From NCBI GenBank assembly GCA_017642885.1, contig JAEPOM010000024.1:1-40524 (forward strand): 40,524 nucleotides of DNA, in the 5' to 3' direction. This DNA is from Henriciella sp. Its GTDB lineage: Bacteria; Pseudomonadota; Alphaproteobacteria; Caulobacterales; Hyphomonadaceae. The notes below the pieces were generated by a model. That model was not told the origin of the DNA. It was given only the letters and a program-made list of their open reading frames with translations, and made no database searches. Positions 1-40,524 of this stretch are shown here, piece after piece (the first letter of the stretch is position 1; each line of letters opens with the position of its first letter). Made by a program: the position numbers and the translations under genes.

Positions 1-120
1 CAACATCCCCTGACCGCTCCCTCTCGTTCCAGAGGAAGCTTCTGATCAGAATTATCAGGGGGGTCACTTTTGGACGCCGATCACCCCATAACAGGGGTCA
101 ATCTTGCATGCCGATTCACA
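1..120. mobile_element. End of an IS21-family insertion sequence (partial)
   Basis: Two related terminal repeats are visible: GGGTCACTTTTGGACGCC at about 61-78 and GGGTCAATCTTGCATGCC at about 96-113. The segment closes with ATTCACA at 114-120, which reads TGTGAAT from the other side, the TG...CA style of IS21-family ends. Repeated terminal motifs of this kind are characteristic of IS21 elements. TrbI-type coding sequence begins directly after position 120, so this is the insertion boundary. The transposase genes (istA/istB) lie outside the window; a short open stretch to a stop at 43-45 may be the last codons of one, but it is too short to identify. The family call rests on motif memory, not an alignment. 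Confidence 0.7.
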
Positions 121-428
121 ACACCGCCGGATATGCCGGGCTCGAGGATCGGGTGGACTTCCACACATGGCGGCTGCTGAAGGGGATCGCGCTATCGACC
201 CTGCTCGGCGTCGGTACCGAACTGACCTTCGGCGACGATGAAAGCGATTTGGTCAAGGCATTGCGAGGCTCCGCACAGGACAGCGCCAACCAGGCTGGCC
301 AGAAGCTCACCGAGCGCAATCTCAACATCCAGCCGACTATCAGCATCCGGCCCGGCTGGCCGCTTCGCATCATCGTGCACAAGGACATCGTGTTGCGGCC
401 CTACGGCCAGCGGGAGGTTGTCCAATGA
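121..428 (+). pseudogene. trbI: trbI 3' fragment (conjugal transfer protein TrbI/VirB10 C-terminus)
   Basis: TrbI is the VirB10-like protein that spans the inner and outer membranes in a type IV secretion channel. About 100 C-terminal residues remain: a GYAGLEDRVD segment, the LSTLLGVG helix and the terminal IRPGWPLRIIVHKDI strand typical of the family, against a usual length of roughly 400 residues. The first ATG of the open frame (108) lies inside the IS terminal repeat, and the codons before position 120 do not resemble TrbI. The gene is therefore cut by the insertion sequence and almost certainly non-functional. Its stop overlaps the start of the next gene (ATGA), as in intact trb operons. 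Loss of trbI implies that this copy of the transfer apparatus no longer works unless another supplies it. Confidence 0.85.
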
Positions 429-682
429 CCCTCAAGCTCGACAGGTTGCCAGATCGCGAGGCGGTCAAAATCACCTTCACCGCGGACGCCGACCTGAAGG
501 CGGCGCTCAATGACTATGCCGAGATCTACCAGCGCACCTACGGCCAGAAGGAAAGCGTGGCCGAGCTGATTCCCTTCATGCTGAACGCATTCATGGAGGC
601 CGATCCCGGCTTCCGGCGGGCGCGGAAACAGCTCGCGGAAACCCGTCCGCAATCACCTTCACAGCAATCCAAGGAGACATGA
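425..682 (+). CDS. DUF2274 domain-containing protein
   Basis: This 85-residue protein starts in a four-base ATGA overlap with the end of trbI. It carries the family pattern: LKLDRLPDREAVKITFTADADLKAALNDYAEIY near the N-terminus (quoted here as key words LKLDRLPD, KITFTAD, YAEIY) followed by a LIPFMLNAFMEADPGF helix. DUF2274 proteins are regularly encoded right after trbI in trb conjugation clusters of proteobacterial integrative elements; their biochemical role is unknown. The fold looks like a small ribbon-helix-helix-type or accessory protein, which is inference. The gene is complete, but its upstream promoter in the trb operon is separated by the IS element. Confidence 0.85.
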   Translation: MTLKLDRLPDREAVKITFTADADLKAALNDYAEIYQRTYGQKESVAELIPFMLNAFMEADPGFRRARKQLAETRPQSPSQQSKET

Positions 683-685
683 CCC

Positions 686-1012
686 ATGGCGACCATCGGC
701 AGCTTCACGGCCAGCAAGGACGGCTATACCGGTACCATTCGAACCCTCACCGTCAACGTCAAGGCGAGTATCGTCGCCAATGACAGAAAGGCATCCGAAG
801 GCGCGCCGGATTTTAGGATATTTGCCGGCCGAGGCGAGTTGGGTGCCGCGTGGAAGGCAAAGACCTCTGGCGACGAGCCGCGCGACTATCTGAGCGTGGT
901 GCTCGACGATCCGAGTTTCCCGGAACCGATACGTGCCGCGCTGTTTGAGGAGGACGGGGTGGGGTTTCTGGTTTGGAGGCGATCCAACGACGGGGAGCGT
1001 GAACAAAGCTAA
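686..1012 (+). CDS. DUF736 domain-containing protein
   Basis: This 108-residue protein begins MATIGSFTASKDGYTGTI and contains the central APDFRIFAG segment and the LSVVLDDPSFPEPI motif, all hallmarks of the DUF736 family. Members are small soluble proteins found in alphaproteobacterial plasmids and integrative elements beside conjugation genes; function unknown. An AAGGAGA ribosome-binding site at about 671-677 supports the ATG at 686, three bases after the preceding stop. It marks the end of the mobile-element backbone visible here; after it the cargo region begins. Confidence 0.88.
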   Translation: MATIGSFTASKDGYTGTIRTLTVNVKASIVANDRKASEGAPDFRIFAGRGELGAAWKAKTSGDEPRDYLSVVLDDPSFPEPIRAALFEEDGVGFLVWRRSNDGEREQS

Positions 1013-1603
1013 GTTGAAGACTGGATTAATCGTTCAGGGGATTCGTGCCCGCTAGCTTCCCCTGCATCAACGATTACGTGCGATAGGGCATGTGGAAAGT
1101 AGCTCTCTCAGTGTCGGATAGCCGAGGAGATACCGCATCGCATCCAGCCACGGGAATGTGATGAGTACGAAACCGACCAATCTACATGCTCCAAACTGAT
1201 CAGACGCTGCAATGGAAGCCTTTGGTTCTGCTGCGCTGGTTTATGTTTGCGATGCAACGTCTCAATTATACTGATAGTACTATGCCGCGCGGCGCCTTGA
1301 ATTTGGTGGGCGAGCTCGGCGTCCGGAAGATGACGGGGAGGAGACGTTATCGAGCGTGGGGCATTCTTTGACGGCCGGTGATCCGACGCGGACCGCCTAG
1401 TAAGGGCATCTCACGGCCTGCAGGCCGATCAATGGGTGACAGACTCCGTCTAGGAAGCGAATCCGTTCAGTCAGCGATCTTGCTCATTGACTGCCGCATA
1501 AGCGCAATCCCTTTGCGGACACCATTCTCTTGCTGCTCTCATCATGGCATGATGACTCAAGTCATTGCTGGATAAGCAAACAAATTCAAAGGAGTCCATC
1601 TGT
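1013..1603. other. Intergenic region between conjugation backbone and cargo operon
   Basis: About 590 bases without a convincing gene. Two small open frames (1186-1371 and 1378-1575, plus strand) have no ribosome-binding site or recognisable protein pattern and are probably chance. The right-hand end holds two overlapping palindromes at 1539-1565, listed separately. No tRNA, insertion-sequence end or clear terminator was seen. Confidence 0.5.
1539..1565. promoter_or_regulatory. Two overlapping perfect palindromes upstream of the six-gene operon
   Basis: TCATCATG-G-CATGATGA at 1539-1555 is a perfect 17-base palindrome with one central base. It overlaps ATGACT-CA-AGTCAT at 1552-1565, a second perfect palindrome with six-base arms. 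They lie 38 to 65 bases upstream of the first ATG (1604) of the operon. Dyads at this position commonly bind a dimeric regulator; no regulator gene sits in the operon itself, so the binding protein is unknown. Confidence 0.45.
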
Positions 1604-2200
1604 ATGTCCAAACTCATCTTTGACGTAGACGGTGTCCTGATCACCTACGAAAAGAATTTTGCTGAAGCATATTCTGATGAGTTCGGGATAGAAATTTCGA
1701 AGATTTATGAGTTTTTTGCAAACGACTATTACGAGTGCGCTATCGGTCAAGCCGAATTGCACGATAAGATCGAGAAGTATGTTGAGAGATGGGGGTGGCC
1801 AGGCGATGCGGGGTCACTAATCCAATACTGGTTTGATTCACAAAGTACGGTCAACGCACCTCTCCTGGACTTGATCGGAACGGCCAGACGGTCCGGTCAC
1901 GAGTGCTACGTGGCATCCGATCAAGACGCATTGAGGTCCGACTACGTGCAGCGATTGGTCGACATCAAACGTGGTTTCGACGGCGCCTTCTTTTCTTGCG
2001 ACGTGGGCGCGACCAAAACGCAGTCGGCCTTTTTTGAACGTGTCCTTGGAGAGCTTGGCCCCGAGTCTGGAGAACTGTTTTTTTGGGATGACAACCCGAA
2101 AAACGTCGCTGCTGCTAGGCAGGCGGGCATAGAAGCTGAAGTGTATACGTCGTTCGACGGTTTCCGGAAGCCTTTTTCCGATCGGTTCTTGAAGCGATGA
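1604..2200 (+). CDS. HAD-superfamily phosphatase-like hydrolase
   Basis: This 198-residue protein carries a complete HAD active site. The DxD motif is D7-V-D9 in IFDVDGVL, a Ser follows in CYVASDQD (about 105), the Lys is near 138 and the acidic pair is D162-D163 in FFWDDNPKN. It would be expected to remove phosphate from a small phosphorylated substrate in the cytoplasm, with Mg2+. The start at 1604 is preferred over a TTG at 1565 because AAAGGAG (about 1588-1594) lies just before it and DxD then sits at the usual distance from the N-terminus. It is the first gene of a six-gene operon, with 22 bases to the next. The substrate cannot be read; context suggests a phosphorylated sugar, amino-sugar or nucleotide. 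Confidence 0.8.
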   Translation: MSKLIFDVDGVLITYEKNFAEAYSDEFGIEISKIYEFFANDYYECAIGQAELHDKIEKYVERWGWPGDAGSLIQYWFDSQSTVNAPLLDLIGTARRSGHECYVASDQDALRSDYVQRLVDIKRGFDGAFFSCDVGATKTQSAFFERVLGELGPESGELFFWDDNPKNVAAARQAGIEAEVYTSFDGFRKPFSDRFLKR

Positions 2201-2222
2201 TTGCTGTATTGAGGGTTAAATC

Positions 2223-3485
2223 TTGAGTGCAGAAGTTCTAATTTCCTACAATTATGAAGCGCCGGGGAGACATCGGATCTATTCCGGTGGCCATGGAGTG
2301 TATTTATTTTCCCGAGACGGTAGAAAAATCTTTGACGGTCTTTCAGGATCGATGAATGCAAATCTCGGTCACGGCAACAAAGCAGTCGCGGCGGCGATGG
2401 CTAGCCAGGCAGTCGGGATAACCTCCGTTCCGTCAGTGGCAGGCGACGTCAGTGAAGACTGCGTATTCTTGGCGGAAAAGCTATGTCGTTATCTTGGGGT
2501 GGTCGACAACAGCTGCTCGTTCGCATCGAGCGGGTCGGAAGCAACCGAGACGGCGTTGGCCATTGTCTGGAAATACTGGTCGGAAATGGGTCGGCCGGGC
2601 AAGAGCAAGATATTGTCTCTTGATGGTAGCTATCACGGCTGCACGCTCGGCGCACTGGCAATAACGGGGCGCTCTGAAGAGCATGTCGACGTCCCGATCT
2701 TACCGGGTCTTCGACTAGCTCTACCCTCTTGGGATCCGTCCGACGATTCGCGGGTGTCAGCAGCGTTGGGGGAGTTGCTGGCCTCTACGGGTAGCGAATC
2801 CGTTGCCGCCATTTTTCTCGAGCCTGTCATGGGCTTAGCCGGGATGGTTCCAGCGGCGCTGAACGATATTCGAAAAGTGGTTAGCATCTGCCACTCGAAC
2901 GACATTTTGGTTGTCCTCGACGAAGCTCTGACTGGCCTGGGACGAGCAGGGTATCAGACAGCAGCGGAGATGTACGGGATCGACCATGATCTCCTGCTTG
3001 TATCGAAGGGACTCGGATGCGGATTTGTCCCAATCGCAGCTACTTGCATCGCTCCTCAAGTCTCGTCGATCGTGGAGGGGGCTTTGCCCTCACTTCGACA
3101 TGGTCACACGTCGTCCGGCAATCCGGTCGCGGCACGTATCGCTTCTGCCGTGATCGACGAACTGGAAGCGCATAACGCGACGCATAATGCTCGTCGGATG
3201 GAGAGTATTTTCAAAGAGCAAATGGCCTCACGAGTTGTGGAACTTCATGAAAAGTGTGCCGTTCGTGCCACCGGGCTATGCCTTGCTGTTGAGACTGATG
3301 ATTCCGTTTATGCTCAGCGCGTACGACAAAATGCCTTCGACCTAGGCCTTCGGATAAGAGCAATTGATGGCAATATCATTGCTTGCCCACCCTTGGTAGT
3401 AACGGAACACGAACTCGCCGAAATGGCTGACCTGTTGTCCCGCGCGCTTTTGATGACCGAGAGAACTCGACCGGCGGAGGTTTAG
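2223..3485 (+). CDS. Class III PLP-dependent aminotransferase
   Basis: The 420-residue length and fold pattern match class III aminotransferases of the glutamate-1-semialdehyde aminomutase / ornithine aminotransferase type. Visible are FDGLSGSMNANLGHG near residue 37, SGSEATETAL (103-112), SYHG (136-139), LDEALTGLGR with the PLP-pyridine Asp at 233, and the Schiff-base Lys262 in SKGLGCGF. All catalytic residues seem present. The start is TTG at 2223; no better ATG lies upstream. It would transfer an amino group to an aldehyde or ketone. In an operon otherwise devoted to nucleoside and phosphate chemistry, an oxidised or ring-opened sugar is a possible substrate (inference). Three bases separate it from the next gene. 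Confidence 0.85.
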   Translation: MSAEVLISYNYEAPGRHRIYSGGHGVYLFSRDGRKIFDGLSGSMNANLGHGNKAVAAAMASQAVGITSVPSVAGDVSEDCVFLAEKLCRYLGVVDNSCSFASSGSEATETALAIVWKYWSEMGRPGKSKILSLDGSYHGCTLGALAITGRSEEHVDVPILPGLRLALPSWDPSDDSRVSAALGELLASTGSESVAAIFLEPVMGLAGMVPAALNDIRKVVSICHSNDILVVLDEALTGLGRAGYQTAAEMYGIDHDLLLVSKGLGCGFVPIAATCIAPQVSSIVEGALPSLRHGHTSSGNPVAARIASAVIDELEAHNATHNARRMESIFKEQMASRVVELHEKCAVRATGLCLAVETDDSVYAQRVRQNAFDLGLRIRAIDGNIIACPPLVVTEHELAEMADLLSRALLMTERTRPAEV

Positions 3486-3488
3486 CAC

Positions 3489-5777
3489 GTGACGCAAATT
3501 CCAGGATCCGTCTACCATCCCGGACTGGCCATTCTCACGGCTCTTCCTAAAGAGTACGCAGCAGTCAAGGCATTACTCGATCACCCACTCACCCACACAG
3601 AAACCGACCACCGGGGAACGCGGCACTATACCTTCGGCACAGTTGCGGGACGCGGTGGTGGTCGGCACCATATCGCCCTGACGATGGTCGGCGTTGGCAA
3701 CAACATATCAGCAGTCGCGACCACGCAGCTTCTCAACGATCTACCCAGCGTACATACGCTGATCTTGTCGGGAATAGCGGGCGGAGTGCCCAATGCAGGC
3801 AAAGCCGAGGACCATGTTCGCCTCGGCGACATTGTGGTCTCCAGCGAACGCGGCATTATTCAGTACGACTTCGTAAAGGACGAAACAGAGAAGCCTGATC
3901 CGCGGCACCCACCGCGGCCCGCGAACTCAAATCTGGTTCGCGCCGCCCGAATGATGGAAGCTGATGCTCTCTCAGGTGCTCGCCCTTGGGATGGATTTAT
4001 CGAACAAGTACTATCCATGCTCAAATGGACACGTCCTTCGGAAACCACGGATCGTTTGGCTTCGTCGGACGACCCTGCCGTATTTCTGCAGCACCCGAGG
4101 GATCCCCTGCGGATTAGAAGGCGACCACGCGTATTTCTCGGTCCGATTGCATCGGCCAACACGCTACTGAAGTCACCTAAGCGACGTGATCTGCTTCGAG
4201 ATTCGTTTGGTGTTAAAGCAGTTGAAATGGAGGGCTCGGGAACTGCCGATGCGGCATGGATGTCGCAGGCTCAACATTTTGTGGTTCGTGGCATCTGCGA
4301 CTACTGCGATACCCGAAAAGGCGACGACTGGCAGAATTATGCCGCAGCAGCGGCCGCCGGATATGTGGCGGCGATCCTTGGGATGATCGACCCATCGGAA
4401 TGGGCCACAAGAACTCCCTCGGGAGCGAACCTCGTCCGAGCGGAAGCGGCACGTCCGCGAAACGGCCATTCTGACTCGGGTGGGAAAAGCAATGGAACGC
4501 TCGAGCGGATCGACGAGGCGCATAATCGCTTGCGATCTTTGCAGGCCGAGAATGGAAACCAGGCATCACTCTTGGTTCCTATGATCAGCTGGCTTGCATC
4601 GATCGACAGGAAGTTTCACGAAAACCGCCTGCTGGCACGAGAGGAGCAAGCTCTAATAGCTGTTCACGAAGAAGTACGCCGGACCCGTTCCAATTCCCAT
4701 CAAGGAGGTAGCACGGTAACGCCGATCGAGCGTCTCTCGTTGAGCCTATTGGAGCGCTACGAAAGTTGTCCGGTCTTGCGAGCGAACTGGGAAGTGCGGT
4801 GTGCGATCGGAAACTCGTTGACGCAGGCAATGTCGTCGAACGGGCGAGGGATGCGGTCAAGTTTGATATCAGAAATGATGCAACTTTCGACCTTGAGCGA
4901 AAACTGGGATGTCGCACAACTGCTATTTGACGCACTCCACCATACTGAGCACTTGAACGGAGAGAGCCGCGACTTCTTGATGGCCACGGCAATGGAACAT
5001 GACCACAAACAGGTGCGCTGGAACGCGGCCGCTGCGCTCAAGTCGGTTAGGTTGTCCTCTAGCGACCTTCGCCAACTTCTAACCAAGTTGCTTCGTGATC
5101 CATCATCCTGGGTGGTTAAAGAGCTAATTGACGTTGGGCTCAGGAACCAAGAGGTGATGTCGGAGCTTGAGAGCAAAGAGAACGCCCCAATGGTTTTGGG
5201 GCTCCTCGAACAAGACGATCAGCTTCTCGAACACACAGTTCTATCACTTAGCGCTCTCGGTCAGAGCGAGTTTGTACCGCATCTTACTGACATCGTGCGA
5301 GGGTCGGTGAGCGATGAGTCCGAAGCAGGAAATAGCCGGCGGCTTATGGCGGAAGATTTCCGCAGGGTTGAGAAACTCAAGGTTGGTCTAAAAGGGCAGC
5401 ACGGCAAACTGTATAAGGCGGCCGAACGAGTTGTTGCCCACCGGCTGACAGACCCGAGCGTTGAGCGCAAACAGAGCGCGATCTTGGGCTACCTGCATTC
5501 AACGCATGACGCGTTGGCTTGGGCGAGCGTAAGGGCGCTGTTTGGCGGAAAGCTGGACGAATGCCCCGATGACTTCCTCGACACAGCTCTCTCTGACATG
5601 TTGACGAGTCCTTCCGAGTGGATACGCCGGGAGTGCGTTGAAGAAGCTTTGCGCCTTGAAGACGGCCGCCGAAAATATCTGGCGCTTCGGCAGATAGAAA
5701 CGCACCGGAACGAACTAGCGCGGGTTGATGAAATACGACCCTACCTCGTCGACATTGGTATGCAATTCGAAGGGTAG
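3489..5777 (+). CDS. Nucleoside phosphorylase-like domain fused to HEAT-repeat region
   Basis: The 762-residue protein has two parts. Residues about 10-300 form a PNP/UDP-phosphorylase (MTA/SAH-nucleosidase-like) domain: LTALPKEY near the start, LSGIAGG (purine-phosphorylase glycine loop), VEMEGSG (the ribose-contacting Met-Glu) and RGICDYCD followed by DDWQNYAAAAAAGY. This version is known as an N-terminal effector or sensor domain in bacterial and fungal NLR-type conflict proteins. Residues about 420-755 are alpha-helical pairs resembling HEAT repeats (for example around LLRDPSSWVVKELIDVGL). No P-loop NTPase lies between, unlike the NLR architecture. The start is GTG at 3489 with CGGAGG just upstream. 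It probably cleaves or senses a nucleoside, with the HEAT part binding a partner or nucleic acid. Confidence 0.8.
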   Translation: MTQIPGSVYHPGLAILTALPKEYAAVKALLDHPLTHTETDHRGTRHYTFGTVAGRGGGRHHIALTMVGVGNNISAVATTQLLNDLPSVHTLILSGIAGGVPNAGKAEDHVRLGDIVVSSERGIIQYDFVKDETEKPDPRHPPRPANSNLVRAARMMEADALSGARPWDGFIEQVLSMLKWTRPSETTDRLASSDDPAVFLQHPRDPLRIRRRPRVFLGPIASANTLLKSPKRRDLLRDSFGVKAVEMEGSGTADAAWMSQAQHFVVRGICDYCDTRKGDDWQNYAAAAAAGYVAAILGMIDPSEWATRTPSGANLVRAEAARPRNGHSDSGGKSNGTLERIDEAHNRLRSLQAENGNQASLLVPMISWLASIDRKFHENRLLAREEQALIAVHEEVRRTRSNSHQGGSTVTPIERLSLSLLERYESCPVLRANWEVRCAIGNSLTQAMSSNGRGMRSSLISEMMQLSTLSENWDVAQLLFDALHHTEHLNGESRDFLMATAMEHDHKQVRWNAAAALKSVRLSSSDLRQLLTKLLRDPSSWVVKELIDVGLRNQEVMSELESKENAPMVLGLLEQDDQLLEHTVLSLSALGQSEFVPHLTDIVRGSVSDESEAGNSRRLMAEDFRRVEKLKVGLKGQHGKLYKAAERVVAHRLTDPSVERKQSAILGYLHSTHDALAWASVRALFGGKLDECPDDFLDTALSDMLTSPSEWIRRECVEEALRLEDGRRKYLALRQIETHRNELARVDEIRPYLVDIGMQFEG

Positions 5778-5779
5778 CT

Positions 5780-6724
5780 ATGGAGGACGTTCTTGTCTTA
5801 GGCACGATTGGTCGCGAAAGAGTTCACAGCTTCGGCACAACATCCACAGTCGTTCCGGGCGGAACCGCCCATCATGCGATTGAGGCCATTCTGCGGGCCG
5901 GAGTGACGCGACCTTTGCTTGTTTCCATTCGTGGAAACGATCTTTCTGAGGCCGAAATTGTTGATCAATTGAGCGCGCCAGTCGATACGTTCGCCCTTCA
6001 TCAAAGGACGGATTTGCCGTCATTCTATTGGGAGGCAGAGTACAAAGAAAGTTTCGAGGAGAGTACAACCATTGCGCTGGAGAACCGTCTCCTTGACGGA
6101 TTTATGCCCGATTGGAATGCTCTCGGAAAAAGGTTTCCGAGCATTCGCTACTGTTACTTGGCAGCATTCGATCCGAATGTGCAAATCTCTTGCGCACGCT
6201 ATTTCGGAAACACTTTTGTTGTCTCCGAGACGCTGGAATACTGGATAGAGCGGGACCGACAGGGGGTTTTAGATCTTGCGAGGGAGTCAAATGGCTTTGT
6301 CGTCACGGAGCGTGAGTTTCGTGCGCTCTGGGGGTTTGCCGCTCGGCCGGACATGCCACTGACGCATGTCGCCGATGTCCTTCAACAGTGTAGCCTCGAT
6401 TTCCTCATCATAACCTTCGCTGACCGCGGCAGCCGAGTATTCCAGAGCGAAGGAACGTTCATCATGCCGGCCTTAGCCTGTAAAACCGTAGACTCCACGG
6501 GTGCCGGTAACGCCTTCTCTGGTGGAATTGTCGGTTATCTTGCGCAACACGGGGTTTATGAGCGAGCACGGCTACCCGACGCGGTCTCATTTGGTACCGG
6601 ATTGGCTAGTCTGCAGGTACGGGATTTCGGGAACCGTGCTCTGCGAATGGCGAGCCATTCCGAGATAGAGGACTTGCGACAAGAAGCGAGGAACGGCATT
6701 CAATGGCTTAATCTTGGGGGGTAG
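5780..6724 (+). CDS. PfkB/ribokinase-family protein with altered catalytic motif
   Basis: This 314-residue protein has PfkB-family features: an N-terminal VPGGTAHHA segment (26-33), ITFADRGSRVF (211-221) and the C-terminal signature VDSTGAGNAF (237-246). In the family this last motif is DTTGAGDAF, whose Asp is the catalytic base that activates the substrate hydroxyl. Here it is Asn244 (codon AAC), so the protein may be catalytically weak, inactive, or a ligand-binding relative. Known substrates are sugars and nucleosides. The gene starts two bases after the preceding stop with GAAGGG as ribosome-binding site. Its position between a nucleoside phosphorylase and a nucleotide kinase fits a nucleoside or pentose ligand (inference). 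Confidence 0.8.
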   Translation: MEDVLVLGTIGRERVHSFGTTSTVVPGGTAHHAIEAILRAGVTRPLLVSIRGNDLSEAEIVDQLSAPVDTFALHQRTDLPSFYWEAEYKESFEESTTIALENRLLDGFMPDWNALGKRFPSIRYCYLAAFDPNVQISCARYFGNTFVVSETLEYWIERDRQGVLDLARESNGFVVTEREFRALWGFAARPDMPLTHVADVLQQCSLDFLIITFADRGSRVFQSEGTFIMPALACKTVDSTGAGNAFSGGIVGYLAQHGVYERARLPDAVSFGTGLASLQVRDFGNRALRMASHSEIEDLRQEARNGIQWLNLGG

Positions 6725-6728
6725 AGAA

Positions 6729-7364
6729 GTGATCATCAAATTCGACGGAGTCGATGGCTGCGGGAAGTCGACGCTCAGCACGGCCGTCGCCGAATCTCTG
6801 ATCGGCAAAGGGTACAGAGTGGCAGTCGCAAGCGAATTCGCGTCGCCCACCCTTCTTGAAAGCAAATCCGCTGAGGCTACCCCAATCCCCACATTGCAGA
6901 TCCGAGAGGCTGTGCTTGATCCAGCGTTCAATTGCGACGACGTTGAGCGCCAGCTCTTGCTTCATTTCCTTAGCAGGCGACGCAACCGCGTAGAATTGCC
7001 TTTCCTCAATGCTCACAATGACTACGTAGTCGTAGATCGATCAACTTTGAGCAACTACGCCTATGCAGCAGCCTTGAGCCGGAGATTGACAAGTCTTTCA
7101 GACATAGCGGTCGGCGACATCGAGACGGCAGATCTGATATTCTGGATTGATACTCCAGTTAGCCTATGCGCTGAGCGCCTGTCGGCCCGAGCCCGCGATG
7201 CGGTAGAAAAGAAGGGGGTCGCGTACTTCGAAAAGGTTCGCGGGCAATTCCAGCAATACGCAACTGAAAACGATACGACTCGTACGCTAGATGGCCGGTC
7301 CAAGATTGAGGCACTAGTAGGCGAGGTGTTGTTGGAAATTGAAGGGCGCAAAAGCAATGCGTGA
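6729..7364 (+). CDS. Thymidylate kinase-like P-loop kinase
   Basis: This 211-residue protein starts with MIIKFDGVDGCGKSTL, whose GVDGCGKST is a Walker A loop in the form used by dTMP and deoxynucleoside kinases. VVDRSTLSNY matches the DR substrate-binding motif, and IDTPVSLCAERLSAR matches the region after Walker B. It probably phosphorylates a nucleoside monophosphate with ATP. The GTG at 6729 is chosen because GGGGGG (about 6715-6721) precedes it and the P-loop then falls at the normal position; TTG at 6714 would add five residues. It is unlikely to be the housekeeping Tmk: it sits in an accessory operon and the sequence is divergent. It overlaps the next gene by eight bases. Confidence 0.78.
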   Translation: MIIKFDGVDGCGKSTLSTAVAESLIGKGYRVAVASEFASPTLLESKSAEATPIPTLQIREAVLDPAFNCDDVERQLLLHFLSRRRNRVELPFLNAHNDYVVVDRSTLSNYAYAAALSRRLTSLSDIAVGDIETADLIFWIDTPVSLCAERLSARARDAVEKKGVAYFEKVRGQFQQYATENDTTRTLDGRSKIEALVGEVLLEIEGRKSNA

Positions 7365-8088
7365 GTACACTGAATCTGTACATCGCGCTCTATCTGCAAT
7401 GGCCCTAGAGGGTGGGCCAACGGCCAGATCCTATTCCGACAACAGACTGACTGAAATCCTCGGAACCGAATCGGCACTACGGATTATTCGTGAGACCCTC
7501 GACGACGATCAGGCGTTGTCAGAGACAGCTGCGCGCTCTTACACACATACGAACGGTTTCGATAAGCTCACCCTTCTCTCCGGCCAAGAACCGGAGTTTA
7601 AGCTGCGACTGCACGCGTGGTGGCCGGGCGGGAATAGTGGCAAGAACGGTGAGTTCATCCATAACCATCGCTGGTTCTTCCGCTCTACAACTCTTACAGG
7701 AACCGTTCACGTTGAAACGTTTACGCAAAGGGATGGCGGCGACCCCATGTACCGCCACGAATACATGCCGCGCGATGATGCGAGTCAGATGTATGGCCTG
7801 AAAGTCATCGGGCGATCAAGCCTTGCGTCGGATATGATGCTCACGCTGACGCCAGGAAGCACGTATACAATGGGTCCGGATCTTCTACACCGCGTCATCC
7901 AGGCAGATGAGGTTGCAGCAATTACCCTTTTTGTGAGATGGGCAACGATTCAGCCGACAGCGTCGGTGTTCGCGCAATCTCCAATCCTTGACGAACGCAT
8001 CCTTTCGGTTCCTTCATTTAGCCGTGATCAGCTGCGGCGAAAGCTACAAGATATCGTTGCTGTGCTAGACCAAAGATCGCCGGCATAA
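7357..8088 (+). CDS. Cupin-fold protein, cysteine dioxygenase-like
   Basis: This 243-residue protein shows a cupin metal site. FIHNHRWFF (His at about 102 and 104) follows the strand LRLHAWWPG, and the second cupin motif supplies a His in DLLHRVIQ (about 178). The double-stranded beta-helix is flanked by about 60 N-terminal helical residues. This layout resembles cysteine-dioxygenase-type cupins, which bind Fe(II) and oxidise or isomerise small molecules. ATG at 7357 is preferred over 7339 because GAAGGG precedes it. The eight-base overlap with the kinase implies translational coupling. It is the last gene of the operon; after it comes 147 bp of convergent spacer. Substrate unknown. Confidence 0.65.
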   Translation: MREYTESVHRALSAMALEGGPTARSYSDNRLTEILGTESALRIIRETLDDDQALSETAARSYTHTNGFDKLTLLSGQEPEFKLRLHAWWPGGNSGKNGEFIHNHRWFFRSTTLTGTVHVETFTQRDGGDPMYRHEYMPRDDASQMYGLKVIGRSSLASDMMLTLTPGSTYTMGPDLLHRVIQADEVAAITLFVRWATIQPTASVFAQSPILDERILSVPSFSRDQLRRKLQDIVAVLDQRSPA

Positions 8089-8235
8089 ATTTGGTTCCAT
8101 CCATTGCTTCGTCACGCGCAGTAGCCTCAGAAAGGAACACGGAATGTGGCATCGAAAGGACAAAGCGTCCATGAGGGTTACACACTGGTTTGCTTTACTG
8201 CTGGTGTCAGCCGCCGGTAGACCCGACGACGCAGG

Positions 8236-8925
8236 TCAAAACCTGGCGCGACACGGCCGGCTTCGTGCTGGCTCTCCAAACAATATGTCAGGGATTGCTG
8301 TACCTTCGAGAATGTGTCCGACCAGCTTGGACTTTGGGTACATAAAGCCGTAGATCCAGTCGTTCTTGATCCGCCTGAGAACCCAGAGGGTATCTTCGCC
8401 GAAATCGAATGCGACAATGACGCCGACATGAACCCACTCTTTCAACAACCTTGAATCATGGATCCAAAGTTGGTGGACGAGACCATCCTTCGTAGGGTGT
8501 TTGAAACCGTCAGCCAAGGCACGCAAGAACTGAGAATGATCAGTCTTCCGACGCAGCCCGTCAACGATCCAGAACATTGGTTGGTGAAACCTGGTTCTCT
8601 TCCGAGCCTCATCTGACCTCAAATATGAGTGCTGAAACTCGACAGCCAAGCCTTTGGGCGTTTTGACGTCCGCGATGTGCAGCTCTCCATGTTCGTCGCG
8701 AGCGGCGATTTCTTGCCAGTCAACGGGGAAGTGACTCTTCCAGTCCCGGTGCCATTGCGTCTCGTTTTCCCACCAATGATCACAATGGCGTAGGCCCTTG
8801 TGCGCCCAGTGCCACACCTTCTTCGTTCCGCATTTGGCGATGAGCTCTGCATTGCATCCCGGACATCTGCCGGTTGCCCGAGGTGTCGCTTCAATTCGCT
8901 GGCCGTCATTGATGGCAAAACGCAT
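8236..8925 (-). CDS. CoiA-like nuclease-family protein
   Basis: This 229-residue protein resembles the competence CoiA family. A zinc-ribbon-like beginning (RCPGCNAELIAKCG) leads into WHWAHKGLRHCDHWWENET. The nuclease core then reads W..HFPVDWQE...ELHIADV...GLAVEFQHS, with acidic residues in HIADV and VEFQHS fitting a PD-(D/E)XK-type endonuclease site. CoiA acts on DNA during recombination in competent Gram-positive bacteria; many relatives occur in mobile elements. The gene follows sbcC by 57 bases on the same strand, so it probably joins the SbcCD operon and may process ends exposed by that nuclease. No strong ribosome-binding site precedes the ATG at 8925. Confidence 0.72.
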   Translation of the reverse strand: MRFAINDGQRIEATPRATGRCPGCNAELIAKCGTKKVWHWAHKGLRHCDHWWENETQWHRDWKSHFPVDWQEIAARDEHGELHIADVKTPKGLAVEFQHSYLRSDEARKRTRFHQPMFWIVDGLRRKTDHSQFLRALADGFKHPTKDGLVHQLWIHDSRLLKEWVHVGVIVAFDFGEDTLWVLRRIKNDWIYGFMYPKSKLVGHILEGTAIPDILFGEPARSRPCRARF

Positions 8926-8982
8926 TGCTATGACACCAAATAGAAGCGCTGATGTTCTAAACGCGCGTATTCCATAGCGGGC

Positions 8983-11900
8983 CTAGCGTGCCTCGGTGCG
9001 GGAGTGAATATGCGATCCGGTCGGTGTGACTTCGACATCGAAGCCGGCTGTGATCAGGGTCTTCACCTGTTCGGTGTGGGAGATCAGACCTACCGCCCGC
9101 ATTTCGTTAGTAAGCGAATAAAGCGTCTCGAGAGCAGTGTTCAGTGTCTCGTCATCGAGCGTGCCAAATCCCTCGTCGATGAAAATTGCGTCGAGCCTGA
9201 TTCCGCCGCTATTTTGTTGAACAACATCCGAGAGTCCGAGTGCCAGTGCCAACGAGGCCTGGAAACCCTCTCCTCCCGACATCGTCCTGGTCGATCTAGA
9301 CTTCTCTGTATTGGCATCGTGAACCGCGATATCGAGACCGCGTTTGCTGACGCCACCGGATACCTCTTCCGGCCGATGCAGCTGATAGCGATTGCTAGAC
9401 ATCGGTCCCAGTCTGAGGTTTGCCGCGACAAGCACTTCGTCGAACATGGCCGCTATGGCAAAATCGGGCAACCGCACCTTCCGGTCGTTGTTGCCGTTCA
9501 CCAGATTTGCGATTTCGCCTAGCGGTGCGTAGCGTTCCTCCAAGGAGGCGATTTTTTCGGAGATCTTTTCCACTGACTGCAACACGGCCGCCTTGCGGTT
9601 CAGTTCCGTCTGAAGTCGTGTCCGCTCATTTTGGTTGGTTTCCAGCTCGGAGGCACAGCCGGACACTTTTTCCTTAAGGCTCTTCATGTCCGGATGTTCA
9701 CGCTCGCCGATCTCCGCCTCGAGACGCTTTAGCCGATCTGTGTTTGCCGCGAGGCTCTGCTCATGATCCTTGACAGCCGTCTCCAGTTCGTCGACTTGGT
9801 CAAGATCCGTTTTGGCAGACTGAAACAACTCTGCGCTCAGTCCCGCATTCGCGAGTCCATTGGCAAGTGTACTGCCTGCATCTTCCAAAATGTCACGGGC
9901 GCGGGCCAGTGCCTTTTCCGCCCCGATGCGGCCTTCCGATGCGGCGGCGAGCGCAACGGCAGTTTCCTTGTCAGCATCGAGAGCTGCCTGATGCATTTTG
10001 GCCAGTTCATCTCGTTCGACAATGGCGGCCCCGAGGGCATCTGTCAGGTGGTTTGCCTCGCGGTACGCCACCGGAACCTCTCGCAACATTGCATCCAGTT
10101 GGGTCTGGAGGGTCGACATTTCTGCCTTACTATCCAGCAAGGCTTGTTTGGCCTCTTCATGGAACCGAACAGCATCACTTGCTGTGGTCTCGGCTTCATT
10201 GAGCCGCTCGGCCAGAATCGCGAACCGGTCATCCGCATCGAGAGCGGCTTTCTTTTCGGCCGCCGCCGCAAGTAGCGGCAGCAATGTCTCGCGAGAGCGA
10301 GCAGGTGCCGAGTGATCCGCAAGCGCGCGCTCCCGGTCTTCCAACAAAACCTCTGCCGAGCGTAAGGCACTTCGGGCCTCCTGTTCAGCCGCCTTTGCAA
10401 GTTCCAATGCCTTTTGCGCCGTGTCGAACGCCTCATGGCGACCCTGACGCGAGGAATCGCCGGTGGCCGGCGCCGGGTGATGGGTTGAACCGCAAGCCGG
10501 GCAGGGCTCGTTATCGCGAAGTTTGCGGGCCACATGAAGCGCTTGGATGTCGGTCAAATCCTGTTCGGCGGACGCAAAGGTGGCAGTACAGCTCTGCAGG
10601 TGTTCGGCGGTTCGCTGATGTGCCTCCGCTAAAGCCCCAACCTTCTCTTTCTGCTGATCTCTGCGGATAACGGCCTTCTCATAGTCGCCGAGAACTTCAG
10701 CTTCTCTTTGCAGGGCCACCAATTGGGCCGACGCATCGCTGAGAGCCTTGTCATGTTCAGGTTGCAGCTTCTGCAGGGCCCGAAGGGCAACCAACTGCTC
10801 ACCGGCATAATCGGCCGCCTGCTTCGCTGCGAGCGCCTGGTTGTTTGCACCGGCAACCGCGTCGGTCTTCACGGTGAGATCGTTCTTGAGCTCGGCGGTC
10901 TGATCGAGCGTTGTCTTCCAGCGATCGAGCTCTTGCACTTTGCGGTCTGTGGCCTCCCTTCGGGGGGCGTTTTCAGTTGCACGCGAAAGCGCATTCTGCG
11001 CGGCCGTGCGCGCGGTGTCCGCAGCGGCAGACTTACTTTCAGCTGCCGCAAATGCGGTTACCGCGTCAGTGTGATTGCTGCGTGCGCCTGCCTCTGCCTT
11101 CTCGAGAGGCACGAGCGTCGCGGCAATCCGCGCCCGTTTTGATCGAGCCCGCAAATTCTCGATTTTCTGGCCTCGGCGTTCGAGAGTAGGTTTGTCCCGT
11201 TTGGCATCCTCAAGGTCTGAGAATTTCTGAGATAGTGCCTCAGCTGCCGCCAGCTTCTTGCGATGGTCAGCGAGGGTCGTTTCGAGCGACTCGATCCGAC
11301 CATTGATCGCGACTATGGCCGCCTTGTCCGTGGCAGTATCAGCCCGAAATGCATCTTCTGTTTCGTGATTGAGCTGTGTTTCCCGCTTGAGCCGCTCATC
11401 ATGAATCTCTTGGCGTAGGTTGGCAGCTTGACGTTTTATTCTTTCGACAAATCCCTCATAGAGCTGCACATCAAAAAGCCGCTTCAGAATGGGGGAGCGC
11501 TCATCGGAGCTGGCGGTCAGGATCTTGCGGAAGTCTCCTTGCGGTAGCAGGACAATCTGCCGGAACTGGGCGGCATTGTAGCCCAACAGTTCTTCGATCA
11601 TTCCGTCGACGGCTTTAACTTTTTTCTCAGCCAGGACGGCGCCACGGTGGTCTGGAGTGATTTCATCAAGCGCCATGCCCGTGGCCTTGAAGAGATAAGC
11701 TTCGTGGGGCTGATGTGCCGTGCCCGCCCCTCGATTTGCGGCGCGGGTCTGGCTAGGCACCCGATGGATCACATAGCGCTCTTCGCCAAGCTCGAACACA
11801 AGCTCGACCTCTGTCAACGCAGTTGCGCCGGCGTGGTGGGAGATCATGTCGTCTGCAGATCGCTCAGCGCCGGAGGACTCGCCAAAGAGGGCGAACGAGA

Positions 11901-12042
11901 TACCATCGAATATTGTCGTCTTGCCTGCGCCCGTGTCGCCGTAGATGCCGAAGATGCCGGCATCCATCGCAACTGTGAAATCGACGATTTCTCTGCCCGC
12001 ATAGGGACCAAAAGCCGTCATGGTCAGCCGGATCGGTCGCAT
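8983..12042 (-). CDS. sbcC: SbcC-like ATPase subunit of the SbcCD nuclease (Rad50 homologue)
   Basis: The 1019-residue protein is a full-length SMC/Rad50-type ATPase. It has an N-terminal RPIRLTMTAFGPYAGRE strand, Walker A GDTGAGKTT (about 35-43), two long coiled coils, a central zinc hook CPACG (about 514-518), a C-terminal signature TMSGGEGFQASLALALG, and Walker B FIDEGFGTLDDE. With SbcD it forms an ATP-dependent complex that cleaves hairpins and blocked DNA ends. Its ATG overlaps the sbcD stop in an ATGA arrangement, so the two are co-translated. A copy inside an accessory region beside a WYL regulator and a CoiA-like nuclease suggests a defence or element-maintenance role rather than the housekeeping copy (inference). 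Confidence 0.93.
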   Translation of the reverse strand: MRPIRLTMTAFGPYAGREIVDFTVAMDAGIFGIYGDTGAGKTTIFDGISFALFGESSGAERSADDMISHHAGATALTEVELVFELGEERYVIHRVPSQTRAANRGAGTAHQPHEAYLFKATGMALDEITPDHRGAVLAEKKVKAVDGMIEELLGYNAAQFRQIVLLPQGDFRKILTASSDERSPILKRLFDVQLYEGFVERIKRQAANLRQEIHDERLKRETQLNHETEDAFRADTATDKAAIVAINGRIESLETTLADHRKKLAAAEALSQKFSDLEDAKRDKPTLERRGQKIENLRARSKRARIAATLVPLEKAEAGARSNHTDAVTAFAAAESKSAAADTARTAAQNALSRATENAPRREATDRKVQELDRWKTTLDQTAELKNDLTVKTDAVAGANNQALAAKQAADYAGEQLVALRALQKLQPEHDKALSDASAQLVALQREAEVLGDYEKAVIRRDQQKEKVGALAEAHQRTAEHLQSCTATFASAEQDLTDIQALHVARKLRDNEPCPACGSTHHPAPATGDSSRQGRHEAFDTAQKALELAKAAEQEARSALRSAEVLLEDRERALADHSAPARSRETLLPLLAAAAEKKAALDADDRFAILAERLNEAETTASDAVRFHEEAKQALLDSKAEMSTLQTQLDAMLREVPVAYREANHLTDALGAAIVERDELAKMHQAALDADKETAVALAAASEGRIGAEKALARARDILEDAGSTLANGLANAGLSAELFQSAKTDLDQVDELETAVKDHEQSLAANTDRLKRLEAEIGEREHPDMKSLKEKVSGCASELETNQNERTRLQTELNRKAAVLQSVEKISEKIASLEERYAPLGEIANLVNGNNDRKVRLPDFAIAAMFDEVLVAANLRLGPMSSNRYQLHRPEEVSGGVSKRGLDIAVHDANTEKSRSTRTMSGGEGFQASLALALGLSDVVQQNSGGIRLDAIFIDEGFGTLDDETLNTALETLYSLTNEMRAVGLISHTEQVKTLITAGFDVEVTPTGSHIHSRTEAR

Positions 12043-13184
12043 CAGATCTCCTCCCTGACAGGTTCATCGATCAGCTGCGCAATGACGCCCTGCTCAACGT
12101 CGGTGGGCTTCTCCCCACGCACGTAGGTTACAAACTCGGCGATCACACTGACCGGATCGTCCAGTTTCGAATGCGCACGTCCCGAAGCCGTAATCGCTAG
12201 ATCCTGTTTTTTCTCGCGAAGGGTCTGAAGAATGTTTGGATAGAAGGGCCGCAGCTGCGCGGCGGGTTCCACAAGTGCACCCTCGTCTAGAAGAACGGCG
12301 CAGATCAGATCCTCGCTAGGGTTAGCTTGTGCTTCGGCAACCAGATCGGCCAGCAATCCCCGCACCTCACGGACACGGCGCAAAGGCTTGAACGCAATCT
12401 GTTCGAGATTGGACAAGCTTCCGTCAGCCGCGAGGTCGAAGACGATCATGGACTTTGATGTGTTCGCTTCGTCAAAGCCGAAAGCCAAAGGCGATCCGCT
12501 GTAGCGAATACCGTCTCTTCCAGCGGCTTGTGGGCGATGAAGGTGCCCCAATGCGACATAGTCGGCGCCATCGAAGATCGCCTGTGACACCATTTCGACG
12601 GTCCCGACAGCCAGGCGACGCTCACTGTCACTCGGTTGGCAATCGGCGACAAAGGCATGGGCGACTATGACCCAGCGGGCGCCTTCCGGTTTATGGCGCC
12701 CCGCCGCTTCGATCTGGTTTCGGAGCACATCTTCCGGCGTCCGGATGGTCTCGTCATCGAATTCGCGCCGAGCTGCATAGATTTCGCCATAGGGTAGAGC
12801 CGAAAACGCCACAGCTCCATGCTCATCCTCAAGCATGAGCGGCGTCTCGTCCTTCGAGAGCGGACCTCTGATGAGGATACGCCCCTTGTCGAAGAGCTTG
12901 GTGACCGCGCCCAGGCGCTGGCCTGAATCATGGTTACCGGCGATCACGACGATCGCTGTCTCTGTCTCTTCGTAAACGCGTTCAATGAAATCGCTGTAGA
13001 GCTTAACAGCCGGTTCCGGCGGCGACGCCTTGTCATAGACATCACCGGCCACGATGAGAACGTCGATGTTCGATGCAACAATCACCTCGAAGATCTGATT
13101 CAGAACATGGGCTTGGTCCTCAAGCAGCGACACCCCGCGTAGCGAGCGTCCCAGATGCCAATCTGCTGTATGAAGGATCTTCAT
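12042..13184 (-). CDS. sbcD: SbcD-like nuclease subunit of SbcCD (Mre11 homologue)
   Basis: This 380-residue calcineurin-type phosphoesterase has all the metal-binding motifs: HTADWHLGR at the N-terminus, VAGDVYD, IAGNHDSG, VAHAF and ALGHLHRPQ. These coordinate two Mn2+ ions for 3'-5' exonuclease and endonuclease activity; the C-terminal part caps the site and binds SbcC. The length is normal for SbcD. It is the first gene of the minus-strand sbcD-sbcC-coiA-like set and diverges from the WYL regulator at 13256. The 71-base spacer carries a palindrome that could control both directions. Confidence 0.93.
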   Translation of the reverse strand: MKILHTADWHLGRSLRGVSLLEDQAHVLNQIFEVIVASNIDVLIVAGDVYDKASPPEPAVKLYSDFIERVYEETETAIVVIAGNHDSGQRLGAVTKLFDKGRILIRGPLSKDETPLMLEDEHGAVAFSALPYGEIYAARREFDDETIRTPEDVLRNQIEAAGRHKPEGARWVIVAHAFVADCQPSDSERRLAVGTVEMVSQAIFDGADYVALGHLHRPQAAGRDGIRYSGSPLAFGFDEANTSKSMIVFDLAADGSLSNLEQIAFKPLRRVREVRGLLADLVAEAQANPSEDLICAVLLDEGALVEPAAQLRPFYPNILQTLREKKQDLAITASGRAHSKLDDPVSVIAEFVTYVRGEKPTDVEQGVIAQLIDEPVREEI

Positions 13185-13185
13185 C

Positions 13186-13212
13186 TTACACCATCAATTA
13201 ATACACGTGTAA
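13186..13212. promoter_or_regulatory. Palindromic operator candidate between sbcD and the WYL regulator
   Basis: TACACGTGTA at 13202-13211 is a perfect ten-base palindrome. It overlaps a wider pair of inverted arms, TTACAC at 13186-13191 and GTGTAA at 13207-13212. It lies in the 71-base spacer between divergent sbcD and the WYL-domain gene. WYL regulators of the CapW/BrxR type are known to bind palindromes in front of their own or neighbouring defence genes, so this is the natural binding site here (inference). Confidence 0.5.
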
Positions 13213-13255
13213 AAAATAGATGGACAAAAGGAGGGAGTCAAGCTAGTTTCTGCGC

Positions 13256-14074
13256 ATGGCCTTTGATGACTTGAAACACGCACAACGCGCCCGCCTGGAG
13301 TATCTCGACCGACTTTTCTTTTGGGACGGTGCGGCAACCCGCACTTCGTTGATCAAGCAGTTTGGTATTTCAAACGCGCAGGCTGCACTCGACTTTCGTG
13401 CTTATCTCGCCGAGGCAAAAAAAGATGCGCTTCGCTATGATGCCTCATCCCGCCAATACCTCGCGCAGGAAGGCTTTCTGCGGCTGAGCGGGGAGGCCAC
13501 GTCTGCCGAACTGACGCAACTGCTGACCACCGATTCAGCAGCTGCGTTTGACAGACTACCGGACCTTCAGCGGGTTCAGGATATGCGCGTGCTGCGCCCG
13601 CTCTATCGGTCGTTCAAGGCCAAGGACGCGGTGAAAATAGTCTACCAATCGATGCGTGATCCAGAGCCGATGACCCGCTGGATTGCTCCAGTTCGCTTCG
13701 CTTCGGATGGCGTTCGACTGCATGTTCGTGCCTGGTGCTACGCCCGAGAGGCCTTTCGGGATTTCCACCCGGCGCGCATTGACCCCGAACGATCGTTTAA
13801 GGAGACAAGGCCTGCCGAAGCCGTACCAACAGACGAGGACTGGTTCACCTGGGCTATATTGAAGCTCAAGCCCCATTCTCGACTGACAGATGCCCAACAG
13901 CGTGTTGTGCGGATCGAGTTCGGGTTCACCGCCGACGTGCTCGAAGTCCGAACCAGGAAAGCGCTTGAGTTTTACACCGAGCGCCGATGGGGGCTCGAAC
14001 AGAAGGAGCCCAGGCTCGAGCGCGTTTCCACGGAATATGTCGTCATGGGTGCGGAGGAAACTGATGCAATTTGA
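13256..14074 (+). CDS. WYL-domain transcriptional regulator (CapW/BrxR-like)
   Basis: This 272-residue protein has a winged helix-turn-helix at about 10-70 (RLEYLDRLFFWDGAATRTSL, FGISNAQAALDFRAY), a WYL domain at about 115-190 (VKIVYQSM, WIAPVRFASDGVRLHVRAWCY) and a C-terminal WCX-like extension. Regulators of this build repress phage-defence operons and are thought to respond to a nucleic-acid or nucleotide ligand bound by the WYL domain. AAAGGAGGGAG (about 13227-13237) precedes the ATG. The gene is divergent from sbcD and overlaps the following WGR gene by eleven bases. It probably represses the sbcDC set and itself through the 13186-13212 palindrome. Confidence 0.85.
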   Translation: MAFDDLKHAQRARLEYLDRLFFWDGAATRTSLIKQFGISNAQAALDFRAYLAEAKKDALRYDASSRQYLAQEGFLRLSGEATSAELTQLLTTDSAAAFDRLPDLQRVQDMRVLRPLYRSFKAKDAVKIVYQSMRDPEPMTRWIAPVRFASDGVRLHVRAWCYAREAFRDFHPARIDPERSFKETRPAEAVPTDEDWFTWAILKLKPHSRLTDAQQRVVRIEFGFTADVLEVRTRKALEFYTERRWGLEQKEPRLERVSTEYVVMGAEETDAI

Positions 14075-14309
14075 CATGCGTCGCGTCGACCCGTCACGCA
14101 ATATGAACCGCTTCTATTCCGTAGAGTTGACCAAAGACCTTTTCGGTGCTCATGGCGTACATCGTCAGTGGGGGCGGTTCGGCACATGGGGACGACACCG
14201 GTTTGACTGGTACAAATCGCTACCCGAGGCCGAGCGCGCTCTATCCGATCTGGTCAAACAAAAACTGGCGCGCGGCTATCTGCTTAAGCCACCGGTCCCT
14301 GATGCATAA
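14064..14309 (+). CDS. WGR-domain protein
   Basis: This 81-residue protein is almost entirely one WGR domain: NRFYSVELTKDLFG, HRQWGRFGTWGR and the helix SLPEAERALSDLVKQK. WGR domains bind DNA ends or nicks in PARP1 and related proteins, and occur as small free proteins in bacteria. The ATG at 14064 follows GGAGGAAACTG, an excellent ribosome-binding site, and overlaps the WYL gene's end, so the two are co-translated. Its 3' end overlaps the convergent DUF6527 gene by 34 bases. Next to SbcCD it could help recognise broken DNA (inference). Confidence 0.85.
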   Translation: MQFDMRRVDPSRNMNRFYSVELTKDLFGAHGVHRQWGRFGTWGRHRFDWYKSLPEAERALSDLVKQKLARGYLLKPPVPDA

Positions 14310-14710
14310 AGGTCAGCATCTGCTGAGTTTTCGAGTTCGTGGCCGCTGCCGTTGGCCGGTAACTTTGGTCGTCCGCCCTTGCACCACTGAACCTGACCCT
14401 GGTTGATCCAGAAATGACACCCGCACGCGTTTTGCTGATGCACTGACGGCTTGACCGTTGGTCGCCTCCAAAAGTCTTCCGAGATCGTCCAGCGTGGTCG
14501 CCGGGTGGGGTTCAAGGATAGGTTTATGACCTCTCCGCAGCCCCCCGGGCACTTAAGGCAGGCCCATTTCCTGATGCCACCACTTTCCACGAGCGTGACG
14601 CATTGGTCCGCGACCTGTGATCTATCCGGAAATGACGGGCAAATGTCGGTCAACAGGTCATAGCGCAGCAAACGGAGATGGCGGAGAAACTTCGAAATTT
14701 GGCGTTTCAT
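14276..14710 (-). CDS. DUF6527 family protein of a ubiquitin-like operon
   Basis: This 144-residue protein has a compact Cys/His-rich core: WACLKCPGGCGEVINLSL, then TRRPRW, a PSVHQQNACGCHFWINQGQVQWC stretch (key words GCHFW and VQWC). Five or six Cys residues plus His suggest a zinc-binding fold. DUF6527 proteins are found beside E1/E2/JAB genes in bacterial ubiquitin-like operons; their role is not established. The ATG lies one base after the stop of the JAB/E1 gene. It is the last gene of the long minus-strand run and converges on the WGR gene. Confidence 0.78.
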   Translation of the reverse strand: MKRQISKFLRHLRLLRYDLLTDICPSFPDRSQVADQCVTLVESGGIRKWACLKCPGGCGEVINLSLNPTRRPRWTISEDFWRRPTVKPSVHQQNACGCHFWINQGQVQWCKGGRPKLPANGSGHELENSADADLYASGTGGLSR

Positions 14711-14711
14711 G

Positions 14712-16103
14712 TCAGCTCACCATGTCCAGAAATGGCCGTACATCCGCGCGACCGAGCGTCTCTGCCTGGCTGCAACACGGGCAGCCGGATCGTGACTCTA
14801 CCAAAGGCCTGCGTTCGTCTCGTGCATGGAAGCGCCGGATGCGTGTAGGCAACATCCCGGCTTCACCGGCAAGTCCGGTCACGCCCGCCAGCCACTCATT
14901 CACCGCCATGGTCGCCGCCTCGGTCGTGAAAGTAACAACTGCCGGAGATGGGTCGCCTTCTCCCAGGACATATGCTTCCTCTTTCAGACGCTGATAGGCG
15001 TCAGGATCATTCCGTCTAAGCGCCTCTTCACGCGCGCGGCGCGGATCGACATAATCGCCGCAGAGCAGACAAGGATGGCCAGGCACGAGCGTTGAAACTC
15101 GGGCGAAGAGATCGAATGCGGTGCCCGTCCGCCGCTGCATGGCAAGCCCCACGTCTATCACGGGGATACCGTAGAACCGGGCAAAGCGGTTCAGAAACAG
15201 TCGGCCGGCATGATCGTCCGTGCAGCAGAAGATCACATCGCAGGCTTTGAGCGCATCCCACGTTTCCGGATGTCCGGCCCAGGCATTTATTGTCACCAAC
15301 GTCATGCCGAGGCCGGATTCCAATACAGTCCGTGTGTGTATGGAGGTCTTCGGCATCTTCGCATCGACATCCGAGCGCCGTGCACCATGGAGGCGGTTGA
15401 GATTGGTCTCGTCCACGATGTCCTTGTCGAACTGAACGGCCTCGGCGACGCCAAGCCTTAACAAGAGAGGCAGGAGCGCGCTCCCGGTGGCACCCCCGCC
15501 AGCAATTCCACACCGAAAGCCCGACACCTGCCGCGACGCCTCCTTCCCGAACAGCCGAACCTGGCGGTCCAAGAAATCCTCCGGAGTTCCCTCGAGACCC
15601 GAAATACGCAAGCGGGGTCCAGAATGCAGGATCCTGCCAATGTCGATTGCTGTGTCCACCTGTGTCCAAATGCGTGCGGCGATGTCACCATCCCCGGCTA
15701 TGACGATGCTGATCAGCCCGGGCATCCCTTTCAAGAGAGCGGTACGGGCAAGTTCGGCTTCGTTGCGATCGTCCTGTTCGGAAAATCTGGCATCGCCTTT
15801 CGGATGGCTGTGGACAAGGGCCGGCACGAGACCAGCGGTTTTTGCGTCATTCAACAGCCGCATGAAGCCGTCTGTCTGCCAAGTGACATGCCGCCCCGAG
15901 GCCGAGACAAGAGCGTCGTCATCAATTTGGTCGAACTGATGCGAAATCAAACGCCGGCGCGATGCCTTGGTCCACGGGTCGGATTCGATGTCGGCGATGC
16001 CAAAGAGCATGTAGGCCGATCGCTCTGATCCGGCCCCTTGCGTCAGCAGGGATCGGATTTGCGTCTCGTGCGGGTCCAGAAGGACGAGATCCTGTGTTTT
16101 CAT
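14712..16103 (-). CDS. JAB-E1 fusion: JAMM isopeptidase plus ThiF/E1 adenylyltransferase
   Basis: From the ATG at 16103 (ATGA overlap with the E2 gene) the protein has 463 residues; a longer frame to 16241 has no support. The N-terminal JAB domain has a JAMM site HSHPKGDARFSEQDD (H98, H100, D111) for removing Ubl from targets or trimming it. The C-terminal ThiF/E1 domain (about 175-463) has the nucleotide loop GIAGGGATGS, DIVDETNLNR, candidate catalytic cysteines in VIFCCTDD (293-294), and zinc cysteines CLLC (345, 348) and CPCC (441-444). E1 enzymes activate the Ubl C-terminus with ATP and pass it to E2. Both halves look active. Such fusions are known from bacterial ubiquitin-like operons. 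Confidence 0.9.
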   Translation of the reverse strand: MKTQDLVLLDPHETQIRSLLTQGAGSERSAYMLFGIADIESDPWTKASRRRLISHQFDQIDDDALVSASGRHVTWQTDGFMRLLNDAKTAGLVPALVHSHPKGDARFSEQDDRNEAELARTALLKGMPGLISIVIAGDGDIAARIWTQVDTAIDIGRILHSGPRLRISGLEGTPEDFLDRQVRLFGKEASRQVSGFRCGIAGGGATGSALLPLLLRLGVAEAVQFDKDIVDETNLNRLHGARRSDVDAKMPKTSIHTRTVLESGLGMTLVTINAWAGHPETWDALKACDVIFCCTDDHAGRLFLNRFARFYGIPVIDVGLAMQRRTGTAFDLFARVSTLVPGHPCLLCGDYVDPRRAREEALRRNDPDAYQRLKEEAYVLGEGDPSPAVVTFTTEAATMAVNEWLAGVTGLAGEAGMLPTRIRRFHARDERRPLVESRSGCPCCSQAETLGRADVRPFLDMVS

Positions 16104-16957
16104 CACGCCCGGGCCTCCATCAAAGCAGTCCGCACGCGGGCGACCATGGTCTGAAGACCATCGACGCCGGGGCGCCAGGCATTGTTGTGCCGCGACCAGC
16201 GCTGCCAGACACGCCCCGCAAAATGATGCTCCTTTTTGCATGCCTTCGGCACCTGTCCGGTCCCGGCCAGCGTCACCTTCGGCGACACATAGAACATGTC
16301 GGGCGGACAGTCGGGATAGCCACTGGGCAGCAGGATCAGAATATCGGCTGTCTCATGGTCGAATTTGCCCTCCGGCAAGGGCAGGGCTTTCAGGATGATG
16401 CCCGTGGCGCCGCCTTCCGTCACGACTTCAAACTCGTAGCCGTGATCGGAAAGGTAGGTCTGATCTTTCGACGGAAGGGCGTCCCCCTCCGTAGTCTGAT
16501 CAATAAGCGACACGAAGCGTTCCACCCCGACGTCGGCCAGGTTGATCACATCTGTATCGGTGATCTTCTTGTCGTGTTGACCGGGGATCTCCTGCCAGAG
16601 ATTGTAGTTCGCCGGCAGCTTGGCCAGCTTGCGCAGCACAAAGCCACTGATGCAGGCCCGCGGCCATTCAAGATCGGCGTCGTCGATCTTGAACTTGAAG
16701 CTCCGATCCGAACGAGCAACCAGTACCCTCTCGGCACCGCGACCGTTCAGATCATAGCTTTCGTCAAGGCGGATGTCTTCAAAGTCTCCATTGGGCAGAA
16801 TGGCAATTGCCACATGCTCGTCGACGGGATGCCCGCCAGCGGCCTCGATCAACTGCCGCCCCAGAACCTTGGGATCGTCGAAGACGTGTTTTTTGAAGTT
16901 GAGGCTCTCATCGCCGATGAGAACCGGGAAGCGAGGAGTGTTTCCTTGCGGTTTCAT
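16103..16957 (-). CDS. Two ubiquitin-like domains fused to an E2-like conjugating domain
   Basis: Start 16957 is chosen over 16996 because AAGGAA precedes it; 284 residues. Residues about 16-83 and 85-150 look like two multiubiquitin-type beta-grasp domains (the second with FKFKIDD, WPRACISGFVLRKLA, KITDTDVINL and GVERFVS). Residues about 166-284 match the prokaryotic E2 family E: ILILLPSGYPDCPPDMFYVSP, then GRVWQRWSRH and WRPGVDGLQT. Candidate active-site cysteines are C217 and C240; which one is used cannot be told here. The Ubl domains are in front of E2, so no free diglycine tail is visible; conjugation would need processing or another Ubl. The gene precedes JAB-E1 and is co-translated with it. 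Confidence 0.8.
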   Translation of the reverse strand: MKPQGNTPRFPVLIGDESLNFKKHVFDDPKVLGRQLIEAAGGHPVDEHVAIAILPNGDFEDIRLDESYDLNGRGAERVLVARSDRSFKFKIDDADLEWPRACISGFVLRKLAKLPANYNLWQEIPGQHDKKITDTDVINLADVGVERFVSLIDQTTEGDALPSKDQTYLSDHGYEFEVVTEGGATGIILKALPLPEGKFDHETADILILLPSGYPDCPPDMFYVSPKVTLAGTGQVPKACKKEHHFAGRVWQRWSRHNNAWRPGVDGLQTMVARVRTALMEARA

Positions 16958-17026
16958 ATTTGATTTCCTTGTGTTGTATGAGGCCGCACACACCATGTCT
17001 GCGCCTTCACAAGGACAATCGCGGCG

Positions 17027-20000
17027 TCAGGAGGAATCCGGTAAGCGGATTCCGATTTTTTTTCTGAGCGTGCCGGAGGGTGGGGGGGTGCAGATGAAAA
17101 AGTGGGGGCAGCGGGCGCATCGGTCGCTACGTTTTGGCGGAAACCGGCCCTCGAGAATAGCGATTGCAGCGTCAGCGATTGTGGCTTTCTTGTTCCCGAG
17201 CTGCCCACTCTTCATTGCCAACCGGTCTTGCGATCTGCCTGTCAAATAGACGAATTCCGCTTCACCTCGGCCCTCGGCAGCAATCTGAAAAGCGGCCGCA
17301 TCAAGCGCGGTTACCGCAGTGCTTGTCTTGCGGCCTGTGCGGATGCGCCGGAACACTGTGGCGTGTTCCGTTTCGATTTCTTCATGAGCTGTCACGACGA
17401 CTTCAGCGTCGCCAAACCGGAGCGAAAGGGATTGCGGCGTGCGCCGGGTTTCACCCTCCCTCAGCTGAAAGAAGAATTGCAGCAATTGGTCAGAGATCTG
17501 CCGGTATTCCGAGGCATAGCCATGCTCAATCGGTCCATGGGCCGTCCATGCGGCATCCATGATCGCCTGCAGTTCGGCTTCGTCCGGCACGTCGTTCAGA
17601 CGGCCTGTAAGCTCATCAATGACGACCTGGATAGCATTGTGCATCCGCATGGGAGCCGACTCCGTTCGCCGACCGCCAACCTGCAGCACGTGAGCAAAGA
17701 AAAATCTCCGGGGGCACTTTTCGTATGTGGCAAGCTGGGACGGCGACACGCGGGCAATGCCATCGACTTCCAACGTGAAGCGCTCACCTGAGACCGAAAC
17801 GTTGATTGGTGTCGATATTGGTGATGCCTCGAACAGCGTACCGGAAATGTCGTCGATGAAACTCGATCGGCTCTGCCGGCGTCCATTCGATTGTTTGTTC
17901 GGCGCATAGAGTGTCAGGTGCTCTTCCGCCCGGGACAATGCCACGAAGAACAGGCAACGCTGTTCTTCGTCATGTCCAGCCTTCATAGCTTCGCTGCCGC
18001 GAAATGGAGCGCCCTCGATCATCCCGTCCGGTGGAGCAAGGCCACGGCTCTGATTGGCCGAACGAGGGATCGAGCCACTCGTCAAAGCCGGCAGGTGAAG
18101 AGCTTTGAACTCGAGGCCCTTGCTCCCATGGATCGTCATCAGTCGGACGGCGTCCAGGCCCTGGGCAGCGTTTGGGAGATCACGCAAATCCCGCTCGTCG
18201 GACAGGATGACGAGCCGCCGAATGTGCTCCAGAAGGTCGCGGATGGGATAGCCGCTTTTCTCGGGCAGGGCGGAGCGGAGGAAGTTCTGGAACTGCCAAA
18301 GGGCAAGCGCAGGGTTGGCGTTGCCCTCGCGAGCCTGCGTGGCGATATCGGCCGCAAGGCGCGTTCGATCCAGGTAAATTTTCGTTATGATCTGCCACGG
18401 CGTAGCCGTAGGTTCGATCCCGGCGAGCGCATCGACAAGCGCTTTGGCAGAGACCTGCCCGCCTTCCGTCAACCCCGGGATTGCTGTCAGTATGTCTCGC
18501 CAATCGAGTGGAAGAGGTTTGTTGGCGCCCCGGATCTCCTCGATTGCGAGCGAAACGTCCTCGATAGCCATCTGAAACGGCGCCATCGAGGCGACGCACG
18601 TCAGTCCCATTGCTCGCGGATCGATCACGAGCGACAACAGCGACAAGGCCTCCTTGATCTCCGGACGGTCGAACAAAGGTCCAAGAAACAGAACCGGTAT
18701 GCCCCGTGCCTCCAGACCCGAAGCGATCTCTGCCAACCGCGCATTGCCTTTGCAGATGACTGCCTGACTCCGAAACGGGATCGTGTCCTTACAGGCGGTT
18801 ATGCGTGCGGCGATCTCGTCGATTTCGTGATCTTTCGATTCAACCGAGACGAAGGAAGGGGCCACACCGTTTGTGCCTTTGAAGGCGTTCGCTTCGAAAT
18901 CGGTGGCGTCCATACGCGTTCTCGCGAACTCGCGGAACGCATCGCAAATCTCCTGCGATGACCGGTAGTTTGTACTGAGTTGCGCCGATGTCCCGCCCGG
19001 AAAGTCGTCTGTCTCGAACCGGTCGATGTTGTAAGAGGACGCTCCACGGAAACGGTAGATCGACTGCTTCGCATCGCCGACGACCCAGAGGTTTTCGCCT
19101 TCCGGTTTGAGCGCGCGCAGGAGCCGTACGCTCGCTCGGTTCACATCCTGGTATTCGTCCACCAGGATGTGTTCGTACCGACTTTGAAGTTGCGCACGCA
19201 CTGCGTCATCGGTCTCGACCAACGCCGTTGGACGAGCCACGAGATCCCCAAAATCAACGGCGCACCGATCAGACTTGAGCTGTTCATAGAGGTCGTAGAC
19301 CGAAGCGATCTCGAGAGATTTCTCGGCGGCGATCCGCTCTTCTTCCGTCTCTGCCGCATCGGCCATTTGCTGGGCAAGTGCACGGTACTGATGATTATCC
19401 ACAACCTCGTCTTTTGCGCGCGAGATGGCCGAGAGAATGGACCGCAGATTGTCGGTTGGGTCATAAAGATCGTTGAAATGCGTCAGTCGCAGTCGCGGAA
19501 ACTCGTCCTCCAGCAGTGCAATAGCTTCGGTGGCATCGATTAACCGCGGATCGGGCGGCAAATCTGCACGATCGTGAAACCGGCGCAGCAGATCGAGCCC
19601 GAAGGAGTGAAAGGTACCAATCCAGGCTGAACCGGCCGCTTCCGGCCAGGCCGCCATGGCGCGATCCGTCATTTCGCCGGCCGCCTTGTTCGAAAAGGTC
19701 AGGAGCAAGATGCTCTCCGGATCGACACCGCGGTCCTTCAGAACAGACAATCTGCCGACGAGGGTTTGCGTCTTGCCAGTGCCGGGTCCGGCCTTGAGGA
19801 GCAGCGCCTTGCCGTCGTGCTCGGCTGCCCGCTTCTGCTCGTCATTTAGAGGCTTTGGGGCCGGTGCAGCCTCCTCATTCGATTCAGTCTGCGGCAACAG
19901 GACTGCATCGAACAGCTGGACCGCCACCATGTCATAGGGTGCTCCGAGACGCTCGGCTATGGCCTTTGCGCTTAGGGCCCCGTCGATGTGCCAGGACCAG

Positions 20001-20437
20001 GCCAATGCTCGCGGAAAAAGGAACTCGCGCGCAAAGAGGTCCATCTGAACTTCTTGCCGGGCGCGGTTGCTGTAATCGACGACGCGATCAGCGCCCACGG
20101 ATGATGGGTCTGCCGAACGCGCCGGATCGATGCTCATGACCGGCGGAATGTCAACCAAGCCGCCGAATTCATCATGTCCTAGTTCATGGGCGACCAGAAA
20201 CGCATCGAGGAAGGCGCTTCCGGTATCTTCGTGCAGGATTACCCCGGCATGTCTCTGGAACAGTGCTCGACCGCCGGTCAGCTGTGGATGCCCGGCAGGA
20301 AGTTTCCTGACCTCAATATCGCGATCCCTGGCTTCGTGAAGGGCAAACTCATACGGGTTTGTCGGGTCGCCGCCCTTACTTGTGCGCTCCGCGTGAAGAT
20401 CCGCCGCGCGGGCTCGTGTTGCTTCAATCCGATCCAT
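17027..20437 (-). CDS. ImmA/IrrE metallopeptidase fused to UvrD-type helicase with Fe-S nuclease-like tail
   Basis: From ATG 20437 the protein has 1136 residues. An N-terminal ImmA/IrrE peptidase shows HELGH (84-88) and a downstream Glu in [13 protein letters not shown] complete superfamily 1A helicase follows: Walker [47 protein letters not shown] and FFVALSRA. The C-terminal part has the AddB/Cas4-like cysteine pattern (KCPRRFFF and terminal [10 protein letters not shown]), a likely Fe-S staple, but the nuclease D...DxK residues are not evident (RRIRTGRK stands there). It may be a DNA translocase controlled by proteolysis. It overlaps the upstream gene by 14 bases and lies 69 bases before the Ubl-E2 gene on the same strand. 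Confidence 0.85.
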
Positions 20438-20972
20438 CGCCTGCAAGCAACTTCTGCAAAGCGCGTTGCTCCTCCTCGGCAAGCCCGGCCTGGCCGACAT
20501 AGTCCCAGAACTCGATTGGCGCTTCCTTGCTTGGCTTTGAATCGGATTTCATTGCGACGGCTTGGCCGTCGCCCTGCTGCATTCCACTGATCAGGTCCTG
20601 CAGCCGGACATCCAGGCTTGCCGCGAGGCCTTTCAGGAATTCCGCGGGCATCGAGCCGAGATGAACAATATTGGCGTTCAATCCCATGAAGAACGCGCGG
20701 GGGAGTCCCAGCTCGCGAGCAAGTTCTTTGACCCCATTGCCAAACAACGATTGTCGAACGTGTTGAACCCTCAAAGCCTCCGCCGTCATCGCCTTTGTCT
20801 CAAGCGGCAGGTTGGCCTCAGTCGCCTCGAGGTCGCTCAGCGAAAGCTCGTTAAAGAGCGCCAGTAAGTCCTTGGTGTACTCGGGATAGCGCTGCAGGTA
20901 GTTCTTGAGAACCGCGGGCGACATTTCTTCCTCAATCGTGAAATCGCTTAGGACGTCGTCTCTATTCGCCAT
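20424..20972 (-). CDS. Helical adaptor-like protein linked to sigma factor gene
   Basis: I do not recognise a named family. The 182-residue protein has an acidic N-terminal helix region ([20 protein letters not shown]) and a central [16 protein letters not shown] segment followed by [14 protein letters not shown], which resembles a degenerate helix-turn-helix of the XRE type. The C-terminal third is low-complexity and charged. It starts eleven bases before the end of the sigma-like gene and overlaps the ImmA-helicase gene by 14 bases, so the three are tightly co-translated. A helix-turn-helix protein beside an ImmA peptidase is the usual ImmR/ImmA repressor-protease pairing, so this protein may be the peptidase substrate (inference). 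Confidence 0.65.
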
Positions 20973-21765
20973 CGTCGATCTCCAAATCCAGTGCTCGCCT
21001 TATTTTCGCATAGGCACGATCCCGCCGGTTGCGAACTGTCTTTTCCACGCAACCCAGAAGTTCCGTCATCGACGGTTCGCCATCCTTGCTGGTTTCAATC
21101 GGAATATCTGCGAGCAACAAATCAATCACCTCTCGTTCGTCTGTCGGTAAGGCGTCAATCGCGCGGCGCAGGTGAATCCGGTAATCGAAATCTTCTTCAG
21201 CAGTGAGGCCCGTCTTCTTGTAGCGATCCAACGCCGCCTCCACGACGGTACGGACCTCCCCGGTGACGGTGTCCTGCACCTCTTCAGTAGCGTTTTCTCG
21301 CCGGTTCACTTTGCGAAGTTTGGTGATGCGCGCCGAACGTACTGCCTTGTCGAATACAACCTCATAGATATCGAGTTGCTCGTCATAGCTTTGCCGGTCG
21401 GCGAACATCAGTTCAGTGACATGGTCGATAGTCGCGTCGCGAATCTCGGCAATACGGCTGTCTTCGTAGACCTTGTCGTCTACATGGCGGTTCGGGCGTG
21501 GACAGGCCGCCTCCACCCGATCGCGAAGGATATCGTAGAGTGCAACAAATCGACCGTCAGAATTGTCGGACTTGGTCTGACGCAAGTGATACACAAGCAC
21601 CTCTGACGGCACATAGTCGCTGTGCCGGCGATCTTTTATTTCGGCTCGCCTTAAAAAATCATCGAAGGGCCAATCGAGGCTCTTGCAAATGAAGTCGATT
21701 ACGGGTGAACGGCGCGTATAAAGTTCACCGCTCTCTTTGCGTCTTCGAAGGGGATCGATATGCAT
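20962..21765 (-). CDS. Sigma-70 family factor-like protein
   Basis: This 267-residue protein ends with a region-4-like helix-turn-helix: LRRAIDALPTDEREVIDLLL, then SMTELLGCVEKTVRNRRDRAYAKIRRAL. The middle (about 85-150, RFVALYDILRDRVEAACPRP to FDKAVRSARITKLR) resembles sigma region 2. It would direct RNA polymerase to specific promoters, or act as a regulator with that fold. It sits at the head of the minus-strand run leading to the ImmA-helicase and Ubl genes. The N-terminal 80 residues are extra compared with compact ECF factors. Confidence is good for region 4 and moderate for region 2. Confidence 0.72.
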   Translation of the reverse strand: MHIDPLRRRKESGELYTRRSPVIDFICKSLDWPFDDFLRRAEIKDRRHSDYVPSEVLVYHLRQTKSDNSDGRFVALYDILRDRVEAACPRPNRHVDDKVYEDSRIAEIRDATIDHVTELMFADRQSYDEQLDIYEVVFDKAVRSARITKLRKVNRRENATEEVQDTVTGEVRTVVEAALDRYKKTGLTAEEDFDYRIHLRRAIDALPTDEREVIDLLLADIPIETSKDGEPSMTELLGCVEKTVRNRRDRAYAKIRRALDLEIDDGE

Positions 21766-21783
21766 GTTGCCCCGAATCTCAAG

Positions 21784-22020
21784 TCAGGCCGGTTTCTTGC
21801 TTTGCGTTTCATTGAGGAATATTTCAAGCGCTTCAATGCTGGCCATCACATCTTTGAGCTTTGGAGGGGCTCCGAATATCATGGCCAACGTCCGAGTAGG
21901 GTTGCGGACTTCCCGAATAAGGCTATCGCCATTTTCGATCTGCCTCAAACCTTGTTCCTCGCTTCGTATTCTCAAATCCGCATTTTTCACGCATTTACGA
22001 TTATGACACTTGCCTAGCAT
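21784..22020 (-). CDS. Small hypothetical protein at head of minus-strand run
   Basis: A 78-residue open frame ends 18 bases before the sigma-like gene. It reads MLGKCHNRKCVKNADLRIRS at the start and MIFGAPPKLKDVMASIEALE near the end; a start at that internal Met is possible. There is no clear ribosome-binding site and no recognised family. It fills the space expected for a leading gene, and its start lies within the inverted-repeat region shared with abiEi. It could be real or simply the transcribed leader of the sigma gene. Confidence 0.35.
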   Translation of the reverse strand: MLGKCHNRKCVKNADLRIRSEEQGLRQIENGDSLIREVRNPTRTLAMIFGAPPKLKDVMASIEALEIFLNETQSKKPA

Positions 22021-22056
22021 GAGTTATCATATTACAAAATCCGCGAAAAATGCGGA
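21977..22056. promoter_or_regulatory. Inverted repeat upstream of abiEi, probable AbiEi operator
   Basis: TCCGCATTTTTCACG at 21977-21991 and CGCGAAAAATGCGGA at 22042-22056 are inverted copies agreeing at 14 of 15 positions, separated by 50 bases. The right arm ends ten bases before the abiEi ATG. AbiEi-type antitoxins are known to repress their own operon by binding inverted repeats of this kind with their N-terminal winged helix. The left arm lies inside the start of the divergent small ORF, so binding could also affect minus-strand transcription. Confidence 0.6.
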
Positions 22057-22065
22057 GTTAGAAAT

Positions 22066-22890
22066 ATGACCGTATCGCGGTCAATGAGCCTGGCAAGTTA
22101 TGCCGAAGCGCTCGAATCGACCGGGAAGACCTATTTCACGCGCGAAGACGCCATGGAGGTTCTTGGAACAAGCCACGGGGCGTTCCTCGACGCCGCCGCC
22201 CGCCTTGCCAAGCGCGGACGCATCGTCATGCCGCGCCGTGGGTTCTACGTCATCACGCCGACCCGATTCCTGAAATGGGGCGCCCCGCCCCCCAACTGGT
22301 ACGTCGACGCCATGATGAAGGAAGCGGGGCGGCCATACTACGTGGCGCTGCTCAAAGCAGCCGAACTGCATGGCGCCGCTCATCAGGCGGTCATGGAATT
22401 CCAGATCGTAACCGACCGGCAGTGGAAACCCATCCGCGCCGGCCGCTCGAAGATCGTCTTCTATTTCCGAAAGGATCTGGACGCCATCCAGATGGGAATT
22501 GGCGACCGGAAAACGGATACAGGCGCGATGAAAGTCTCTTCTCCCGCGCTCACCGCGCTGGACCTGATCCGCTACCCCCAGGCAAGTGGAGGCCTCGATC
22601 ACGCGGCAAGTGTGCTGAACGAACTGGCGACGGAGATCGACCCGGCGCAGCTGCGTAAGCTATTGCCCGCCTTCGAACGGTCAGTCGTGCAACGCCTCGG
22701 CTATGTCCTGCAGACGGTTGGACGCGAGGCCTCTGCCGACATTCTGTCTGACTATCTCTCGAGCCAGAACGCGCCATGGATCGAATTTGATCCGGGCGAA
22801 TCGAGCCGGCCAGCATTTGCAGGTGAACCTGTGCGTGACCAACGCTGGCATGTCGTTGTTCGCCGACCAATTGAGATCGACGAGCAATGA
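22066..22890 (+). CDS. AbiEi-family antitoxin / autorepressor
   Basis: This 274-residue protein matches AbiEi antitoxins: an N-terminal winged helix (YFTREDAMEVLGTSHGAFLDAAARLAKRGRI, key words FTREDA, LAKRGRI, PRRGFYVITP) and a larger domain with PYYVALLKAAELHGAAHQA and SSPALTALDLIRYP. AbiEi neutralises AbiEii and represses the pair. It is a type IV toxin-antitoxin component, meaning antitoxin and toxin need not form a complex. An ATGA overlap couples it to the toxin gene. The promoter carries the inverted repeat noted at 21977-22056. It diverges from the sigma-like gene set. Confidence 0.88.
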   Translation: MTVSRSMSLASYAEALESTGKTYFTREDAMEVLGTSHGAFLDAAARLAKRGRIVMPRRGFYVITPTRFLKWGAPPPNWYVDAMMKEAGRPYYVALLKAAELHGAAHQAVMEFQIVTDRQWKPIRAGRSKIVFYFRKDLDAIQMGIGDRKTDTGAMKVSSPALTALDLIRYPQASGGLDHAASVLNELATEIDPAQLRKLLPAFERSVVQRLGYVLQTVGREASADILSDYLSSQNAPWIEFDPGESSRPAFAGEPVRDQRWHVVVRRPIEIDEQ

Positions 22891-23774
22891 TACCAGAAAC
22901 GAACATCACGGCATGGAGCCAGATCGCGCCCTGGGGCGAACCTCGCCAGATCGAGCAAGATCTGATCATTTCCCGCGCGCTCGTCGACATCTTCAATCAT
23001 GGGCTTCTCGGTTCCGTACTACGGTTCCGCGGCGGAACCGCGCTCAACAAAATCATCTTTCCGAACCCGCTTCGCTATTCCGAGGACATCGATCTCGTTC
23101 GCACCGAGGCAGGTCCGATCGGTCCCATTCTTGATGCGCTGCGCGAGGTTCTGGAGCCATGGCTGGGGCAGGGAAGTTTTGCCGCAAGCCAGGTTGCGCC
23201 CAAACTGCGTTTCCGCGTACCCGCTGAGGACGATCCCGACGTAAATATTCGGCTCAAGATTGAGATCAACACTACGGAGATCAACGCTTTTGATGGACCC
23301 GTGTCGGTTGATTACAACGTCGACAATCCCTGGTTCAGCGGATCAACGAAAGTCGCGACCTTCTCTCCGGAGGAGCTGATCGCGACGAAACTCCGCGCGC
23401 TTTTGCAAAGGGACAAGGGGCGCGATCTCTTCGATTTGGATCATGCGCTCACCGTGCTTCCCGGACTCGACATAGAGCGAGCAATCGCGATCTTCGGACG
23501 GTATTTGGCGATCCGCGGGGACGCCATCTCGCGCTCTGAAGCGGAAATGCGAATGCTCGCTAAGTTCGTAAAGCCCAGCCTTCTCGGCGACATCCGGGCC
23601 CTGCTGCCACCCGATGCAGCGGATCACCTCGACGAAGCTTCAGGACAAGCGGTCTTCGTCCGGGTGTTCAAGCACTTCATTGAGAAGATGCCGGGTCAGC
23701 GATGGGCTCGCACTGAGGAGGTGGCGCAAGAGCTGGGCCTCGGCGAACTTCTTTCGCCCTCAGCTCCGGAGTAA
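22887..23774 (+). CDS. AbiEii-family nucleotidyltransferase toxin
   Basis: This 295-residue protein carries the AbiEii/MenT-type nucleotidyltransferase motifs: RGGTALNKI (about 49-57), the metal-binding RYSEDIDLV (about 65-73) and EELIATKLRALLQRDKGRDLFDL, whose Lys, Arg and Asp complete the site. Toxins of this family transfer nucleotides to tRNA or similar targets and halt growth, giving abortive infection. All motifs are intact. It starts within the abiEi stop (ATGA), so toxin translation follows antitoxin translation. Confidence 0.9.
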   Translation: MIPETNITAWSQIAPWGEPRQIEQDLIISRALVDIFNHGLLGSVLRFRGGTALNKIIFPNPLRYSEDIDLVRTEAGPIGPILDALREVLEPWLGQGSFAASQVAPKLRFRVPAEDDPDVNIRLKIEINTTEINAFDGPVSVDYNVDNPWFSGSTKVATFSPEELIATKLRALLQRDKGRDLFDLDHALTVLPGLDIERAIAIFGRYLAIRGDAISRSEAEMRMLAKFVKPSLLGDIRALLPPDAADHLDEASGQAVFVRVFKHFIEKMPGQRWARTEEVAQELGLGELLSPSAPE

Positions 23775-23844
23775 CGAACAGCCTCGCCTTCAACAGAGTG
23801 AGGCCTTCCGTCCTCGTCGTCAGTCACCACGTTCTCGCATGGAC

Positions 23845-25272
23845 TTAGACTAGCAGATCGTCATCCTTCGGATTGGCTGTAGCGTGGCTTTCCGCGTCCA
23901 AGAGATCTTGCAACGTCGGCGCCGGCTTATCGGCGTCAGTGATCCTGGTTTGAGACCACAAGATCGACGTTTCATAAACGGAGCTGCATTGCCACTCGCC
24001 ATCTTCCTCAAACCAGTGCTGCGCTTCCGGCAGCAATTCGAAAGGAACAGGATGATGAGCGAAGGGGTTATGAAAGACTTCCATTTCCGCGGTCCACGGC
24101 TCATATCCGTGCGGCCATAGGCTGCGATACTCATCGCTCGTGACGTCAAGGCAGAAGGATACACCTTCCAACGCGCCGGGAGACCTGTCGAAGAATTTCC
24201 CCATCCTCGTGTAGCGGAAGCCTTTTGGAGCACCGCCGCCGGAAATCGCGACTCTATTGAGTTTGGCGATCGAACACGCGTTCGAAAAGATGACCGCGGA
24301 AAGCTCTGCGTGGCGATCGTTTGCAAAAAGGCCTGCCGGAAATTGCGCAGGGCCTAGCAAGGTCTCTGTATTCATCGGCACTGCTTGGGGCCGGCCATTT
24401 ACGTCTGCCACTGTCGCACCTGATCCGTGCAGGTAGCCGATCAACCCTTCCCGGCTCCACATCATTGAGCCCGAAGCGTGGAAATCGGCAATAGCAAGCA
24501 TGAACGGTTTGCCGGCAACATGAGGCAGCTGGTCGTATCGCCTGTCTAGCTTGTTGCCGATTGTTTTCGCGAAGCGCAGGGCAGCTCCACCGAAGAAGAT
24601 CTCCTCTCTTTCAGTCGGTATGTCGGCAAAGGGCGCGTTGACGTGATTGTAGGGCACAGACGGATTTGCCGTGACCGCCTCCACCCAGGCTTCATCGCCG
24701 ACTCGGTTCTCGATTCGAAAATCCGGCGATTCGAATGGTTGCTCGACGAGGAGACCCTGTTCTCGGAACGAGGCGAGCAGTTGGGCCTCCCATATTCGGG
24801 TGTGGAAGTTTGTCGTTTGGCAGTCACTGACCCAGTTTCGATCAGGTCTCGGCAGAGCGAGATAAAGCTGGTTGAGCGCCCAGGCAGCGGGCCGCCGCGC
24901 TGGTGTCACGAGCATCCTAAAAACATCACTCGGCTCTCTGCCCTCGAGATCGAACAGCGATGGTCGCATGATGACACCCGGAGGCAAAGGCGCGGGCCGG
25001 TGTCTTTCCGACAGAAGTGGGTTCAGAACTTCAGCGGCGGCATAGATTGAGGTGAAGCCACTTTCTTGCTGCGTAATGGTCCAGACAGAGTCCAGTCGCC
25101 GCCGCATCAAAACGATTCCGAATGTTCCAGCCGCCGCAAGTCGAGTTACAATTCCGCAGCTTTGATCGTCGGAACCCATCCATGCGGCAACAGGGGTTTG
25201 TTCCCCGAAGTCGTGTCCTCGAGGATGCGACAAGGCGTAGAAATCGAATTCCCACTGCGGAATTTCGCGCAT
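23845..25272 (-). CDS. Hypothetical protein with PD-(D/E)XK-like motif
   Basis: I do not recognise a named family in this 475-residue protein. A central segment looks like a restriction-nuclease fold: RIWEAQLLASFREQG gives an N-terminal Glu helix, then ESPDFRIENR and EAWVEAVTANP follow, giving a PD...E-x-V pattern. The usual Lys is replaced by Val, so activity is uncertain. The rest has many aromatic residues (for example RYTRMGKFF, WPHGYEPWTAEMEVFHNPFA in part) but no membrane segment or signal peptide. It is transcribed alone on the minus strand, divergent from the nuclease-like gene at 25408 with a 135-base spacer, and ends 70 bases from the convergent AbiEii gene. Confidence 0.6.
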   Translation of the reverse strand: MREIPQWEFDFYALSHPRGHDFGEQTPVAAWMGSDDQSCGIVTRLAAAGTFGIVLMRRRLDSVWTITQQESGFTSIYAAAEVLNPLLSERHRPAPLPPGVIMRPSLFDLEGREPSDVFRMLVTPARRPAAWALNQLYLALPRPDRNWVSDCQTTNFHTRIWEAQLLASFREQGLLVEQPFESPDFRIENRVGDEAWVEAVTANPSVPYNHVNAPFADIPTEREEIFFGGAALRFAKTIGNKLDRRYDQLPHVAGKPFMLAIADFHASGSMMWSREGLIGYLHGSGATVADVNGRPQAVPMNTETLLGPAQFPAGLFANDRHAELSAVIFSNACSIAKLNRVAISGGGAPKGFRYTRMGKFFDRSPGALEGVSFCLDVTSDEYRSLWPHGYEPWTAEMEVFHNPFAHHPVPFELLPEAQHWFEEDGEWQCSSVYETSILWSQTRITDADKPAPTLQDLLDAESHATANPKDDDLLV

Positions 25273-25407
25273 TTAGTCTCACTATCACCGTACAAGCGGC
25301 TGTAAGGCTCGAAGGTGCATAGGCCCTCAGGAGCGGTGCTAAGGTATATTCTGGCCACCTAAAAGACAAAGCTGGCGCAGTCGGCCTAAACACCCACGGA
25401 GAGATTA

Positions 25408-26952
25408 TTGAGCGAAAGGAGGGTCATTATTGGAGACGAGGCAAAGGCTGTCATCGAAAGCCAATTGGCTGCCCACGAGAATGGCCTACGTACTCTTCTC
25501 GCCAAATATCGGCGCGATGATGCGGTAGCCGCGTGGCATGAGACGATTCGAGCCGTGGAGGAGTTCATCAACCTTCCAATTTTCGGGATCGTCGACGATC
25601 AGCTCCGAGATTGGTTATGTGCGGTTCGTTTGGACGATACCTTCGTTGCGAACCCAGGACCGACCTGGCTGGCCGTTCGCGAGGCGCTTGCGCCGCATCT
25701 CGAGCCATCCGTCGTCTCTCGCTTCACGCGGGTCATGCTTTACGCTGGCGCCATGGGCAAGGCTTTTGCTGAGCACGAACACGACGTTCGCAGCGCAAGT
25801 ATCACACTCGACACGATCGGCGGTGCTGTTGGCTATTTCCAGTCGCGACGACGACACTTCGTTTCGCTGCTTTACACCATGTCCTATGCATGTTCCGGCT
25901 CCCTCATTCTCGAGCCCTACGACGCATTGACCGTTCTCATGCCGCCGGTCGAGCATAGCTGCATCGCCATCACTGGTTTCCATCAAAAGCTTGCGCTGCT
26001 CGAGGCCCTGCCGGATTTCAGTCTGGAGATCGACCAAGTCGGCGTCATGGCGAGCCACGGCTTCGAAACCCTGGACGACTATTTCCTCGAACCGGAACGT
26101 GCATCGATCCACGTGATGGCCGAGTTGCGGAGCGACCAGTTCACGATGCCCGCTATGGAGCCACAGGTTCGAAAGAAGATCTTCTCAGCGGCCGAACTGC
26201 GGAACAGCGTTAAGCTGATAAGCGCGGTTTACGAGGCGTTTGGCCTGAAGGACTCCGATTTCTCCGCTATGGGCCTGCTGATGGTCGCTTTCGCGCGCCA
26301 TTGCCGCGATGACTATTACATCGAGCTCGGAAGGGAGAAGTTTCGCTCAATGCTACGCGCGCAGTCTGAGTTGGACCCCATCGAACTTGAGACGCTTCTT
26401 GTCAACACGCCCTCCGATTATGCGACGAACACCAATGCGTATCAGCCTTTCCTGGACATGGGCGATCGCGTCGTGTCGAACGTCAATCTTCTGTCGCGCT
26501 TTCTCTATGCATTCAAGAATGTTCACTTGGGCAGCCGTCGGCGCTTTCAAATCCATGCGGGCTTCATCTTCGAGGACATGGTGAAACGAGACCTCGGGCG
26601 CATGGGCTTCAATGTGACGGACATTAAGCGGATCAATCGGAAGGAATTCGATGTCGTCGCTACGCGTGGCGCCGTCATCTTCAACATACAGTGTAAGAAT
26701 AACTGGATTGATCTTTCGAAGGTTGAGGCTGATCGCGCGCTGTTCGTTCGATATAACCGGTCCATGACAAACTACTATGCACGCGCGCTGAAGAAGGAAC
26801 GCGGCCGCGAACATCTACTGAAGCAGGAGCTGGGCATGGACAAAGTAGTCCATTACGTAGTCAGCCGCTTTCCGGTGATTGGCGCCGACCCGGCGGTGAT
26901 TAACTACAATCAGATCGATCGGCTTCGCTTTGTGGGCCAGACGGGCGCATGA
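25408..26952 (+). CDS. Large protein with C-terminal restriction-nuclease-like domain
   Basis: This 514-residue protein has a long helical N-terminal part of no recognised family and a C-terminal PD-(D/E)XK domain at about 380-450. The core reads HAGFIFEDMVKRDL (E389), NRKEFDVVAT (D415) and IFNIQCKNNW (Q428-x-K430), a D-x(12)-QxK arrangement seen in Mrr-like restriction nucleases. It probably cuts DNA, with the N-terminal part giving specificity or sensing. The start is TTG at 25408 after GGAGA. The next gene begins in its stop codon (ATGA), so the two act as a pair. Confidence 0.7.
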   Translation: MSERRVIIGDEAKAVIESQLAAHENGLRTLLAKYRRDDAVAAWHETIRAVEEFINLPIFGIVDDQLRDWLCAVRLDDTFVANPGPTWLAVREALAPHLEPSVVSRFTRVMLYAGAMGKAFAEHEHDVRSASITLDTIGGAVGYFQSRRRHFVSLLYTMSYACSGSLILEPYDALTVLMPPVEHSCIAITGFHQKLALLEALPDFSLEIDQVGVMASHGFETLDDYFLEPERASIHVMAELRSDQFTMPAMEPQVRKKIFSAAELRNSVKLISAVYEAFGLKDSDFSAMGLLMVAFARHCRDDYYIELGREKFRSMLRAQSELDPIELETLLVNTPSDYATNTNAYQPFLDMGDRVVSNVNLLSRFLYAFKNVHLGSRRRFQIHAGFIFEDMVKRDLGRMGFNVTDIKRINRKEFDVVATRGAVIFNIQCKNNWIDLSKVEADRALFVRYNRSMTNYYARALKKERGREHLLKQELGMDKVVHYVVSRFPVIGADPAVINYNQIDRLRFVGQTGA

Positions 26953-27617
26953 CGAGTCCGAGCGATATTCGCGATCTGCTCTTGCGGTTCACGGGCCCCG
27001 ATCTGACGCAGACGCTTGCGCGGATCGAGAGCTCGGTGCAAGGCGTGGCGGCGGAGGATTGCGCAGACTTTCTCGAGGGAGCTGGCGTGGGTCGAGAGGC
27101 GTTGGCCGCGGCCGCTGAAATGAAGCGTCTGGCAGTGCAGATCAATGTGACCATCCATGCGCTCGGCATCCTGCTATGCCTTCCGCACATCCTGGAACAA
27201 GACGAGCGGGTCGAACATGTGCCGCTCGGCGCCGGCAATACGGGGCGCGAGTTCGATCTGGAGACTAACCTGCGGGTCGCCGAGTTCAAATTTATACGAT
27301 GGCGGGGCGGCGCGGAATCGATCCGCCAGAATTCGGTGTTCAAGGATTATCTGTTGCTCGCCGGGCATCCGACGGCGAAGCGAAAATATCTTTATTTGTT
27401 CGGCACTGAGCATGCCCTCAAATTCCTGCGGGGCGGCCGCGCCCTGTCGAGCGTGCTGAGCCGGAATGACAAGCTGCAGAAGATGTTCGCGGATCGCTTT
27501 GGCGGGGCGTTTCGGACGGTTGGGGAATACTATACGGTTCACGCCGACGCGGTGCAGATCGAGGATGTCTCGCCGTGGCTTTTAGAGCTCGCGGAGGATC
27601 TAATTTCAGAGGACTGA
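26949..27617 (+). CDS. Small PD-(D/E)XK nuclease-like partner protein
   Basis: This 222-residue protein has a compact nuclease core: GREFDLETNLRVAEFKF gives D103 and E112-x-K114, the standard D-x(8)-ExK layout. A helical region of about 80 residues comes before and LRGGRALSSVLSRNDKLQKMF follows. No named family is recognised. It starts in a four-base overlap with the 514-residue nuclease-like gene, which strongly suggests a two-protein system. Two different nuclease folds encoded back to back suggest a restriction or defence pair (inference). Confidence 0.7.
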   Translation: MTSPSDIRDLLLRFTGPDLTQTLARIESSVQGVAAEDCADFLEGAGVGREALAAAAEMKRLAVQINVTIHALGILLCLPHILEQDERVEHVPLGAGNTGREFDLETNLRVAEFKFIRWRGGAESIRQNSVFKDYLLLAGHPTAKRKYLYLFGTEHALKFLRGGRALSSVLSRNDKLQKMFADRFGGAFRTVGEYYTVHADAVQIEDVSPWLLELAEDLISED

Positions 27618-27878
27618 GTCGTGGTCCTGGATGTTACGATGCTGACCTGATGTGGTGGAGGCCTCCGCTCCCGGCATCATGATGTGCCATGCAGGTGGGA
27701 CGAACCTGGTGCTCTTCCCAGCAAACCTGACAAGTGCGGACTCTGTGTCAGTGCATGACCCCGACGGGCGACTTCCGAAAGACCAGTCTTCATGGACAAA
27801 GTCCAATGACCCGGTCGCAAGACTTAAGCACCTTCGTCGTGCGCGCCGATCGTGCGGGCAGACCGATTCGAGCGTTGT

Positions 27879-28895
27879 TCAGCGCGTAATATCGACCGCC
27901 ACGGGGAAGTGGTCGCTTGTCCCCGAATTTTCGGGATTGTTCTCATTGAGGCGGAACTTCTTCGGGCGCAGCGTCTGGACGCTTTGGTCGAAATACAGTT
28001 GCTCAAGATCGTTTATAACGAGGCGGTAGGTCCGCATATCGGCGGACCATCCTACAGCCCCAGGCCTTTGAGTGATGATGTCGAGATATGACCACGTGTT
28101 CTCGCGCGAGAACCACTGGCTGCCGTTGCCGACACAGCCATTGTCCAGCTGGTCAGGCAGGGCCCATCCGGCAAACAGCCGCTGTAGGCTCGCCTGCTCA
28201 TCATCGCGGCAGTTAAAGTTGAAATCGCCGGCGATCATCACGGTCTGGTCGGACGGTAAATCCATTGCCAGATCGCGAATGGCTTGTGCAGCGATTTCCC
28301 TGCAGACGGTGGGATTCCGACCGGAGGGGAAGTGAACGCCAAATACTGTCAGCTTATCCCCATTGGGCAATTCGAACCCTACTTGTACAGCATCGCGTGT
28401 TGAACCGACCGATCCGTCATCCTCGTCACAAGCGCGCTCTTCCGTCAGATCGATCACGTGACTTTCCGGCGTCGATCCGGCTGCCAAGGGAAGCTTGGCG
28501 AGGATCGCCACGTCGATGCCTCGAAAGTCCGGTTTCGGCACCGGTCGGTTAGGGTCCGCGTCGAAAAAGACTTTTGTCTGGTAGGCATCAGAGGGCGCCA
28601 GAGCTGCCTTCAGTGCGTCCAGCGAGGCTTCGCTTTCGATCTCGGTCAAGATAAGAATATCGGGTCCTTCGCCGCCCTCGAACCTATTGATGACCCGACC
28701 GATCGCGGCGGCCTTGGCGCTCATGTAGGCCGCGTCATTCAGAGTTTCGCGGTCGTTCGGGTAGCGGGGATCATCCTGATCGTCGAAGAAATTCTCGACA
28801 TTGTAGGTCATGAGAGTGACGCGAAGATCCGATTGAGCCAGTGAGGGGGCTGCGGTTAAAGCTATCAACGGCAGTGCGACGACCAGGGATCGCAT
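27879..28895 (-). CDS. Secreted endonuclease/exonuclease/phosphatase-family protein
   Basis: The 338-residue protein starts with a signal peptide (MRSLVVALPLIALTAAPSLAQ). The mature part has the EEP fold motifs: LMTYNVENFFDD, ILTEIES, GVHFPSG, IAGDFNFNC and the terminal SDHFPVAVDI, including the catalytic Asn, Glu, Asp and His. Such enzymes hydrolyse nucleic acids or phosphodiesters with Mg2+, here in the periplasm or outside the cell. It may scavenge phosphate from extracellular DNA. It lies 55 bases downstream of the next minus-strand gene. It ends 260 bases from the nuclease-like pair; that gap shows nothing identifiable. Confidence 0.85.
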   Translation of the reverse strand: MRSLVVALPLIALTAAPSLAQSDLRVTLMTYNVENFFDDQDDPRYPNDRETLNDAAYMSAKAAAIGRVINRFEGGEGPDILILTEIESEASLDALKAALAPSDAYQTKVFFDADPNRPVPKPDFRGIDVAILAKLPLAAGSTPESHVIDLTEERACDEDDGSVGSTRDAVQVGFELPNGDKLTVFGVHFPSGRNPTVCREIAAQAIRDLAMDLPSDQTVMIAGDFNFNCRDDEQASLQRLFAGWALPDQLDNGCVGNGSQWFSRENTWSYLDIITQRPGAVGWSADMRTYRLVINDLEQLYFDQSVQTLRPKKFRLNENNPENSGTSDHFPVAVDITR

Positions 28896-28950
28896 GAATG
28901 AAACTCCCTATGGGGGCTTTGGGTATGCCGCCAACCGAAGACAAACGTCA

Positions 28951-29598
28951 TCAGTCGGACAGGGATGACGACATTACTACGTACTTCGATTGCTCATCAC
29001 GCTCGACCCGTTCAAAGAGGATGAAGTCTCGAGGATGGCAGCTGAGGACATCGTCCGGAAAATGCCCCCGCTTCGCAGCCTCGGCCTCAGGTTCAGAAAG
29101 ATTGGCACATTTCGGTTCGTCACCGCCGCTGTAGACGATTGCGTAACGCCGCTCACTTGGAAGCCGCGCGATAAACGTGGCGGCAATCTCACCTTGCATG
29201 AAACCGGAGAGCTTTAGCATCAGCGTCTTGGTGTGTTCGAATGCGACGCCGTCTCGGGATTTGTGATTGTGCCATGAACATAGCGGCATCAGGTAGCTGT
29301 CAGAACCAAACTCAACCTGTCCATCTTCGTTGGTGGTCATATGCCCGCCGACGCTGAACTTTGGGTGTGAGTTCCCCGCGGGTGTTTCGTTCGTCACGTA
29401 ACAGTTCGAATTGATGCCGTTTGCAATCAACAGACCTTTCCAGTTCTCACCATTGATCTCCGGATCGTTCGAACTGCCATCGACGTTATAGAGTACGCCG
29501 GAAAAGTTGATCAGCTGCGAGCCAGTTGAGAAAAGCTCAACAGTCCCCCATCGATCTACAAAGTCCGCAAGGCGCTCTCTTTGTGCATTCAAATCCAT
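28951..29598 (-). CDS. Hypothetical protein with possible HNH-like motif
   Basis: This 215-residue protein is of no recognised family. Its centre reads HPKFSVGGHMTTNEDG, then YLMPLCSWHNHKS, which resembles a short HNH/treble-clef region (GGHM followed by LCxxHN) found in some small nuclease-like proteins. The C-terminal half has a FMQGEIAATFIARLPSERR strand-helix segment. No signal peptide is visible. The ATG at 29598 has no strong ribosome-binding site. It precedes the secreted EEP gene by 55 bases and could be co-transcribed with it. Confidence 0.5.
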   Translation of the reverse strand: MDLNAQRERLADFVDRWGTVELFSTGSQLINFSGVLYNVDGSSNDPEINGENWKGLLIANGINSNCYVTNETPAGNSHPKFSVGGHMTTNEDGQVEFGSDSYLMPLCSWHNHKSRDGVAFEHTKTLMLKLSGFMQGEIAATFIARLPSERRYAIVYSGGDEPKCANLSEPEAEAAKRGHFPDDVLSCHPRDFILFERVERDEQSKYVVMSSSLSD

Positions 29599-29864
29599 CG
29601 CTACAGATTAACGTTGGACGTGACTTCACGCAATCTGGGAACTTTTCTCCGAGTTGCTGTTACTCATTTCCGTCGGGTGTTTCGCGACTTGCTATGTTTC
29701 GCGCTTCGGTCCGCGTTCCAACCGGGCTGGTTGAGCCCCCCTGGAATGAGCCGATCCCTATTTGCCAACGGCCCCGATCTGTGCTCCCGGTTTCATCATC
29801 AAAAGTCCGCGCTCCAAGTGGAGTTGCAACTACGACTCTTGCTTAGATCGACCCGGCTCATCGC

Positions 29865-30223
29865 TCATAGAAAGCTCATCTGACCGCCTCTGGCACTCTC
29901 CGAGCTTTCGCTCAACGACGACAGTGTCACACCGAGTAAGCGAATGCCTTTCTGCCCAGGGAACAGCTCGGTGAGCATCGTTCCCGCGAGTTCACCGATT
30001 TCGCGTTCGCTTCGCATGACGTGTCCGACCGTTCGACTGCGGGTGATCTGCTGGAAGTCTGCATATTTCACCTTCAGCGTGACAATGCGTCCGCTGATCT
30101 GCTTATTTGAGGCGTGGCGCCAGACTATCTCAGCAAGCGGTCACAGCTCTGCCTTTGCCGCTTCAAGATCGAAGATGTCGGCGCCAAGCGCTGACGCACT
30201 GTCTGCACTCGGGCCTTCACCGC
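29865..30223 (-). pseudogene. dinB: dinB (DNA polymerase IV) C-terminal remnant
   Basis: Minus-strand reading gives GADIFDLEAAKAEL, then a TGA (30141-30143), then in the same frame PLAEIVWRHASNKQISGRIVTL, KVKYADFQQITRSRT and a tail ending RGGQMSFL. This is the little-finger domain and C-terminus of translesion polymerase DinB. The first 200 or more residues (palm and fingers) are missing and a nonsense codon interrupts what remains. The fragment starts at the stop codon of the oxygenase-methyltransferase gene. It marks a site where an insertion or deletion replaced most of a core gene. Confidence 0.8.
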
Positions 30224-32560
30224 TTACAGTCGCGCTCGGCGGTATTCGTTGACATCCGTGATCTGTAGTTTACTGGCAAGGGCTCTTAGTAGTGGGAAAG
30301 CCTCATTAATTCCTTGTGCTTCCCGGATCATCGATCGGGCATCGTCGACACGGCCAAGTGTCGCGAAGCAGCTAGCGAGATTGCAAAGTGTGCGCACATC
30401 TACGCCATCGAGTTTCAAGGACTTTTTGTAGTAGTGGATCGCGCGTTCGTGCTCTCCCATAGAGTGAAACACGGTGCCGATTTCAAAGCACAGATCAGGA
30501 TAGTCCTCCTTGCAGAATGCGTCCTGCCAAACGGATTCCAGTTGCTCGCGGAATGTGGATCGCCGTTCCTGAGGCAGACGTTCAGCGGCATAACGCCTCA
30601 AGCCTGAATACAATTGACGAAAGGCAGCCGGGTCGCAGTGAGACATCTGCAGCGCATATGGCAATAGTCCGCCCGCGTCTTCGCGCGCTTCAAGCGTTTG
30701 CACAAGCCTGTCGATTTCTACGAAGCTGAGGTCCCGGAGGTCAGAGACGATGGCGCAACAGATCTCTTCTATGGCGTCGTCATTCCCGCCGCGCCCAGCG
30801 ACGACCAAGGACAAGGGGTCGTTTGAAAAGAGCGTGGCGGTGCGACAGCCGAAGTGTTCTAGCATAGCGACCATACCCGGCAGAAACACCGGAGCTGACA
30901 CCGTTTGATGGTCCTCGATCGACACCTTGCCCGAGGCGCGAAACGCATCTGCTTCCAGGAACTTGTCCGCAATGAGCCAGTAGCTCGCGCCAGAAGAAGC
31001 CGCAAACATTGACTGCAGCACCTCGAACGACACGGGCGACATTGGAAGCTTCGAGAGGCCTCGCTCGTTTGAGACCTGATTTAGGATCTCGACCAACTGA
31101 TCCGACACATCAGATGCTTGAGCATCTCTGAATGCATAGCGCCACGGTGTCTCGTTGAGGCGCCCCAGGTCAATATGCCCGAGCTTCAGGCGCGGACCCG
31201 AATTCTCGAAGATGTCGAATGGAAGAGAGTCGAAAAAGTAATTGGCAATATAGACGGTGAGGCGGCCCTCGGTCCTGGACGAAATGGACGCTCGAACATG
31301 CTCGTGCGTGATATCGCCTGCGATGCAGGCAATGTTCCTGATACTTATTGATGAGTCTGTGCAGAGGCTTTTCGAAATTCTTTCTAGCGCGCGTTCGGAG
31401 CAATCATGGGCGATGTATCGGACCGGCGCCGTGAGAGACGCTTGGCTCAATGCCAACAGCAGTTTTTTGGTGAACTTTCCGGACCCGACTCCGAGCTCAA
31501 CGACCGAGATCTCTTCGCCGGGGTGCAGTTCGGAGATTTGCGCGATGGCATTTGCATAAGAACCCGCTACCGAGCGGGAGCACGTGACCCTGTGGGGGAC
31601 ACCTTTCCCATTCCAGAGGCTGCCGGGATTGTCCTTGTAAATGTCGAGTGCTTCGCGCCAAAGCGGCGCTTTCCCGATTGGACAGGGTCGCTCGAGTGTG
31701 CTTGCCGACGTGTCCATCTCTTCGAGAATGATTGTGCCATCAATTGCCTTGTCGGGCGGTTTGTTGCCAGCGGCAGTAGTCGCGCTCGCCCAAACCTTGG
31801 TCGGTCCCTCTTCGCGAATGGCAAAGACATGACCGATCAGCCAGCGATAGGCCTCGCCCTCATGCTCCGGCTTTGCCAGCAGAGGCGTCGTCTGGTGCCA
31901 AAACGGCTGTCGAAATACGGAAATTCCGCCACTTCTGGAAATGTCCCATGATTGGGAGAAGTCGCCATCTTTCTCATGAAGGAAATATTGTGCCTCCACG
32001 GCGGGGCTCGACAGCATGAACTGGATGTCAACGTAGCCATCACGTGCCCACTCGTATTCCGGATGATGGTCATTGTGTGGGCCGACATAGTCTCCAGCCT
32101 TGTACCGGATGATTTGCGTCCCATGACCTCCGGACAACTTCAATCCCGTTGCCGCTTCTGCAAACGCCGTGAAACCGCTGCTCGCAAGCATCTTGAAGAG
32201 ACCAAGTGCTTCCACAACCCGCATGGCGTCAGCGTCGCGTCCGTCCAGAATGACCGAATCCACGCGCATCGACTTCCCGAAGCTCTCGGAAAAATTCCGT
32301 TGCATGGATGAAATCCAGCCCGGATCGACCCCGGCGTGGATGGGCTTCAGCCTTGGCTTCAGGTGCGATTCGAGGGCTTGCAGGCACTCTTCGCACGCGC
32401 GCGCCGGAATGATATCTGGCTCGATGAAAAAGAAACTGCCAAACGGGTTGATCGGTGCGCGTTTTTCCCGGCTTCGCTCACCGACAGCGCGGATCTGGTC
32501 TGCCGAACACCATTCATGGAAGTCGGTGGGGAAGACCGGTGCGATCCGGTCCTCAGTCAT
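30224..32560 (-). CDS. 2-oxoglutarate/Fe(II) oxygenase - methyltransferase - TPR fusion
   Basis: The 778-residue protein has three domains. Residues about 100-250 form a prolyl-hydroxylase-type dioxygenase: IIRYKAGDYVGPHNDHH (H162, D164 metal ligands), QPFWHQTTPL (H222) and YRWLIG (R239, 2-oxoglutarate). Residues about 345-560 are a SAM methyltransferase: VVELGVGSGKF (354-362), then IANYFFDSLPFDIF, which recalls the MidA/NDUFAF7 group that methylates arginine. The last 100 residues have TPR-like helices (EIGTVFHSMGEHERAIHYYKKSL). It would hydroxylate and methylate a substrate, with TPRs for docking. Its ATG lies inside the last codons of the repeat-cupin gene (eight-base overlap), which makes that protein the obvious partner. 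No similar fusion is known to me. Confidence 0.75.
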   Translation of the reverse strand: MTEDRIAPVFPTDFHEWCSADQIRAVGERSREKRAPINPFGSFFFIEPDIIPARACEECLQALESHLKPRLKPIHAGVDPGWISSMQRNFSESFGKSMRVDSVILDGRDADAMRVVEALGLFKMLASSGFTAFAEAATGLKLSGGHGTQIIRYKAGDYVGPHNDHHPEYEWARDGYVDIQFMLSSPAVEAQYFLHEKDGDFSQSWDISRSGGISVFRQPFWHQTTPLLAKPEHEGEAYRWLIGHVFAIREEGPTKVWASATTAAGNKPPDKAIDGTIILEEMDTSASTLERPCPIGKAPLWREALDIYKDNPGSLWNGKGVPHRVTCSRSVAGSYANAIAQISELHPGEEISVVELGVGSGKFTKKLLLALSQASLTAPVRYIAHDCSERALERISKSLCTDSSISIRNIACIAGDITHEHVRASISSRTEGRLTVYIANYFFDSLPFDIFENSGPRLKLGHIDLGRLNETPWRYAFRDAQASDVSDQLVEILNQVSNERGLSKLPMSPVSFEVLQSMFAASSGASYWLIADKFLEADAFRASGKVSIEDHQTVSAPVFLPGMVAMLEHFGCRTATLFSNDPLSLVVAGRGGNDDAIEEICCAIVSDLRDLSFVEIDRLVQTLEAREDAGGLLPYALQMSHCDPAAFRQLYSGLRRYAAERLPQERRSTFREQLESVWQDAFCKEDYPDLCFEIGTVFHSMGEHERAIHYYKKSLKLDGVDVRTLCNLASCFATLGRVDDARSMIREAQGINEAFPLLRALASKLQITDVNEYRRARL

Positions 32561-33416
32561 GAGTTCTTATTTTCACAGTGTCCGGATTGACAGATTTCAC
32601 CGCGATGCTGTCGCCCTGGATACTTTTGACGGCGATTTCCTGGTTCTCCACAGATTTGATCGCCACGGAGTCTCCCTTTGCGACAGACTTGATGGCCACA
32701 TCGACGTCTCCTACCGACTTGATGGCAACCCGATCACGGTCGACCGGCCGGACCGTCAGGCCCTCTTCAACAGACTTGATTGCCAATCCGCCTTCTGAGA
32801 TCGCTTTCAACGCAAATTCTGAGTCGCCGACGGACTTTACAGCGATACCTGCATCGGTGATCGACTTGACTGCAATCTCGCCGCTGACAGACTTGATAGC
32901 AACATATTGCTCCGGCCCGACGTCCTTGACTGCAATCTCTTCGAAGCTCTCGCCGTTGTCGTCGATGGACATGATGTTTTCAGCCGAATGCTTGATGTTC
33001 GTGTTGCCGCCATCAACCACCGTGCCATCCGTCTTGTAATAGTAGAAACGGCCGTCCTCCATGATGTAGACGGGCGTTGCCGAGAAGAGCTTGTATTGAA
33101 TGGAATCTTCTTCTGCAAAGTAGCCCGCGTGGCGCTGACCTGCAGGGATGATATCAAACGTTCCGGGCTCAATGATCCGATCCCGGTTGTCGTCCCTGAT
33201 CCTGCCGCTGAGGAGAAAAAGTGTCTGCACTGTCGGATGGTAGTGGACCGGGAACGTCGCGCCCTTGTCAATTCGCGCTAGCTCGATCGTGGTCCCCATT
33301 ACCGGGTCGCAGTAGAGGACTTTGTTGTAGACCCCTTTCCACGGCATCGGCTTCCAAGGGTGATCGTTGTGCTGGCCGACCTGCGCGAAATATCGCACTA
33401 TATCAATTGGATGCAT
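32553..33416 (-). CDS. Cupin protein with about twelve C-terminal A-[IV]-K-S-[VI] repeats
   Basis: The ATG at 33416 is preferred over 33446 because GGGAGG lies eight bases before it; 287 residues. Residues about 30-120 form a cupin: FPVHYHPTVQTLFLLSG (metal His pair), IIEPGTFDIIPAGQRHAGY (third His). Residues about 161-287 are about twelve repeats of nine to eleven residues with consensus [IVL]-A-[IV]-K-S-[VI] then a short polar turn with Gly, Asp or Glu. Such a strand-turn pattern could build a beta-solenoid, or present a repeated Lys-Ser site for modification. The gene leads a coupled pair with the oxygenase-methyltransferase. I do not recognise this architecture. Related free-standing cupins (ChrR-like) bind metal. 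Confidence 0.7.
   Translation of the reverse strand: MHPIDIVRYFAQVGQHNDHPWKPMPWKGVYNKVLYCDPVMGTTIELARIDKGATFPVHYHPTVQTLFLLSGRIRDDNRDRIIEPGTFDIIPAGQRHAGYFAEEDSIQYKLFSATPVYIMEDGRFYYYKTDGTVVDGGNTNIKHSAENIMSIDDNGESFEEIAVKDVGPEQYVAIKSVSGEIAVKSITDAGIAVKSVGDSEFALKAISEGGLAIKSVEEGLTVRPVDRDRVAIKSVGDVDVAIKSVAKGDSVAIKSVENQEIAVKSIQGDSIAVKSVNPDTVKIRTHD
32556..32936 (-). repeat. Coding repeats encoding the A-[IV]-K-S-[VI] motif
   Basis: About twelve 27-33 base units, most exactly 30 bases, each encoding [IVL]-A-[IV]-K-S-[VI]-x(3-5). One unit varies strongly (LTVRPV) and two moderately (IAVKDV, FALKAI). The DNA copies differ at many third positions while the protein motif holds, so the motif has been kept by selection and is not a recent tandem duplication. 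Confidence 0.85.
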
Positions 33417-34019
33417 CGAACCGTCCTCCCAACTTTTACATATCAATAGATTGCTGAATAATTAATGATACCTTATGTTTGGTCAGAAATCCATCCTTTC
33501 AGAACACTTGGTACTGTCTCGCTGCACCTACATGAATACTGTTATGGGGACGCGGCTTAGTGCGATTGCAACTGCTCACGAGTATACCGCCTGAAGGAGG
33601 TTATCGCCGCGTTGGCAGCAGTAACGCTCGGTCGTTGTTGTTCCGACGGTGGTGATTGGCTGCTGGTCAGGGTGATGATGATAATTCTCAGTTATCGTAA
33701 CCTTGAAAACCGGGCGGCTGGCGAAAGCTCACGGCCGCAGTAATCCATTGACTTGGCCGACGTTGAGACAGAACGTGATTAGTTGAGGCGATGTGGCCGG
33801 CAGCTAGCCTTGTTCTTCGTTTCGGTCACAGAAACGTGAATGCCGGAAAGCCGAGTTAAAACAATGGTTTAAGTTTTGACGGTATTTTTGACGGTACACG
33901 AGTCAAACTGGGCGAAAAACACACATAAAATCAGTCAGTTGTGCATGCAGGATATGATGGAGTGGGAATGATCCCAAATCGCCAATTGGCTGGGCGCCTT
34001 CCTCGGACGGCAATTCGGG
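33417..34019. other. Non-coding junction between accessory region and TRAP operon
   Basis: About 600 bases with no credible gene. It contains the promoter side of the repeat-cupin gene (AT-rich at 33430-33480) and, at 33874-33896, a short tandem repeat listed separately. Base composition is lower in GC than the TRAP operon to the right. The accessory region probably ends here. Confidence 0.5.
33874..33896. repeat. Tandem TTTTGACGGTA repeat
   Basis: TTTTGACGGTA occurs at 33874-33884 and again at 33886-33896, a 12-base tandem period. It sits in the spacer where composition shifts from accessory to core-like DNA. It could be part of an attachment or integrase arm site, but no integrase gene is near, so this is only suggestive. 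Confidence 0.35.
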
Positions 34020-35345
34020 TCATGCGGCCAGCGCCGTATCGATCGCCCGGCCGAGCTTGCCGACCAGTTCACCGATCTGGTCTTCGGTGATGATGAAGGG
34101 CGGTGCCAGCAGAACGTGGTCGCCGCGGCGCCCGTCCACCGTGCCACCGGCCGGGTAGCAGATCAGGCCTTCCGCCATCGCCGCCGCTTTGATCTTTGCG
34201 TGCAGCTTGCGCGCGGGATCAAAGCTTGTCTTCGTCGCCCGGTCCTCGACCAGTTCGATGCCCCGGAACAGGCCCCGGCCGCGAATGTCGCCGACATGCG
34301 GATGCTGGCCGAAGGCCGCATTCAAGGCCGCTTCCAGTGCTTCGCCTCGCGCGCGGACCCGGTGCAGCAGGTCGCGGTCCAGAATGGCATCGAGCACCGC
34401 CTTGCCGGCGGCTGCGGCCAGCGGATGGCCGTGATAGGTGTGCCCGTGCTGGAAGCTGCCCGAGCCGCTCGCGATCGCCCCGTAGATTTCGTCCGAACAC
34501 AGCATCGCGCCAATCGGCGCATAGCCGGCGCCGAGCCCCTTGGCGAAGGTCACGATGTCGGGCGCGATCCCGTCCTGCTCGCAGGCGAACAAGGTGCCGG
34601 TCCGGCCCATGCCGCACATCACCTCGTCGAGGATCAGCAGTACGCCGTGACGGTCGCAGATTTCGCGAATGCGCCGGAAATAGCCGTCAACGGCCGGCAC
34701 CGCGCCTGCCGTCGCGCCGACGACCGGCTCGGCGATGAACGCCATGACGGTCTCTGCTCCGAGCCGTTCGATCTCCGTTTCCAGTTCGTTGGCGACGCGC
34801 TGGCCATAATCGAAGGCGCTCTCGCCCTCTTCACGGAAGTGATACTCAAAGCACGGCGCGACATGATGGGTCTCGACCAGAAGCGGCTGGTACTTCTCGC
34901 GCCGCCAGGCATTGCCGCCGGCGGCCAGCGCGCCGAGCGTGTTGCCGTGATAGCTCTGTCGCCGGGCGATCAGATGGCGCCGCTCGGGCTGGCCGATCTC
35001 CAGATAGTATTGGCGCGCCAGCTTGATCGCCGCTTCGACCGCTTCCGATCCGCCGGATAGAAGATAGACCTTGCCGATTCCCTCCGGCGCGTTCGCCACC
35101 AGGCGGTCCGCCAGCTCTTCGGCGGCCTTCGATGTGAAAAAGCCGGTGTGCGCGAAAGCGATCCGGTCCAGCTGGTCGTGAATTGCCGCCCGCACGTCGG
35201 GATCGGAGTGGCCCAGACAGGAGACCGCCGCGCCGCCCGATCCGTCCAGATAGCGCCGGCCGGCCTCATCGACGATGTAGCACCCCTCACCGCGTACGGC
35301 GGCGGGCAGGGCGGCGGCCCCCCGCCCGAAGATCCGGCTCGTCAT
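34020..35345 (-). CDS. Class III aminotransferase of the TRAP operon
   Basis: This 441-residue PLP enzyme has the class III pattern: YLDGSGGAAVSCLGH, SGGSEAVEAAIKLAR, SYHGNTLGALA, LDEVMCGMGR (PLP Asp) and FAKGLGAGYAPIGA (Schiff-base Lys). It is annotated generally as an aspartate-aminotransferase-family protein; the amino donor and acceptor are not evident. It follows the universal stress gene by three bases and so shares the operon with the TAXI-TRAP transporter. The likely job is the first breakdown step of the amino compound or keto acid the transporter imports (inference). Confidence 0.88.
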   Translation of the reverse strand: MTSRIFGRGAAALPAAVRGEGCYIVDEAGRRYLDGSGGAAVSCLGHSDPDVRAAIHDQLDRIAFAHTGFFTSKAAEELADRLVANAPEGIGKVYLLSGGSEAVEAAIKLARQYYLEIGQPERRHLIARRQSYHGNTLGALAAGGNAWRREKYQPLLVETHHVAPCFEYHFREEGESAFDYGQRVANELETEIERLGAETVMAFIAEPVVGATAGAVPAVDGYFRRIREICDRHGVLLILDEVMCGMGRTGTLFACEQDGIAPDIVTFAKGLGAGYAPIGAMLCSDEIYGAIASGSGSFQHGHTYHGHPLAAAAGKAVLDAILDRDLLHRVRARGEALEAALNAAFGQHPHVGDIRGRGLFRGIELVEDRATKTSFDPARKLHAKIKAAAMAEGLICYPAGGTVDGRRGDHVLLAPPFIITEDQIGELVGKLGRAIDTALAA

Positions 35346-35348
35346 CGG

Positions 35349-35780
35349 TCACTCTCCGCGAACCACGAACACGGACTGCTTTGCGTGGCGGACGACACGC
35401 GCCGAATTCGGCCCGAGCAGATAATCGCTCAGCTCCGGCGTATGCGAGGCCATGACGATGGCATCGACGCCCAGCTTGTTCGCCGCCGTGATGATCTGGT
35501 CGTAGACCCTGCCGTGCATGACGTGCGGGTGCACTTCGATATCGTCGGGCACGTTGACGCGCACCCATTCGGTGAGCTTCTCGCCGACCTCACGCAGCGC
35601 CTTGTCCTCGAAATCCTTGTCGAAATAGCCGCTGACCACCGACATGCCGAAGTCCGGCATGACGGTGACCACGTGCAATACCGGGTTTTCCGGCTTGCTG
35701 AGCCGCAGCGCCGCGGGCAGCGCCTTCTTCCAGGAGGCGTCGGCGGACAGGTCGATGGGCAGCAATACGGTCTTGAACAT
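35349..35780 (-). CDS. Universal stress protein (UspA family)
   Basis: This 143-residue single-domain protein starts MFKTVLLPIDLSADASWKKAL and ends with LGPNSARVVRHAKQSVFVV, the ATP-binding Usp pattern. VDAIVMASHTPELSDYLLG holds the preceding loop. Usp proteins are often encoded with TRAP transporters (as TeaD is with TeaABC) and can regulate uptake by binding ATP. It lies 20 bases after the permease gene and three before the aminotransferase. Confidence 0.92.
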   Translation of the reverse strand: MFKTVLLPIDLSADASWKKALPAALRLSKPENPVLHVVTVMPDFGMSVVSGYFDKDFEDKALREVGEKLTEWVRVNVPDDIEVHPHVMHGRVYDQIITAANKLGVDAIVMASHTPELSDYLLGPNSARVVRHAKQSVFVVRGE

Positions 35781-35800
35781 GGCTCTTGATCCTCAAATCG

Positions 35801-38437
35801 TCAAAAGGCCGGCTGGGTCTGGCGGCGGCGCTGCAACATGATGACCACGCCAAGCAGCAGCAGTGCCGGAATGTAGAAGACCTGCGCCGGCATGCGCTGG
35901 TTGGGCACCTGCACGGAGGCCAATTCCACCGGCGTGTCGGAATAGAAATCGAAATCGGCGAGCTTCTCGGCGGTGGTGGTGCCGAACATCGGCTCGTCCA
36001 TACGCACCGTGTCGCCGTCGGGGATCAGCAGCAGGCCCGAATTGGCGACCCGTTCGGCCGCCGTTGCGCCTTCGGCATACATGACCAGCGTCGTCTCGGC
36101 CGTTTCGCCCGTGTTGAAGTCGGGACCGCGCACCAGAAGCCGGATGCGGTCGCCTTCCGCCACATCGCCGACCACCTGTTCGAACTGCACCGGAGGCACG
36201 TCGCGATAGGGGCTCTGCACCATGTTGAGCCAGACATTGGGCACAAACAGGGTGAAGGCGACCAGAAGCAGGGCCGCGCTCTCGTAAATGCGCGACCGGG
36301 CGAGGAAATAGCCCTGTGTCGCCGCTGCGAAAAGCAGCATGGCGAACGTCGCCGTTATGAAGACGAACACGGCCTGAGCGATTCCCTCCCATGTCCCCAG
36401 ATCGACACCGTAAAGGATCAGTGTCGGGTTGAAGATGAAGAGGAACGGCAGCGCCACCGTCCGCAGGCTGTAGAAGAAAGCGGTGAAGCCGGTCTTGATC
36501 GGATCGCCGCCCGAAACGGCGGCCGCCGCGAAGCTGGCAAGACCCACCGGCGGCGTCACATCGGCCATGATGCCGAAATAGAAGACGAACAGATGCGCCG
36601 CGATCAGCGGCACGATCAGCCCTTCCTGGGCGCCGAGCGAGACGACGACCGAGGCCATCAGCGACGAGACCACGATATAGTTGGCCGTGGTCGGAAGCCC
36701 CATGCCGAGGATCAGCGAGAAGATCGCGATCAGCACCAGCATGACCAGCAAAATGCCGCCCGACAGCTGTTCGACGAGGCCGGCCAGTTCCGTGCCGATC
36801 GGCGTCTTGGTGACCGTGGCGACGATGATGCCGGCCGCTGCCGTTGCGACGCCGATGCCGATCATGTTGCGGGCGCCGGCGATCAGGCCCTCGCGCAGAT
36901 CGACCAGGCCGGCCATGAACTCGTTCACCAGCTCACCGCCTTCGCCCCGGAACACCGTCTTGAGGGGCCGTTGCGTGACGATGATCAGCAACATCAGCGA
37001 GGTGGCGTAGAAGGCCGACTTGGCCGGGCTCTGGCGCTCGACCATCAGGAACCAGATCAGGACGACGATCGGCAGCACATAGTGCAGGCCCGTCGCATAG
37101 ACTTCGCCCACCGTCGGCAGCTTGAATTCGCTCTCGTTCGGGTCGTCGATCTCAAGGTCCGGCCGGCGCGACGCGACCATGACCAGGCCGATATAGAGGG
37201 CGACCAGAACGATCATCATGATCGGCGCCGACAGGTCCGGCAGGGCCGTCTCCAGCGCATCGACGCCGTAGATCAGCGCGGTGAAGGCGACGCCGGCAAC
37301 GATGAAGCCGGCAAGGAACTTGGCCAGCATGCCGGTCATGGACTTGGATTCGCCGAGCGCCGGCATTTCCTTTTTCAGCGCTTCCAGATGCACGATATAG
37401 ACGAGCGCGATGTAGGAGATCACCGCCGGTATGAAGGCGTGCTTGATCACCTCCACATAGGGAATGCCGATGAATTCGACCATCAGGAACGCGGCTGCGC
37501 CCATCACCGGCGGCATGATCTGCCCGTTGACGGACGAGGCGACTTCCACCGAACCGGCCTGTTCGTTGGTGAAGCCGACCCGTTTCATCAGCGGGATGGT
37601 GAAGGTGCCGGTGGTGACGACATTGGCGATCGACGAGCCGGAAATCACGCCTGTCATGGCCGAGCCGACGACGGCGGCCTTGGCCGGACCGCCGCGCAGA
37701 TGGCCAAGCCCGGCAAAAGCGAGCTTGATGAAGTAATTGCCGGCACCGGCCTTGTCGAGCAGCGAGCCGAACAGGACGAAGAGGAAGACGAACGCCGTCG
37801 AAACGCCCAGCGGAATGCCGAACACGCCACCCGTATCCAGCCATTGAGCGTTGATCAGAGCCGTGAACGACAGCCCCTCATGCTCGATCAGGTCCGGGAT
37901 CAGCAAGCCTTGCCCGAAATAGGCATAGGCGAGGAAAAGCGAGCCGACCACCGTCAGCGCCGGGCCGAGCGCGCGCCGGCTGGCTTCGAGCAGGACGACA
38001 AGGCCCACCGCGCCGATGATCACCTGCGCCTGGGTCGGCAGGCCGGAGCGGGCGGTCAGCGCCAGCTCGTCCGAGAACCAGAACACGTAGAAGGCACAAA
38101 ACCCCGCAATCGCCGCCAGAACCCAGTCGAGAATGGGAACATGGTGGCGTGGCGAGGATTTGAGCGCCGGATAGGCCAGGAACGCCAGCACCACGGCAAA
38201 GGTCAGGTGGATGGGCCGGGTTTGCGACGAGTTGAGGACCGGCAGATACTCGCCGAACCACAATTGAGGCTGCGCGATCCAGAGCTGGAACAGCGACCAG
38301 ACCAGCGCAAGGCCGGCGATCAGGCCGGCGACTGTCTTGTTGGTCGGGACCCGCGCGCCGCTGTCGGCACTGGCCACCAGATCCTGCAGTTCCTCGTCGG
38401 TATATTGCCTGCCTTGGCTACCGGTCGCTTCACTCAT
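35801..38437 (-). CDS. TRAP transporter fused permease (DctQM type) with DUF3394 tail
   Basis: From ATG 38437 the protein has 878 residues (a TTG at 38452 would add five). It contains about 16 or more hydrophobic segments in the fused small-plus-large TRAP permease layout, with the large-subunit signature IVTTGTFTIPLMKRVGF region and GLPTTANYIVVSSLM. The C-terminal 180 residues match DUF3394, with hydrophobic helices and a soluble domain ending in VFYIPALLLLGVVIML. It carries substrates across the inner membrane with a sodium or proton gradient, using the TAXI binding protein encoded just upstream. Substrate unknown; TAXI systems often take glutamate or related acids. Confidence 0.93.
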   Translation of the reverse strand: MSEATGSQGRQYTDEELQDLVASADSGARVPTNKTVAGLIAGLALVWSLFQLWIAQPQLWFGEYLPVLNSSQTRPIHLTFAVVLAFLAYPALKSSPRHHVPILDWVLAAIAGFCAFYVFWFSDELALTARSGLPTQAQVIIGAVGLVVLLEASRRALGPALTVVGSLFLAYAYFGQGLLIPDLIEHEGLSFTALINAQWLDTGGVFGIPLGVSTAFVFLFVLFGSLLDKAGAGNYFIKLAFAGLGHLRGGPAKAAVVGSAMTGVISGSSIANVVTTGTFTIPLMKRVGFTNEQAGSVEVASSVNGQIMPPVMGAAAFLMVEFIGIPYVEVIKHAFIPAVISYIALVYIVHLEALKKEMPALGESKSMTGMLAKFLAGFIVAGVAFTALIYGVDALETALPDLSAPIMMIVLVALYIGLVMVASRRPDLEIDDPNESEFKLPTVGEVYATGLHYVLPIVVLIWFLMVERQSPAKSAFYATSLMLLIIVTQRPLKTVFRGEGGELVNEFMAGLVDLREGLIAGARNMIGIGVATAAAGIIVATVTKTPIGTELAGLVEQLSGGILLVMLVLIAIFSLILGMGLPTTANYIVVSSLMASVVVSLGAQEGLIVPLIAAHLFVFYFGIMADVTPPVGLASFAAAAVSGGDPIKTGFTAFFYSLRTVALPFLFIFNPTLILYGVDLGTWEGIAQAVFVFITATFAMLLFAAATQGYFLARSRIYESAALLLVAFTLFVPNVWLNMVQSPYRDVPPVQFEQVVGDVAEGDRIRLLVRGPDFNTGETAETTLVMYAEGATAAERVANSGLLLIPDGDTVRMDEPMFGTTTAEKLADFDFYSDTPVELASVQVPNQRMPAQVFYIPALLLLGVVIMLQRRRQTQPAF

Positions 38438-38463
38438 TGCGCGCCCCCGCAAAAATCGATCCC

Positions 38464-38500
38464 AAAAACAAAATCCGCGGCCGACGGGCGCCGGCCGCGG
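38464..38500 (-). terminator. Hairpin terminator/attenuator between binding-protein and permease genes
   Basis: CCGCGGCCG at 38475-38483 and CGGCCGCGG at 38492-38500 form a perfect nine-base stem with an eight-base loop. In minus-strand direction it is followed by ATTTTGTTTTTGGG, a T-rich tract. This fits a Rho-independent terminator that lets only part of the transcripts continue into the permease gene, which raises binding protein over permease. Confidence 0.75.
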
Positions 38501-38527
38501 AAACCAATCAGTCCATGACGGGGGTGA

Positions 38528-39496
38528 TCACTCGATCAGGCCCGCTTCGCGGAAGTAGCGCTCGGCACCCGGATGCAGCGGCGCCGACAGGCCGTCATTG
38601 GCCATTTCCTCGGCGGTCAGGTTGGCAAATGCCGGATGCAGACCCTTGAACTGGTCGAGGTTCTCGAACACCGCCTTGACCACGACATAGACGGTCTCCT
38701 CGGGCACGTCGGCCGAGGTCACGAAGGTTGCGCCGACGCCGAAGGTCGTCGTGTCCTCGTCATTGCCGCGATACATGCCGCCGGGGATGGTCGCCGTGCG
38801 ATAATAGGGCCGCTCTTCGACCAGACCATTCACCGCGTCGTTGGAGACGTCGACCAGCACGCTGTCACAGGCCGTGGTCGCTTCCTGGATCGAACCGGAC
38901 GGGTGGCCGACCGTGTAGATCATGGCGTCGATATTGTTGTCGCACAGCGCCTGGCTCTGTTCGGCGGCCTGCAGTTCCGATGCCAGCGCGAAATCGTCCA
39001 TGGTCCAGCCCATGGCTTCCATTACCACTTCCATCGTGCCGCGCTGGCCGGAACCGGGATTGCCGACATTGACACGCTTGCCCTGCAGGTCCTCGAAGGT
39101 TTCGATGCCCGCATCGGCCCGCGCGACCACGGTGAACGGCTCGGGGTGAACCGAGAAGACCGCGCGCAGGTTTTCGAACGGTCCCTGCTCTTCAAAACGC
39201 GACGAGCCGTTATAGGCATGGAACTGCCAGTCGGACTGGGCCACGCCGAATTCCAGTTCGCCATTGCGGATCGCGTTGATGTTGAAGACCGAGCCGCCGG
39301 TCGATTCCACGCCGCAGCGAATGCCATGCTCCGCACGGTCGCGGTTGACCAGCCGGCAGATCGCGCCGCCGGTGGGGTAGTAGACCCCGGTCACGCCGCC
39401 GGTACCGATGGCGATAAAACTATCCTGCGCAAAGGCTGCGCCGGCTGCGAGCGCTGTCGCAGTTGCAACCAGCACGCCTATCATCTTGTTTCTCAT
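38528..39496 (-). CDS. TAXI-family TRAP transporter substrate-binding protein
   Basis: The ATG at 39496 follows GGGAG and gives a clear signal peptide ([24 protein letters not shown]), so it is chosen over 39553. The 322-residue protein has the TAXI hallmark [22 protein letters not shown] and [17 protein letters not shown]. It binds the substrate in the periplasm and hands it to the fused permease. It is the first gene of the operon with permease, universal stress protein and aminotransferase. Confidence 0.93.
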
Positions 39497-39809
39497 TGCG
39501 CGAACTCCCTGTTTTCTTGGCCGCCACTTGCGATGGCGGTCCCCAGACAACACCGAATAACGGATGCGCCGTCAAGTCGCCCGGGCCGATGAAACGGTTA
39601 CCGGGACTGTGCCCCGGTTTTCCTCACGTCACGTCATGCGGCCTGCCGCCTGGCCCAGGCTTGGCCGGCGCGCCAACATCAGGCCGTGGCGCTCGCTCGT
39701 GCCCGCCGGCGCGGCGCCTTGCGGCCGTCCGGCAGCCGGGCCGCCCCGTTGGTCAATTTGCGTTGGACGCATGCGCAGCGCTTTGATATGGCAGAGCCGC
39801 ACCGGCAAA
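39497..39809. other. Promoter region of TRAP operon and tRNA leader
   Basis: About 310 bases of GC-rich spacer between divergent transcription units: the TAXI-TRAP operon (minus) and the tRNA (plus). Open frames across it lack start signals. No repeat or operator stands out. Confidence 0.5.
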
Positions 39810-39886
<77 letters not shown>

Positions 39887-39933
39887 ATAAAATCAATAGC
39901 ATAGCGAAGTTACGGTTCGGCGAAATTTCGTCG

Positions 39934-39954
39934 GGCTAACACCCGGCTAACACC
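39934..39954. repeat. Direct repeat GGCTAACACC downstream of tRNA-Arg
   Basis: GGCTAACACC occurs at 39934-39943 and 39945-39954, one base apart. It lies 48 bases after the tRNA. Short direct repeats near a tRNA 3' end resemble integrase arm-binding sites of integrated elements, but no integrase is in the window. Confidence 0.35.
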
Positions 39955-39973
39955 GGATGCAAAATCCACACCG

Positions 39974-40280
39974 TCATTCTTCGATTTTTGGTGCACTCCA
40001 ACGAGCAACGATCACGTCGCCAATCTTGCCCGCCCGCGCTTCGATGCTCTTTTCGGTCCAGTCATCGACCTTCGCAACCATGCGGTTTAATGCAAGCAAG
40101 GAACCGGACAGCTTTTCGCGCTTCTTCTCCCAACCGGCATTGCCCAAGCTGGGGTTTAGTGCACCGGTGATAAGGGTAAGGTTGCCCAACGTATCGACAG
40201 ATTGTGCGCGGGCTTCGACCAAGGCCTTCATGGCATCATCCATCGGCACACCTGCAATCATCGCTTCGAAACTTGATTCG
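39974..40280 (-). pseudogene. 3' end of a DUF1524 (HNH-type) protein, cut by an insertion sequence
   Basis: The minus-strand frame encodes VDTLGNLTLITGALNPSLGN, then GWEKKREKL and a helical tail ending ARWSAPKIEE. GNLTL.....N..L.N..W..K matches the C-terminal part of DUF1524 domains, the HNH-like nuclease half of GmrSD-type restriction enzymes and DUF262-DUF1524 proteins. The upstream portion is missing: IS3-type sequence begins at about 40281. Only about 100 residues remain; the 5' part may continue beyond the IS outside the window. Confidence 0.75.
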
Positions 40281-40524
40281 TGCTGACATGCTCCCCTTAG
40301 ATGTCCCCGTTTTTGGGTTAGCCTGTTCCCCAACGAAGGAGACAGGGCATGAAGCGATCACGGTTTTCGGAAGAGCAGATCATCGGCATTTTGAAGGAGC
40401 ATCAGGCGGGCATGACACCGGCTGAGCTGTGTCGCAAGCACGGCATCAGTGACGCGACGTTCTACACGTGGCGCAAGAAGTATGGTGGCATGGACGTATC
40501 GGACGCCAAGCGGCTGAAGGCGCT
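40281..40524 (+). mobile_element. IS3-family insertion sequence, left part
   Basis: The element begins near TGCTGACATGCTCCCC at 40281, where the DUF1524 coding sequence breaks off, and carries the first transposase reading frame from 40349. It runs off the window end. The exact first base is an estimate, since the other end and target duplication are not visible. Confidence 0.75.
40349..40524 (+). CDS. IS3-family transposase OrfA (partial)
   Basis: The visible 58 residues read MKRSRFSEEQIIGILKEHQA, then GMTPAELCRKHGISDATFYTW and RKKYGGMDVSDAKRLKA. This is the helix-turn-helix of OrfA in IS3 elements of the IS51/IS407 kind, which binds the IS ends. GAAGGAGA precedes the ATG. A programmed frameshift into OrfB usually gives the full transposase; OrfB is outside the window. 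Confidence 0.92.
   Translation, partial: MKRSRFSEEQIIGILKEHQAGMTPAELCRKHGISDATFYTWRKKYGGMDVSDAKRLKA

Follow-up and report, generated by a model that had tools for sequence, protein, structure and literature searches.

A cupin gene with a C-terminal repeat tail overlaps, on the minus strand of Henriciella sp. GCA_017642885.1 (contig JAEPOM010000024.1), a gene that fuses an oxygenase-like domain, a methyltransferase domain and TPR helices. Our best reading of this locus, to which we assign roughly one chance in three, is a translationally coupled protein-modification pair; the tailoring of a metabolite is nearly as likely. If the two genes form such a pair, acidic, glycine-rich turns would link short strands in the folded tail, setting out A-x-K/R side chains like the rungs of a ladder. 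The fusion may bind this tail through its TPR part, while the oxygenase would hydroxylate, and the methyltransferase methylate, side chains of the repeat motif, with Lys as the first choice and Ser as the second; the cupin core may add oligomerisation, a metal or further oxidation, and the functional product would be the tail in its decorated, multivalent state. More doubtful is the full claim that one fused enzyme carries out both reactions on the Lys (or Lys-Ser) of thirteen ten-residue repeats in a cupin made along with it, yielding a decorated protein ladder. Were the tail the substrate, one polypeptide would combine the two steps by which a repeat protein is hydroxylated and methylated, and the coupling of substrate and enzyme in translation would offer a compact route to a regularly decorated protein surface.

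Organization of the locus

Both genes were confirmed in the window (the whole 40,524-nt stretch analysed) at the following positions:

33424..33430 (-): GGGAGGA, a Shine-Dalgarno-like sequence before the cupin ATG (read from the sequence; position counted by hand)
32553..33416 (-): cupin gene ending in the repeat tail (287 aa; coordinates include the stop)
32553..32560 (-): 8 nt shared by the end of the cupin gene (stop) and the start of the fusion gene, ATGACTGA (sequence)
30224..32560 (-): fusion gene (oxygenase-like, methyltransferase and TPR parts), 778 aa, stop included

The cupin CDS (33416..32553) begins with an ATG at 33416, and the GGGAGGA lies 7 nt upstream of it, whereas no comparably good Shine-Dalgarno-like sequence was visible by eye for the fusion CDS (32560..30224). 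The overlap measures the eight bases that the initial annotation had given, and, together with the one-sided placement of Shine-Dalgarno-like sites, it argues for a coupled pair. Both reading frames are intact. Promoter- and terminator-like sites did not exceed shuffle expectation, and none fitted an operon. A dinB-like remnant adjoins the two genes, one of their neighbours is rare in the genus, and a TRAP-permease-like ORF lies ∼2.4 kb off (35801-38452).

The repeat tail

32559..32936 (-): the 13 tail repeats, each about ten residues long, aa 161-286 (sequence)

The tail comprises 13 units, beginning at aa 161, 172, 181, 191, 201, 211, 220, 230, 240, 251, 261, 271 and 281 and thus spaced by 9-11 residues; the figure of about twelve given earlier is correct, since the last unit, VKIRTH, is degenerate. 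The pattern [IVL]-A-[IV]-K-S-[VI] is matched by 9/13 units. Position 4 is Lys or Arg in all 13 (Lys in 11, Arg in the other two), position 2 is Ala in 11/13, and Ser is found in 9/13. At period 10, the tail has a self-identity of 30, whereas shuffles average 10.6 (sd 3.0), and the top value in 5000 tail shuffles over periods 3 to 34 was 26. In the nine canonical units, the Ala codons agree fully at their first two positions, as do the Lys codons, whereas identity at third codon positions is 0.17 for Ala, 0.50 for Lys and 0.44 for Ser. The units are therefore not recent DNA copies, and the repeats are held at the protein level; the retention of Ala at position 2 in most units and of Lys or Arg at position 4 in all, over diverged third codon positions, speaks for the pair.

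The hydrophobic moment of the tail (0.36-0.42 at 160-180 degrees and 0.44 at 100) does not separate strand from helix, which counts against the proposed fold, and the beta reading thus comes from residue patterning alone. A pentapeptide-type helix was discarded by eye.

Two forms had been envisaged for the repeats, a multi-core modified peptide and a decorated beta-solenoid. In the first, the cupin would serve as the leader of a RiPP precursor and the units as cores excised after modification; a repeated motif does adjoin two tailoring activities here, and polytheonamides combine hydroxylation and N-methylation on one ribosomal peptide, as described in a RiPP review (PMC11285071). However, the 12 spacers between the units vary in length (3-5) and in sequence with no constant pattern, so that no constant cleavage site separates the putative cores, and the leader would have to be a metal-site cupin. 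Moreover, the adjoining genes include none that we would take to be a protease or a peptide exporter. We regard such a precursor as highly improbable; a decorated or docking beta-repeat fares better.

The tail might instead be a ladder-like binding face for a polysaccharide, a nucleic acid or a surface, or an oligomerisation element, with the fusion modifying another protein and the two genes coupled by a common process. A constant A-x-K/R face could form a regular basic array, and the fusion's modules also occur where there is no such tail; but the tail is net acidic (17 K+R vs 22 D+E in 132 residues), and the tight overlap favours a direct partnership, so we consider this arrangement unlikely.

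The cupin core and its relatives

33102..33380 (-): cupin domain PF12973 (ChrR-type), aa 13-105 (E 9.7e-12)

The core scores 45.1 bits against a PF12973 cut-off of 27 and carries the HxH...H metal-site residues, by which it can be assigned to the cupin superfamily as ChrR-like; the putative metal ligands H58, H60, Q64 and H96 are identical in 4/4 aligned cupins. It resembles small single-domain cupins (PDB 3ebr_A, E 8.8e-6), and one relative, P0002, is named "quercetin dioxygenase-like" by a source database. Another, P0003 (158 aa), is predicted to hold the core without a tail and may be a fragment. These likenesses, together with the retained metal-site residues, would suit small-molecule tailoring. 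On that reading, both proteins would act on one metabolite, the cupin as its dioxygenase or isomerase and the fusion by adding hydroxyl and methyl groups to it, and the tail would be no more than a scaffold, structural or for docking, that keeps the two proteins together, perhaps via the TPR part. Yet only two genes on this strand overlap or adjoin closely, and a plain scaffold leaves the Lys or Arg at position 4 of every unit unexplained.

A search of 5.8 billion proteins with the repeat cupin gave three matches among 2380 scored candidates, one of them with repeats. This protein, P0001 from Cognatiyoonia sp. IB215182, is 94% identical to the cupin of the window and is the only other repeat-tailed protein found, which weighs against the pair; no fusion from its strain was among the matches listed. 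Between the two proteins, the motif differs at 2/78 positions, both of them position 1 of a unit, as compared with 5/54 at other tail positions; the difference runs in favour of the pair but is not significant (Fisher p 0.12). The 128-aa tail matched nothing at E 1 in phage records (low-complexity filter on), and its best PDB match reached only E 1.6. The tail matched PHROG 18723, a family of unknown function, with an E value of 0.0085. A two-unit back-translated pattern picked out one stretch in viral contigs, which we rejected because it reads antisense to a TAIDF tandem within a longer ORF. The cupin alignment had no match in viral contigs, and a plasmid search with the repeat cupin returned one Agrobacterium cupin, matching in the core only.

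Domains of the fusion

31796..32560 (-): oxygenase-like domain, aa 1-255, with H162, D164, H222 and R239 (alignment; no Pfam/NCBIfam family)
30872..31534 (-): Methyltransf_28-type domain, aa 343-563, with ELGVGSG and ANYFFD stretches (36.4 bits vs cut-off 23.3)
30293..30496 (-): TPR region, about aa 689-756 (Pfam TPR_1)

Domain matches and alignment bear out the three-part architecture that the initial annotation had described. Fe(II)/2-oxoglutarate oxygenases bind iron through an HxD...H triad and 2-oxoglutarate through an Arg further downstream. The corresponding H-x-D...H...R signature is intact in the fusion: H162, D164, H222 and R239 are invariant in 17/17 rows of alignment A4, the signature recurs in a 21-row alignment, and the ligands are present in all four fusions known to us (see below). 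The domain belongs to a conserved bacterial family, 17/17 scanned members of which had no relevant Pfam or NCBIfam match, and aa 1-255 of the fusion had no Pfam match. Its profile aligned with a prolyl 4-hydroxylase over the HxD stretch (E 1.5) and with an isoleucine 4-hydroxylase over the His-to-Arg stretch (E 0.25), alignments that lean toward the pair although neither is significant. Against it, the PDB profile search gave no significant match to a known 2-oxoglutarate oxygenase, the top match being an unrelated binding protein (E 0.092). Of the 2-oxoglutarate hydroxylase proposed earlier, then, the signature stands, conserved in a real family, and the 2-oxoglutarate assignment is made from that motif, with no significant match behind it.

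The methyltransferase domain matches Methyltransf_28 at E 5.2e-9 with its SAM-binding signature intact; the EgtD-type model Methyltransf_33 is also barely above its cut-off (26.3 vs 23). With PF02636, the fused domain scores 39 bits, as against 178 for a strong gene elsewhere in the genome, and it is not the genome's main MidA-type gene or the MidA orthologue. The label "MidA-like" is thus admissible by family cut-off, if only as a remote relationship, and the protein-arginine chemistry attached to it cannot be extended to this domain. The TPR_1 match (aa 689-718) has an E value of 5.5e-9.

Comparison with known systems

A literature search, limited in papers and terms, returned nothing on this pair or fusion, and a likewise limited one no mention of strain IB215182. 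Of the systems below, AspH, UTX and ALKBH8 are precedents that favour the pair as to mechanism only. FIH is a single-gene enzyme of animals. Like the activity proposed here, it is one 2-oxoglutarate oxygenase hydroxylating residues in many repeats (PMC3569879); it has, however, no methyltransferase or TPR fusion, and its ankyrin repeats are unrelated to the tail. Both AspH and UTX use TPR domains to bind protein substrates; AspH joins TPR and 2-oxoglutarate oxygenase in one chain, needs the TPR for substrate binding, and acts on a family of repeat-type domains, the EGF domains (PMC12816917). Unlike the fusion, AspH lacks a methyltransferase and has its TPR at the N terminus; it was absent from the PDB matches of the oxygenase profile.

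ALKBH8 unites a 2-oxoglutarate oxygenase and a SAM methyltransferase that act in turn on the same tRNA wobble uridine (PMC4492958), but its substrate is tRNA and it carries an RNA-binding motif in place of TPR. The MidA/NDUFAF7 family (Methyltransf_28), whose member NDUFAF7 methylates a protein arginine (PMC3829151), is approached by the fused domain above the family cut-off, although remotely and joined to other domains. In borosins and polytheonamide-type RiPPs, a methyltransferase acts on a linked or fused ribosomal substrate, and polytheonamides are also hydroxylated; in the review that describes them (PMC11285071), the words "cupin" and "tetratricopeptide" do not occur. Here, by contrast, there is no leader-like precursor, and a cupin precedes the repeats.

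Distribution of the fusion and its modules

Scoring the best 8000 candidates of the fusion searches yielded at least three other fusions (P0004, 85%; P0005, 34%; P0006, 35% over 57%). In both domain trees, a single branch (100/100 and 97/96) separates the four fusions from the other sequences, a grouping that, with the invariant oxygenase ligands, supports the pair. The repeats are a plausible substrate of the fusion, because translational coupling and the TPR part would fit.

Nevertheless, several observations on distribution count against the pair. The oxygenase domain occurs alone in 19 genomes and the methyltransferase-TPR alone in 7, and none of these 26 genomes has the repeats or both modules; the repeat-tailed cupin was found in 0/26, apart from four weak matches confined to the cupin core. 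Among 2659 ORFs of at least 50 aa in the flanks scanned, two or more KS motifs occurred only in the window's own ORF, and in none from the solo loci. Period-10 ORFs ∼5 kb from one solo oxygenase (L032) were rejected because they lack KS and arise from a tandem repeat in the DNA that is translated in three frames. Since the solo modules occur without repeats, their ancestral substrates were probably something else, and, because the solo methyltransferase proteins have a TPR as well, the tail need not be the reason for its presence in the fusion. Furthermore, the searches turned up no independent second locus carrying both genes: the matches listed included relatives of the repeat cupin and of the fusion, but no second contig emerged among them as holding the two together.

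Among 105 family genomes, the pair was present only in its own, and neither gene was found in the family relatives. Together with the dinB-like remnant and the rare neighbour, this would fit a relic or neutral association, newly gained in a variable region and with a functionally meaningless overlap. We hold this to be improbable, as both frames are intact, the 85% (fusion) and 94% (cupin) copies are intact too, and the units keep their residues despite diverged synonymous positions.

Fusion homologues were unconfirmed in viral contigs, GTDB contigs and phages, and on plasmids none was found as a fusion. The plasmid search did return a solo methyltransferase-TPR in Paenibacillus, with no recognisable cupin neighbour in a record that lacks annotation there. 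The neighbours inspected, those of 16/26 solo loci, presumably have metabolic or housekeeping roles and are not repeat proteins, a setting that would suit the tailoring of a metabolite. In one genus, a gene that we take to encode a PepF-like peptidase is linked to the solo oxygenase, and linkages of this kind, present in some genomes, hint that the oxygenase family may act on peptides or amino acids.

Anatomy of the gene pair

The repeat-tailed cupin gene and the fusion gene beside it form a pair whose anatomy is real, rare, and unusual.

33416..32553, minus strand: cupin with a repeat tail, 287 aa
32560..30224, minus strand: fusion gene (oxygenase-like domain, methyltransferase, and TPR), 778 aa, downstream neighbour of the cupin gene

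The cupin is of the ChrR type (PF12973, E 9.7e-12), and its putative metal ligands, His58, His60, Gln64, and His96, are identical in all four aligned cupins. C-terminal to the core lie 13 units, nine of them matching [IVL]-A-[IV]-K-S-[VI], spaced 9 to 11 residues apart; the tail's self-identity at period 10 is 30, as against a shuffle mean of 10.6 (SD, 3.0) and a maximum of 26 at any period from 3 to 34 in 5000 shuffles. The repeats that the initial annotation placed at the cupin C-terminus are thus real. Position 4 is Lys in 11 units and Arg in the other 2, while position 2 is Ala in 11 of 13 and position 5 is Ser in 9 of 13. Across the nine canonical units, synonymous positions are scattered though the residues are constant, which argues that the units are old. 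P0001, a repeat-tailed cupin from Cognatiyoonia sp. IB215182, is 94% identical to the window's protein, from which it differs at 2/78 motif, 5/54 other tail, and 9/155 core positions; the contrast between motif and other tail positions has the expected direction and is not significant (p 0.12). The alternating six-residue stretch, together with turns rich in Gly, Asp, and Glu, may indicate a β-structured tail, for which a hydrophobic-moment test gave no support. The tail (aa 179-275 of the protein encoded at window 32556-33416, minus strand) also weakly matches PHROG 18723 (E 0.0085), a phage family of unknown function.

The two genes overlap by 8 nt, just as had been reported. A Shine-Dalgarno-like sequence is clear before the cupin gene and none is visible before the fusion gene, suggesting that translation of the enzyme would depend on ribosomes completing the repeats. 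The earlier proposal that the repeats may be the cores of a multi-core modified peptide is disfavoured, since the spacers between units vary and no protease or peptide exporter was recognised adjoining the pair.

Catalytic domains and a proposed mechanism

Residues 1-255 of the fusion have no match in Pfam or NCBIfam, and the family is uncovered by the curated libraries searched. Four residues, His162, Asp164, His222, and Arg239 (numbering of the window's fusion protein), are invariant in a 17-row family alignment, where they sit in GPH(N/T)D and P(F/L)WH(Y/Q)TTPL stretches. A PDB profile search aligned prolyl 4-hydroxylase on the HxD stretch (E 1.5) and isoleucine 4-hydroxylase on the His-to-Arg stretch (E 0.25), neither significantly, with an unrelated protein ahead of both (E 0.092). 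On motif grounds, we take residues 1-255 to belong to a 2-oxoglutarate oxygenase family; the hydroxylase assignment of the initial annotation gains no significant hydroxylase match. A single phosphogluconolactonase-model match, in one of the 17 members scanned (E 0.0015), was judged spurious.

The methyltransferase, previously described as MidA-like, does exceed the Methyltransf_28 cut-off (36.4 versus 23.3 bits), and it lies slightly above that of Methyltransf_33, the EgtD type (26.3 versus 23 bits). The membership is remote, however: the genome's strong Methyltransf_28 gene lies elsewhere (178 bits, versus 39 for the fusion), so MidA arginine chemistry is not transferable to the fusion. A profile lacking the TPR part found polyketide-synthase-type methyltransferases as its best PDB matches (E 0.002-0.01), on the SAM-binding stretch. 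Given this remote membership and these matches, the sequence does not name the methyl acceptor. Elsewhere in the window's genome neither another oxygenase of the family nor another methyltransferase-TPR occurs; the remaining matches there are confined to TPR.

With a rough probability of 0.35, we propose a coupled protein-modification pair in which the TPR part would hold the repeat tail, the putative substrate, and the oxygenase and methyltransferase domains would both act on the tail so held. There are precedents, in mechanism only: the TPR domains of AspH and UTX bind substrates (PMC12816917), FIH is a hydroxylase of ankyrin-repeat residues (PMC3569879), and ALKBH8 joins an oxygenase to a methyltransferase (PMC4492958). 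Almost equally likely, and likewise tentative, is a metabolite-tailoring pair in which the tail would serve as a scaffold.

Distribution and origin

A profile search with the fusion at 1e-10 matched 24 of 385 genomes in the class set and 7 of 398 in the phylum set, the window's own included in each. The solo oxygenase was found in 19 distinct other genomes and the solo methyltransferase-TPR in 7, after a TPR-only match (G580) had been dropped. None of these 26 genomes carries both modules at 1e-10. The homologue search proposed initially recovered the repeat in P0001 and the fusion in at least three relatives; the repeat tail occurs in 0/26 solo-module genomes, four of which have weak cupin-core matches. 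Within the family, the fusion occurs in 1 of 105 genomes, its own (in four others the match is confined to the TPR region); the repeat cupin occurs in 1/105 family and 1/398 order genomes, again its own, with one further weak, core-only match in each set. Of 2659 ORFs (50 aa or longer) from 26 flanking loci and the window contig, none but the window's own protein contains two or more Lys-Ser motifs; these flanks span 4 to 17 kb, and distant partners are excluded only by the genome-wide repeat-cupin search of the 26 genomes.

At least four fusions are known from searches that scored the best 8000 candidates: the window's own, P0004 (85% identical to it), P0005 (34%), and P0006 (35% over 57% of the query). 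In both domain trees, these four fall on one side of a branch (support 100/100 for the oxygenase and 97/96 for the methyltransferase-TPR), a pattern consistent with a single fusion event. As drawn, the window-type methyltransferase sits on a long branch of 2.98 changes per column, versus 0.78 for the oxygenase, and several rows have an unusual letter make-up; a changed role of the methyltransferase part would fit this length.

Neighbours of the solo genes, examined at 16 of the 26 loci, include none that accounts for the window's pair. The solo oxygenase gene of one genus shares 4 nt with an adjacent gene (L030, 7724-8464 and 8461-10272; L037, 7376-8134 and 8131-9933); we take that gene to encode an oligoendopeptidase PepF-like protein, a hint of peptide or amino-acid chemistry. 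In other genera (L029, L031, L034, and L039), the solo oxygenase adjoins what is presumably a UbiD-like decarboxylase gene. Locus L040 holds a second, partial solo-oxygenase copy (7321-7653, minus strand), with stops within the match, ∼1.5 kb from the full one in the same genome. A DNA tandem at L032 (12880-13396), ∼5 kb from the solo oxygenase, reads as repeats in three frames. On a viral contig (L066), a plus-strand ORF (3515-4465), presumably DNA methyltransferase-like, has an in-frame TAIDF tandem, whose opposite strand reads as an AVKSM tandem.

Genomic surroundings

The genes on the far side of the pair are presumably the following:

34020-35345: aminotransferase-like
35349-35780: UspA-like protein
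35801-38452: TRAP-type permease-like

A 215-aa ORF (28951-29598, minus strand) with a LMPLCSWHNHKS stretch, searched up to E 1, has no counterpart in Pfam, NCBIfam, or PHROG. Directly after the fusion gene, and slightly overlapping its end, lies a fragment with an internal stop (29865-30239, minus strand; ends counted by hand), which we take to be the C-terminal part of a DNA polymerase IV (DinB)-like protein and possibly an insertion or recombination scar. G+C content is 0.48-0.59 at 29401-33900 (window mean, 0.577), 0.55-0.61 to the left (27001-29400), and 0.61-0.70 to the right, setting the segment apart chiefly from its right-hand side. A variable region with recent gain of the pair would fit, without being proved; an exonuclease/phosphatase-family neighbour (27879-28895) is rare too, occurring in 2 of 29 genus genomes, including its own, the other copy being 45% identical.
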